In this document: one piece after another, positions 1 through 64,000 of the stretch | Layout: the number at the start of each line of letters is the position of its first letter | How positions within the stretch are numbered: the first letter of the stretch is position 1 | From: Corallium rubrum | Taxonomy: Eukaryota; Cnidaria; Anthozoa; Scleralcyonacea; Coralliidae | DNA length: 64,000 nt | Assembly: GCA_964035015.1 (NCBI GenBank) | Contig: OZ035998.1 | Span: 34,358,628 to 34,422,627 of the forward strand | Reading direction: 5' to 3' | The notes under the pieces: model-generated | What the model saw: the letters and a program-made list of their open reading frames with translations, nothing else | Told to the model about the DNA's origin: nothing | The model's database searches: none | Made by a program: the position numbers and the translations under genes

Positions 1-141
1 ATACTTACTACGTGGGGCAAGGAGCGCCGACGGCGCGACCAACTTCCAGGAGGGTCCTGGGGCATGCTCCCCCGGAAAATGTTGAATTTTAGAGTCTCTG
101 AAATAGCATTTCCTGCATTTTGAGGGGGGGGGGGGGGGCTT
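1..141. repeat. Fragment of G/C-run dispersed repeat
   Basis: A stretch reading GGGGCATGCTCCCCCGGAA, then GAGTCTCTGAAAT and a poly-G run, recurs (either orientation) near 23.4, 29.5-29.9, 33.85-33.98, 59.7-60.1 and 60.4-60.8 kb. Complete copies at 23098 and 59691 have terminal inverted repeats and 8-bp target duplications, so this is a piece of that hAT-like family cut off by the window edge. Confidence 0.6.
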
Positions 142-430
142 GAAAGAGTTTTTGAAGGATATAAAATACCAAACAAAACATTCAAATATACTCATTTTAT
201 ATAGGAATACACAATAACATCCAAGGCATACATCATGAGGACATGTCGTCATACATGGACAAATCAACTCACATTGTGTGTACCATTAATTAGGTGACTA
301 CTTCATGCCAGGCTGTCAGCTGCGTGAAGCGTACTGAAATATTATTTAATCGTGATATACTATTAGCTGTGCCATACTGATTAAAACGTAAAACGACTAT
401 AAATCCAAAATCGGGTTTTTAAATAGGAAT

Positions 431-437
431 TATATAC

Positions 438-480
<43 letters not shown>
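431..480. repeat. AT/AC microsatellite
   Basis: A run of TA dinucleotides passes into CA dinucleotides. No coding signal is seen around it; 150-1150 is otherwise unremarkable AT-rich DNA. Confidence 0.9.
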
Positions 481-482
<2 letters not shown>

Positions 483-1170
483 TTTGAGGAAGGTTTAAAT
501 TTGACAGTCAGTAAACATTCCTGTAGAAGCAGTTCAGATTCAAAAGCACAGGAGCTAATAATTTTAAAGTTATAAAAAGTTATAGGATGTCCAGTATCTA
601 GATGCATGGTGTGAGAGAATGCTAGTTGGAGGACGATTTTTACGTTTTCTTCTAGTTAGAGCCAAGGTGCAGGTTACGACTCTACATTAGAACTGTCTGA
701 GACGAATTCACGATATTTATTTCTGCAACCTAGTTAGGTACCCAGGCACTTTACTCAGTGATCGCTGAGTCATTGCTTCATTGCTGCTGCAAAATGCAAA
801 AACTTTTAGCATATCCATCTTTATTTCATTTTTCATTTCATGCTACGGTATCATATATGCATGAACTCAATGCCTATCCGTAATAATTTAGTTACTACGT
901 AGAGAGTTTATAAATAAGCCTTGCGTTCCAGAGCTCCGGAAAACGGTATAGAGTTGATTTTGTTACCAGAATTTCTTCTTCCACCAGTCGCCTTTCATTT
1001 TGACTTTTTTTTCTCGTTATAATCGGAGTTATTTAACGTTATAGTTTAGTATTTTCTTGTGATTGATTCATTTTTAAAAGTTCTTTAAAAAGATCATTTC
1101 TTGCCAGCGACGATTTTTTTATCTCAAAGTCATAAAATATATGGCCAATCCTAAACGTGGATATAGAGAG

Positions 1171-1322
1171 ATTACTTCATGATTGGTAAGCGCGTACGAT
1201 TTTTATTCACGAGTTGTGAAGGATCGCAAATGAACGAGTGAGCGAAGCGAACGAGTGAGTTTAGCGATCCTTCACAACATGTGAATAATAAAAATCGTAC
1301 AAGCGAACCAATCATGAAGTAA
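1171..1322. mobile_element. Inverted-repeat element (about 60-bp arms)
   Basis: The left arm (ATTACTTCATGATTGGT, then CGTACGATTTTTATTCAC and GTGAAGGATCGC) is repeated in reverse complement on the right, ending ACCAATCATGAAGTAAT. The centre contains GAACGAGTGAGCGAAGC, itself a short repeat. Related CGTACGA/CACTAGTG words occur at 3000-3095, on the far side of the Crypton relic. Confidence 0.7.
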
Positions 1323-1739
1323 TTTGTTTATTTTATAAGTACTTTATAAACAATACGGTGGACATTTTCTGGCATATCTGAAGACTGAAGTATAGTTTAA
1401 TTGTAAATATGAAAGGTAATTTAAATCAACAATGTCAAAAAGTATCCGTCGAAAAAGCTAATAACAATGTAAAAAATGCAAATTACACAAAAAATACAAA
1501 ATGGAAAAAGTTTAAATTTGCTTCGAAAATAAGTCACGGACACGGAAAAATTGTACAGCCTCAAAATTAGCTAAAACAGACATGAGATTGTCATTAACGC
1601 AACATATATAATCATAGTCTCATAGATCGTTTTTACTTATAATAGATTTTCACAGTATTTTAACAATCGATTTTTACAATAGATTTTCAGACTAATCTGA
1701 ATCTGATTCAATGAGTCTTATCCTCTTCTACCTTATCGG

Positions 1740-2956
1740 TTATTCACTCTCTGCCACTGGAGATTGATATAAACTGTTTATAGAAATGTTTGTATGACCT
1801 CCTTGAATCAGAGCTCCAGAAAGTAAAGATATGGCGCCTTGTTGTTGTTGTTGTTGCATCTTCTGCTGGTTTTGTCTGGTAGATTTGTTGTTGGCCAATG
1901 GCAATGATACAGTTTGATGGAAATCGTTGCTGGAACCTCCTTCTTTTGCCGTCGCCAAATAAAGCTCGATACATTTTCATTTGCTGGCTTTGTGATACCG
2001 TTGAATAATTACTAACGCTTTGCAGCTTTGCACGTTTTTATGTCCAGAAAGTTGAATTATGTCGGTTGGAGGAATATTGTTGTCTGTCAAGGTTTGCATC
2101 ATCGTTTGACGGCCGCTATGGTTTTTCAGATTCGGACCAAATCCAGCTTTATCAATCATTCTTTTCATCAGAGAGTTTTTAAACCAAGGTTTCGATGAAT
2201 CTGTTCTGCAATTGGTGCTTCGTCCACATCCATTTCTTTCGGCCGTTTTTCTGCGTAGAACTTATAAACAGTGACAGGGTCTTTTTCACTCGAAGTGGAA
2301 GGGACAGCAAACATTTTTGGCTTAACTTTTCGCACATTCCCCACTCGACGTTTGGCGTAGTTGTACGTACGTCGCCCCAGCACATATCTCTGTGTTCTTT
2401 GCAACCACGGAGACAAAATTGAATTGTGTTATTAAACCATATATATCGTGTTTAGTAAAGCTTCGGAAGTCGAAGTACCCAAAAGTTTCAAATCGTAAAG
2501 CAGTTTGACTTCATCTTCGCTCAGAGCAACCGGAGAATTTGGTTTGTTGCCTTTCCCTTTTTGCTTGAGGTCTTTCTGTTTTGATTGCAATGTCTGTCGA
2601 GCCTGTTCAAACTCTTTGTCCTTGATGATACTGAATCCGTAATTTTCTTTCTTCAAATATTTTTCAAAACTGGCAAACTTAGAACGTAGGGAATTTGGCT
2701 CGTATTCTTCGTTGCTCTCTTTCTTTCGGACAGAGATAATAAACTCGCTCAAGTAAACATTGAGTTCCGCAGGCGAAATATCCTCGATTTTTCTTGAGTC
2801 ATTCTTCAAAGACAAAAATTCTTGAAGAAGTGCAACGTCCTGTAGTGTTTTTCGTTTTGTATTTTCGTTCTCCTGACCTTCGATGAATTCCTGTACAGAG
2901 CTGGGTATCTCGGTAAACCGTAAAGCCATTTTCCAACGAAGCAGTAAGCAAACCAA
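1740..2956 (-). pseudogene. Decayed Crypton-type tyrosine recombinase
   Basis: Three reading-frame blocks on the minus strand line up as one recombinase broken by frameshifts and stops. The first (2432-2956, 174 aa) has an N-terminal core-binding-like helical region ending in ALSEDEVKLLYDLKLLGTS. The second covers about 2168-2410 and contains PKMFAVPSTSSEKDP. The third (1977-2168) carries the catalytic-domain signature NHSGRQTMMQTL followed by IIQLSGHKNVQS: an HxxR box and a GHK motif typical of Crypton/DUF3504 recombinases (family knowledge). I did not find an intact catalytic Arg-1 block or the tyrosine in one frame. It is a relic of an element, not a host gene; a domesticated relative is less likely because of the frame breaks. 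Confidence 0.75.
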
Positions 2957-3934
2957 CTGAGTTGTTCAACAAGCCATGCGCGGGAAAAAGCTGCAATACG
3001 ACTTTTTTCACTAGTGACAAATATCGTATTGACACTGTGATTGGTTGTACGATATTTTTCACTAGTGAACTGAATCGTACGACCAATCACATTCAACTGA
3101 AAACTTTTTGATACGATTATTATTTCTTGCCTCGCAAGCTGATATTTCTCAGTACTTATATAATAAATAAGAAGTTATGTTTTCGGAAAATATGATCATA
3201 TAATTGGCAAATAAGGTGCAGAAACACGCATGGAACCAGGAAGGAAAGGACTGGGGGTTAATCATCCATGCCTTTCCTTTTTGAGTCAATATGCTTCAAA
3301 TGGAAATTTCCCATAAATTATTTCCTTCGCTGCTTATCGGAGGTTTGTAGTTGTACTCCAATTGGGCTAATTTGAAACAATTGACTCTCGTTAATTATCT
3401 TAGTTAAAATGAATTAGTTAAATTATAGCTTTGGTGATTAACTGCGCTTGAATGTATTTCTTATGAATTAATGTGTAGTTAAGAGCGGTACTTTCCACGT
3501 GTGCATCATGTGGTATATATGCCAGCTGGATGTAATGTATAAAGTATGTAACAGACGTCTGGTGGACGTTCCTCAATCTCAAATACTTAGAAAATATTTC
3601 TGTGCTTAAGAAACATTTTCTCGGTATTTGAGCGTGACGAATTACGTCTACCGGGGTCCTGGGACGTTCGTAAAGAACATGAAACCGAAATCCTTTAAGT
3701 ATTTTGTGACATTTGTGTCAGTGTAACGCGTAGCTCTAAAAAATCATTTTAATCATATACTTCAAAGGAAGTGTTAAGTCCTCTGCCTACGTCATTTGAA
3801 AGAAGTGTTTTGTTCGGTTTGCATCACATAAACAATATCGCAATTGAAAGCGATTATAGTCGTCAATAAGTTGGCTAATCGAAAGACAAACAAACACGAC
3901 CAGAAAGAAAAGTCAGAGGGGAGTACAGCTAACG

Positions 3935-4864
3935 ATGTCGAAAATACAGAAAGTCTGTATGATTACTGGCGCTAGTTCTGGTCTTGGCTTCGAGACTAGC
4001 AAGAAAATGGCCGCTCTTGGCTACGAGGTGATACTGGCTTGTCGGAATGATTCAAAAGCTAAACTGGCAATAAGCAAGATCAAGCGGGATCTGCCCGATG
4101 CTCGACTTATTTACATGAATTTAGACTTGAGTAGTTTTCGTTCCATTGAAAAGTTCTGCGGTAACTTTCACCTGTCGGGGAAAAAACTCAACGTCCTTAT
4201 CAATAATGCGGCGTGGATGGACAACGGTGGTGCTAGCACGCCTTCGTTCACCGAAGACAAGTTTGAGATGACTTTCGGCGTGAATCATCTCGGCCATTTC
4301 TTGCTCACAACTCTACTCCTAGATGTCCTTCAGTCGACGGGAAAGTTCGACCTCGAGGCACGTGTCGTGATTATATCCTCCGACGTCCAAAACCCGACGG
4401 GTGTCTGTGGCAGACACGGCAAGCGAGCACACTTGGATATAGATGATATTCAGTTACTGAAGCCAGGGACATACAATGGGAAGCTCGCCTACAAGAATTC
4501 AAAGCTAGCCAATGTTTTGTTTGCTTATGAATTAAACCGTCGACTCGATGGCACCGGTGTGACGTGTAATGTTCTCAACCCGGGATTCATTCCATCAACA
4601 AACGTCTTTCGAAACCAGAATGTTTTCAGCAAATGCTGCATGCGATGCTTCTTCCCTTTTATCTGCTCATGCAAAGTGACCACTGTGAGTCAAGCGGCGA
4701 GTTCTGTCGTCTTTGTTGCCAGTGATAGTAACCTTAGAGGGGTGAGTGGAAAGTCTTTTGTTGGTCGTGAAGAAACCGATAGTTCGTTAGAATCTGAGGA
4801 AACAGATGTGGCAAGACAGTTATGGGAACTCAGCGAGAGAATGGTCGCTGGTGTGACTCCGTGA
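3935..4864 (+). CDS. Intronless short-chain dehydrogenase/reductase, protochlorophyllide reductase/retinol dehydrogenase-like
   Basis: A single exon encodes 309 residues of a classical SDR, an NAD(P)H-dependent oxidoreductase. The nucleotide-binding TGASSGLG lies at residues 11-18, NNAA at 90-93, the active-site serine in IISSD near 148-149, and the YKNSK catalytic Tyr/Lys at 186 and 190. NHLGHFLL at 117-124 and ACRN at 35-38 are typical of the retinol dehydrogenase and light-dependent protochlorophyllide reductase branches. The C-terminus, with NPGFIPSTNVF and WELSERMV, is closest in my memory to plant/bacterial protochlorophyllide reductase. There is no signal peptide or membrane segment, so a soluble protein is likely. 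The start is the first ATG, with stops upstream. It lies upstream of, and in the same orientation as, the enoyl-CoA reductase exons and may sit inside an intron of that gene. The substrate is unknown. Confidence 0.9.
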   Translation: MSKIQKVCMITGASSGLGFETSKKMAALGYEVILACRNDSKAKLAISKIKRDLPDARLIYMNLDLSSFRSIEKFCGNFHLSGKKLNVLINNAAWMDNGGASTPSFTEDKFEMTFGVNHLGHFLLTTLLLDVLQSTGKFDLEARVVIISSDVQNPTGVCGRHGKRAHLDIDDIQLLKPGTYNGKLAYKNSKLANVLFAYELNRRLDGTGVTCNVLNPGFIPSTNVFRNQNVFSKCCMRCFFPFICSCKVTTVSQAASSVVFVASDSNLRGVSGKSFVGREETDSSLESEETDVARQLWELSERMVAGVTP

Positions 4865-5061
4865 TACTGAGAAAGTTGGCAGTAATATTTTTCTTAGTGT
4901 TAGACAGGATGATTGACTACTCGGTATAGAAAGGAAATCGAACTACTGGTGGGAATTTGTGCAGTAGATTTGCGATTTATATCGAAATGGCAACATGATA
5001 ATGACATGCATGCAAAATTATAATAACAATGACGATTTCTTCAAAACTAAAGATTATTTAT

Positions 5062-5067
5062 AATAAA
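5062..5067 (+). promoter_or_regulatory. Polyadenylation signal AATAAA (dehydrogenase gene)
   Basis: AATAAA about 200 bases after the dehydrogenase stop codon, just before the polypyrimidine microsatellite. Confidence 0.55.
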
Positions 5068-5135
5068 TATGCTAATTGTATTAAAGATTGAAATGATATT
5101 AATGAAGACTGTAGCGATTATCAAATTGTAATATT

Positions 5136-5139
5136 TCCT

Positions 5140-5227
<88 letters not shown>

Positions 5228-5271
5228 TCCTTTCCTTTCCTTTCCTTTCCTTTCCTTTCCTTTCCTTTCTT

Positions 5272-5350
<79 letters not shown>

Positions 5351-5858
5351 TTCCTTCCTTCCTTCCTTCCTTCCTTCCTTCCTTCCTTCCTTCCTTCCTT
5401 CCTTCCTTCCTTCCTTCCTTCCTTCCTTCCTTCCTTCCTTCCCTCCTTCCTTCCTCCCTCCCTCTCTTCCTCCCTTCCTCCCTCCCTCTCTTCCTCCCTT
5501 CCTTCCTTCCTTCCTTCCTTCCTTCCTTCCTTCCTTCCTTCCTTCCTTCCTTCCTTCCTTCCTTCCTTCCTTCCTCCCTCCCTCTCTTCCTCCCTTCCTC
5601 CCTCCCTCTCTTCCTCCCTTCCTCCCTTCCTTCCTTCCTTCCTTCCTTCCTTCCTTCCTTCCTTCCTTCCTTCCTTCCTTCCTTCCTTCCTTCCTTCCTT
5701 CCTTCCTTCCTTCCTTCCTTCCTTCCTTCCTTCCTTCCTTCCTTCCTTCCTTCCTTCCTTCCTTCCTTCCTTCCTTCCTTCCTTCCTTCCTTCCTTCCTT
5801 CCTTCCTTCCTTTTCTTCTTTCCTTTTCTTCTTTCCTTCCTTTCTCCCTTCCTTCCTC
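5136..5858. repeat. Long polypyrimidine microsatellite (CTTT, CCTTT, CT, CCTT, CCCTCC units)
   Basis: More than 700 bases of almost pure pyrimidine on the plus strand, in blocks of different unit length. Open frames through it (Lys/Glu/Arg/Gly runs) are artefacts of the repeat. Confidence 0.97.
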
Positions 5859-5994
5859 CCTATTTGAAAACTAAGTGTGTTTTGTGTGCACGAGCTATTG
5901 TAAGTATGATGAATGTTATTTACAGCTCGTGATTCCATACCTTACATCATTCTTGAGATTTTTAGTCTTACCTGATATTCAACCTATGACGTAA

Positions 5995-13563
<7,569 letters not shown>

Positions 13564-13648
13564 TAAAATGCTAAAAATTATGGCAATCATGACAAGGAAC
13601 CATCTCAGTTAACCCCCAAACGAGGGGAGGTTATTTGGAGAAATTCAG

Positions 13649-13781
13649 GCCACGTCCACACGTATACGTTTTCCTAGCGTTTTCATATTGTTTCAGGTAA
13701 TGAGACCATTGTTTTCTGCTCCCCTGAGGACCGAGAACAATATAAAAACGCTATGAAAACGCATACGTGTGGACGTGGTCT
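13649..13781. mobile_element. Inverted-repeat element (CCACGTCCACACG termini)
   Basis: CCACGTCCACACGTATACG with GCGTTTTCATA on the left is complementary to TATGAAAACGCATACGTG and GGACGTGG on the right. It lies in the PECR 3' flank. Confidence 0.75.
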
Positions 13782-14054
13782 CAAAGGGTTGTACGAAAAA
13801 TGTAATCATTTACAGAAGTCTTGTTCAGTTGCACAATGCCGATACACGATAGCTGGAATGTTGCAGTGGTCCTATGAGTAACTGTGATTACAATGAAGTA
13901 GAGTGTTTCCAAGGTAAAGTGTAAATTAAGTACCTATATGAAGCGAAAATGAAGTTTGTATTAAATTTGAAAGATCCCTTAAAATATTGAAGAATAACAT
14001 TTTACAGCTTTTCTATAGATCTTATTAAAAAATGGCCGCCGAATTAAAATTCTC

Positions 14055-14059
<5 letters not shown>

Positions 14060-14140
<81 letters not shown>

Positions 14141-14231
14141 AAATCTATATGTATATGCTTAACGCAATCATCAGACGACTGATATTGTTAAGCATAAACA
14201 CCGTGTAATATATGTTTTAGATAAATTTAAA

Positions 14232-14290
<59 letters not shown>
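14060..14290. repeat. AT microsatellite with degraded hairpin remnant
   Basis: Two (AT)n tracts flank ATGCTTAACGCAATCATCAG and ACACCGTGTAAT, a decayed copy of the element at 8436-8571. Confidence 0.85.
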
Positions 14291-14292
<2 letters not shown>

Positions 14293-14631
14293 TAGCCCTT
14301 ATCACCTTATGAATTCGTTTTCATGTGGGAAATTCAAAAGAATTTTTACTTTCAGACGAGGGCAACGAGGTCATAAGGGCTAATTTGTATGCACATAAAA
14401 GAATACTAAATCGGCGGCTATTTTTTGAATAAAGGTCTATATTTTCCACAATAGATGGTTACAGTACTCAATCCCTTGAGCTTTAGGGGACAAAAATAGA
14501 TACATCACCCATGTTGGAGGAAAACATACTCCAAATACGATAGCTGCTCATTTATAGCATCATTCTTTTGTTAAAGTTCCTCCAACATGGCCGCCGTCAA
14601 GTGCCAACGAAGAATTATTGATATTTTCACC

Positions 14632-14781
14632 TGGTTTCCATTTGGTCGCGACCGTGTCTTAACGGTCGTGGAATTGAAGCGTTGCAACGTATTTATTTTT
14701 TTATAAGAAAAGAAACACATCGCTACGCTTCGGCTCCGCGACCGTTAAGGCACGGTCGCAACCATGCAAATGAAACCAGGC
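14632..14781. mobile_element. MITE with CCTGGTTTCCAT termini
   Basis: Starts CCTGGTTTCCATTTGGTCGC and ends with the reverse complement, AAATGAAACCAGG. The inner arms share GCGACCGTG/CGGTCGC. Same family as 19688-20105. Confidence 0.75.
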
Positions 14782-14879
14782 TTTAGAGGGTTTTTATACA
14801 TGGAAGATGGCCAGACCTCGGTCCTCTTAAGAGACTACACCTCTCAGTCAGTCAAATCAAATTCTAAAATTTGTTTTGG

Positions 14880-15110
14880 TTTATATGAAAGCAGGACCAG
14901 CCCTCCTAGGCGAGACCTCGCTATTGACCACCAGAGATCTCGCCTAGGAGGTTTTTCATGTTAATTAACGACGTTCGAGAGGGCTGGCCATCCTAGGAGA
15001 GCTAAACGCCCTGTACGCATGAGCATGAAGGGACAGCCCCCAGGTGAAACCCAAGCCTCTCACCAGGGCTAGCCCTCCTGGGGGGGGGGGGGGACACACA
15101 GACTAGGGGC
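14880..15110. repeat. Short inverted repeats and G-run between convergent genes
   Basis: CTCCTAGGCGAGACCTC pairs with GAGATCTCGCCTAGGAG (14908-14952). CCAGCCCTCCTAGG-like and GGCTGGCCATCCTAGG-like words repeat around it, and a G-run follows at 15080-15093. No gene is seen between the PECR stop (13563) and the heme oxygenase stop (15731). Confidence 0.55.
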
Positions 15111-15130
15111 ATATAGCCATACGTTTATGT

Positions 15131-15136
15131 TTTATT
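15131..15136 (-). promoter_or_regulatory. Candidate polyadenylation signal of the heme oxygenase gene
   Basis: AATAAA on the minus strand about 600 bases after the stop codon. No nearer minus-strand AATAAA was noted. Confidence 0.35.
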
Positions 15137-15730
15137 GAGAAGGGGGAAAATATGGCACTACTGTATAAAGTCTATAGTCACACAAATCAAAGGCCAATGT
15201 ACGGAAGTTCTCCCGAACATATAGACCTACAAATCATTACCCACCAAACAAAATAAGACGTATAAAATATCGCACAATTGAAGACTGTACAACGTAATAA
15301 ACAAGACAGAGCCAGTGAACTCAATTTTCATAACTAGAACGCTAACTCCAGGGAAGAAAGTGGGAATATCGAATGGGAACGAGAAAGAAGTCAACTATAT
15401 TACGTCGCTTTCAGTCCCCCTACAAACTGTTCCCTACGCGATCAGCTGAGGACTGAATCCGACGTTATATACGAAAATCCGGATATAATAAGCATGATAT
15501 AATAACTGAAGTTAAAGTCCCAGATCCGAAGAATGGAGTTCACTGGACAGCAAGATCGGACTGTCCATATTAATTTAATGTATTCTTTAGCAAAGCATCT
15601 ACCGGAATAAATTTCCAGTCCCACCGTTTTCCAAGCCTGTTCTATAGTCCACACTAACACTACTAAACTAAAAAAATAGCGAGAGCCAACATATAGTCAT
15701 ATATGGCAAATGATGAGTAAAATTCCCGAG

Positions 15731-16505
15731 TTATGTCAACAAATAGGCGTACAGAATTGCAAACAACGCCACAGAAACTCCCAGAAGAACAACGAGGTTT
15801 CCACTAGAACAATTACCACGGTGAATAGGCGTTACTGTTGCTGCTTGTGTTGTCGACATACCCGCTCCTGTTACTGCTCTATGATGTGGGGTTGTTGTTG
15901 ACTTGCTTTGACCAATGGCGAACGGGCATTTACCTCCAGAAGGTTTCGTATCGGGGATTTCTTCGGGGGGCTCGCCTTGTAACTTACTCGTCGTCTTGTC
16001 AACGCTTTCAGGAACGTAACCACATAAAACGCTCAACTCGTTGAACAATGCAATGTTGAACTTGAAGGATTTGACGGACTCGTCGACAATCCGATCCGCG
16101 GTTTCTTTATCGAGCCGCAACGCGTCTAGACTGCTACGGTACTTGTCCTTGAAAGCCTTCTTGTTCGAGATGTGCTCGAATTCGTAGAACTTCAAGCCTT
16201 CATCGCCCGAAAGACCCAGAGCCTTGGTCAAGATTCGCTTGATGACCTGTCCACCAGACAGATCACCCATGTATCGTGTGTACTGGTGTGCCAGCAACAG
16301 CAACGGGTCTTCTTCGCTTAGTTGCCGTAGGCGGGCGGTGTAATCTCGGATCGTGCTAATCGACTCGATTTCGTCCGCCCAGTCGCTTCCATAGAAGTAT
16401 TCCAAATCCTTTATAATTTCTGCAGTTCTATTCAATTCGTTTGGAAAGTAGGTGGCCTCGAGCTTTGGATGGGATTTGTGCTTCTCGCTTACTTCTTCCA
16501 AAGTC
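15731..16505 (-). CDS. Heme oxygenase exon 6 (catalytic core and tail anchor)
   Basis: Acceptor TATGTAG|GACTTTG completes a split Arg codon; ends in TAA. Encodes RTLEEVSEKHKSHP, the distal-helix YTRYMGDLSGGQ, NIALFNELSVLCGY, the single C-terminal KCPF motif and the hydrophobic tail ending AYLLT. Confidence 0.95.
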
Positions 16506-19500
16506 CTACATAACACAGTGGAATAAAAATAGTGTGCTCGAACAAAATATGTCGAAATATATACGCAGCCCTGAAAATTAGGTACATACATATAGGCGAG
16601 CCGACCTAAAACATTGCTCAAATGCTTATGAATCGGCAGTTATCTTTAATGAAGTGCCTATGAAACAAAAATTAAGTGTGTCTTATTTGAAAGAACACTT
16701 AAAATGACAAAGTAACATATTTTGCAACTTTTCGTTTCCTTGCTTCGTTCTTGAGATATTTCAGGTTGTTTGATATGTTTGACATCTTGACGTCATTTTG
16801 CCGTTTTCTGTTCAGTTATAGATGCACAGATGACGTCACAACGTGGTAAGAACAAAAAAGTGGCCCACGAGATGCAGTTGAGTGGGTCACTGATGTTCTT
16901 ACCACGTTGTTACGTCTTCTGTGCATCTATAACTGAACAGACAACAAAAAAAATGGAATCTAATTGTTTTATACAATATAAAAATTACACAATACTTCTT
17001 GCCGGATTTTGGGGCATGAAGAAAGAAAAAAGCAAGTCAGCTGACGTGATCTGACGTGATCCATGTGTCTGTCCTCTAATAGATCGTGGGCAACAAACCA
17101 ATGAAAACACGCATAGCAACCAGGGTATTGTATACATATATCTTTGTTATTATCGAACATAATCACTTGAAAACCTACATGTTTGGTGTTGTGGAAAAAA
17201 CACACCAACATATGCTTCCTTAGAATTAATTAGAATAATTTGGTTTGCATGATAATAGGAACGATATATAACCACTGATCTCCAAATAAACTGGATGGGC
17301 CCTTCCCTATGTCCAGCAGTCAAACATTTCGTGGCAGTCGCCGCCATCTTACGTAGTGGGACATATGACGCATTGCGGCCTTAGAACTTGTTCCCAATCC
17401 TAAAGTTGACTGGCATAAGCAATCTTGACGTCAGCACGGTCACATTATCCGGGAGGAGGAATATTATGTGTGCTGTGCCGGGGGAGTCGGAAAAACCGTA
17501 AAGCAAATAACAGATGCCGGTTCGTTTAGTTTTCACTGTTCAACAACAAATACAGTCAAACGATGGCAAGTACACAACAGAAATATTGTTAAGGCATTAA
17601 GATTACTATAAAAGACTTGAAATTGAATTCTTCGTAGATTTTATAGTCTGTTTTTCAGTTTATATTATCGTGAAGTTTCTTCGTTGTCGGCACTGAAGAA
17701 AAACAACGAAATTTAAAGGTTTTACAGCTCAGTAACAGAAACAAATACAAGAAATGAACGTCTTAAACCTTATTTAAATTTTCTTAAAATAACTCTTTTT
17801 GTCTGTTTTCAATCTACGAAAGCTATGAATTTCAGTGGCAGCCATCTTGGGTAGTGGTCACGTCATCATACAACTGGCACGTAAAATCCGGCCCAAGGGC
17901 CCATCCAGTTTATATACAGATCAGTGTATATAACCTTCTCCGATAAGTCATTATGCACATGTGATGTGACGTCAGAATGTTTAATTTTATCAAACTAAAA
18001 TTATATAAAATATCAAACAACCTGAAATATCTCAACAACAAAGCGAGAAAATGAAAAACTGCAAAAGATGTTACTCTCATTTTAAGTATTCTTTCAAATA
18101 AGACAGACTTAATTTTCGTTTCATGGTAAAATCGTAGTCCGATCCGACGAAACAGCCGCTCAAATCCGATCCGAAAAAATTAAAACACCGGATATATATG
18201 CGGCAAATCCGGTCCGATCCGAATGTGGCAAGTCCGGATCGGATCGGATTCGCACACCTACTTCAAATGCCTATCTTTGAAGTAAATGGTTTCTATTCCA
18301 GATAACTATTAGCTTCCTGTATAAATACACTGTAATAGAAAAGTAACCACAATAATAACGAATATTATACCTGTAAACGAAGTAAAGGTTAGACAACAAC
18401 AACTTATAAGCGGCTGGTGTAACCTGTCCTTTCAAAAGCTGCTTCACGAAGAACGTATTCTCAGCCAGGCGATGAATCTTCTTGGTGCCTGCCTTCAACT
18501 CGCTGGACAAAACAATGCCCGATGAGGCTACGAGCTCTTGTTCAATGGCTTCTCGGGCATTCTCGGTCGCTTCTTCGAGAGCTCGGCTAGTCAAGTAAGA
18601 CTCGAGTTTCTCGACCAGAGATTTCTCATCGCTGCAAACCGTTTTGAATGGGCAGCCCATTTCGGTCTTGAACATTGGGCATTCTCCAATTTCATTTCGA
18701 AGATCAACACTTATCTCGTGGACCAATTTTAGACTTTCAAGCACTTTTCCGTGACTGCCATTTTCGTCGCCTAGGTTTGGGATTTCTTGGAGTTGCAGAT
18801 ATACATCGCTCATACTTCGGCAATCTTTAAATGCACAACCGTCCTTGAATGCCGGACATTTCATAGCGTTCTCAAATACTCCGGACGTTTTGGGCGCCTT
18901 GGAAAACGGACAGGACGGCTGAAAGACGGGACAGGTGTCCTTGACGCTGCTCACTTCGGTTGTCATAATTTTTCTCTTCGACGGACTCGGAGGACCACAT
19001 TCACGGATGTGAGACACGACAGACCCAACTGGTTCGACCAAATGTTTGCCTTCCTCACTGCGGACACTCTTGAATGGACATCCTTGGTCTTTGTGAAACA
19101 CAGGACAATCTCCAAGCTTCTCTTCAAGACATTCGGAAGTATCGTGCATTTTCTTAAATACTTCAACCAACTTCTGACCAGAAAATTCACTTTCATGTCC
19201 AGCAGCATGTGGAACATGAGACAACTTCTGGTAAACTTCAGAAAGACTTTTGGCATCCTTAAACGGACATCCTTCTTTGAACTCAGGACACTTTTCAATT
19301 GCTTCAACCAGCTGCTTCTCCTCTACTTTGGCAAACGGACAACCATCCTTGAATGCAGGACACTGTTCTTTCAAATGACTGGCATCAACTGTCTTTAATT
19401 CATCAGTAACATGCTGGAAGAAAATAAATTACACAAATCAAAATATTAGCAGACGTTTGTCAAGCTCAACAACTCAGAAAATGTTTCTGCCCACCAGACA

Positions 19501-22500
19501 GCGAACGAACCTTTAACCTTCTAATGACCTGTTGTTATACGCTCTAACCATTGCGCTACTGAGGTTACGTCGGATGACGAAAAGTTGCAAATTAATCGTG
19601 TGCTCCTAAGAAAATGTTTCTTAGGACAAGACAGCTATAATGAAACTGTAAGATCCTAAATTCTAATGACCGATTAGACGCTCTAAAGCCTGGTTTCCAT
19701 ATAATAGCTATATACGATCGCCGCGATCGCTCAAAAATCAACTCGGCGATCGCAGCGATCGTATGGAAACACTGACCTCTATATAACTGGACTGCGGGTG
19801 CCCCACGAAAAAATGACCCGATTACACGCCATCTTGTTAGGTCTGAGCCGCGAAATTGACCCATCACAGATGACCGACAGGACGCCATCTTGTTAGGTCT
19901 AAAATTAACCAATCAGAAAATCAAAGATGGCGCCGTTCAATTGGGGACACTTCGTGCAATACAAAAGTATCGAGGACCCGCAGTCCAGTTATATAGAGGT
20001 CAGTGTATGGAAACCACTGACGCAACCATCGCTACGATAGCATGTTCTAAGGATTTTGTGATAGCTGCGATCGCCACGATTGTAGCGATTATATGGAAAC
20101 CAGGCTTCGCCATCGAGTCCTGAGGCTCGGATGCAGAGCTAAGGTGGTTGTAAATCCAGCCATATGTGCTTCCAATGTGGTATAACTTGCATATGAGATG
20201 TAGCTCAGATGGTATGATTGCGAGCTTGGTGTAATGTAACAGACGTTCGGTAAACGTTCATCAAGCTAAAATACAAGCTCAGAAAATGTTTCTGCATGAG
20301 TATTTGAACTTGCCCTGTTAGACTCTCTAAGCATTGAACTATACTGTGCAGGCCTCGAATTTTGGAAAAGAAAAGGCAAGGCCAGTTTGGCCTTGACTGT
20401 TACAATGTTTTTCAGGGCATCAAGGCCAGTTTGAAACTTTCATTGAGTTGCTATTTGAAGCACCTTATACCATACAATGATACAATGTGCCGCCGCTAAA
20501 TTCGAGGCCTGCTGTGGCTCAGCTGTAGAGCTCAACCATATGCATGCATGCATGTTCGGCCTAAATAAGCTACCAAATAGATTCTAACATAGTATAGCAT
20601 ACCAAAAACCTAAAGACAAATATATACCAGACCCAAGAAAAGTAATTTCTTACCTGGTCGTGAGCCACGGGCTCTACTGGTTCCACCAAATGTTTGCCTT
20701 CCTCACTGCGGACACTCTTGAATGGACATCCTTCGTCTTTGTGAAACACAGGGCAATCCCCAAGCTTCTCTTCAAGACATTCGGAAGTATCGTGCATTTT
20801 CTTAAACATTTCAACCAACTTCTGACCAGAAAATTCACTTTCATGTCCAGCAGCATGTGGAACATGAGACAACTTCTGGTAAACTTCAGAAAGACTTTTG
20901 GCATCTTTAAACGGACAACCTTGTTTGAACTCAGGACACTTTTCAATTGCTTCAACCAGCTGCTTCTCTTCTACTTTAGCAAACGGACAACCATCCTTGA
21001 ATGCAGGACACTGTTCTTTCAAATGACTGGCATCAACTGTCTTTAGTTCGTCCGTAACATGCTAGAAGAAAATAAATTACACAAATCAAAATATTAGCAG
21101 ACGTTTGTCAAGCTCAACTACTCAGAAAATGTTTCTGCTTCTAATGACCTGTTGTTATACGCTCTAACCATTGCGCTACTGAGGGTACGTCGGATGACGA
21201 AAAGTTGCAAATTAATCGTGTGCTCCTAAGCAGTAGCGTTTGCATATAAGATGTAGTTGTGATGATATAAGTTGTACGTATACAGTACATGTAGTGCATG
21301 TGCTACGTTTTTGAGGTTGGTGTAATGTAACAGATATGTGGTCGACGTTCCTCAAGCCCACATGTGGTGCACGATGTGGTACGTTTGCTTCGGTAAATGT
21401 TCGTCAAGCTCAAATGCACGCTCTAACTATATATTGAGCTACTGAGGATCGGATGGAGAGCTAAGGTTGTAAATCCAGTCATATGTGCTTCCAAAGTACA
21501 TAACGTTTTACATTTTTACATATGATCGAGATGTACACGCGTAAAAACGCACAACTTGTTCACGGTTTTCAACAGGCGTGAACAATGTTGTGCTGCTCGC
21601 CGTGAACAAGTTGTCAACAAGTTGTTCACTTATCGTTCGAACAACTTGTTCACCGATAAATCAACAGTCTTGAACAAGTTGTTCCAACAGCACATTCTTA
21701 TAGCCAACAACGTTGTTCGCACATGATACAACATGTTGCAACAGCATGACGAAGTAACAACGATGAACAACAATGTTACAACAATGGTGAACATGGTTGA
21801 TGTATCAACACGTTCTTCGGTTGTTACAACACGCGTGAACAACGGTTGTTGTTTCATCAAGCTGTAACAACTTGTTGAAACTGATGAACAATGTTGTTCA
21901 TTTATCAAATGTTGTTCACATATGTCAACAAGTTGCTATAGCATTGTTCAGGCAACAATGCTGTAACAACTTGCGCGATTTTTACGCGTGTAGCTGAGCG
22001 CCACGTATACGTGTAGTGCAAGTGGTACGTTAGACGGCTTGGAGTAAATGTAACAGTAAACGTTCGTCAAGCTCAAATACATGCCCAGAAAATGTTTATG
22101 AGTATTTGAACTCGTCATCTTAGACTCTCTAAGTCTCTATAAATCATTGAGCTATAAGTGTCACACAGCTGGAGAGCTCAACCATATGTATGCATTCTAA
22201 GCAGGAGTATAGTACCAGATGCCTGGGGAGGCATCTGGTCCTGGTCATGTTCAGCATAAATAAGCTACCAAATAAATTGTAACATAGTACAGCACACCAA
22301 AAACCTAAAGATAAACATACACCAGAGTGACCAGACACATGCAAGAAGTAATTTCTTACCTGGTCATGAGCCACTGACTCTACTGGTTCCACCAAATGTT
22401 TGCCTTCCTCACTGCGGACACTCTTGAATGGACATCCTTGGTCTTTGTGAAACACAGGACAATCCCCAAGCTTCTCCTCAAGACATTCGGAAGTGTCGTG

Positions 22501-25500
22501 CATTTTCTTAAACATTTCAATCAACTTCTGACCAGAAAATTCACTTTCATGTCCAGCAGCATGTGGAACATGAGACAACTTCTGGTAAACTTCAGAAAGA
22601 CTTTTGGCATCTTTAAACGGACAACCTTGTTTGAACTCAGGGCACTTTTCAATTGCTTCAACCAGCTGCTTCTCCTCTACTTTGGCAAACGGACAACCAT
22701 CCTTGAATGCAGGACACTGTTCTTTCAAATGACTGGCATCAACTGTCTTTAGTTCGTCAGTAACATGCTGAAAGAAAATAAATTACACAAATCAAAATGT
22801 TAGCAGACGTTTGTCAAGCTCAACTACTCAGAAAATGTTTCTGCCACCCAGACAGCGAACGAACCTTTGACCTTCTAATGACCTGTTATACGCTCTAACC
22901 ATTGAGCTACTGAGGGTACGTCGGATGACGAAAAGTTGCGAATTAATCGTGTGCTCCTAAGCAGTAGCGTTTGCATATGAGATGTAGTTGTGATGATATA
23001 AGTTGTACGTATACAGTACATGTAGTGCATGTGCTACGTTTTTGAGGTTGGTCTAATGTAACAGATATGTGGTCGACGTTCCTCAAGCAGTGGCGTAGCC
23101 AAAGGCGAGCCAGACCGGGCTCAAGCCCGGCCAATCCGCGTCAATGATGTCATTCATTATTCTACTAATGTCCAACGCTAGTCCGTGGCCTGGCCACGCG
23201 TTTTCCATGTGTGATTTGTGTACTCGTGACTAAAAGAATCTATACCGCACGCTATTTTCACTAACATACTTGTATGGACAATAAATACATAACTCCAACT
23301 GACTAAAATGTTTGCCGCAATCCTCCAAAAAAATAATGTAAATATTTAATTTTCGTATTTTATAATCTTCAGAATTCTACAATTCTTTCCCTAAAATGCA
23401 GGAAATGGCATTTCAAAACCCTTAAATTTCAAAAATTTTCCGGGGCATGCTACCCCTTCTTTAGAAATGTCACTTCGTGCCCGCCCAATTGGTCAACCCT
23501 TGCTACGCCACTGTCCTCAAGCCCACACATACGTTTGCTTCAGTAAATGTTCGTCAAGCTCAAATGCATGTTCAGAAAATGTTCCAAGCTGATATTCTAG
23601 CTTGACTGATTAGACGCTCTAACTATATATTGAGCTACCGAGGATCGGATGGAGAGCTAAGGTTGTGAATCCAGTCATACGTGCTTCCAAGTGGTTTATA
23701 AAATAAGGTGTCCTCTACGCACGCTCTGATTGGCTGGGCTCCGTGCATTTATAAGAATATGAAGATCATGAATGACGTAAAATAGCGTGGAATGGCGTAG
23801 GATAGCGCCACCTGGCGGGAAAATCCGGCGAACTTTCAAAACTACCACACTTTTAGCTTGACTTTTATTAATAATTATTATTTTATAAAACATACCGCTC
23901 CTGTGCATATGTACTCTTATAAAGGTACGTTTAACGTCATTTGAACGCAAAAGAAGTGTAAAGGCACTCGGCCTCTACTCAACTTCTTTCGTGTTCAAAT
24001 GACGTCAAACTTGCCTTTATAAGAGTACATATGCACGGAGCTTTATATTTTATTTGTTAAATAACGTTTTACATATGATCGAGATGTAGTTGAGATGATG
24101 TTAAGAGCGCCACGTATACGTGTAGTGCAAGTGGTACGTTAGCAGGCTTGGAGTAAATGTAACAGTAAACGTTCGTCAAGGTCAAATACATGCCCAGAAA
24201 ATGTTTATTTGAAAATGTTTATAATGAGTATTTGAACTCGCCATCTTAGACTCTCTAAGTCTCTATAAATCATTGAGCTATAAGTGTCACTCAGCTGGAG
24301 AGCTCAACCATATGTATGCATTCTAAGCAGGAGTATAGTAGCAGATGCCCAGGGAAGCATCTGGTCCTGGTCATGTTCAGCATAAATAAGCTACCAAATA
24401 AATTCTAACATAGTACAGCACACCAAAAACCTAAAGATAAACATACACCAGACACATGCAAGAAAGTAATTTCTTACCTGGTCATGAGCCACTGACTCTA
24501 CTGGTTCCACCAAATGTTTGCCTTCCTCACTGCGGACACTCTTGAATGGACATCCTTGGTCTTTGTGAAACACAGGACAATCCCCAAGCTTCTCCTCAAG
24601 ACATTCGGAAGTGTCGTGCATTTTCTTAAACATTTCAATCAACTTCTGACCAGAAAATTCACTTTCATGTCCAGCAGCATGTGGAACATGAGACAACTTC
24701 TGGTAAACTTCAGAAAGACTTTTGGCATCTTTAAACGGACAACCTTGTTTAAACTCAGGACACTTTTCAATTGCTTCAACCAGTTGCTTCTCCTCTACTT
24801 TAGCAAACGGACAACCATCCTTGAATGCAGGACACTGTTCTTTCAAATGACTGGCATCAACTGTCTTTAATTCTTCCGCAATATTTTGCTAAATAGAAAA
24901 CAAAGTACACAATTTCATGTCTTTATAGATAACGTTATTTTCCCCTGATTCGATCATAATACGTGCAAATTCTTTCCTGTGGACTAATAAGTGGTCCAGG
25001 ATTTTAAAGTAAACTTTTAGAAAACGTAAATGAACAAACGAAGAAGAAAAAGATATATAGCTTATTTACCAAACATAGAAAAATGTTGTCCTCAGTGTTG
25101 ACAATACAGTCCTCGGCGCTCAGCCTTGGTCAATTACAGGTCAATACAGTTTAATGGGCAACATTTTCCTAGTACAAATGAACTGATATACCACCTATAT
25201 ATAGGTCAGTGTCAGAGCTCCAGTTTGGTAAATTTATAACAAATATTGACTTGTTTTTTTAATTGATTGTAAGAAGAATTAATATACTTAAGGCATTCCT
25301 GTAATTTGATTTGCTGCATATGAGTGGGCATGTGTGTTTTTTTTTCACAAATTGTTTTGACCTCAATCCAAATTAAGTCACTGTTATTTTCTTGCACTAA
25401 TGTAAGTATGTTCTAGCTTGAGGCAGGGTTGAAACCAAAACCTATTAAAAAAATCCCCCAAAATATCAACAATATTGTGTTTTTAGTTACATAAAGAAAA

Positions 25501-25987
25501 CAGCCGAGTGACAAAAATAAGACAATGTCTCATTACTACATTCATTTGATGTCAGTACTGTATCTGTCCAAGTACTGTAGTTAACATATATTTCATTAAT
25601 TTAATCTCAGTAACCCCCCCCCCCCCCCGCCCATAATTGTGTAAGGTCCGCATTTAACCCTTTGACTACTAGAGGTTCTCAAATGGGATGGTTGGTGAAC
25701 ATCTGGCAAGAGACAGAGTGAAATAACAAAAGGCCAGTTTTTAAGCCAGTCTGGGAGTCAAACAGTTAAGGTTTGTGGTGTGTATTATACAAATTATTTT
25801 GAGTGCAAATTAAATTTCCACTTGTGCTGTATATAGGTCACATATTACTTAGCTTCATTTGACAAAAAAACAGGTTAAAAATGTGGCTTAGTAAAACACT
25901 GAGCTGCTTACAGTCATAATTATATAAACTAACCTCATCCTCTTGGTCTTTAAGACTGGTAGCATCCACACCTTTATTTTCATCCAT
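15731..25987 (-). CDS. Heme oxygenase with a 30-motif Cys-Pro (heme regulatory motif) array and C-terminal membrane anchor
   Basis: Six exons (25934-25987, 24478-24888, 22360-22767, 20654-21061, 18371-19413, 15731-16505) join in frame to 3099 nt, giving 1032 aa. Heme oxygenase opens heme to biliverdin, CO and iron. The catalytic domain spans about 730-945: LKAGTKKIHRLAEN with proximal heme ligand His741, GQVTPAAYKLLL, and YTRYMGDLSGGQ (distal helix, 850-861). The C-terminus (about 1011-1029) is a hydrophobic tail anchor, suggesting the ER membrane as in HO-1 and HO-2. Residues 19 to about 690 are five modules of about 136 residues with six, six, six, six and five Cys-Pro motifs; one more, GGKCPFAIG, lies at 968-969 before the anchor. 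Human HO-2 has a few such heme-binding motifs near its C-terminus (family knowledge). A large N-terminal array suggests heme or redox sensing; that is inference. The start is the first ATG in a short exon. Confidence 0.93.
16651..18126. mobile_element. MITE family B copy with internal insertions
   Basis: The left arm, GAAGTGCCTATGAAAC through TCGTTTCCTTGCTTCG to GTTTGATATG (16651-16790), is repeated in reverse complement at 18010-18126. Between them lie a palindrome (16810-16940, arms GTTCAGTTATAGATGCAC) and the hAT-like element 17273-17926, so the original element has been expanded by nested insertions. All is within heme oxygenase intron 5. Confidence 0.7.
17273..17926. mobile_element. hAT-like non-autonomous element, CACTGATC termini, 8-bp duplication TATATAAC
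   Basis: The left end CACTGATCTCCAAATAAAC with TGGATGGGCCC is mirrored by GGGCCCATCCAGTTTATA and GATCAGTG at the right. TATATAAC flanks both sides exactly (17265-17272 and 17927-17934). No transposase coding is seen in the 654 bp. Confidence 0.82.
18371..19413 (-). CDS. Heme oxygenase exon 5 (Cys-Pro modules D and E plus start of the catalytic domain)
   Basis: 1043 nt; acceptor TTCTTCCAG|CATGTT and donor TTTACAG|GTATAA, phase 0 in and 2 out. Module D (residues 428 to about 560) matches the single-module exons. Where those end at a donor, this exon reads on (SHIRECGPPSPSKRK) into a diverged module E (about 580-695) with TCPVF, SCPFS, KCPAF, ECPMF and GCPFK. One expected motif is changed to GCAF. 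The catalytic domain starts in the same exon and includes His741. Confidence 0.93.
19500..19580 (-). repeat. tRNA-derived SINE fragment in heme oxygenase intron
   Basis: On the minus strand CTCAGTAGCGCAATGGTTAG resembles an A-box of a tRNA promoter. Copies occur at matching places in the other duplicated introns (about 21135-21195 and 22850-22935), so it predates the exon duplications. Confidence 0.5.
19688..20105. mobile_element. MITE with GCCTGGTTTCCAT termini, hosting a nested hAT-like element
   Basis: Begins GCCTGGTTTCCATATAAT and ends ATTATATGGAAACCAGGC. Inner arms carry CGATCGC words. It is interrupted by the element at 19770-20005. Confidence 0.8.
19770..20005. mobile_element. hAT-like element, CACTGACCTC termini, 8-bp duplication TATGGAAA
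   Basis: The termini CACTGACCTCTATATAACTG and CAGTTATATAGAGGTCAGTG are perfect inverted repeats. TATGGAAA flanks both ends (19762-19769, 20006-20013). Related to 17273-17926 by its CACTGAYCTC ends; partial relatives lie at about 6292-6380 and 61845-62145. Confidence 0.85.
20349..20511. mobile_element. Small MITE with CAGGCCTCGAATT termini
   Basis: CAGGCCTCGAATTT on the left and AAATTCGAGGCCTG on the right. Inside, GGCCAGTTTGGCCTTGA gives shorter repeats. It lies in the intron between modules C and D. Confidence 0.75.
20654..21061 (-). CDS. Heme oxygenase exon 4 (Cys-Pro module C)
   Basis: 408 nt, phase 0-0; acceptor TCTTCTAG|CATGTT and donor GACCAG|GTAAGAAAT. Six Cys-Pro motifs (QCPAF, GCPFA, KCPEF, GCPFK, DCPVF, GCPFK). 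Differs from modules A and B at few positions (for example KLVEMF instead of KLIEMF, and DEGCPF instead of DQGCPF). Confidence 0.93.
21536..21990. mobile_element. TA-flanked element rich in AACAAGTTGTT words
   Basis: Starts CACGCGTAAAAACGC and ends GCGCGATTTTTACGCGTG, with TA on each side. The 455-bp interior is packed with TTGTTCA/TGAACAA and CAACAAGTTGTT words on both strands. The matching place in the neighbouring duplicated intron (about 24081-24090) reads GAGATGTAGTTGAG without the element: an empty site supporting TA target duplication. Confidence 0.82.
22360..22767 (-). CDS. Heme oxygenase exon 3 (Cys-Pro module B)
   Basis: 408 nt, phase 0-0; acceptor TTCTTTCAG|CATGTT and donor GACCAG|GTAAGAAAT. 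Six Cys-Pro motifs at the same places as in modules A and C. Nearly identical to exon 2 beyond its first few codons. Confidence 0.93.
23098..23513. mobile_element. hAT-like element, CAGTGGCGTAGC termini, 8-bp duplication TCCTCAAG
   Basis: Ends CAGTGGCGTAGC / GCTACGCCACTG. TCCTCAAG flanks both sides (23090-23097, 23514-23521). The paralogous intron at 21349-21356 holds a single TCCTCAAG without insertion. The inner part carries the CGGGGCATGC and GGAAATGGCATTT words seen in the dispersed G/C-run repeat. Confidence 0.9.
23690..24062. mobile_element. Inverted-repeat insertion in the intron between modules A and B
   Basis: Absent from the paralogous intron, where the two flanks (GTGCTTCCAA and AACGTTTTACAT) are near neighbours at about 21490-21510. 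Inner arms near 23905-24035 share TATGTACTCTTATAAAGG and AACTTCTTTCGTG. Confidence 0.65.
24478..24888 (-). CDS. Heme oxygenase exon 2 (Cys-Pro module A)
   Basis: 411 nt, phase 0-0; acceptor TTCTATTTAG|CAAAATATT and donor GACCAG|GTAAGAAAT. Starts QNIAEELKTVDASHL where later modules read HVTDELKTVDASHL. The intron upstream is not part of the duplicated unit, so this is the outermost copy. Confidence 0.93.
24900..25930. other. Heme oxygenase intron 1: no gene seen
   Basis: AT-rich sequence with a C-run at 25614-25628 and a short ATATAGGTCAGTGTC word related to the CACTGACCTC family at about 25195-25212. Nothing else was recognised. Confidence 0.6.
25934..25987 (-). CDS. Heme oxygenase exon 1 (start codon)
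   Basis: 54 nt encoding 18 residues from MDENKGVDATS to QEDE, phase 0 at donor GATGAG|GTTAGT. A plausible acceptor (TTTCCTCTGATATGAAG) ends at 25990, which would make the exon mostly coding with the 5' UTR on a separate exon. Confidence 0.82.
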
Positions 25988-25999
25988 ATCTTCATATCA

Positions 26000-27110
26000 G
26001 AGGAAATAAATAAATATTAAATTTAACCCAATCACACTGTCAGCGCTCACGCATTCTACAAGTTAGAATAGAATTGTACGAAAACATTTTTTCTTAGAGA
26101 TTACATCTTAATCATTGTTTATAATTTTGCATTCCTGCATAGACAAAACTCAACAAGGTACTGTATATGAGGGTACTATAATTAAACTGAAAGGAAATTA
26201 GTATTTGACCTGAATGTCATCAACAAACTTTCTGTTGAAATTTGAAAATTTTGATCCAAGCTGATCTAACCAGAACCCCAGGAATAGATTTAACCACAGG
26301 CATCTGCATGAGTGATACCAATTAAGTCCAGTATAAACAAGCTCTGCAACTTTTCACAACTACTGTAGTTGTTGTGATTCTTCACAATTACTGACTAGCT
26401 GTTGCTAAGTAGCCAGGGTCTTTTAAAAATTAACTGCTATAAAGTATATAAATCTGACCATGGATAAGAAATAGTAGCATTTAACACTGTTAAATAAAAA
26501 TAAAAACAACTAGGATTAAAGAACTTTTCTAGTCCTGGAAATTACATCTTTGATTTAGATTTCTAATTGCATCAGCACCAATTTTACAAAAACACCCATT
26601 CTCCAGAGATCATAATAAAAATTAAATCAGATATTATACAATTTTACCCAGCACTCATTTTTCACTGGCTACATCCCAGACAATGTACATATAAAAACAA
26701 TCAATATAATTACCGTAGGAATATATTACTGTACATGTATATTGAACGATCTACAGATTGATAAAGCTGTAAGGGGAAATTAGAGAAAGGTTTGAGAGAA
26801 CGTTACAATGCTCCTCACATTAAAATAAAACTTGTTGATGCACAAATATACAGAGCTGTTGAATTAGATGTGTTGTGAAATTAAAGTGTTGGTAATTTGT
26901 TGTATGTTAATGTAGCATATTATACCAACAACAAAAAAAGCAAAAGACTGGAAATAATTGCCAGTGATCAAAAATGGTTAACTGACTACAGTAATAACAT
27001 CTATAATGAGATTTTCACCAGAGATTTTTACATTTTGCATAATAAATGAGTTTCAAGACTTTACTTTTTGACTAAGTTCGCAAATATTAATAAGTAAAAA
27101 AATTTCAACA
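26000..27110. other. Non-coding stretch upstream of heme oxygenase coding exon 1
   Basis: AT-rich, no supported reading frame or repeat recognised. Probably the 5' UTR intron. Confidence 0.5.
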
Positions 27111-27114
27111 AAAC

Positions 27115-27350
27115 AAGCCAGTTTGTAATCTTGACTGTGCATCAAAACAATGTGTTCTGCATTGGGATAAAACATATTTCAATCCCTAATCAGGATGGGA
27201 AATTCAGCATAAGTATAATAAATTTGCAAGTGTGAATGAAAATGCAAATGAACCATGTGTGGCATTAGCCTGTTATGAATTAGAGTAAGTTTTATCCCAG
27301 TGCAGAACAGTATGTCATTTTGATGCACAGTTGAGATCACAAACTGGCTT
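27115..27350. mobile_element. MITE with AAGCCAGTTTGT termini
   Basis: AAGCCAGTTTGTAATC, GACTGTGCATCAAAA and GGGATAAAAC on the left are mirrored on the right by GTTTTATCCCA, TTTTGATGCACAGTTGAGATC and ACAAACTGGCTT. Confidence 0.78.
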
Positions 27351-27590
27351 ATTCAACAAAAACAAAATGCAATTTATAACAATTTACAGACATCTGGAAA
27401 TATTTAGGCCAAGTAAAAAAAATTAATAGTTTGCTTCAATATTTCTTTTTTTTTAGCCAAAACTATGTCTAGCTTTCAAGGCCTTTGCACCATCTTTCAG
27501 CCGTTTCAGTACCTTTCGGCAACTTTCAGTTACTGTTCGGTACCTTTCACACCATAAATGTTGTTTTGGCACCATGTGTATTTAGGTTAT

Positions 27591-27731
27591 TAAGAGCAGT
27601 GTTGGAAGGTTTAAACTGGTAATTTTTGGGTAGGAATTTTGAAAAAAAAGGAGAATGTGGGTGCTTTTTTCAAAATTCCTACCCAAAAATTACCAATTTA
27701 AACCTTCCAACACTGCTCTTAATAACCTAAA
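27591..27731. mobile_element. Near-perfect hairpin element
   Basis: Arms of about 60 bases from TTTAGGTTATTAAGAGCAG to GGGTAGGAATTTTGAAAA, repeated as reverse complement around a short loop near GGAGAATGTGG. A weaker outer pair (about 27408-27445 with 27736-27775) surrounds it. Confidence 0.85.
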
Positions 27732-28770
27732 GGTTGAGAGATGAGAAACTATTAATATTTTTTTTACTTGACCTTATATTGTTCACAGCAAATGATAAAC
27801 ACTGAGTAAAAAAAAACTACAACACTGTTTGATGACTCAGGACCCCCATTACAGTAGTTTACAGAACTACACCACTATTTACTGCTACAAGTTACTGGTT
27901 ACCAATCCACTACAGTGTATTGACCTTTTTAGTCAATCAAATGGAACAAATGAGAATTACTGAATACTAAAGTGCTAATTATTATAATTTATTAAAGTGT
28001 TAGTTCAAGTTGGCAGAACAATCAACAAATTGTGTCTGTATTCTGTAAACATCTAGATGAAAATGAGAAAACCCTAGCCTGCTGCAACACACACACCAAC
28101 AAAAAACCCCCAACACAACTGGACATGCAAAACAAAGAAAAATATGGAACAAATTACTAGGCAGACACTCAAAACAAAAACTATAAAGTAAAAACCCAGG
28201 AACATTTCACATTTCAGTGCAGTTCTAAACTGTCATTCGGGGTCGTTTATATGGGATAGAAATAATTATGAAGCCTAATAAGTAAGTTTGTACTATACAT
28301 ACAGTATATAGCTACCAACATTTAAGTTTATATATCGTTTCTTTCAACGCCAAATGAAATGCGTTACATATATCGGTATTCAATATATGCAAATGCAGAA
28401 TCTTTCTTATTACAAACGACCACCTCGTGGCTCGTGCGACGTACACATGCACAGTGTGAATGCAACGAAGTCAAGCAGAAAATATTGTGATCTACAATGG
28501 CAACTAGCAAGATGTGAAACTTAAAATTTCAAGGTAAAGAAACAAGTAGAATTATCAAGGTATAAACAATCAAGTAGTCATTGATTCGAGAACACAAAAA
28601 GTTTGGATATCAGATCACGCATTAGAAGCAACTGACGCATTTGCAACGCTGAAAAATGTGTTTGTATTAAAACTAGGCGAAACTGACACAAAGCATTCAT
28701 ACAGTAATTATGTTTATATTAATATGAAAAACGACGAAATAATTTAGTCGTTGTCGATTGAATGACTTAC

Positions 28771-28830
28771 TTTTTAACGTGGACTTCTTCTCGAACTGAA
28801 GTTCGAACACCCAGACGTCGATGAATTAGC
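28771..28830 (-). other. Candidate 5' UTR exon of the heme oxygenase gene
   Basis: On the minus strand GTTCGAGAAGAAGTCCACG runs to TTAAAAA and a good donor, GTAAGT. No ATG-led frame leads into the coding exon. Placed here only on the donor and on position; the 5' boundary is not visible. Confidence 0.3.
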
Positions 28831-29099
28831 AAATATTTCGAAACAGGACTCAGATTATCAGGTGAGGTGAGTGTCTAGTTACATTCCCACAATGTGGGAC
28901 CTTTTTGGAAGGCTGCGCCAAGTGACGTATTGAACTTTACTGCGCATCCCACAATCTTTGGAAACAGTTGTGGATTAAGGGCGGGGGAGGGGACGAGGAG
29001 GGGCCAAAACCCCACACTTTCCGAGGTATCATCGGTTTCAAATTCACAAGCGGGATGTTAAACTTGAACACATAAAGGTAAAAATTCTATACGGGTGTA

Positions 29100-29215
29100 G
29101 TGGTCGGGGTATGAGAGGTGGGACATTTTTCCGGAGGGTTGTGGTTAGGTTTAGGGTTTCCGGGGGGTGTGATTAGGTTTAGGGTTTCCGGGGGGTGGTA
29201 TGGGGGTGAGGTTTC
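29100..29215. repeat. Short G-rich tandem duplication
   Basis: GGTTAGGTTTAGGGTTTCC with a following GGGGGGTG is repeated about 36 bases on. A TTTAGGG-like look, but only two units. Confidence 0.6.
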
Positions 29216-29479
29216 GTTTAAAAAGGTTGTCTAATCAGATGGTGGTTTTAGTAGTGGTTAAGCTTCATAATTTGAAGGAAATGATAGCTCACTTTCCACA
29301 CTTTTGAGATTAGGGTTAGGTGGAATACAAAATACAATATGGCCCCAATATATACTCCCGCTTAAGCTCAAATAAAATCTAAATCTTGGATGTCTTGAAA
29401 TGTCCCGTGCACTAAATACATGTAATGTTGGTTTCTCTGACACTGCTTGCAGCGTCGAAGAAATCAACATTCATTATTG

Positions 29480-29896
29480 CATGGAAGGGCTAAGGGGCTT
29501 TAGCCCCCGGAGAAATCTCAATGGGGGGGCTGAGCCCCCCCGGAAATTTTGCAGCAACTGACTCATTAGGCTACTGACTCATCAATAACCATTCACAAAT
29601 TATAGGTTACTTGTTAGGCTAAAGTAACTGTTACAGCCTCATTCCTGTCAGTCAAAAGCACCCATATTCAGTGATAAGTCAACCCAGGAAACACAAAATC
29701 GAAAAATTGTTGAAATGTGTTATATTTTAACTAGTTTTTATGACATTTCATGACCTCCAGTGTTCTTAAAAATCACCTCAGAATGCAGGAAATGGCATTT
29801 CCAAGACTCTAAATTTCAAAAATTTCCGGGGGCATGCCCCCGGGCCCTGTTCAGCAGTTCAGCCCCCCTAGACAAAAACAAAACTCTACGCCTATG
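29480..29896. mobile_element. Degraded copy of the CATAGGCGTAGAG hAT-like element
   Basis: Contains GGGGCTTTAGCCCCCGGAG, GGCATGCCCCCGGG and the right end CTCTACGCCTATG, in opposite orientation to 59691-60125. The left terminus is lost. A chance open frame at 29760-30008 has no support as a gene. Confidence 0.7.
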
Positions 29897-30042
29897 CTCA
29901 CAGTTGTATCGAGATCACTTGTACTTACAACAGAAATCTGAAACCTGCTCCAAAGACACAAGCAAGGATTGTGGCCGATTTATTATCAAGTCTCAAGATC
30001 GATTGTGATTATGCCGAGTTTCTTCAAGGCCATGTTGTAAAC

Positions 30043-30123
30043 TGAATAGAATAGAATAGAATAGAATAGAATAGAATAGAATAGAATAGAATAGAATAGA
30101 ATAGAATAGAATAGAATAGAATA
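30043..30123. repeat. TAGAA pentanucleotide microsatellite
   Basis: About 15 units of AATAG, followed at 30155-30210 by a shorter GTTACATTACATTACAT-like array. Confidence 0.95.
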
Positions 30124-30620
30124 TTTAACCACGTTTCGCCTTCCAAATACGATCGTGAGAATTACATTACATTATTTACAATACGTTACGTTACATTACA
30201 TTACATTACATGAACTGTGGATATTCGCCAACAATGTGTGGAAACGATGTATGTCTGACAATTAGTAACAAGCAAGAGAAAGAAAGAGGCAGGGATTTTT
30301 TCTGGCCCATCGACTGCACTGCCTAACCTTTGTTTTCTCACCTGATTATGAAAATATAGGTTGTAACAAACAATTTAAGCCCTTAAGCCGTAATCAAACG
30401 AGAACGCAAGTCATCGCATTAAGCTGGCATTCACAAATTTCTGTGGTGGTCGTTCAAACAACGTAATTAACAAAATAAAGGTTTCATGAATGTTTTGAAC
30501 AAGTCTTAACTTTGTCACGGTTCATAATATTTTCGGGAAATTATTCAGAGACTGGCTGAGATAGCGTGACTGCCAACTTGCGATGACTTGCGTTCTATTT
30601 TTTTGCTTACCCTTAGAGCA

Positions 30621-31235
30621 GGGGTGGTAACGTGACGTTACATATACGGGCACGTTACATATACGGGCATGTTACATATACGGGCAGTTAGAAGGGTGGT
30701 GTCCTAATGTTACATATACGGGCACCAGGGGGGTGGTGTCCTAATGTTACATCCAGGAGGGTGGTAACCTAATGTTACATATACAGGCACCATGAGAGTG
30801 GTGTCCTAATGTTACATATACGGGCACCAGGAGTGCCAGGAGGTATATGTAACATTAGGACACCACCCCCCTGGTGCCCGTATATGTAACATTAGGTTAC
30901 CACCCCCGTGGTGCTCGTATATGTAACATGCCCGTATATGTAACGTGCCCGTATATGTAAAGTGCCCGTATATGTAACATTAGGTTACCACCCCCGTGGT
31001 GCTCGTATATGTAACATGCCCGTATATGTAACGTGCCCGTATATGTAAAGTGCCCGTATATGTAACATGCCCGTATATGTAACATGCCCGTATATGTAAC
31101 ATGCCCGTATATGTAACGTGCCCGTATATGTAACGTGCCCGTATATGTAACGTGCCCGTATATGTAACATGCCCGTATATGTAACGTGCCCGTATATGTA
31201 ACGTGCCCGTATATGTAACGTCACGTTACCACCTC
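30621..31235. mobile_element. Foldback-type element built from a 17-bp satellite
   Basis: Units of ATGTAACRTGCCCGTAT occur in one orientation from about 30640 to 30830 and in the other from about 30845 to 31225. The outermost sequences, GGTGGTAACGTGACGTTACA and its complement, form the ends. Inverted arms made of tandem repeats are the hallmark of foldback elements (family knowledge). Interspersed spacers read AGGGGGGTGGTGTCCTAATG. Confidence 0.75.
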
Positions 31236-31894
31236 ATATGTACCCTTATTGAAAATCTTCTAAAATCACCTGATCGATGACGTCATGGGACCACGTTAAA
31301 AATTCATAAAAATAGCTCTAGATATGCTGATGTAAGCATTTTTTTGTCGATGACATCATCAAGTCCAACATGGCGGATAATGCGAGGTATTTCTTGATCC
31401 AACTAGATGAATTTGTATTTGCTATGTGCACAAGCTTTTGTTTTGCATTATAGCATTTGCTATATATTTGTTATACTATATATTGCTATACTATGCTATA
31501 CTATTTCCTATATTCATCATTACGTAACAAAACTGCGGTGTATGGTTCTTTGATTCAATCAACGCAACTTCGAGACACATGGCATTCAAACAACCCTAAG
31601 AATCACCAGAAAGAGTAAAGTCTTACTGCAACCCAAGTCAGTGTAATGCACCAAGCGCGGTGAGATGGCGTTGAATCTGGTGGCACTGTACAGCGAACAA
31701 ATTTTCAATGCTCATTTGCGTCTATACCTTTCTTTGAGGGTGGTAAAGGGGGGGGGGGGGGGGTGTACGGATCATGTTTCACGGGAAATAAAAATCATTT
31801 CTCATTTCACGGATAAGAAAACTGCCATTTTAACGTTTCACAAAATATTACGGGAACGTTTAATCAACTCTGTGACAATTTTGAACTTCTGAAA

Positions 31895-32760
31895 TAGGTC
31901 AAAATGTCAAATAAGGGGTTTATTTATGCTAAATCTACATATTTTAGTCTTATTTCAAAAGTTGAAAAATGGCCAAAATCGGTCAAAAAGTAAAGGGGTT
32001 AGCCTTTACTTTTTGGTCAAATTTTGAACTTTTGAAAAAGGGTCAAAAATGCCAAATAATATAAGGCCTTTTTAGAGCTTCTATAGCAACGAGAAGGGTT
32101 TATTTATGCTAAATCTCCATATTTTAGCCTTATTTCAAAAGTTGAAAAAATGCCAAAATAGGCCAAAAAGTAGAGGGGTTAGTCTTTACTTTTTGGTCAA
32201 TTTTTGAACTTCTGAAATAGGGTCAAAATGTCAAATAAGGGGTTTATTTATGCTAAATCTACATATTTTAGCCTTATTTCAAAAGTTGTAAAAATGGCCA
32301 AAATCTGTCAAAAAGTAAAGGGGTTAGCCTTTACTTTTTGACCGATTTTTGCCAGTTTTCAAACTTTTGAAATATGGTCAAAAATGTCAAATAAAGCTTT
32401 TGTAGAGCTTCTAAAGCAATGAGAAGGGCTTATATGTATTAAATGTTCGTATTTTAGCCTTATTTCGAAAGTAGAAAAAATGACCAAAATCGGTCAAAAA
32501 GTAAAGGGGTTAGCCTTTACTTAAATATCACCGAGAAGTGATATTTGAGCCTTATTTAAAAAGTCGGAAAATTTTTTAAGGGGTTAGCCTTTACTTTTTG
32601 ACCGATTTTGGCCGTTTTCCGAACTTGTGAGATACCCAGGTATTTGTGAGATACCCACGCCCCGGGGGCGTTGGCGAGCGGAGATAAGACCCTGGGTACG
32701 AGGTTGGGGGTTAGCCTTTACTTTTCGACAGATTTTGGCTATTTTTGCGAACTTTTGAAA
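31895..32760. repeat. Degenerate tandem repeat, units about 130-200 bp
   Basis: Recurring blocks TTTATGCTAAATCTACATAT, TTTAGCCTTATTTCAAAAG, GGTCAAAAAGTAAAGGGGTT and AGCCTTTACTTTTTG repeat at least five times with drift. A foreign stretch with GATACCCAGG/CCTGGGTACGAGG at 32630-32700 interrupts the array. Confidence 0.8.
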
Positions 32761-33017
32761 CAAGGTTATAAAACATCAAATAATTAAAAGCCTTTTTAGA
32801 CGTTCTGTGACAAAACGAAGTCTGTATCTGTGCTAAATATTCATATTTGAGCCATATTTAAAAAGTCCAATATTTAAACATTTTTTGAACATTTTTTGAC
32901 ATTATTTCAAAAGTTGGGGTGGCATTTATATAAATATGAACAATGAGAACAATAAATCCTGTACAACTAAACGATTTTTCACGTAAAGAAACACAAACTT
33001 CAAATGCTAAAAAAGTC

Positions 33018-33023
33018 TTTATT
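33018..33023 (-). promoter_or_regulatory. Polyadenylation signal of the collagen gene
   Basis: AATAAA on the minus strand 281 bases beyond the collagen stop codon. Confidence 0.5.
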
Positions 33024-33303
33024 ACAAAACTTCATAAAAAATAGTACTATACTTGCTTATCAAATGTTATACATATGGCCTCTACAAAAATATTAAATGT
33101 CGTTAGAACTCCACGATGGCGTGCTTGCAGTGAGTGTCGTGTGGTAGGGTCACACTCGTTCTACGTATAGCTACAGAGAAATTTAAAAAATTTTCTAGAA
33201 CTTCAGTGTTTCTTTGGCATGATTTGTGAAACAACATGGGCATTAAACGGTAAACAAAGACAGCTGTGTATCTTCATCCAAGTGGTAAATTTACAACCTT
33301 GTA

Positions 33304-33450
33304 CTATGAAAAGCAAATGGGGCCAATGTCAATCCCAAATTTCTCGTCTTTATCGCCAATATCATAGACAGCAATGTCTCGTATAGGTAGTCGAGCAGTG
33401 TTGCTGGTGTTAACAGCAACTATTGTTTTACGCCATGTCCCATCTTTTAC
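33304..33450 (-). CDS. Collagen terminal exon (COLFI end)
   Basis: Acceptor TTTTGCAG|GTAAAAG; 48 codons plus TAG. Encodes [26 protein letters not shown] and the conserved end [13 protein letters not shown]. Confidence 0.93.
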   Translation of the reverse strand, partial: VKDGTWRKTIVAVNTSNTARLPIRDIAVYDIGDKDEKFGIDIGPICFS

Positions 33451-36400
33451 CTGCAAAATAATTAGTTTTAAAATAGGGAAAATAAATCTCTTGGAAAATA
33501 AGGATTCTGTTGTTAAATATTGTAAGAAAAACTTTATACATTATTTATCAAATCATTATTAATTCACGACGAAAATTCAAAAGAAATGAATGTTTATTTA
33601 ATCAGCATCTTTAAATACGGATAAAACATTGATTAATAAAACATCAATGTTTTATCAAAGTTAATAGGCACTAGTGGCTCAAATTCAGCTTTTTCTGAGT
33701 TAAAATGATCTTATTTAACCTTTTCTACGACTCTTATTAAACAAAGTGTTCATCATTTACACTTATAATTTGATAAGTAAGTTAAACTATTCGCGTCCCA
33801 TCTTTATGGGCATTTACAATGGCTCGCCTTCGGCTCAGGCACGTAGACAGGATTTTGAAAGGGGGGGAGCCGAAATCAAAAAAATTTTTAGGGGAGTCCG
33901 GGGCCATGCTCCCCCGGGAAATTTTGAAATCGAGAGTCGCTAAAATGCCATTTCCTGGCTTTTGGAGGAAGATTTTACAGACTCTAAAGGTTAAAAGAAC
34001 GTCATATAAAATACTCAAAACACGCAAACGTCACATAGATACTCAACCTCGTCCCCAGGGCATTTTGCCTCCACGTTGGGAGTCGGCGAAAATGGCCCTG
34101 GCATCGGCTGGTCACGTGACACCCAGAAATTTGGGGTGTTTTGGCAAGAAAATTTATGCGGTCTTTGTGTTTCGTTTTTGTATAATACGTATACATGAAT
34201 AATAAATAATAAATATTTAACGCTCTGCCGAATCACTCATGTGAACCTTCATCATAAATGCAGCTGGCTAGCATTATTCATCATGATACTCCCCACGATT
34301 ATCCAGGATACATTTAAATGTCGGGAAGAAACATATATCTAATGTTGTTCTTGACTTTAACCAAAGCTATCGTTGCAATTCTTTGGATGAACTTCGCAGA
34401 GTGGATTTATTGCAATTCATATTTTGATGAATAAATTACACTGTATCTGAATTAATCAAGTTTTTAAACCGGCCAATCCGATTATAGAATCGACCAGCCG
34501 ATGCCAGGGCCACTTTCGCCGACCTCCCAACGTGGAGGCAAAATGCTCTGGGGACGAGGTTGATAGACACTCAAAATGCATACACTCAGTCGATGGAATA
34601 CACTGTTTACAGTTTATTTCCTGACACAATTGATATTGCATCAGTTTTGTAGTTACATGTCTGTCGTTCTGGCTACGTCCCTGCTTCGGGTCGCCATTGT
34701 AAATGCCCATAAAGATCGGCCGCTCATATTTTAACTATTACATACAATAATAAAAAAAAATATTGAACCGTGAAAAAACAGTGTAAAAGAACTTTAGAAA
34801 TTTAAAACAATGGTGTTGACTTTTTAGTTATTCCAGGTAGCCAATACCTCTAACTATTTTAATTTAGACAAAATTATTCTCTTGGAAAAAAATCCGTTAT
34901 TGAATAGTGTAAAACAACAATAGAAATTTTAGGGATTTATGGTGAAGGAAAATTCGAGTGTAGAATATATACATTATAAGACCAAACCGGGACCAGTTGC
35001 GAAAAATGCAACTACACAGGCCTTCCGGCAGGAATTGAACCCAATATTACTTCTAATAAACCCAATGCTGTCCTGGCATTACCACCTTGATGTATACAGA
35101 ACTCGCACCAAGCTCTCGGCAACGGCCTCCGTGGCTCAGTGGTCAGAGCATTGCACTAGAATCGCAAGGTCGTGGGTTCAATTCCTGCCGGAAGGCCTGT
35201 GTAGTTGCATTTTTCGCAACTGGTCCCGGTTTGGTCTTATAATGTATATATTCTACACTCGAATTTTCCTTCACCATAAATCCCTAGAACATGCTATGTA
35301 ATCGAGTGAAATGCCCAATATTACTTATAGAAATTTTAAATGGCGTTATTGGCGTTGACTCTGGCTTCCGGGATTTTATAGGTATTAAGTTATTTCAGGT
35401 AGCCAATACCTCTAAATATTTTAATTTATTTTCTTTAATACTATAAAGACATAGACAAAATAATTCTCTTGGGAAAAAAATCTGTTATTGAATAGTGTAA
35501 AAAACTTTAGAAATTTAAAACAATGACGTTGACTCTCGCTTCCTGGAATTTCTAGGTTTTTAGTTACTTCAGGTAGCCATGCCAGTGCATTTAAATATTG
35601 TAATTTATTTCCTTTATTATGAAAAGAAGATACGAAAAATAATTCTCTTTGGAAAAAAATTATGTTATTGAATATTACAAGCAATAGCGTTAACAGTAGT
35701 TCTTCCGTTCCATATCTCAGTTCGTTTTGAAGATGAAGATGAAGATGAAGATGAAGCTTTATTGTTATGTAAATGACAAGATCGACACATTGCATAATGA
35801 CTTATTAATGCCATTGAAAACGATAAATATTTTCAAGATTATTTAAAGTGTCTATGAAACAAACATTATGTTTGTCTTATTTGAAAGAACACTTAAAAGC
35901 ACAAAGTAACATCTTTTACAGATTTTCGTTTCCTTGCTTCGTTTTTGAGATATTTCAGTTTGTTTGATATGCAAATTTGACTTATAAGATAACTTTACGT
36001 CACAGTTTGCATAATGAGTTACCGCAAAGTTCCTATATCTTTGTTATTATCCAACAAAAATACTTGGCGAATTAGGAACCATGTGCGAGTGTTTCTCCAG
36101 TCTGTAAATTGTAAATTGTAAATTGTAAATTGTAAGTGTTTTTGTTTGACAATAACAAAGATATATAATCTTTTGCCGGTAAGTCATTATGCAAAGAGTG
36201 ACGTAAAGTTATCTTATAAGTTAAATTTACATATCAAACAAACTGAAATATCTCAAAAACGAAGCAAGGAAACCAAAAACTGCAAAATATGTTACTCTAT
36301 CATTTTAAGTGTTCTTTCAAATAAGACAAACTTAATTTTTGTTTCATAGGCACTTTAACGAAATGGTTTAAAATTGTCCATCCTTAATGTCATGCAACAT

Positions 36401-37484
36401 ATACATGCTCAGACACAGTTAGGAAAGACTTTTTTACGAAAACTTTTTAAGAATTATTTGGGTCCTTTTACGCAGGTTTCTTGTATCCTAGAGATATTAT
36501 ATCACAGTAATATTATTTCCCAACGTTCTTATTGTGCCTTATTTCCTAGGTCCTTATACATCCCAGCTTTCCTTTCTCTCAGGATACTTATCTCCCAAGG
36601 TACTTTATTCCAGAGTTCCTGCATCCCTACATATGGTTCCTTTTTATGATGCATGAGCAGTTATTTTCCCTTTTCCCTGATATCAACGCCCCACCTTACC
36701 TTACAATCGTCTTGGATTACCACTGGTCTAAATTTACGTGCACTTAACGCATGATATTCCATATCATTATCTCCTAACAGTTTTATAGATTCCTTATGAT
36801 TATGATTGCTCCAAGCAAACGAGTTCTGGCAGTGATAAGTAATGTTCTGCCAAGCATTTGTCGATAGCATTTGCAAAAATTTCATCTGATTCCCATCCAA
36901 TTCATAAGCAATCTAAAATGACAAAATTCAATCGACAATAATTCAGTCACATGCAAGCCCATTTGAACCCTTCCAAAACGTATCTCCTTAAGGAGTAAAG
37001 CCGTCTGGCGTTAAACAGAGTATAAAATATCGTTCTAGCGTTAGAATAATAAAGTTGTCACTCAACTACAACGTATAAATAAAAATATATACAACGTATA
37101 TTGATAATGCCGTATGTTAGTCTCAAATTATTTCTGAGCAGCTCATTCCGAAACGTTTGTTTAATATACATGTACTGCTAATAAGCCAAACCCCCCCCCC
37201 CCCCCCCCCCCCCCCCACCCCCCTTCATAATCCTCCATTTATAAGCCCACACAAAACCCCTTACGAAATTGTATAAGACTAGAATAATCCGCACTTATGG
37301 TAAGCTGAGCATACCTTCATGAAATTTTCAATTTCAGAGCTAACCCATAGGTAACGATCTTTGCCAGAATACCACTTTTTCTTTTTAATCTGAACAGTAA
37401 AAAAAAAATCCCCAAGAAAATTAACAGAATATGTACGGAATAATGAACATCTGGTTGTTGTAAATTTAAGAAGAGCATATATAT

Positions 37485-37518
<34 letters not shown>

Positions 37519-40500
37519 ATATAAACCAAACCAAACCAAACCAAACCAAACCAAACCAAACCAAACCAAACCAAACCAAACCAAACCAAACCAAATCTAA
37601 AACTAAACTAAACCAAATCAAATTAAACCAAATCAAACTAAACTAAAATAAACCAAACCAAACCAAACCGAACCGAACTGAACCGAACCGAACCGAACCG
37701 AACTAAACTAAACTAAACTAAACTAAACTAAACTAAACTAAACTAAACTAAACTAAACTAAACTAAACTAAACCAAACCAAACCAAACCAAACCAAACCA
37801 AACTAAACTAAAAACTAAACCAAACCAAACCAAACTAAACTAAACTAAACTAAACTAAACTAAACTAAACTAAACTAAACTAAACTAAACTAAACTAAAC
37901 GTTGCGAGTATTGTACCGAAGTCAAGCTTTAAACACAAGTTTTCAGAATAGCTCCTCTCTTTTCACACGAAAAAAATTCAAATCGGCTCAAAACATTACC
38001 TGTGCTATGTTTGGTACAACACATGTAGAAACACTTTCAAAGTCGCAGAACACCAATACAGCATCGTCGGAAACTCCGCCGTTAGGATCAATCCAATATT
38101 TGCCTGATTGATTAAAAAACAACAACATCACAATTCCACTATATCGTTACGTATAAAACATCAAAACATTACTCGGTCATCAAAGTCTTTTAGTACAATC
38201 TTTTAGTGTAGGCCGTACCTATTTTTAAAGTTGGATGAAGGTGCTTCAGGTCTTTGCAAGTTCTTGCCGGGAAGTTCTTGCTGCCATCAGCAAACTTATA
38301 TAAATCAATGTCCATCATAGCCATGTTTAAATCTGTTAACACCTTTACCTTATAGAGTGAAAAGGAAATTAACCTTCTTTTTAAGGTGGCTCCATACAGT
38401 TTCTGGAAAAATGGAAAATACAAGTTCGAGAGTCCAAAACACGTGTATAAACAATTCGGAAAAATAATAAAACTAAACGTTGTGCATAGTTAAACAGTCT
38501 GACGATCAAAAACTATTACCAAATAAATAGCAACAGTTGTTGCTATGGCAACAATGACGTTTCAAAATGGCTGCCAATTATCCATCAAACTAATTTAATT
38601 CGAAAAAAACTTTGGTGACCCCCAATTTTTTTCATTAAAACTTTTATTGAAGTATGAGTAATCAGTAGGCCGATTTTAAACAAATTCTGTAAAACGAATA
38701 ATTTTTTTCCGGGAAAAATCATGTTTGTTAATTTTTAAAAAAATTGGTTTTACAGAATTTTTTTAAAATCGGCCTATTGATTACTCATACTTCAAGAAAC
38801 GTTTTAATGAAAAAAAAAATTGGGGGTCACCAAAGTTTTTTTCGAATTAAATTAGTTTGAAGGGTAATTGGCAGCCATTTTGAAACGTCATTGTTGCCAT
38901 AGCAACAACTGTTGCTATTTATTTGGTAACAGTTTTTGATTGTCAGAATGTTTAACTATGCATAATATTTAGTTTTATTCTTTTCCCAAATTGTTTATGC
39001 ACGTGTTTTGGACTCTCAAACTTGTATTTTCCATTTTTCAAGAAACTGTATGGAGCCACCTTAATTGATATAAAAAGTCTTCAAACTTATCTTTCAAGGT
39101 CATATGACCCACTAGCCTGACTTGCGAAAGGTAAAAATTATATGTGTATTTACATAAGATATGATAAGACGAGTTGGAATGGGATAGATTGAAATGGGAA
39201 AGGTGATCTCATCTCATTTTTCTCATCTCATCTCATTTCATTTCATCCCATCTCGATCATCTCATCTCTACTCATCTCGTCATCTCATCTCATATCTTAA
39301 CTTATTCCGTTCCATATTCCCATCCTATCTCACATAAGCACGCATCCCATTTCATAATACCCACCGAGATGAGTAGAGATGAGATGAAATGAAATGATCG
39401 AGATGAGATGAGATGAGACGAGACGAGACGAGACGAGACGAGACGAGACGAGACGAGACGAGGCGAGACGAGACGAGACGAGACGAGATGAGTAGAGATG
39501 AGCTGAAATGATCGAGATGGGATGAAAAGAGATGAAATGAGATGAAATAAAATGAGACGAGATGAGATGAGTAGAAATAAGTGGAGATGAGATGACATGA
39601 TCGAGATGGGATGATCGAGATGAGATGAAATGTAATGAGACAAGATGAGATGATCGAGATGAGACGAGATCAGATGATACAATAAGAGATGAGATTAGAT
39701 AACACGTGAGTAGTTTTTTTCATCATAAGTATATAAAAGCTAAATATGAACATTTAACAAAGTAAAATAAATAAATAAATACATAAATTAATAACTGAAT
39801 AGTCTGAATATAAGAGTGGTACGTATACATGAGGCACATGAGCAAGCTTGCTTATTTCGAACAGTATTTTGTTGTGATAATAGACGTTATAATTTTAAAC
39901 TTATTTTTATTTTTTGTTATCATTGTTTTTTTATTTTATTTATTTCTGTAGTCTCCCGAGGTCCCACACACAGAAGACTAAAGTAAACATGTATTTCAAT
40001 GATTCTTACCCACCGGAATTATGACTGTCCGAATATTACACTCATCCTTACCTGAACTAACCAAGAGTCCATATAGATATATTAATATATTATTATATAG
40101 ATGCGAGTGTTTTACTAGGAAATATGCAGTGTCGTATTTTCCATATCCTCACCAGTAAAGATATCGATGACGTCATTTAGAATTTTACCGCTTTTTGCAT
40201 TGAATCTATATAATAAAAAGAACATTACACGGTGGCTTGAAGATATGAATTTTATCTTCTCGTGGTAAAAACGATATTTTATTCATTCGCTACGCTCATT
40301 CGTAAAATATTGTTTTCCCCCACTCGAAGATAAAATTCATATCTTCGCGCCGCCGTGTAATATCCTCTATATATCAACTTAACTATTAGCAATAACGATA
40401 AATGATGACTAAATGATAAACTGGGAAATACCACAGGCGTGGAAACAATTCGAAGGTTACATATGACGTAAACTTTAGGACCTGGGCTATCCAACATACA

Positions 40501-43500
40501 AGACACGTTACCTGTGACGTCATAATGTAGGCGTAGCAAGCAATTTTAAACGTTACAACAGAAAACTTGGAAACTTATAATAAATTTTGACATAACACAC
40601 GGACACGATCTGAAATTGGTGTAATTACTTTCAAGATGATCTTTCTACCTCCGAATCTTTGTATATACTGTAAGTATCTAAATAGTTTACTTACGCCTGT
40701 TATGTGTATTAAACATAGAAATAATATACCTAGAATGCGGGCTCCTATCTCCTGTCAGTCAAAAAATTGTCGCCACAAAATGGCGGATTTATAAGGGCAA
40801 AAGGAACTCGCCCTAGGACTTTTTTACAATTTTTGACACGGCCGCGGTTGGTAACCGGTGTGGAGTGGACGATGGATGTTTTTTAGCACTGAATTTCTTT
40901 GTTTTTTACGCCGGGAAATTTACTGGATTAGTGAATTTAACGATAAAGGCATGTGAAGTGCAATAACCTTCGCCAAAACATTTCGAACATCAAACTCTGG
41001 ATGTAGAAATGGCGACGATAGCGGTCTTTTAATACGAATGGTTTTAGTGTTTTTACTGTTTTACATTATATTTGAATGATTCCCACTTGTCCATCTGTAT
41101 GTGATTTATACTGAATGTGGGTGAAGGATTAATCCAGGAGACAGTAAGTGTTTTGTTCTTTTTTATCCAATCTAATAGGAATTTCTAGCTTGTGATTTTT
41201 GAAATATAAAATATTTTTATGCACCTGGCATACTTTTTATACATCAGTCTTTTCGACATCTATTTATATTGACATTTTAAATCCGCGTTTTTCTTAAGAT
41301 TTTCTCCTAGTTTCCATTACGTATTTGATTAGTTTCTTTTCTTTTTCGTTTTTCTGAGTTTCAAGTTTAGCATGAGCCTATCTTTTTGTTGCTTTTTGTA
41401 ATTGTGGTGAATTGATCGAAATATAATTTTGAACTTATATTTTTTAGTACGTTTAATAAAGCAAGTGTCTTGCAAATTGTTTTATTTTATGCTGTGTATG
41501 TGGCTGATTTGTTGTCATGCATGTATCCATTCCTTATTTTGAGAGGCGATCATTGTTGTATATTTATCCCACCCCTTTGCAAAATTCAAAATGGCGGATC
41601 TAAAAGGGCGAAATAAAATTTAATTTGGACACCTGTCACGTGACAGAGCACGCATTCTAGGTCTATTATTTCTTTGGTATTAAATCATATTATCTTACAT
41701 ATATCACTAGGTCTAGGAATGACAGTAGCCGTTCCAAAGCTAAGACTAACCGGGGGAAAAGTACAATATGTTATGTGGTGAAGAAACACGGAATGCTAGT
41801 TCCTTTTAACCCTGTACTGGGCATTGTTGCCATTAGTACTCATATACCGCTGGTTGCATGTGACCGGGCCGCGCGTCGCATATTTGATCGTTGTTTGCCT
41901 TGTCTCAATGCTCGCAGGCTATGTCTCAACTGCTACTTGACACGACGCCAAGTATGAGTCCACACGGGACAAGTATTAGTTCAGCAAGTCAAGGTTATTT
42001 TTAATGCTTGTCGACAATAGCTCTTCTAAAATCAATGGACAGCTTTTCCACTCTCATACCTCCTTCCGGGTTTGCTAAGTTTCATAATTATTAGGGACCT
42101 TAAGATGCTAGGACGACGACGGTGGTTAAAAAGCAATTCAAATTTTAGCATTAAAAAGAAGTCACGGTTAACTGACTACTGTATTCAATACTTGAAGCTT
42201 GTTTTATAATTTTCAAATTGTTAAAACGGTCGCAGTGTCTGTGTTAAGGCAATCTCAGACAACAATCCTCATCACCCCACGAGTCATCGTCGTCCTGAAG
42301 ACGTGAAAGTGGTCTGAGTGGCGTTGTATACAGAGCGAGGACGGTGTTCAGATTACTCTTGGGACTAGAAATTAATCATTATCTTTGTTTTGCAAGAAGA
42401 ATGCTCTTGTTTGAAGGACGTCGTCCTCGAAGTTCCCGTCGTAGATCTTAAGGTCCCTATTATCTCACAAAATTGCTGTCTGGGATCCCGCGTTAAATGT
42501 TATTGGTGTTCAATTTCAGTACGGTTGGAATAAGTGAAATGTGACTGGTGAATACAAAAATAAACATTAATTTACAACAGACAAAAACTTGATTCGAGCA
42601 TTAAACTGAAATAATCTTGACTACTAATCTCGTACCCAGAGCCTGCGATCCTTTTGGTCAGTACCAACGAACGGAGTTCTGGGGAACTCCGATGAGAAAA
42701 ACCCAAAATTGGGATTTTGTTCCCAGTCCTCTGGTTCCCAGTTCCCCATAATTTGTTGTTGTCATCGACGATCTTTAGCTTGTTCGAAGACCAGGAACAT
42801 ATATGTGTTTACCGATAAAGAATGGCCCAGTATGTTTTACAAAGCTCTTGACAAAGCGCTGCGATACAAATGGTCTTTCTTAGCTTTTCTCTAAATCGTC
42901 AACCGGACGATTTGACGAGAGTGTTTTATATGTCCGCGTCCCCGTCGGCACTCGGCAGTGATCGACTCACCGCTCAGGTAAGGAATTGTACTTGGTTAAA
43001 CTACATCGACCTTGTATTCTCCAATATAATTTTAAAGTTCTGAGACGAAACTTCTGAAGCGAAAAAAATAATAGTTTTAACTTGTAAATTGTCGGGATTT
43101 TTGCTGTTTTGAATTATTTCATGTGTTCAATTGTATTTTGGGTCTGTCGTGTATAAGTAAGGGTTACACAATGTCGGGAAATCGATTAAACAAGTTAGCA
43201 ACGTGCACATTATTTGGAATTTTACTGTTTTAAAGCTAACCAATCAGATGACAAGTTTCATCGGAGTTCCCCAGAGCCTCCAATTCTTGGTGATGACCGA
43301 AAGGATCGCAGGCTCTTGGTACGAGATTGAATGCAAACAACGATCAAATATTCGGCGCGCGGCAACCAGCAATATTTTAATCTAACGCCAGGCCATTTAC
43401 ATGGTTGCCTGGTTGCAGGTTCGACTCCTGTCTGCTGCTCAGAAACTCTGAGCGTTGGTGCTTGACGAACTTCCACTGAACGTCTGTTACACCACACGCC

Positions 43501-43528
43501 AAGCTCGCAAACGTACCACATGACATGC

Positions 43529-43607
<79 letters not shown>

Positions 43608-45841
43608 GTATATATATATATACGTACCACCCGGAAATATAAATACCCTTTTGATAAAAATAATAAATAATAAATATTAAAAAATAAGAATAAGTACTTA
43701 CCATTTCACTCGGCTCACCAATGTTGTCAACATTATTGCTTTGTAAGTGGTCTAACGTTTGTCTCTAAATAAAACGATACCAAAATTTGAAAAGCGTGTG
43801 TTTCAATTGTTTTTCTTTTTAAATCATTCCTGTCTGAGGGCTTCCCTAGAGGTGAATAAAATCGTCTGGCATTTGCCAGAATAAAATACTAAAGACCGAT
43901 TCGGACAGGTTAACAAGAGTTAATCCGTAGTTTCTAATTCCCAGGCAAGGTTGGAGAGGGAAGGCACTGACTCAGCCAGCGCGGCTTTTCTGTGGTATAG
44001 TTTCTTCGAATTTCTGAATTATATAACCAAAACTATTTCATAGAGACCGAGAATAAAATATAATCAAACTAGAAAAAATTATTGCTCGAGATGAAATATA
44101 TATATATGACAACTCCAGTTGGTTTCAATATTTTCGCAACTTTAACCCAAGCAAAACTAGATTTACCGACTAACTTAAACCAAACCTGACAATCTAGCGA
44201 GTATACCGCCCAACCACTAACCCGGAGCAATATAGCGAGTTTACTACTGTGGCCGTAACATCCCGTCTGGTAACAGTAAACTTACTATAGTGCTGATGTC
44301 GTAGAGTGGAATGTCGTGCATAAAGTGCAGTGCAGCGGAGTAGAGTGCTTTGCGATGCGGAGTAGTGTATCGCAATGTAGCTTACTGTTACTTAATTTTC
44401 GCGATTTCCAAAAAATCGCTAAATTAAACACCCACGAAAAAAAGGTTACGCAAAAATTAACGACGAAAAATTTAATACCTTGTTAAAAGATCCCTTTCGT
44501 TAATTTTAACATTCCCTGTACACGTTGTCTTCCTCACTTCACGTTATCTTCATAGAATCACTGAGCTATAGTCAATGAGAAGTCAACTCTACCTCCCGAA
44601 GACGCGTAAGGAACTGACAATGTTACTCAGTTATACTGCAAGTGCAAAGACATGACGTACACCTACAGTATATAACGTTGTATGTTGTCGCAAACGAACA
44701 TGCAACGTGTTCTACGTTTTGTTTTGTTGAGACAAAGCCTTAAGGTTCAGTTCAATGTCATTGCAAAAATATCGCTGTGTCAAAATAAAATCTGAAGCGC
44801 CGATTCTAAAACTAGTTGTTTGTAAATGCGGATAAGCATTTAGAAAATTTTCGCGAAGTTTAGTTCCTTTCACTGACACGATTTTTCGTCCCAATTGCAA
44901 AATTTAAGTCTCGCAAAATATGGCTTTCCCATTTTGCAAAATTAAATCCCCGTGAAAATTAGCTATAAAAGGGTCGTAGTAGTGCGGGTACATGCAGTCC
45001 AGGTTAAGGCAGTATGGTATGATGTGTTACAATGCGTTCTCAACTGCATGGACGTATTGTGTTTAACCCGACCTATTTCGTTCTACTCTTATTCAACTTT
45101 CAATCCGAACTGTCCAAGGCACTAAATTTACTATTTACCATTTTGCTGTGATAATATTCAGATGTTCGGGGTCCTTTTACCGCATCATTTCCTTGCGACG
45201 ATCCAAACTGTTATTGAAATGAAATAAAGAGCATAAGTGTAACACCAAGAACAGAGGATGGAGAGGACAAGAGTATATATTTGAATAGTGATTTCAAAAA
45301 TAGTCTTTCGTTCATTCGCTCGAGCTCCTATATGGCCCATCAAATAATCTAGCTCCTGGGTGAATTGCACTTAGGGACTTCTGTTTAAAATATAATTTTG
45401 CTAGTTCTTTTGGAGATTCTTCGCCCTGATTTCAGTTTCTGTTTTTATGTACATGTAGTTCGGTTTGATAACGATGGGATATATAAACGATTTTTCGAAA
45501 CTTTTCCGACTTTTGGAATAGGCCAGGATTTTTGGACAACCGAGTTGTTCTCTTGCAATTTCTTGTCAGAATTATCGCATTGTCGCAAATGCATGTTTAA
45601 CGTAATACATCTCTTGAACTATTATTGTGGGACAGTGAACTCGGGTGAAGAATAATGATATTAGGTGTTACTCCGAGTCGGGAGCTGGTGGTCGAACGAT
45701 GGTACAACAACTTGACCTGCAGCTCAGTCGGTAGAGCGTCGGACTAGTAACCGAAGGTCGCGGGTTCGAATCCCAGCCGGCAAAGTAGAGTTTTCTCTAC
45801 TTGACTGGTATGGTTCGTCACTCGGAGTAACACCTAATATC

Positions 45842-45908
<67 letters not shown>

Positions 45909-46434
45909 GCTTACCTCAAAGGTCTGCAACAGGCTGTTTCATCTAAAAAAGAATCTTCAGGCAGATGACAATTTTCGAAAACAGGGGGTGCTTATATCCT
46001 TCCTGCCGAAACGTGGGAGTGTGGGGGCGAAACAATACATGCATTCATGGCTCTTGTTGCGCTGTTTGCGCGGAATTTATTTCGATGACGACATTGACTG
46101 ATAATTTCTGCTCTTTTGTTGAGTAAAACAAAAGAGCAGAAATTATCAGTCAATGTCGTCATCGAAATAAATTCCGCGCAAACAGCGCAACAAGAGCCAT
46201 GAATGCATGTATTGTTTCGCCCCCACACTCCCACGTTTCGGCAAGAAGGATATAAGCACCCCCCTGTTTTCGAAAATTGTCATCTGCCTGAAGATTCTTT
46301 TTTAGATGAAACAGCCTGTTGCAGACTTTTGAGGTAAGCGAAAATCTATATTTGCTCTAACTATATGTTATCGAGCACTCTTTGGGTTTCGTAGACCAAA
46401 ACCCACACGTATATATATATATATACTACCGGAG

Positions 46435-46482
<48 letters not shown>

Positions 46483-49400
46483 CTCCGGTAGTTCGATCGG
46501 TAGTTCGATTCCTAGTTAAAAGGCCTTGATGTTGCATTTTTGCAACTCCCTGCTTGGTTTTCAAATGTATATATTCTTACACGTGAGATTTTCCTTCACC
46601 AGAAACTATTGGAACATGTTATCTAATTAGTTTACCTGATTGACACCTTGTTGAACGGAGGATGGTCCTGGTGGGCCTGGAGGTCCTGGAGGTCCCTTAG
46701 TAATTTGAAAAAGGGAGATTAGCATATATAAGTAGCCTATAGCCTGTGTGAAGTTTTAAAAAACACAGTCTATGATCCAGTCACGTTAATTGAGTTCTCT
46801 GACGTAGCTGCTATCAGATATTTAAGTACAGTAGTTTGTTGTGAATGGTCATTTTTTTGAAATCACATTAACTACGCGATACTCAATTGGTTATGATTGC
46901 AACTGCTTCCGTTTTAAATGTTTTGTCGTTTACTATGCCGGCAAAGACAGTGGATCTTTTGTCTCATCCACCAGAACAAAGTGAACAAGAATGTATTAAA
47001 ACATGCATTAAAGTAAATTTGTTATATACTTTCAAATGCTTTTTAGCCAGGATATATATATATATATATATATATATGTTTAATACAAGCGAGAAATTGT
47101 AAAAACACCAAGTTCATTATATATTGCCGAGCTTTCGACCTTCTGATGAAAGCCCGAATTAACAGGTCGAATGTTCAGCGATAAATAATAGGGAGCTTGA
47201 GCAAATAAAACGCGAACGTCAACGACAACGTCCTTAATACAATAGAATTTCCTGCCACAACAAAGAAAATGAATAATTTGTAGTCCAAAGAGTAATCTTA
47301 ACGTCGTTCACGTTCTACATGCAACGTTATTCAAATCATTTTCACGTCTTCAGGACGGCGTTAACTCGTGAAACGTTAAAACCTGCATGTTAGTTGAGTT
47401 TGACTTCAAACTATGCGACAAAATCCTTTTAGAATTCTAGCTTTAATACTACGTAAATGGATTCGTGGTTTCTGCTATAGACACTGAACTTTAGATTGCC
47501 GTCGTCGTCCTAGCTTGCTTAAGCTCTCTAATAAACGTGGTGTTTCCACAAATTATCACTTGTATTACTACTTGTCACCATGCAAACTTTCAAAGAATTA
47601 ATCACTGATTTCTGTTTGATAAAACAGTTACAAAAGATACCGAACGAAGTTTTAAATCAAATCACAAAGATCACAGTGATACACGTTAATATTGTGATCA
47701 GCTAAAGTTAGTCTACATTTCAAAAGTAATGACGTCAACCTAGGGAGACGCAAAGATGTTATACACAGTGATTCAACAGTAACAATTTTAAAATCGAATA
47801 CATTTTCTCTAAATAGGACTGTTTAAAGTTCAGTGGAAACTTTCTTTGCACTCCGCTGTCAAATCACTATGTGACATACAATAGCCTGAAAACCAGCTTT
47901 AAAATGCCCAAGGTTTACAGAAATGGGGAGCAAATAATTGCTGTAGATGCTGCAAATACTTTATATTCCTTCACCTCATAACAGTGATTCAATTCTTACC
48001 TGCAATCCAGGGATGCCCTAAATGTTTGTAAGTTTAAGGAAAAAGAAAGAACAAAGAAACAGTCGGACAATTAAAAATACGAACAAACTATAAAACAGTT
48101 AATTAGTCACGGAAGAAGTACCTTTGGTCCACTGTTTCCCTACAACATAGAAAAAAAATATGTCAAAGAAATAAATCAGTCTACCATCTGATCTAGTTTC
48201 ATGCAAAATAACCGGCCTAAAATCTGAATATCTGACTTAAAGATTTTGACATAAAACATCTTAATGATGTATTATTATGGTCTTATGTTGTGGTATAATT
48301 CTGTTTTAATTTGTAAATTTCCAAAATTGCAAATGTGCAATAAAAGATCTACACTATACGAGTGATATTTAAAAAATGATCTAAAAATTGCACGACTACA
48401 CTGTAGTAATTTCTGTGCTGCAAATTCCCCTCTGGTTTTCAGTTGGTTCTTATGGCTACCAAGAATCTCTTTCCATTAATCAAGTTAAACAATAGCTCTC
48501 TCGTTTGCAGGGGCTTCTTTGTTGACTGAAGGGCGAAGACCCTCTTTCGGCCTACTCTCGTAATACACTAAGAAATGTTTTGAGAAATACACTAAGAAAT
48601 CTTTTGATAAAACTTACAGGAAAGCCAGTGTCTCCTTCTGTGCCCAAATTTCCCTAAAATAAAGTACCAAACTGTCACATATATTTGCTATTAACTTAAT
48701 TCGTTGTTTAAAACGTGTATGTGTATGGATATATTTATAAAATAAGTTGCTTCTTTATATGCAAACTCTGATTGGCCCTTGGCCGTGTCAAGTAAAAATT
48801 AATAAAAAGGAAAATTTTTCTGCGCTTTTATGAAATAGTTCAACTGTCATTTTTAAGCTTCAGTGAGTTTCTGATCGATAAAATACACATCGTGCTTTGT
48901 CTTCACTTCTCATGTCATAACCGCTAACGTCTCTGTTGCATCATTAAAATTAGGTCTATTAAATCGTCATTAGTAATATTTTTTCTCACTCAGCACCTTA
49001 ACAAAATAACGAAATCACGCATGTTTATCAAATTTACTACATTTAAAGTGTGTTGTTAAAAACTCCAATTGAACCATATTAAAGCTAATAGTCTAAATAA
49101 CCAACTTCCATGTGGCATGCACTTTTCAAAATTTTCAAAAGTGACAAAGTTGCATGGTTTTTTAACGCAGTTTAATGTTACAGAATAAGACAATGCTGGA
49201 ATTGAATAGCTGGATCATGAATGCAAAAATCTATTGTAGTTATGTAGAGTTGTCCAACTCCATATGTCATCCAAACACACCAACCAAACAATTCTTCAAA
49301 AATGGTTAAAGTGCCTATGAACGAAAATTAAGTTTATCTTATTCGAAAGAACACTTAAAATTATGGAGTAACATCTTTTGCAGTTTTTCGTTTCCTTGCT

Positions 49401-52400
49401 TTGTTGTTGAGATATTTTAGTTTGTTTGATATGAAAATTAAACATTTTGACTTCGTAGGCGCGTAACGAGCTATCGAAGAAGGTTAGATATCTTTTCTAT
49501 TATCAAACCAAATTAATTTGAATGAAGCATGTGGTTGTGTTTCGCCCACAATACTAAACATGAAGATCTTCAAGTGACTATTATGTTTGATAATAGCAAT
49601 ATTACTTTTTCGATAACGCATTGTGACGTCAGATGTTTATTTGCATATCAAACAAACTAAAATATCTCAAGAACGAAGCAAGGAAACGAAAAACTGCAAA
49701 ATATGTCACTCTACCATTTTAAGTGTTCTTTCAAATAAGACAAACTTAATTTCCGTTTCATAGGCACTTTAAGCCATAACAAATCTTGCGAATTTATAGC
49801 TCAAAGACTGTGCAGCAAATCGCAGATTTGCTTGATATTTCCAGTGAATATAATGGTCTTTAATTAGAATACATCAAACGTGTATCTTTACAATCAAATT
49901 ACTCCTAAGGATTTTTGCTCCTGTCATGCTAATCTGTTTAAAATCACTAAAAAAATTTTTTCGCTTCATGGATACTTTAAAATCATGTAAAGCTGTCAAA
50001 AAGAAAAAGAGAATCGTTGCCCATACCGGTTTCCCAGCAGCACCTTCGGGACCTCTCACTCCAAGGTATCCTGGATAACCCTGAAAAAAAATAAGGAAAC
50101 ATCTCAACTTGGGTATAGGAATATATGTACCTTAAAAATGCAAGTACCTTTCCAGAACATTAATGTCTGTCTCATAAAGAAAGATCTAATGAAAAGTGAC
50201 GTGGTTGGGCGTCTAGAATATCCTTAGCGCAGCGTTACTAAAGTCTTTGCAACAACTTGAAGCTACTTTGCAATGTCCAAACATAAAGTAAACATTAACT
50301 ATTTAAATTGGGTTATTTTGTTTAATTTTAGTTGTTAATTTTAGTTTTAGTTTTTTGGACAATTTGTGGCGAGTATAAACTTCTTAAAATCTTTTCTACA
50401 TTCTTCTTACTACAACTATTTACTTTATTTTTTGACATTGCAAGAAGCTGCAACCACTCTATAATACGTACAATGAAAACTTTTTGCTGAAAGCGTTATG
50501 AAAACGTTATACTACAACCACCCAGTATACGAACTAAAAAGACTCTTGGATCGCGCTTTTTCAGTTGCGGCCACCAAACTTTCGAATGCTTTGTCAGTTG
50601 ACATTCGTCAGGAAGACAAATTTATTAAGTTCAAAGGATTGGTTAAGACACATCTTTTTAAGACTGCCTTTTATTAGTATATTTTATAAATTAGTTTGTT
50701 GTTAGTTGTTAACGGATTCTATAACGGTAATTTCTTAATGCGCATTTGATCATATTCACATGTTAATTTGCGCAATAGAGATATTAAATCATTAATCATT
50801 AAACAAACTCTCACCAAAGGTCCTGTTAATCCTGGCAATCCTTCTGGACCATTATCACCCGTCGGGCCCTAAAATATAAAACAAACACAAAGAAAAAGAT
50901 GTAAATTCTGTTCCAATACGCAGAAACCGTTGACTAAATTTTGCTGTCAACAACGTTTCAATCCTAATATGTATGTATACCAAAGTGGCAATAAAATGTA
51001 CTTCCTAAGTTCTGTTAAAAAGTTTTCTCTCTAAATTCGTGTTCTGTGGTTCTACTGCCGCCATTTTTATTTTTGGGCGAGCAGGCCATTATCTGTAGAA
51101 ATTGACGTCTGCATGTCTAAATGTAAAAAAAACCTATTATCTGTAAAGTATGACGTGACGAATGACGCGCTATCACAAATTATCAGTATGCCAACAACTA
51201 ATCAAAATTGCATAAAGTGAAAAATGCCTAATAATAAGTTTTAACAACAGAAATCTAATCTTAATCCTTCGTCAACGAAAATATCAAATAAATATTTTCG
51301 CTTTACTTATTCAGGCAAAATTTTGGTGAGAACATGTTAAATCCCCATAGCGGGACAGTTTGGAAGACGTTGCTGCGTAGGCAGCGGTGAAACAACAATC
51401 GAAATATAGTAAGGTTGTTTCGGCAGTATATCTAACCTTACTATATTTCGCTTAGTGTCAACAGTTCGTTTCCCTTACTACCAATTAATTCCTTATTGCA
51501 GTTTGTTCCGTGATTTAACGCTGGAACATGTGCACATTGATAGAGATAGTATATTTTTGCAAATTCTGCAATTTGATTGGCTACTCGATGTCTATTCGTC
51601 CACAGATAACGAGTAGTCGGAAATTGAGTACCAGTGAGGTGACGAAGGGTGGAAGCTGTCCGCTATCTTCAGCTATTCACACATAAAATTTCGAGCTCAT
51701 AACCTAAATTGTTGATTAGTATAATAAGAAATCTTATATTACATACCAAGTCTCCAAGTTTTCCCAGGGCACCTTGTTCCCCTTGATCACCCTTAATTCC
51801 CTAAAATTACGAAAAAAAATATTTTACTATCTGTACATTTTATTAACATTTTGCAGAGTTATGCATGTTGACAGTGTACGAAAATTTACAAGGTTATAAA
51901 ATTAGAGATGAAAACAAGATAGGAAAAATAAGGGGGAAAAAACAAATTAGTTTTTCAAGAGTTGTGCGCAGTAATCAAAACACAAGGGTAAAAATCTCAC
52001 AGCTTGTTAACAGGATGTGTTTGCAACAAGCTTGCAGAAAACCTGTTAACAAATTGTAATTTTATCAAGCCAATACGAGCTTGTTGTTAACTATGTATAG
52101 CAACTTGTTAAGTGCAGATTGGTAATAACTTGTCACTGACACAAGTCCGTTGAAATCATTAATCTTGTCACAAGTTGTTAACAACCTGTTACAAACTTGT
52201 TAACAAATTTGGAACATTAACAGTGCGAATGCAAACCTTGTGATAACTTGTCTGGCTTGCAGGTATGAAACCCGTGCGTTTTTATGTGTGTAGCTTATGC
52301 TCTCGAGTTGATAACTGCATATCAATGTACACAGGTTGCCAAAACTAATGAGCTTCCCAAAAGAACAGTTAAAAATGCAAATTAAAGTACTTTTTGAATC

Positions 52401-55400
52401 TACTGCGCATGCGAATAGATACTATGTGAGCATGCAAGGTTTTCCTATGTTAGTTAAGTAACAATAGAATATTCTTCGGGACTAAGCAAATTTCAGAAGG
52501 TTTTTCCGATAACATTCCGAGTCAGTCCGAGCAGTCTGACAGTAGATGCATGTACGCCCAAGCGTGCCTATTTTTGCAAAATGTTAGCAAGATATCATGT
52601 ATTAATAACAATAAAATTTCCAGGTTATGATTGAGTTTTTGGAAAAGAACCAGACACTTGAACTTGCTTCAGCCGGCCACCCTTGTCAGGTGTTTGAATT
52701 AAGAATTATTCACAAAAAACAAATCCACTAAAATAAACTAGAAATCAAAATCTTTGTTGTTTTCATACACTTTGAGAGTTAGGAATTCAAATGAAATAGA
52801 ACACTTTTAATGGAACTCTATTCACTTGGATTCTAAAAACAATACAAGGAAGTGAAAAACAAGCAGAAATCTAGATGACTCGTTCATTTTGACCACCAGC
52901 TGCCTCGTACCGAGGCGCGATTAAAAACCGGAGCGCGCAAGGAGTGATGGGATTGGAGCACTTTGGGGCCCTCTTCCCATCAGCCCCTTCGCGCGACGCC
53001 CCCTTCCCCCCCAAAAGACGCCTGGGTACGAGGCATGGCCACCAGTGTATATCTGTACGTAAATGTGTATTAAGGTGGTCTTGGACATGAGCGCATTCAC
53101 ATATAAAAAAAAAATTCAAAAACTTCTGATGCATTCTCAAGTTGTGTTGTTCGGGTTTGAGGTTTACAGTACAGGAAAACATGTCCAAAACATGCCCTAA
53201 ATGAGAGATGTATTGTGCAGAAACTCTATATCCCCCCTAGGCCTGTTTTACTTGGTGGAGCATGCTTCGGATAAGGTTAGACTATAATACACGCAGTTGA
53301 TGCTGTGACGTCAAAAAATGCCTCGATTCTTTTGAATTCCAACAGATTTAGGATTAAGATTAGAATAGGGGTTAAGTTTAAAGTTATATTTAGAGCCAGA
53401 GTTTGACGTGGATATGGATTAGTAGCAATAATAACTACTTAATAACCGAGAGTAAGGTCTTTATACTATTAAACCGAGGTCTTGCTGTATTGATCGAGCG
53501 ATAGCGAGGTTAATACGTTCAAGGCCGAGGTTTGATATTTTACCGTAAAGACCAAACGGTCGAGGTTATTAAGTAGTTTACTATATGGCACTTTTTATTT
53601 CAAAATCAATCTTGTATTTCTTGGTCTTCGCTTCCTTTAACTTCGTCAAAACACCAGACTAGCGTTATTTTCTGCTGTCTCTTTCTCGTCTGGATACTAG
53701 AATTCACTTTTATAATGTTCATCGTCGCTTATTTCATTTATTTTCGTCGTTTTTCCGCAATAAAAGTCTCTTATTAGGATTTTTTTGTTTGTTTCCAATC
53801 GTAGGGCATTACCAATTTTCATAATGCCCATGGGCATTACGGAGAAATCTCGCCACGTCAGGAATCAATCACAGCGCGTGGTTTCACCGGAAGTAATTCG
53901 TGCCATATAAATATGACGTCACAACATCAACTAAGTGCACAATAACCTCAACGGTTTCGGACACGTTTACCTTTGTCGTAAACCTCAAACCCGAACAACA
54001 CAACTTTAAATCAGAAGATTTCATTTTTTCGATATTGTTTCCTATATGCAAATGAGCTAATTGTAACTAAAGAAAGGGAATTATATAATGAATGAACGTA
54101 TATGAGGCAAACAATGGGGGCATTCTTTCTTGTTTGAGATATTTTTCAGATATATATGTTTTAGTTCTTTTGACAGTCATTTTCTTTAGTTTCTATTTCG
54201 TTAAGGTTACAGGATACCCTAGGAAGCCATTTCAAGAAATTTGTTACCGCTCGCTCAATTTTTTTCCGATTTGTCTCAAATTTGCACCAAATGTAGTTAA
54301 GTATGTGACGGACGCTATCGTATTATACAGTAAATAAGAAATAAAATATTGTTGCAGGTATAGTCATCAGTTTAAAATCACAGTACCTTCGCGCCGCGGT
54401 TAGTAAGGCGGTCTTGGTTTTACCAAAAAGCTCTCAATTTATCATATTTACACTTCTCAATGATTGTTCTAAAAAATGTGTTCGCGCGTTTTATTTATGT
54501 AAAAATTAGAGAGTTACAAGCTTTTATTTGCCAATTGCTTGTGCCACAACAGAGGTCGAGAAATAAAATATCCTAGCTGCTAAACCACTACATTAATAAA
54601 AAAATGCAAATATTACTTTTTTAGAACAAACATTGAGAAGTGTAAATATGTTAAATTGAGAGCTTTTTGGTAAAACCAAAGACCGCCTTAAACCGCGGCG
54701 CGAAGGTACTGTGATTTTAAACTGATGACTATATCTGCAACAATATTTTATTTCTTATTTACTGTATAATACGATAGTGTCCGTCACATACTTAACTACA
54801 TTTGGTGCAAATTTGAGACAAATCGGAAAAAATTGAGCGAGCGGTAACAAATTTCTTGAAATGGCCTCCCAGGGTATCCTGTAACCTTAAGGTGGCTCAA
54901 TAGGAAAAACCTATAAGCAATCAGATTTTTGCCTCTAAAATGTTTCATGGTGTAGAATGGTGCTTCGTTCTAGTTCCTTGCACAGCCCTAGTATTACTCT
55001 TGAGTTTTGAAAAGTATTACACAGTGCACTGTTTTCAGGAGGGGAGAAATCTTTGTTCCAGTAAGTTCAGAAACTCTAATTTGCATTAAATTTGCATAAA
55101 ACTTTTGTAAAATTTTTCAATTATCAGTACCAACACTATAGAGCTAAGTAAAGAACTAGAATTAGGCACAAATCTAGACTACGAAACATTTTAGAAAAAA
55201 ATAAAAAAATTTCATAACTTATCAAGCCACCTTAATTCAACTTTGGGGAGATACCCACACTAAATGGTGACTCCATATTTTTACATTGACACTTCTTGGG
55301 AAGATACCCACATTAAATGGTGACGTCATATTTTTACATTCACATGCACTTATTCATCTCTGGAAGATAGCTACATTAAGTGGTGACCCCATTTTCCCAT

Positions 55401-56870
55401 AATTTTAATTTCAGGGAGATGCTCATATTAGGTGGTGACCATATATAGTTATTTTTTCTTATTTTAAGAAATACCCGCAAGTGTTGTGATAATTTCAGTT
55501 TATAATAGAACACTTGACTGGTTTTCACTTTAAACATGCAACAAGATTAGCAATATACACCATGTCTTCTCATCTTATCTGGTTGCCTACAAAAAACTGT
55601 TTGCTAAAAACAAACAAGTTATCAAAACATGCGGCTATATATACCTTGACACCAGCAACTCCTTGGTTTCCGACTGCTCCTAGCTTTCCTCTTAACCCCT
55701 GTTGAGTAAGAAGTTTTAAAATTACTTACCGTAAATACTCAGCTCTCGGGCGCTTACAATATTTCGCAACTCACTTTTCACCCAAATCTTCGGAAGTTCG
55801 TTCCGAAGTTCACAAGTTCGTTGGGAAGTTCAAAGTTCGAATCGTTTTGAACTGCGCATTTGATTGGCTGCTAAGAACCAGGCATCCAATCAGATGCGTA
55901 GTTCAAAACAAACTACGAACTTCCCAAAGAACTTGCGGACTTCGGAACGAACTTCAGAAGATTTGGGTGAAAAGTGATTTGCAAATGACTGAAATCCCGC
56001 CATCCCGACCAATTTTCCCTTCAAATCTCGTTATTCCGCCATGCTTAATCCTAATTCCCGTTGCTGCCATTTTTTTCCCCTGATATTGTTTAAATGACAA
56101 GATTAATTCCGTGGTTTGGGAGAAACAATGTCAACAATATGGTCAATAGGATACTGATAGGCAAATTGAGGGGTAACAGGGGAATGAAAGGTATAAGTGA
56201 AGCAATATATGATCTCTAAATATATCTCTAAATTGTCTAAATTTATTTGATTATTTATTTTGTTGGGCATGATGGTCAATCTTTGACAGCACAAAAAACA
56301 AACAAAAAAAAAACACTAGAAATTTTGGTCACAAATCCCGTATCCCGCTAAATCATGCGCTTCTCTCCGCATCACGCCATGATTTTTTTATTTATCCCGC
56401 TTCCCACGATGATACAAAATCCCGCTTCCCGCTTGATATTTTTCTTAAAATCCCGAATCCAACTTGAAATTTTGGCCTTTCCCGCCATCCCGCAAAAACG
56501 GTACAGGCCCCTCACCAAAGAGCAATTGTAGTTTAAAAAAATACGATCCAGATAAAAAGAAATATATTGCAAATTTCATAGAGTGCTATAGCCTGCGGGC
56601 AGACCTTCCTGTTGCTGCAGCGCCGCGTTGAGAGAGCCTGCTCGCAGGCTAAGAGTGTTATGGTATATCTATTTCATAGAGCATTCTGTTCTGATAAACG
56701 TATAAAATCTGAGAACGTATATAGAGGATATTACACGGTGGTGCGAAGATATGGATTTTACGGCTTCTAAAATTGTTTTTCTTTTTCTCCCTTTGATCTT
56801 ATTATACTGTACTATTATTACTCCTAAGTTTAGTTACAAGTTGAGGGGGTACCATGTTTAAATATTTGTA

Positions 56871-56933
<63 letters not shown>

Positions 56934-59900
56934 GGTTTGCTTTAAAATGGCCATATACAAGTGCTTGCAAGATTAAACTGTACAAGTAAAACAGTTGACA
57001 TATATTTCTCTTATGTGAAAGAACACTTAAAATGATAGAATAACCTCTTCTCCAGATTTTCGTTTCCTTGCTTCGTTGTTGAGATATTTCAGTTTGTTTG
57101 ATATGCAAATTTAACAACTTGATGTCACATATGCACTGACATATCGAAAACGTTATATATTTGAGAGCTCCAGCAAATTCAAAAGGCGGAATTGATCTTG
57201 ATAGTTTAATTTCTACTGGCCCTCGCCACTTTACGTTTTGCATTTCTTCATCATGATGGTGATATGTTTTTACGTTATAATTTAACGTGAGATGTCTTTT
57301 TTCTGTGAGTAATTGTTTTAACCTGCCGTTTGGCGTACGAACGTGAAGCTTATAAACTCTCTATCATCAAACAAAATCACTTGAAAATTTACATGACATG
57401 TTTGGTGTTTTGGGAGAAGCACATGTAAAGTTTCCTTTGAACCGATTTCGTTTAATAACAGCAAAGATATATAATCTTCTCCGATAAGTCATTATGCACG
57501 TGTGACGTAAACTTATTAAATTTTCATGTCAAACAACTTCAAATATCCCAACAACGAAGCAATTAAGGTGGCTCCATACAGTTTCTTGAAAAATGGAAAA
57601 TACAAGTTTGAGTGCCCAAAACACGTGCTTAAACAATTCGGAAAAATAATAAGACTAAATGTTATGCATAGTTAAACAGTCTGACAATCAAAAACTGATA
57701 CCAAATAAATAGCAGTAGTTTTTGCTAGGGCAACAATGACGTTTCAAAATGGCTGCCAATTACCCTTCAAACTAATTTAATTCGGAAAAAACTTCGGTGA
57801 CCTCCAATTTTTTTTTCATTAAAACTTTCCTTGAAGTATGAGTAATCAATAGGACGATTTTAAAAAAATTCTGTAGAATGAAATTTTTTAAAAATTAAGA
57901 AACATGATTTTCCGGGGAAAAAATTATTCGTTTTACAGAAAAAATTAGTTTTATTCTTTTCCCGAATTGTTTATGTACGTGTTTTGGACTCTCAAACTTG
58001 TATTTTCCATTTTTCAAGAAACTGTAAAAGATGTTCTTTTGTCATTTTAAGTGTTCTTTCAAATAAGACAAACATAATTTTCGTGTCATAGGCACTTTAA
58101 AGAAATGTAACATGTTGAACTACCTTTTTTCCTTGTAGCCCATCTGGTCCTATAGGTCCTGGTTTACCGGCTTCTCCCTGAATAAATTTAAAGATAAATA
58201 GTTTACAGTCATTTACAACATACTTTTCACCAAAATGTTTGGAAGTTCGTTCGGACGTTTGCAGGTTCGTTACGTGGTTCGCAGGCTTCTTTTGAACTAT
58301 GCATTTTATTGGCTGCCTGGTTCCTTAACAGCCAATCAAATGCGTCGTTTAAAAAGGACTACGAACTTCTCAATGAACTTGCAAACTTCGGAACGAACTT
58401 CCAAACATTTTGGGGAAAAGAATATTGCAAATTACTGTAAAGAGTTAATAATTTCAACGAAGTTTCTTGGCTTTCTGAGAAGGTGGTGAAAAAGTCGTGC
58501 TCTAAGCAGGGGTTAAGTAGCATACGATTTCGATTACTTACACGACGTTCATCATAAGCGACATATATATATATATATATACACATTGCAAAAAGTCAAA
58601 ACGTGGACTATGGTCCGTTTCAAAGAGGTGTTTCTGAATCTGAATCAAGCATACACAAGGATTATTACAAAAATGAACTTTATTTCACAGCTCGCAATTT
58701 GATTGGTTAATTTGGCAACCTTGTCTACGTACTTACCAAACTCCGAACGAACTTCGGAACTTCACAAAGAAACTTCGCAACACACGGTGGTAAAGTAACA
58801 TGAAATCAACAATAACACATTGCCGTTCTCGGTTAATAACAGGGGCTTTAAGATGCTAGGACGACGACGGCGGATAAGTTTTACAGTTTATTAAATAGGT
58901 CAGTAAGGTCACGGTTAAGTAACTATTATATTTGATATTTGAAACTAGTTTAATGACTTCCAAAACGCCCCAGTACAGCTTAAATTATTGTAGTATCTCT
59001 ATTGAAGTTAATCTTAAGCAACACTTCTCCTCGTTTGGCCGTTGACGTCGTTCAGAAGACGTGAAAATGCTCTAAGTGGCGTTGTATAAAGAACGAGGAC
59101 GGTGTTGAGATTACTCTGGGACTAAAAATTATTCAGTCTCTTTGTTTTGCAAAATAATTCTTTTGTTTAGATGACGTCGTCGTTGAGGTTGACGTCGTAA
59201 ATCTTAAAGTCCCTAACACGTCTCTTTTGATACATGTAAAGCATATCATGCTGACTCACCATTTCACCAGATTCTCCTTTATATCCCTTCAATCCTGCGC
59301 GTCCAACAGAGCCAACGATTCCTGATGGTCCGGTCGGACCACTTGGTCCACGCTCGCCACCAATTCCCTATAAGTATGAATAATTTTGCAAACGAGACTT
59401 TGTATTTGTCTCCTAAAACATATAGGGCCTCAGAGATTAAGGAATTTCGAATCCAACTCAGCACCGCAGACGAAAATACGAGATTAGCGCCCAGAGAATG
59501 AATATAAGAAATGCCCTTTCAGAAATCCAATAATTTAAAAACTTGTACCTACAAAACTCAAATAAATTCAAATTCTTACAGCAATAGTGGCGTTTTAAAA
59601 TGCCAGGTAAATACCCGTAAATACACGAATCTATATTTTTATCTTGCTAATTGGTAACGTCGTCAGTGACTTTGTAAGGATATAAATAAGCATAGGCGTA
59701 GAGTTTTGTTTTCATCTAGGGGGGCTGAAGTGCTGAACAGGGCCTTTCTAAGAATTTTCCCGTGGGGGGCGTTTACAAAAGGGATTCTTCTAGGGGGGTC
59801 CGGGGGCATGCCCTCCCGGAAATGTTTGAAACACTGAAGGTCATGAAATGTCATAAAAACTAGTTAAAATACAACACATTTCAACAATTTTTCAATGTTG

Positions 59901-62900
59901 TGTTTACTGGGTTGACTTATCACTGTATATGGATGCTTTTGGCTGACAGGAATGAGGCTGTAACAGTTACTTTAGCCTAACGAGTAACCTATAATTTGTG
60001 AATGGTGATTGATGAGTCAGTTGCTGCAAAATTTCTGGGGGGGCTCAGCCCCCCATTGAGATTTCTCCGGGGGCTAAAGCCCCTCAGCCCCCCCCCCCCC
60101 CCCCCCCCAATACTCTACGCCTATGTAAATAAGGCTTAAGCTGGATTTCCACTTGGCGAAAAGACAAAAGAAAAAAGTCGCTTCGATCGAAAAATATCAC
60201 TCAGTAAAAAACAGCCTTAAGGCTCGGTTCAACTGTCACATTTTTATGCGCCAAACCTAACACGCCTGCGTTAATAAGTACACTTTTTTGAACCACTTTT
60301 AAATAATCAAGTGCGCCAGATTGCATTAGGAGCTGTAGATCATTTGGAACAATAAAAGTCGTCGTATTATGCGACGTTGAAACCAGTGGCGTCGGAGCGA
60401 CAGTAAAAGTGTGGGGGGGGGGGGGCCCAAAATTTTTAGGGGGGTCCGGGGGAAATTTTGAAATCTAGAGTCTCTGAAATGCCATTTCCTGCATTTTAGG
60501 ACAAGGATTTACAGAATTCTAAAGGTCCAAAAACGTCACAAAATACTCAAAAGACAACACTTTTCCGGACATTGAATATCTGCATTCAAATTTCTTTATT
60601 ATATCTTTATTCAAAGTCGTGGGTTAGCTAGGGTTTATGATTTTGTTAATCATAACTTTATTACTGGCCTTGTTTATTACTGGCCTTGTTTATTACTGCC
60701 TTGTTAGAAAGTGTGTGGGGGGGGGGGGGGGACATATTCTGGCCCCCACACCAAAAAAAGGGGGGGCAGGCCCCCCCGCCAACTGATTAATTAACGCCGC
60801 TATTCTCATGTGCCGAACCTAGTGCAAACAATTCGACGTCAAAGCGGCTCAATACACATTTGCAGTTACTTCATGTCAATGTCCAATATTTGACATTATC
60901 ACTCGCAATTAATCGTCCAATCAAAGGTCTACATTAGCGTCACGTGCCAGCCCAATATTTTACGAACAACTACATATTGGGCAGCAACCTTTGCCGGACA
61001 GGTGCACAACGTATATTTACTTGCCAATTGCACGATTATTTGTTCGATATAATAAAACACCTATTATGGATTCATCTTCGCCCGAAATGGAAAATACTTA
61101 AGTCTCAAATTTTAATATTGAATTTTCGACTTAAATATTTGCCATATCGGGCTTAGATGCATCCAATAATTTATAACATATGCCAAGTTCGACGTTTGAA
61201 GTGACATTGCTGCGGAAGCACTAGAATTAATGTTGGAACTCCAACCCGTTAATTCTATTCGTATCATGTAGACTGAGCACACGAGAAGAGCGACGTTTGG
61301 AACGAGTCTTACAACGATCGCCTCCAATGAAGACGCTATCGGTGTGTCAAAACCTGCGGTCACGTATGAATCACAGTAACTTTCCAATAATAATATATGT
61401 TTCAACTCGCTATCTTACCTTCTCTCCATCTCTGCCGATTCTACCTTTAATACCGACTCCTCCACGCTCTCCCTATCAGAAAAAACAATTCATAGATTAT
61501 CAAAATTTCTGGTTTTGGCTAAGCTCAAGTCGGCCTCGAAGTTCTGAAGGTTCAAATTATGTTCTCAAATTATGTGTCTCGATACTCCAGATTGATTTGT
61601 TTTAACGTTTAATTTTTCGTAATCACACAGGATTAAGTTCGACTCGTGAAACGTTCTAGCCGTTTTATACGCCATGCACAAACTATTTCACAAAACAACA
61701 TAGAAATCTTTAAACGACTCATTCAGCTCAGATTATATGGTTCATAATATTTGAGCTATAGAAAAGCGACTGTCAACTACAAAGTCAAATCAGACATGAA
61801 ATTCGTACATCTCTTTTTCCGACACACTGACCAAAATACATACATAAGTGGACTGTATAGGTGACCTGTATCAATGACTGACAGAGAGTGACCAATTCCA
61901 AGATGGCGGTTTATGGGTCATTTGTCACATAGTAGTAACCACTGGCCTTTTTCTCATAAATGAATTTATAACTAAATTGATCGGCCTGCGGGCGCGGCTG
62001 AACACACAATCAGGTAAACATACTGGACAGAATACGGTCAGCAGTGACAGCCAAGCAGAGAAAAGATGCATATTTTCGCCATCGGTTGTCTGGTCACTTT
62101 TTGGACGGGACCCGCAGTCAAGTTCTATACGTCAATGATCCGAAATCACCCGTGATGATGTCAAATTCTGTTCTGAATTTTCTGAATGCTCTAAAGAAAG
62201 TAATGACATAGATACTATACTGTGAATAACAAAGTATACCTCGTTTCCTTGCAGTCCAGGATTTCCCAAAATTCCGAGAGGCCCTTGTAACCCCTGAAAT
62301 AAGACAAAATTATATTAATAAAACGTACTGAACACATATGCCCTCATGAATCACATATCCCCTCGTGGCCTCAAAATAACCCATACTTCTTCAAATAAGT
62401 ATAGGTTATTTTGAGGCCACGAGGGGATATGTGATTTATTCACAATAAACACATATCCTAAATAACGTACTTAATTTTCACACGGCCGAGGTTGACAGGA
62501 GTCACAATAAAAAAGAAGTATTGAGGGGAATATTATAGGGGAATATTAATCTATTGTTTTGCCGGGGCTATTGAATATATTCCCCGAAAAGAACAAGGGA
62601 AACCGAGGCATGTGAAAATTAACAAGAGATATAAACACACAAAAAATAATAAAGAAATAAAACTTAATGGGATAGATGGGATGCAACGGAACCTAATGGG
62701 ATGGACAGGATGGAACGAGACGACATGGCGCAGTATCACTACGGTATATATAGATAAGATAGGTCCATAGAACACATATGATATGATGACAGGCCAGGAT
62801 AAGATTGCATACGATAGGGTAGGATAGGATATCAGCCCAACCTTTCTCAACGGCCAACAACGCAAACGAATTCATATCAGGCGTGACACATTGCCAAGGT

Positions 62901-63065
62901 AGTTCTATTGTCACTGTGTTCATTTAACTCAACCCATTATAAATTATAATATCAAGATTTCTTACAAGCAAGCAGTCGGAAGCCCAAAGTAAAAATCCGA
63001 CCTTGAGATTCTGATTGAATCAGTCAATTAAGCAACTAACACTATCATTAAGATAAAGTAAGTAA

Positions 63066-63108
<43 letters not shown>

Positions 63109-63480
63109 ATTTTCGCTTACCTCAAAAGTCTGCAACAGGCTGTTTCATCTAAAAAAGAATCTTCTGCCTGAAGATTCTTTTTTAGATGAAACAGCCTGTT
63201 GCAGACTTTTGAGGTAAGCGAAAATCTATATTTGCTCTAAGTATATGTTATCGAGCACTCTTTGCGTTTCGTAGACCAAAACCCACACGTATATATATTA
63301 TATATATATATATATCGATTTTCGCTTACTCAAAAGTCTGCAACAGGCTGTTTCATCTAAAAAAAAGAATTTTTTAGATTCTTTTTTTTAGATGAAACAG
63401 CCTGTTGCAGACTTTTGAGGTAAGCGAAAATCTATATTTGCTCGAGCACTCTTTGCGTTTCGTAGACCAAAACACACACG

Positions 63481-63539
<59 letters not shown>

Positions 63540-63839
63540 TTACTTACTTTCTCTTAATGATTTCAAACCGCTCTGATGATGTTGCGCTGTAAGCAACAAC
63601 GCAACATTAGCAATTAAATTTCTATATAATCTTTGAACTTGGCATGTCTTGTCTTGAAGTCATTTGCTGGGCACTTATCTTTATTTTCAAATTACGTTTT
63701 CCGCCTGGTATATCCATTGCAACAGAACTATATTAGGTAACATCAGGTAAGAATTGCTTAATCTTACTTATAACATAACTGATACCTGTTTTCCAATAGC
63801 GCCATTTTTTCCATTTTTTCCATCTTTACCCCGATAACC
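33304..63839 (-). CDS. Fibrillar collagen alpha chain, 3' part (Gly-X-Y exons and COLFI C-propeptide)
   Basis: Thirteen triple-helix exons (46636-63839) and six downstream exons (33304-43764) join in phase; one further mini-exon (45181-45207) is uncertain. Eight helix exons are 54 nt and the others 108, 60, 36, 18 and 18 nt, each beginning with a complete Gly codon: the classical fibrillar collagen gene pattern (family knowledge). The helix part seen is uninterrupted Gly-X-Y and ends [11 protein letters not shown]. The C-propeptide shows [40 protein letters not shown] and the terminal DIGPICFS, all COLFI landmarks. Fibrillar collagens are secreted, trimerise through this domain and form extracellular fibrils after its removal. 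The gene continues right of the window. Introns are loaded with MITEs. Which fibrillar clade it belongs to cannot be told from this part. Confidence 0.93.
33830..33990. repeat. G/C-run dispersed repeat fragment
   Basis: GGCCATGCTCCCCCGGGAAAT followed by GAGAGTCGCTAAAATGCC matches the inner part of the 23098 family. Confidence 0.6.
34050..34720. mobile_element. Inverted-repeat element with CAACCTCGTCCCCAGGGCATTTTGCCTCCACG arms
   Basis: CCTCGTCCCCAGGGCATTTT with GCCTCCACGTTGGG (34049-34082) is complementary to CCCAACGTGGAGGC and CTCTGGGGACGAGG (34526-34560). Outside these, ATGGGCATTTACAATGGC (33807-33824) pairs with GCCATTGTAAATGCCCAT (34693-34710). Arms of two nested pairs, no coding. Confidence 0.6.
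34931..35285. mobile_element. tRNA-derived SINE in inverted-repeat arrangement
   Basis: The centre (about 35125-35203) has A-box-like TGGCTCAGTGGTCAGAGC and B-box-like GGTTCAATTCC. The sequence from about 35187 to 35285 (TGCCGGAAGGCCTGTGTAG, AACTGGTCCCGGTTTGG) is repeated in reverse complement at 34931-35040. Its tail TTTTCCTTCACCA recurs at about 46598. Confidence 0.75.
35847..36354. mobile_element. TTAA-flanked MITE, family B (AGTGYCTATGAAAC), 508 bp
   Basis: AGTGTCTATGAAAC and GTTTCATAGGCACT ends between two TTAA tetramers. Arms of about 150 bases include TCTTATTTGAAAGAACACTT and TTTCGTTTCCTTGCTTCG. The centre has four TTGTAAA units. Confidence 0.87.
36700..36912 (-). CDS. Collagen C-propeptide exon
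   Basis: Acceptor CATTTTAG|ATTGCT, donor TGTAAG|GTAAGG; 71 codons, phase 0-0. Contains [23 protein letters not shown] and VVIQDDCK. Confidence 0.93.
37190..37217. repeat. Poly-C tract
   Basis: More than 25 consecutive C, then CACCCCCC. Confidence 0.95.
37315..37389 (-). CDS. Collagen C-propeptide exon
   Basis: Acceptor TGTTCAG|ATTAAA, donor ATGAAG|GTATGC; 25 codons, phase 0-0. Encodes [19 protein letters not shown], matching the KNWYISKN region of COLFI domains. Confidence 0.88.
37524..37900. repeat. AAACC/AAACT pentanucleotide array
   Basis: Blocks of CCAAA, CTAAA and CCGAA pentamers alternate over about 375 bases, preceded by an AT tract. Confidence 0.97.
38000..38103 (-). CDS. Collagen C-propeptide exon
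   Basis: Acceptor CAATCAG|GCAAAT completes a split Gly codon; donor GCACAG|GTAATG. Encodes [18 protein letters not shown] to NIAQ. The position of the usual third cysteine (NQGC in vertebrates) reads NGGV. Confidence 0.93.
38219..38348 (-). CDS. Collagen C-propeptide exon
   Basis: Donor AAATAG|GTACGG; acceptor TATAAG|GTAAAG, or possibly six bases later. Encodes [29 protein letters not shown] and PTLKI. The second propeptide cysteine (KMC in vertebrates) is replaced (KHL). Confidence 0.88.
38385..39060. mobile_element. TTAA-flanked MITE, family A, copy 2 (676 bp)
   Basis: GGTGGCTCCATACAGTTTC to its complement, GAAACTGTATGGAGCCACC, between TTAA tetramers. Arms extend about 300 bases almost to the centre (near GGGAAAAATCATG). 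Includes GCAACAACTGTTGCTATTTA-type inner words. Confidence 0.9.
39370..39715. repeat. ATGAG/ACGAG pentanucleotide array
   Basis: GAGAT and GAGAC pentamers with drift; the complementary CTCAT form precedes it at 39205-39295, so the region is a loose inverted microsatellite. Confidence 0.92.
40204..40374. mobile_element. Hairpin element (ATTACACGGTGGC arms)
   Basis: ACATTACACGGTGGCTTGAAG with ATGAATTTTATCTTC on the left is matched by GAAGATAAAATTCATATC and GCCGCCGTGTAAT on the right. The centre has ATTCATTCGCTACGCTCATT. A second partial copy is at about 56725-56765. Confidence 0.8.
40733..41668. mobile_element. Candidate non-autonomous element with ATACCTAGAATGCG termini
   Basis: ATATACCTAGAATGCG at the left and CGCATTCTAGGTCTAT at the right. 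AAAATGGCGGAT words lie near both ends. About 935 bp with no recognisable protein. Confidence 0.6.
42094..42457. mobile_element. Family F element (GGGACCTTAAGAT termini), 5-bp duplication TATTA
   Basis: Ends GGGACCTTAAGATGC with GACGACGAC and GTCGTAGATCTTAAGGTCCC. TATTA flanks both sides (42089-42093, 42458-42462). 364 bp, no coding. Confidence 0.87.
42628..43326. mobile_element. Long inverted-repeat element (TCTCGTACC termini)
   Basis: TCTCGTACCCAGAGCCTGCG and ATCCTTTTGGTCAGTACCAA on the left are matched by TTGGTGATGACCGAAAGGAT and CGCAGGCTCTTGGTACGAGA on the right. Inner GTTCTGGGGAACTCCGATGA pairs with TCATCGGAGTTCCCCAGAG. About 700 bp. Confidence 0.8.
43540..43622. repeat. AT microsatellite
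   Basis: (AT)n with ATAC/ATGT interruptions, next to a SINE-like stretch at 43390-43500 (GGTTGCAGGTTCGACTCCTG, a B-box-like word). Confidence 0.9.
43702..43764 (-). CDS. Collagen exon between helix and propeptide
   Basis: Acceptor TATTTAG|AGACAA, donor GAAATG|GTAAGTA; 21 codons, phase 0-0, encoding [13 protein letters not shown] through GEPSEM. Non-collagenous, fits the hinge/telopeptide region. Confidence 0.75.
43770..45150. other. Collagen intron: no feature recognised
   Basis: AT-rich DNA with a short GTAGAGTGGAATG/GCAGTGCAG pseudo-repeat around 44300-44390. No supported gene. Confidence 0.5.
45181..45207 (-). CDS. Possible collagen mini-exon
   Basis: Acceptor CAATAACAG and donor GATGCG|GTAAAAG enclose nine in-phase codons (FGSSQGNDA). 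It fits the gap between the last Gly-X-Y exon and the hinge exon, but it is short and could be chance. Confidence 0.35.
45652..45846. mobile_element. tRNA-derived SINE with inverted ends
   Basis: AATGATATTAGGTGTTACTC at the left and GAGTAACACCTAATATCATT at the right. Inside is a tRNA-like body with A-box-like AGCTCAGTCGGTAGAGC and B-box GGTTCGAATCCC; the would-be anticodon loop is CTAGTAA. The acceptor ends do not pair fully, so it is a SINE and not a working tRNA. Confidence 0.7.
45842..45905. repeat. AT microsatellite
   Basis: (AT)n between the SINE and the hairpin element. Confidence 0.95.
45906..46342. mobile_element. Large near-perfect hairpin element (about 215-bp arms)
   Basis: TTCGCTTACCTCAAAGGTCTG through GGGGGCGAAACAATACATGC to CTGCTCTTTTGTT is repeated as reverse complement after a tiny loop near 46125. 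Its two outer arms alone recur as short hairpins at 63107-63230 and 63316-63434. All copies lie beside AT repeats. Confidence 0.9.
46360..46625. repeat. AT tracts with CTACCGGAGGCTTTAT inverted repeat and SINE tail
   Basis: CTACCGGAGGCTTTATATAT and ATATAAAGCCTCCGGTAG flank an (AT)n tract. The following segment ends in TGTATATATTC and TTTTCCTTCACCAG, shared with the SINE at 34931-35285. Confidence 0.65.
46636..46695 (-). CDS. Collagen exon: end of triple helix
   Basis: 60 nt; acceptor TACTAAG|GGACCT, donor AATCAG|GTAAAC. Encodes [20 protein letters not shown], the stabilising Gly-Pro-Pro end followed by telopeptide residues. Confidence 0.92.
47191..47528. mobile_element. Family F element, 5-bp duplication TAATA
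   Basis: GGGAGCTTGAG at the left and CTTAAGCTCTC at the right with inner GACGTC/GTCGTCGTCC words. TAATA flanks both ends (47186-47190, 47529-47533). A diverged member of the 42094 and 58842 family. Confidence 0.78.
48000..48017 (-). CDS. Collagen triple-helix mini-exon (18 nt)
   Basis: Acceptor ATTTAG|GGCATC, donor TTGCAG|GTAAG. Encodes GIPGLQ. Confidence 0.78.
48122..48139 (-). CDS. Collagen triple-helix mini-exon (18 nt)
   Basis: Acceptor TGTAG|GGAAAC, donor CCAAAG|GTACTT. Encodes GNSGPK. Confidence 0.75.
48618..48653 (-). CDS. Collagen triple-helix exon (36 nt)
   Basis: Acceptor TTTTAG|GGAAAT, donor TTTCCT|GTAAG. Encodes [12 protein letters not shown]. Confidence 0.87.
49310..49768. mobile_element. 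TTAA-flanked MITE, family B, 459 bp
   Basis: AGTGCCTATGAACGAAAATT to GTTTCATAGGCACT between TTAA tetramers; arms carry the family words TTTCGTTTCCTTGCTT and AAGTTTATCTTATTCGAAAG. Confidence 0.88.
50027..50080 (-). CDS. Collagen triple-helix exon (54 nt)
   Basis: Acceptor TTTTCAG|GGTTAT, donor AAACCG|GTATGG. Encodes [18 protein letters not shown]. Confidence 0.93.
50520..50810 (+). mobile_element. LINE 3' end (C-terminus of reverse transcriptase ORF plus 3' UTR)
   Basis: On the plus strand, [17 protein letters not shown], then [20 protein letters not shown], then KTAFY and a TAG stop match the C-terminal end common to CR1/L2-like retrotransposon ORF2 proteins. It is followed by a short AT-rich 3' UTR ending in ATTAAATCATTAATCATTAA. 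It is 5'-truncated and inserted antisense to the collagen gene. Confidence 0.7.
50815..50868 (-). CDS. Collagen triple-helix exon (54 nt)
   Basis: Acceptor TTTTAG|GGCCCG, donor CCTTTG|GTGAG. Encodes [18 protein letters not shown]. The LINE tail ends only a few bases beyond the donor. Confidence 0.93.
51747..51800 (-). CDS. Collagen triple-helix exon (54 nt)
   Basis: Acceptor TTTTAG|GGAATT, donor GACTTG|GTATGT. Encodes [18 protein letters not shown]. Confidence 0.93.
51979..52290. mobile_element. TA-flanked AACAAGTTGTT-type element, second copy
   Basis: Starts CACAAGGGTAAAAATCTCAC and ends GTGCGTTTTTATGTGTG, with a dense interior of TTGTTAACA, AACTTGT and ACAAGTT words. Same design as 21536-21990 but shorter and diverged. 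Confidence 0.65.
52905..53037. mobile_element. Small MITE with TGCCTCGTACC termini
   Basis: TGCCTCGTACCGAGGCGCG on the left, CGCCTGGGTACGAGGCA on the right; GC-rich inside. The ends resemble CTGGGTACGAGG at 32688 and in the 42628 element. Confidence 0.65.
53074..54070. mobile_element. Nested inverted-repeat element in collagen intron
   Basis: TTAAGGTGGTCTTGGACATG begins a left arm containing GTTGTGTTGTTCGGGTTTGA and GGTTTACAG. The right arm has GTAAACCTCAAACCCGAAC with AACACAAC (53978-54006). Inside are two more pairs: GCTGTGACGTCAAAA with GACGTCACAACATCAAC, and ACTACTTAATAACCGAG with TCGGTCGAGGTTATTAAG-like sequence. The right terminus is not sharp. Confidence 0.6.
54205..54886. mobile_element. 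TTAA-flanked MITE, family C (GGTTACAGGATACCC), 682 bp
   Basis: GGTTACAGGATACCCTAGG and CCCAGGGTATCCTGTAACC ends with arms of about 270 bases (including GCACCAAATGTAGTTAAGTA and CAGTACCTTCGCGCCGCGG), between TTAA tetramers. A chance open frame at 54092-54337 crosses its left boundary. Confidence 0.9.
54891..55231. mobile_element. TTAA-flanked MITE, family D (GGTGGCTCAATAGG), 341 bp
   Basis: GGTGGCTCAATAGG and AACTTATCAAGCCACC ends between TTAA tetramers. It shares the TTAA at 54887-54890 with family C, so one was inserted at the end of the other. The first bases equal those of family A. Confidence 0.8.
55645..55698 (-). CDS. Collagen triple-helix exon (54 nt)
   Basis: Acceptor CTCAACAG|GGGTTA, donor GTCAAG|GTATAT. 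Encodes [18 protein letters not shown]. Confidence 0.93.
55761..55986. mobile_element. MITE with GAAGTTCGTTCCGAAGTTC arms
   Basis: TTTTCACCCAAATCTTCGGA and AAGTTCGTTCCGAAGTTC on the left are mirrored on the right, ending AGATTTGGGTGAAAAGTG. The centre has ATTTGATTGGCTGC and CATCCAATCAGATGCG. A second member is at 58202-58441 and a partial one at about 58690-58790. Confidence 0.82.
56875..56932. repeat. AAT trinucleotide microsatellite
   Basis: About 19 AAT units. Confidence 0.97.
57000..58096. mobile_element. MITE family B copy interrupted by a family A element
   Basis: The degraded left arm (57012-57110, with TTTCGTTTCCTTGCTTCG) and the right arm (58041-58096, ending CATAGGCACT before TTAA) belong to family B. 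From TTAA at 57563 a family A element (GGTGGCTCCATACAG) is inserted; its right end is lost at GAAACTGTA near 58025, where family B sequence resumes. The left boundary is uncertain. Confidence 0.7.
58124..58177 (-). CDS. Collagen triple-helix exon (54 nt)
   Basis: Acceptor ATTCAG|GGAGAA, donor AAAAAG|GTAG. Encodes [18 protein letters not shown]. Confidence 0.93.
58202..58441. mobile_element. MITE with GGAAGTTCGTTCGGACG arms
   Basis: TTTACAGTCATTTACAACAT, TTTTCACCAAAATGTTTGGA and AAGTTCGTTCGG on the left, mirrored on the right and ending GCAAATTACTGTAAA. Same family as 55761-55986. Confidence 0.8.
58842..59213. mobile_element. Family F element, 5-bp duplication TAACA
   Basis: GGGGCTTTAAGATGC with GACGACGACG and GACGTCGTAAATCTTAAAG ends. 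TAACA flanks both sides exactly (58837-58841, 59214-59218). 372 bp; closely matches 42094-42457. Confidence 0.9.
59260..59367 (-). CDS. Collagen triple-helix exon (108 nt)
   Basis: Twice 54 nt; acceptor CTTATAG|GGAATT, donor GAAATG|GTGAG. Begins [18 protein letters not shown] and ends YKGESGEM; 12 Gly-X-Y triplets. The length suggests loss of an intron between two 54-nt exons. Confidence 0.93.
59691..60125. mobile_element. hAT-like element, CATAGGCGTAGAGT termini, 8-bp duplication TAAATAAG
   Basis: CATAGGCGTAGAGT and ACTCTACGCCTATG ends; TAAATAAG on both sides (59683-59690, 60126-60133). The interior has GGGGGCATGCCCTCCCGG, GGGGGCTAAAGCCCC and a long C-run. Resembles 23098-23513 in its terminal GGCGTAG word. 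Confidence 0.9.
60384..60803. mobile_element. Degraded hAT-like G/C-run element
   Basis: CAGTGGCGTCGGAGCG at the left, GGGGGGTCCGGGGGAAATTT and GAGTCTCTGAAATGCCATTT inside, and a degraded right end near TTAACGCCGCTATT. Confidence 0.6.
61419..61472 (-). CDS. Collagen triple-helix exon (54 nt)
   Basis: Acceptor TGATAG|GGAGAG, donor GAGAAG|GTAAG. Encodes [18 protein letters not shown]. Confidence 0.93.
61845..62145. repeat. Fragment of CACTGAYCTC/ACTGCGGGTC family
   Basis: GTGACCAATTCCAAGATGGC and GACGGGACCCGCAGTCAAG match parts of the 19770 element and of 6299-6370. The termini are not clean. Confidence 0.5.
62240..62293 (-). CDS. Collagen triple-helix exon (54 nt)
   Basis: Acceptor TTTCAG|GGGTTA, donor AACGAG|GTATAC. 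Encodes [18 protein letters not shown]. Confidence 0.93.
62350..62435. repeat. Short perfect hairpin
   Basis: ATCACATATCCCCTCGTGG and CCTCAAAATAACC on the left are complementary to GGTTATTTTGAGG and CCACGAGGGGATATGTGAT on the right, with a loop of about 20 bases. Confidence 0.85.
63107..63230. mobile_element. Short hairpin derivative of the 45906 element, copy 1
   Basis: AGATTTTCGCTTACCTCAAA and AGTCTGCAACAGGCTGTTTC to its exact complement. Matches only the outer arms of 45906-46342. Flanked by AT repeat on the left. Confidence 0.9.
63316..63434. mobile_element. Short hairpin derivative of the 45906 element, copy 2
   Basis: Same arms as copy 1, meeting at a changed centre (AAAAAAGAATTTTTTAGATT). 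Followed by GCACTCTTTGCGTTTCGTAG and an AT tract, as after copy 1 and after 46342. Confidence 0.88.
63786..63839 (-). CDS. Collagen triple-helix exon (54 nt), most 5' one in the window
   Basis: Acceptor TTTTAG|GGTTAT, donor AAACAG|GTATC. Encodes [18 protein letters not shown]. Confidence 0.93.
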
Positions 63840-64000
63840 CTAAAAGTACACACAATCATTCCTTACTCGGACTTCTTGAAAATTAATTATAATTACATTG
63901 ATAGGTAGCTCTTTACGTTGAGTGCTGGACCAGCGGCTAGACATACACAAAACTATATACCTATATATCAGCATACCTGAAAGTCTAGAAAAGTAGAATG

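What the first reader, a model, noticed from the sequence alone, without database searches (positions are those of the whole stretch)
15731..25987. Heme oxygenase carrying a 29-motif Cys-Pro array in front of its catalytic domain
Six exons join without a frame break into 1032 residues: about 670 residues of Cys-Pro-rich modules, then a complete heme oxygenase domain with the proximal His and the GDLSGGQ distal helix, then one more Cys-Pro motif and a tail anchor. Known heme oxygenases are roughly 250-320 residues, and human HO-2 has only a few heme regulatory motifs near the C-terminus. An enzyme that degrades heme fused to up to 30 possible heme ligands could act as a heme buffer, sensor or delivery array. 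I know of no description of such a protein, but I could not search.
Basis: partly seen in the sequence, partly recalled or inferred. Interest (0 to 1): 0.92.

Follow-up and report, generated by a model that had tools for sequence, protein, structure and literature searches.

The report
Heme oxygenase with Cys-Pro repeat array
A gene for a heme-degrading enzyme carries, in the same reading frame, repeat blocks with 29 Cys-Pro motifs of the sort that bind heme in some other proteins, so the enzyme may gather heme as well as destroy it; this is predicted from DNA and untested.

Summary
Six exons on the minus strand (25987..15731) join with GT-AG borders and no frame break into 1032 residues with 30 Cys-Pro, 29 before a complete heme oxygenase (HO) domain and one after it, then a hydrophobic tail. 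One uninterrupted exon (19413-18371) reads module 4, module 5 and the start of HO with its proximal His, so the fusion does not rest on splicing; an internal ATG before module 5 could still give a shorter form. Modules 1-4 are tandem exon copies with dN/dS 0.06-0.19; module 5 is 41-44% identical yet keeps 11 of 12 Cys/Pro residues. In the 474-Mb genome the module and the HO family were found only in this gene. The module was not found in Pfam above cut-off, PDB sequences, viral contigs or GTDB genomes; no eukaryote collection could be searched. Heme binding is unproven: 0 of 30 motifs fit two published HRM patterns. Best reading: an HO-2-like enzyme whose heme-regulatory-motif principle has been expanded into a tethered heme-holding array that feeds or gates the catalytic site. 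New variant of a known kind.

The parts
25934..25987 (-). exon 1, 18 codons from ATG (MDENKGVDATSLKDQEDE); resembles the start of a module
   Evidence: frame, donor GTTAGT, in-frame stop upstream at 25999; ungapped BLOSUM62 score 37 to module 1, reached by 0 of 1000 shuffles; no transcript evidence, least certain exon
24478..24888 (-). exon 2, module 1, six Cys-Pro
22360..22767 (-). exon 3, module 2, six Cys-Pro
20654..21061 (-). exon 4, module 3, six Cys-Pro
18371..19413 (-). exon 5: module 4, diverged module 5, and the first part of the heme oxygenase domain with proximal His741, in one open frame
   Evidence: PF01126 E 6.2e-11 on this exon alone
19000..19413 (-). module 4 (six Cys-Pro)
18559..18969 (-). 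module 5, diverged (five Cys-Pro, the sixth is Cys-Ala); in-frame ATG at 18966
15731..16505 (-). exon 6: rest of heme oxygenase domain, C-terminal Cys-Pro-Phe, hydrophobic tail, stop
16247..16267 (-). GDLSGGQ distal helix motif (residues 855-861)
15923..15928 (-). C-terminal Cys-Pro (K-C-P-F), residue 968
15734..15799 (-). C-terminal hydrophobic segment, putative tail anchor
   Evidence: Kyte-Doolittle 19-residue maximum 2.55, windows starting at 1012 and 1013

Best explanation
A tail-anchored, HO-2-like heme oxygenase (the only HO gene found in the genome) whose N-terminus carries five modules of paired Cys-Pro motifs (CPxF then GCPF, three pairs per module, one half-pair lost in module 5). 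I think the array works as a tethered heme-holding and delivery arm on the cytosolic side of the ER: reduced Cys-Pro thiolates pick up labile ferric heme with modest affinity, keep it near the membrane, and pass it to the HO pocket; oxidation of the closely spaced cysteine pairs to disulfides would release or refuse heme. Tandem copying of one symmetric (phase 0-0) exon raised capacity from perhaps 11 to 29 motifs, and exon skipping or an internal start could tune it. Shown: the joined frame, the fusion in exon 5, the copying, the low dN/dS, the conserved HO residues. Inferred: transcript structure of modules 1-3, heme binding, redox switching, delivery, topology, ancestral state, exon skipping.
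For: Exon 5 alone encodes modules 4, 5 and the start of HO. Best PDB match is an HO-2 chain, 5uc8 (E 5.1e-58; ungapped across the exon 5/6 join). His741 and GDLSGGQ kept. Only HO gene found. Cys/Pro of the motifs kept at 11 of 12 positions between modules 4 and 5 against 41 of 118 other aligned positions, Fisher p 1.7e-4. Modules 1-4: dN/dS 0.06-0.19 in 6 of 6 pairs and no second-codon-position difference over 128 codons. Each of the 30 CP is CPF (15) or CPxF (15); the C-terminal one is KCPF. Precedent: HRMs of HO-2 bind a second heme, form a redox-dependent disulfide and are reported to help load the catalytic centre (PMC8808069 passages; PMC11900463 introduction; the primary paper PMC7170523 was not held). 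CP motifs of heme-binding proteins mostly lie in loops between two helices (PMC10377097 passages); helices are predicted between the CP pairs here, but the models are too poor to count as evidence.
Against: No heme-binding test. 0 of 30 motifs match HRM_t or HRM_r of PMC3904948. Only 15 of 30, and 0 of the 15 CPF, have an aliphatic residue (A, I, V, L) in the four places before Cys. In HEK293 cells mutation of the two HO-2 HRMs did not change heme lowering by HO-2 (PMC8808069); in vitro heme-bound HRM lowered HO-2 activity (PMC11900463 abstract), which favours a brake over delivery; a BACH2 fragment without CP motifs still responded to heme (PMC11699347 passage). A second PDB HO (1we1) is nearly as close as HO-2, 6e-57. 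Paired cysteines also suit metal or disulfide structure; sub-threshold zinc-finger hits appear.
Confidence: 0.45

Rival explanations
1. The paired cysteines hold zinc (or another metal) or form structural disulfides: the modules are small folded interaction or scaffold domains that place HO in a complex, and heme is not their ligand.
For: Regular Cys spacing 7, 17, 7, 54, 9 in each of modules 1-4; residues other than Cys and Pro are also shared with module 5, 41 of 118; sub-threshold zf-TRAF_2, zf-TRAF and Fer4_11 hits; no match to published HRM patterns.
Against: 30 of 40 cysteines are followed by Pro, which zinc fingers do not require (general knowledge). The hits are below Pfam cut-offs and stand beside unrelated sub-threshold hits such as NagJ_C and ATPTG10. 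No PDB-sequence match at E up to 10. Sitting on HO would be a coincidence.
Confidence: 0.3
2. The array is a heme sensor that brakes or marks the enzyme: heme on the Cys-Pro motifs inhibits HO or triggers turnover, rather than feeding the active site.
For: Heme-bound HRM lowers HO-2 activity in vitro (PMC11900463 abstract); in most other proteins HRMs regulate degradation (PMC8808069 passage).
Against: 29 motifs are far more than a switch seems to need; copying under low dN/dS suggests that amount matters. Both points are inference.
Confidence: 0.17
3. The real protein is shorter: modules 1-3 are misassembled or unused, or translation starts inside exon 5 (ATG at 18966, residue 577), leaving module 5, HO and the tail: 456 residues with 5 + 1 motifs.
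For: No transcript data; copies 95-98% alike in DNA; exon 1 is short; in-frame ATGs at residues 516 and 577 of exon 5.
Against: dS between copies 0.09-0.16, introns 2-4 differ by large private stretches, exons 2-4 are in phase 0 with GT-AG borders, low dN/dS in modules 1-4; one locus found in the assembly. Module 4, upstream of that ATG, is itself constrained and in frame.
Confidence: 0.1

Closest known systems
Mammalian heme oxygenase-2 (HMOX2)
   Same: HO catalytic domain (best PDB match), Cys-Pro motif between catalytic domain and hydrophobic tail, heme-regulatory-type motifs in the same chain
   Different: HO-2 has two C-terminal HRMs (PMC11900463 introduction); here 29 Cys-Pro lie in five N-terminal modules, one of which was searched and matches no PDB chain, and only one motif is C-terminal
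Heme oxygenase-1 and bacterial or viral HOs
   Same: catalytic domain; 1we1 (Synechocystis by recall) E 6e-57; viral HOs 40-45% identical
   Different: HO frames of 11 of 11 viral loci are 235-257 residues with no Cys-Pro; several of these loci are near-identical to each other, so this is not 11 independent cases
BACH1/BACH2 and other HRM proteins
   Same: several Cys-Pro motifs, in part in disordered regions (PMC11699347 passages)
   Different: few motifs (three in the BACH2 IDR construct; others by recall), no tandem exon modules, no heme-degrading domain (recall); HRM_t and HRM_r patterns are not met here

Membership tests
Heme oxygenase (PF01126) | full-length HO domain above curated cut-off | tested here: met
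   236.1 bits against cut-off 23, profile 3-204 of 204
Heme oxygenase (PF01126) | proximal His and distal-helix GDLSGGQ | tested here: met
   alignment to HO-2 chain 5uc8; His741 and 855-861
Heme oxygenase (PF01126) | converts heme to biliverdin, CO and iron | not testable with these tools
   needs enzyme assay
HO-2 type | two C-terminal HRMs before a hydrophobic tail | tested here: inconclusive
   one KCPF at 968 and a hydrophobic tail; HO-2 has two HRMs
HO-2 type | groups with HO-2 rather than other HOs | tested here: inconclusive
   5uc8 (HO-2) and 1we1 nearly tie; no tree was built
Heme regulatory motif proteins | match to HRM_t or HRM_r sequence pattern | tested here: not met
   0 of 30, patterns from PMC3904948
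Heme regulatory motif proteins | heme bound through Cys of Cys-Pro | not testable with these tools
   needs titration
TRAF-type zinc finger | score above Pfam cut-off | tested here: not met
   zf-TRAF_2 22.4 bits against 27; zf-TRAF 14.9 against 27

The most novel reading that the evidence does not exclude
A heme oxygenase that carries its own multi-site heme store: five modules binding up to about 15-29 hemes per chain, giving a membrane-tethered heme capacitor whose size evolves by exon copying and which couples heme buffering, redox state and degradation in one protein.
Probability: 0.3. Interest if true: 0.9.

Novelty: new variant of a known kind. Interest (0 to 1): 0.72.

Why it matters
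What the heme regulatory motifs of HO-2 do (delivery, buffering or brake) is not agreed in the passages I read. A natural HO with 30 Cys-Pro motifs, 24 of them in four near-identical modules, is an extreme test case: removing modules one by one would show whether Cys-Pro number changes heme loading, turnover or inhibition. I know of no larger Cys-Pro array joined to a heme enzyme (recall), and it sits on the only HO gene found in this genome.

Tried and rejected
Rejected: separate genes for modules and HO (exon 5 holds both). Rejected as main account: haplotig duplication (one locus found in 474 Mb, dS 0.09-0.16). Led nowhere: two AlphaFold2 jobs on the module and on exon 5 (mean pLDDT 40.7 and 38.2, five-row alignments), so no fold search was run; module search in PDB sequences, viral contigs and GTDB genomes, none confirmed; the exon 6 query gave nothing in GTDB genomes (47 pattern matches, 0 confirmed), which is not evidence of absence, since the same family rings in 3 of 14 control genomes and the scan needs exact peptide patterns. 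NCBIfam gave nothing above cut-off for exon 5, exon 6 or module 2, HO included. No TGCTGASTCA or RTGACNNNGC site in the 5 kb upstream of exon 1, three AP-1 cores. Literature: ten searches; others returned no paper; of the rest I saw titles and abstract openings only (one search listed 20 of 56, 10 of 12) and none names such a protein. Passages of PMC7998362 had no bearing. Not answered: biliverdin reductase, ALAS and intron-repeat searches of the own genome.

Full report
What is there. On the minus strand, exons 25987-25934, 24888-24478, 22767-22360, 21061-20654, 19413-18371 and 16505-15731 join into 1032 residues without a stop. Five of five introns are GT..AG; exon lengths 54, 411, 408 and 408 keep phase 0, so any of exons 2-4 could be skipped or copied without breaking frame. 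The protein has 40 Cys, 30 of them followed by Pro: 29 at residues 37-681 and one at 968. Pfam finds a complete heme oxygenase domain at 729-931 (236.1 bits). Among PDB sequences the best is an HO-2 chain, 5uc8 (E 5.1e-58), with 1we1 (Synechocystis HO-1 by recall) close behind (6e-57); the 5uc8 alignment runs through the exon 5/6 join without a gap, which supports that splice. The proximal His (His741) and GDLSGGQ (855-861) are in place. A hydrophobic tail ends the chain.

Is the fusion real? The strongest point needs no splicing: exon 5 is part of one 385-codon open frame that reads module 4, a linker, module 5 and the first 46 residues of the HO match including the proximal His. The longest frame in 200 shuffles of this 11-kb stretch is 188 codons. 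A caution: exon 5 has in-frame ATGs at residues 516 and 577, the second just before module 5, so a transcript that began there would keep 6 of 30 motifs in 456 residues. Module 4 upstream of it is constrained and in frame, which argues that it too is translated. Modules 1-3 depend on splice joins. They are supported by phase, splice sites and constraint: over 128 codons the six pairs among modules 1-4 have dS 0.086-0.158 and dN 0.006-0.025 (ratio 0.06-0.19), with no difference at second codon positions in any pair. Exon 1 is the weakest; still, its DENKGVDATSLKDQ matches module 1's EELKTVDASHLKEQ with a score that 0 of 1000 shuffles reach, while its match to module 5 is chance-like, 415 of 1000.

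How it arose. Modules 2, 3 and 4 are 97, 95 and 91% identical in protein to module 1; module 5 is 41%. Introns 2, 3 and 4 share homologous pieces at both ends (87.7-98.9% identical) with large private stretches, while intron 1 has no match to them at E 1e-5. So a unit of exon plus flanking intron was copied in tandem, beside an older module 5 joined to HO. A stretch that fits a loose tRNA-type A-plus-B-box pattern sits upstream of modules 2 and 4, with a homologous stretch upstream of module 3; it could have served unequal crossing-over, but I could not count it in the genome.

How rare is it? In the own genome (474,352,983 bases, 312 contigs) the module protein matches five places, all in this gene; the HO family matches two places, its two exons; a 455-residue query at E up to 10 gives six places, all here. 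The tool scores only the best candidates, so 'only HO gene' means only one found. No relative of the module in PDB sequences at E up to 10, in viral contigs (7 pattern matches, 0 confirmed) or GTDB genomes (46 pattern matches, 0 confirmed). Pfam gives only sub-threshold hits besides HO, among them zf-TRAF_2, NagJ_C, ATPTG10 and Fer4_11. As a yardstick, the HO frames of 11 of 11 viral loci found with exon 6 are 235-257 residues, stop to stop, with no Cys-Pro; several are near-identical. No eukaryote genome or protein collection was open to me, so how widely other animals share this is unknown, and the organism itself was not identified.

What the motifs are. Each of the 30 is CPF (15) or CPxF (15), mostly in pairs CPxF..GCPF with Cys spacings 7, 17, 7, 54, 9 inside modules 1-4. 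Between modules 4 and 5 the Cys and Pro of the motifs are kept at 11 of 12 positions, other aligned residues at 41 of 118 (Fisher p 1.7e-4). Composition alone gives 2.3 CP on average (maximum 8 in 2000 shuffles) against 29. Against heme: none of the 30 fits HRM_t or HRM_r of PMC3904948, and only 15 of 30, none of the CPF, have A, I, V or L in the four residues before Cys, a feature reported for about 87% of heme-binding CP motifs (PMC10377097 passage). The C-terminal KCPF resembles the HO-2 motif at Lys263-Ala268 (residue numbers from PMC11900463; letters recalled).

How it most likely works. In HO-2 the HRM cysteines bind a second heme, form a redox-dependent disulfide, and are reported to help move heme to the catalytic centre (PMC8808069 passages; PMC11900463 introduction; I did not see the primary paper). 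Other data disagree: mutating the HRMs did not change heme lowering in HEK293 cells, and heme-bound HRM lowers activity in vitro (abstract). The present protein takes that principle to an extreme. I favour a tethered heme-holding arm that supplies the HO pocket and is closed by oxidation (0.45). A zinc or disulfide scaffold (0.30) and a heme-sensing brake (0.17) remain open, and a shorter real protein has 0.10; these are not exclusive. Models of the module and exon 5 are too poor to help (mean pLDDT 40.7 and 38.2).

Verdict. Observation confirmed; interpretation plausible in part; a new variant of a known kind (HO with HRM-like motifs), with an unusual N-terminal array that I found named in none of the titles and abstract openings returned by ten PMC full-text searches.

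Noticed in passing
window 19516-19610, 21138-21230, 22868-22961: Stretch on the minus strand upstream of module exons 4, 3 and 2, copied along with them; two of the three copies (22909, 19558) fit a loose tRNA-type A-plus-B-box pattern, so it may be SINE-derived.
   Followed up: partly
window 19686-20107, 16803-16945 and 23885-24053: Inverted-repeat, MITE-like stretches inside introns 4, 5 and 2.
   Followed up: no
window 1980-2965: Open frames on the minus strand that look like remnants of a Crypton-type tyrosine recombinase (name by recall): QRICH1 domain E 7.5e-7 and phage integrase E 0.0019, both below Pfam cut-offs.
   Followed up: partly
window 3860-4861: Open frame on the plus strand with a short-chain dehydrogenase domain (PF00106 E 1.8e-26).
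   Followed up: partly
window 11063-11280: U3 snoRNA gene on the minus strand, full-length Rfam match (158.8 bits).
   Followed up: no
window 12871-13485: Long simple repeat open in all six frames (SVCL and DRQT translations); mechanical frames, not evidence of a gene.
   Followed up: no
window 35125-35197: tRNA-Ser (aga) on the plus strand.
   Followed up: no
L014-L024: Viral contigs that carry heme oxygenase genes 40-45% identical to exon 6 of this HO.
   Followed up: partly
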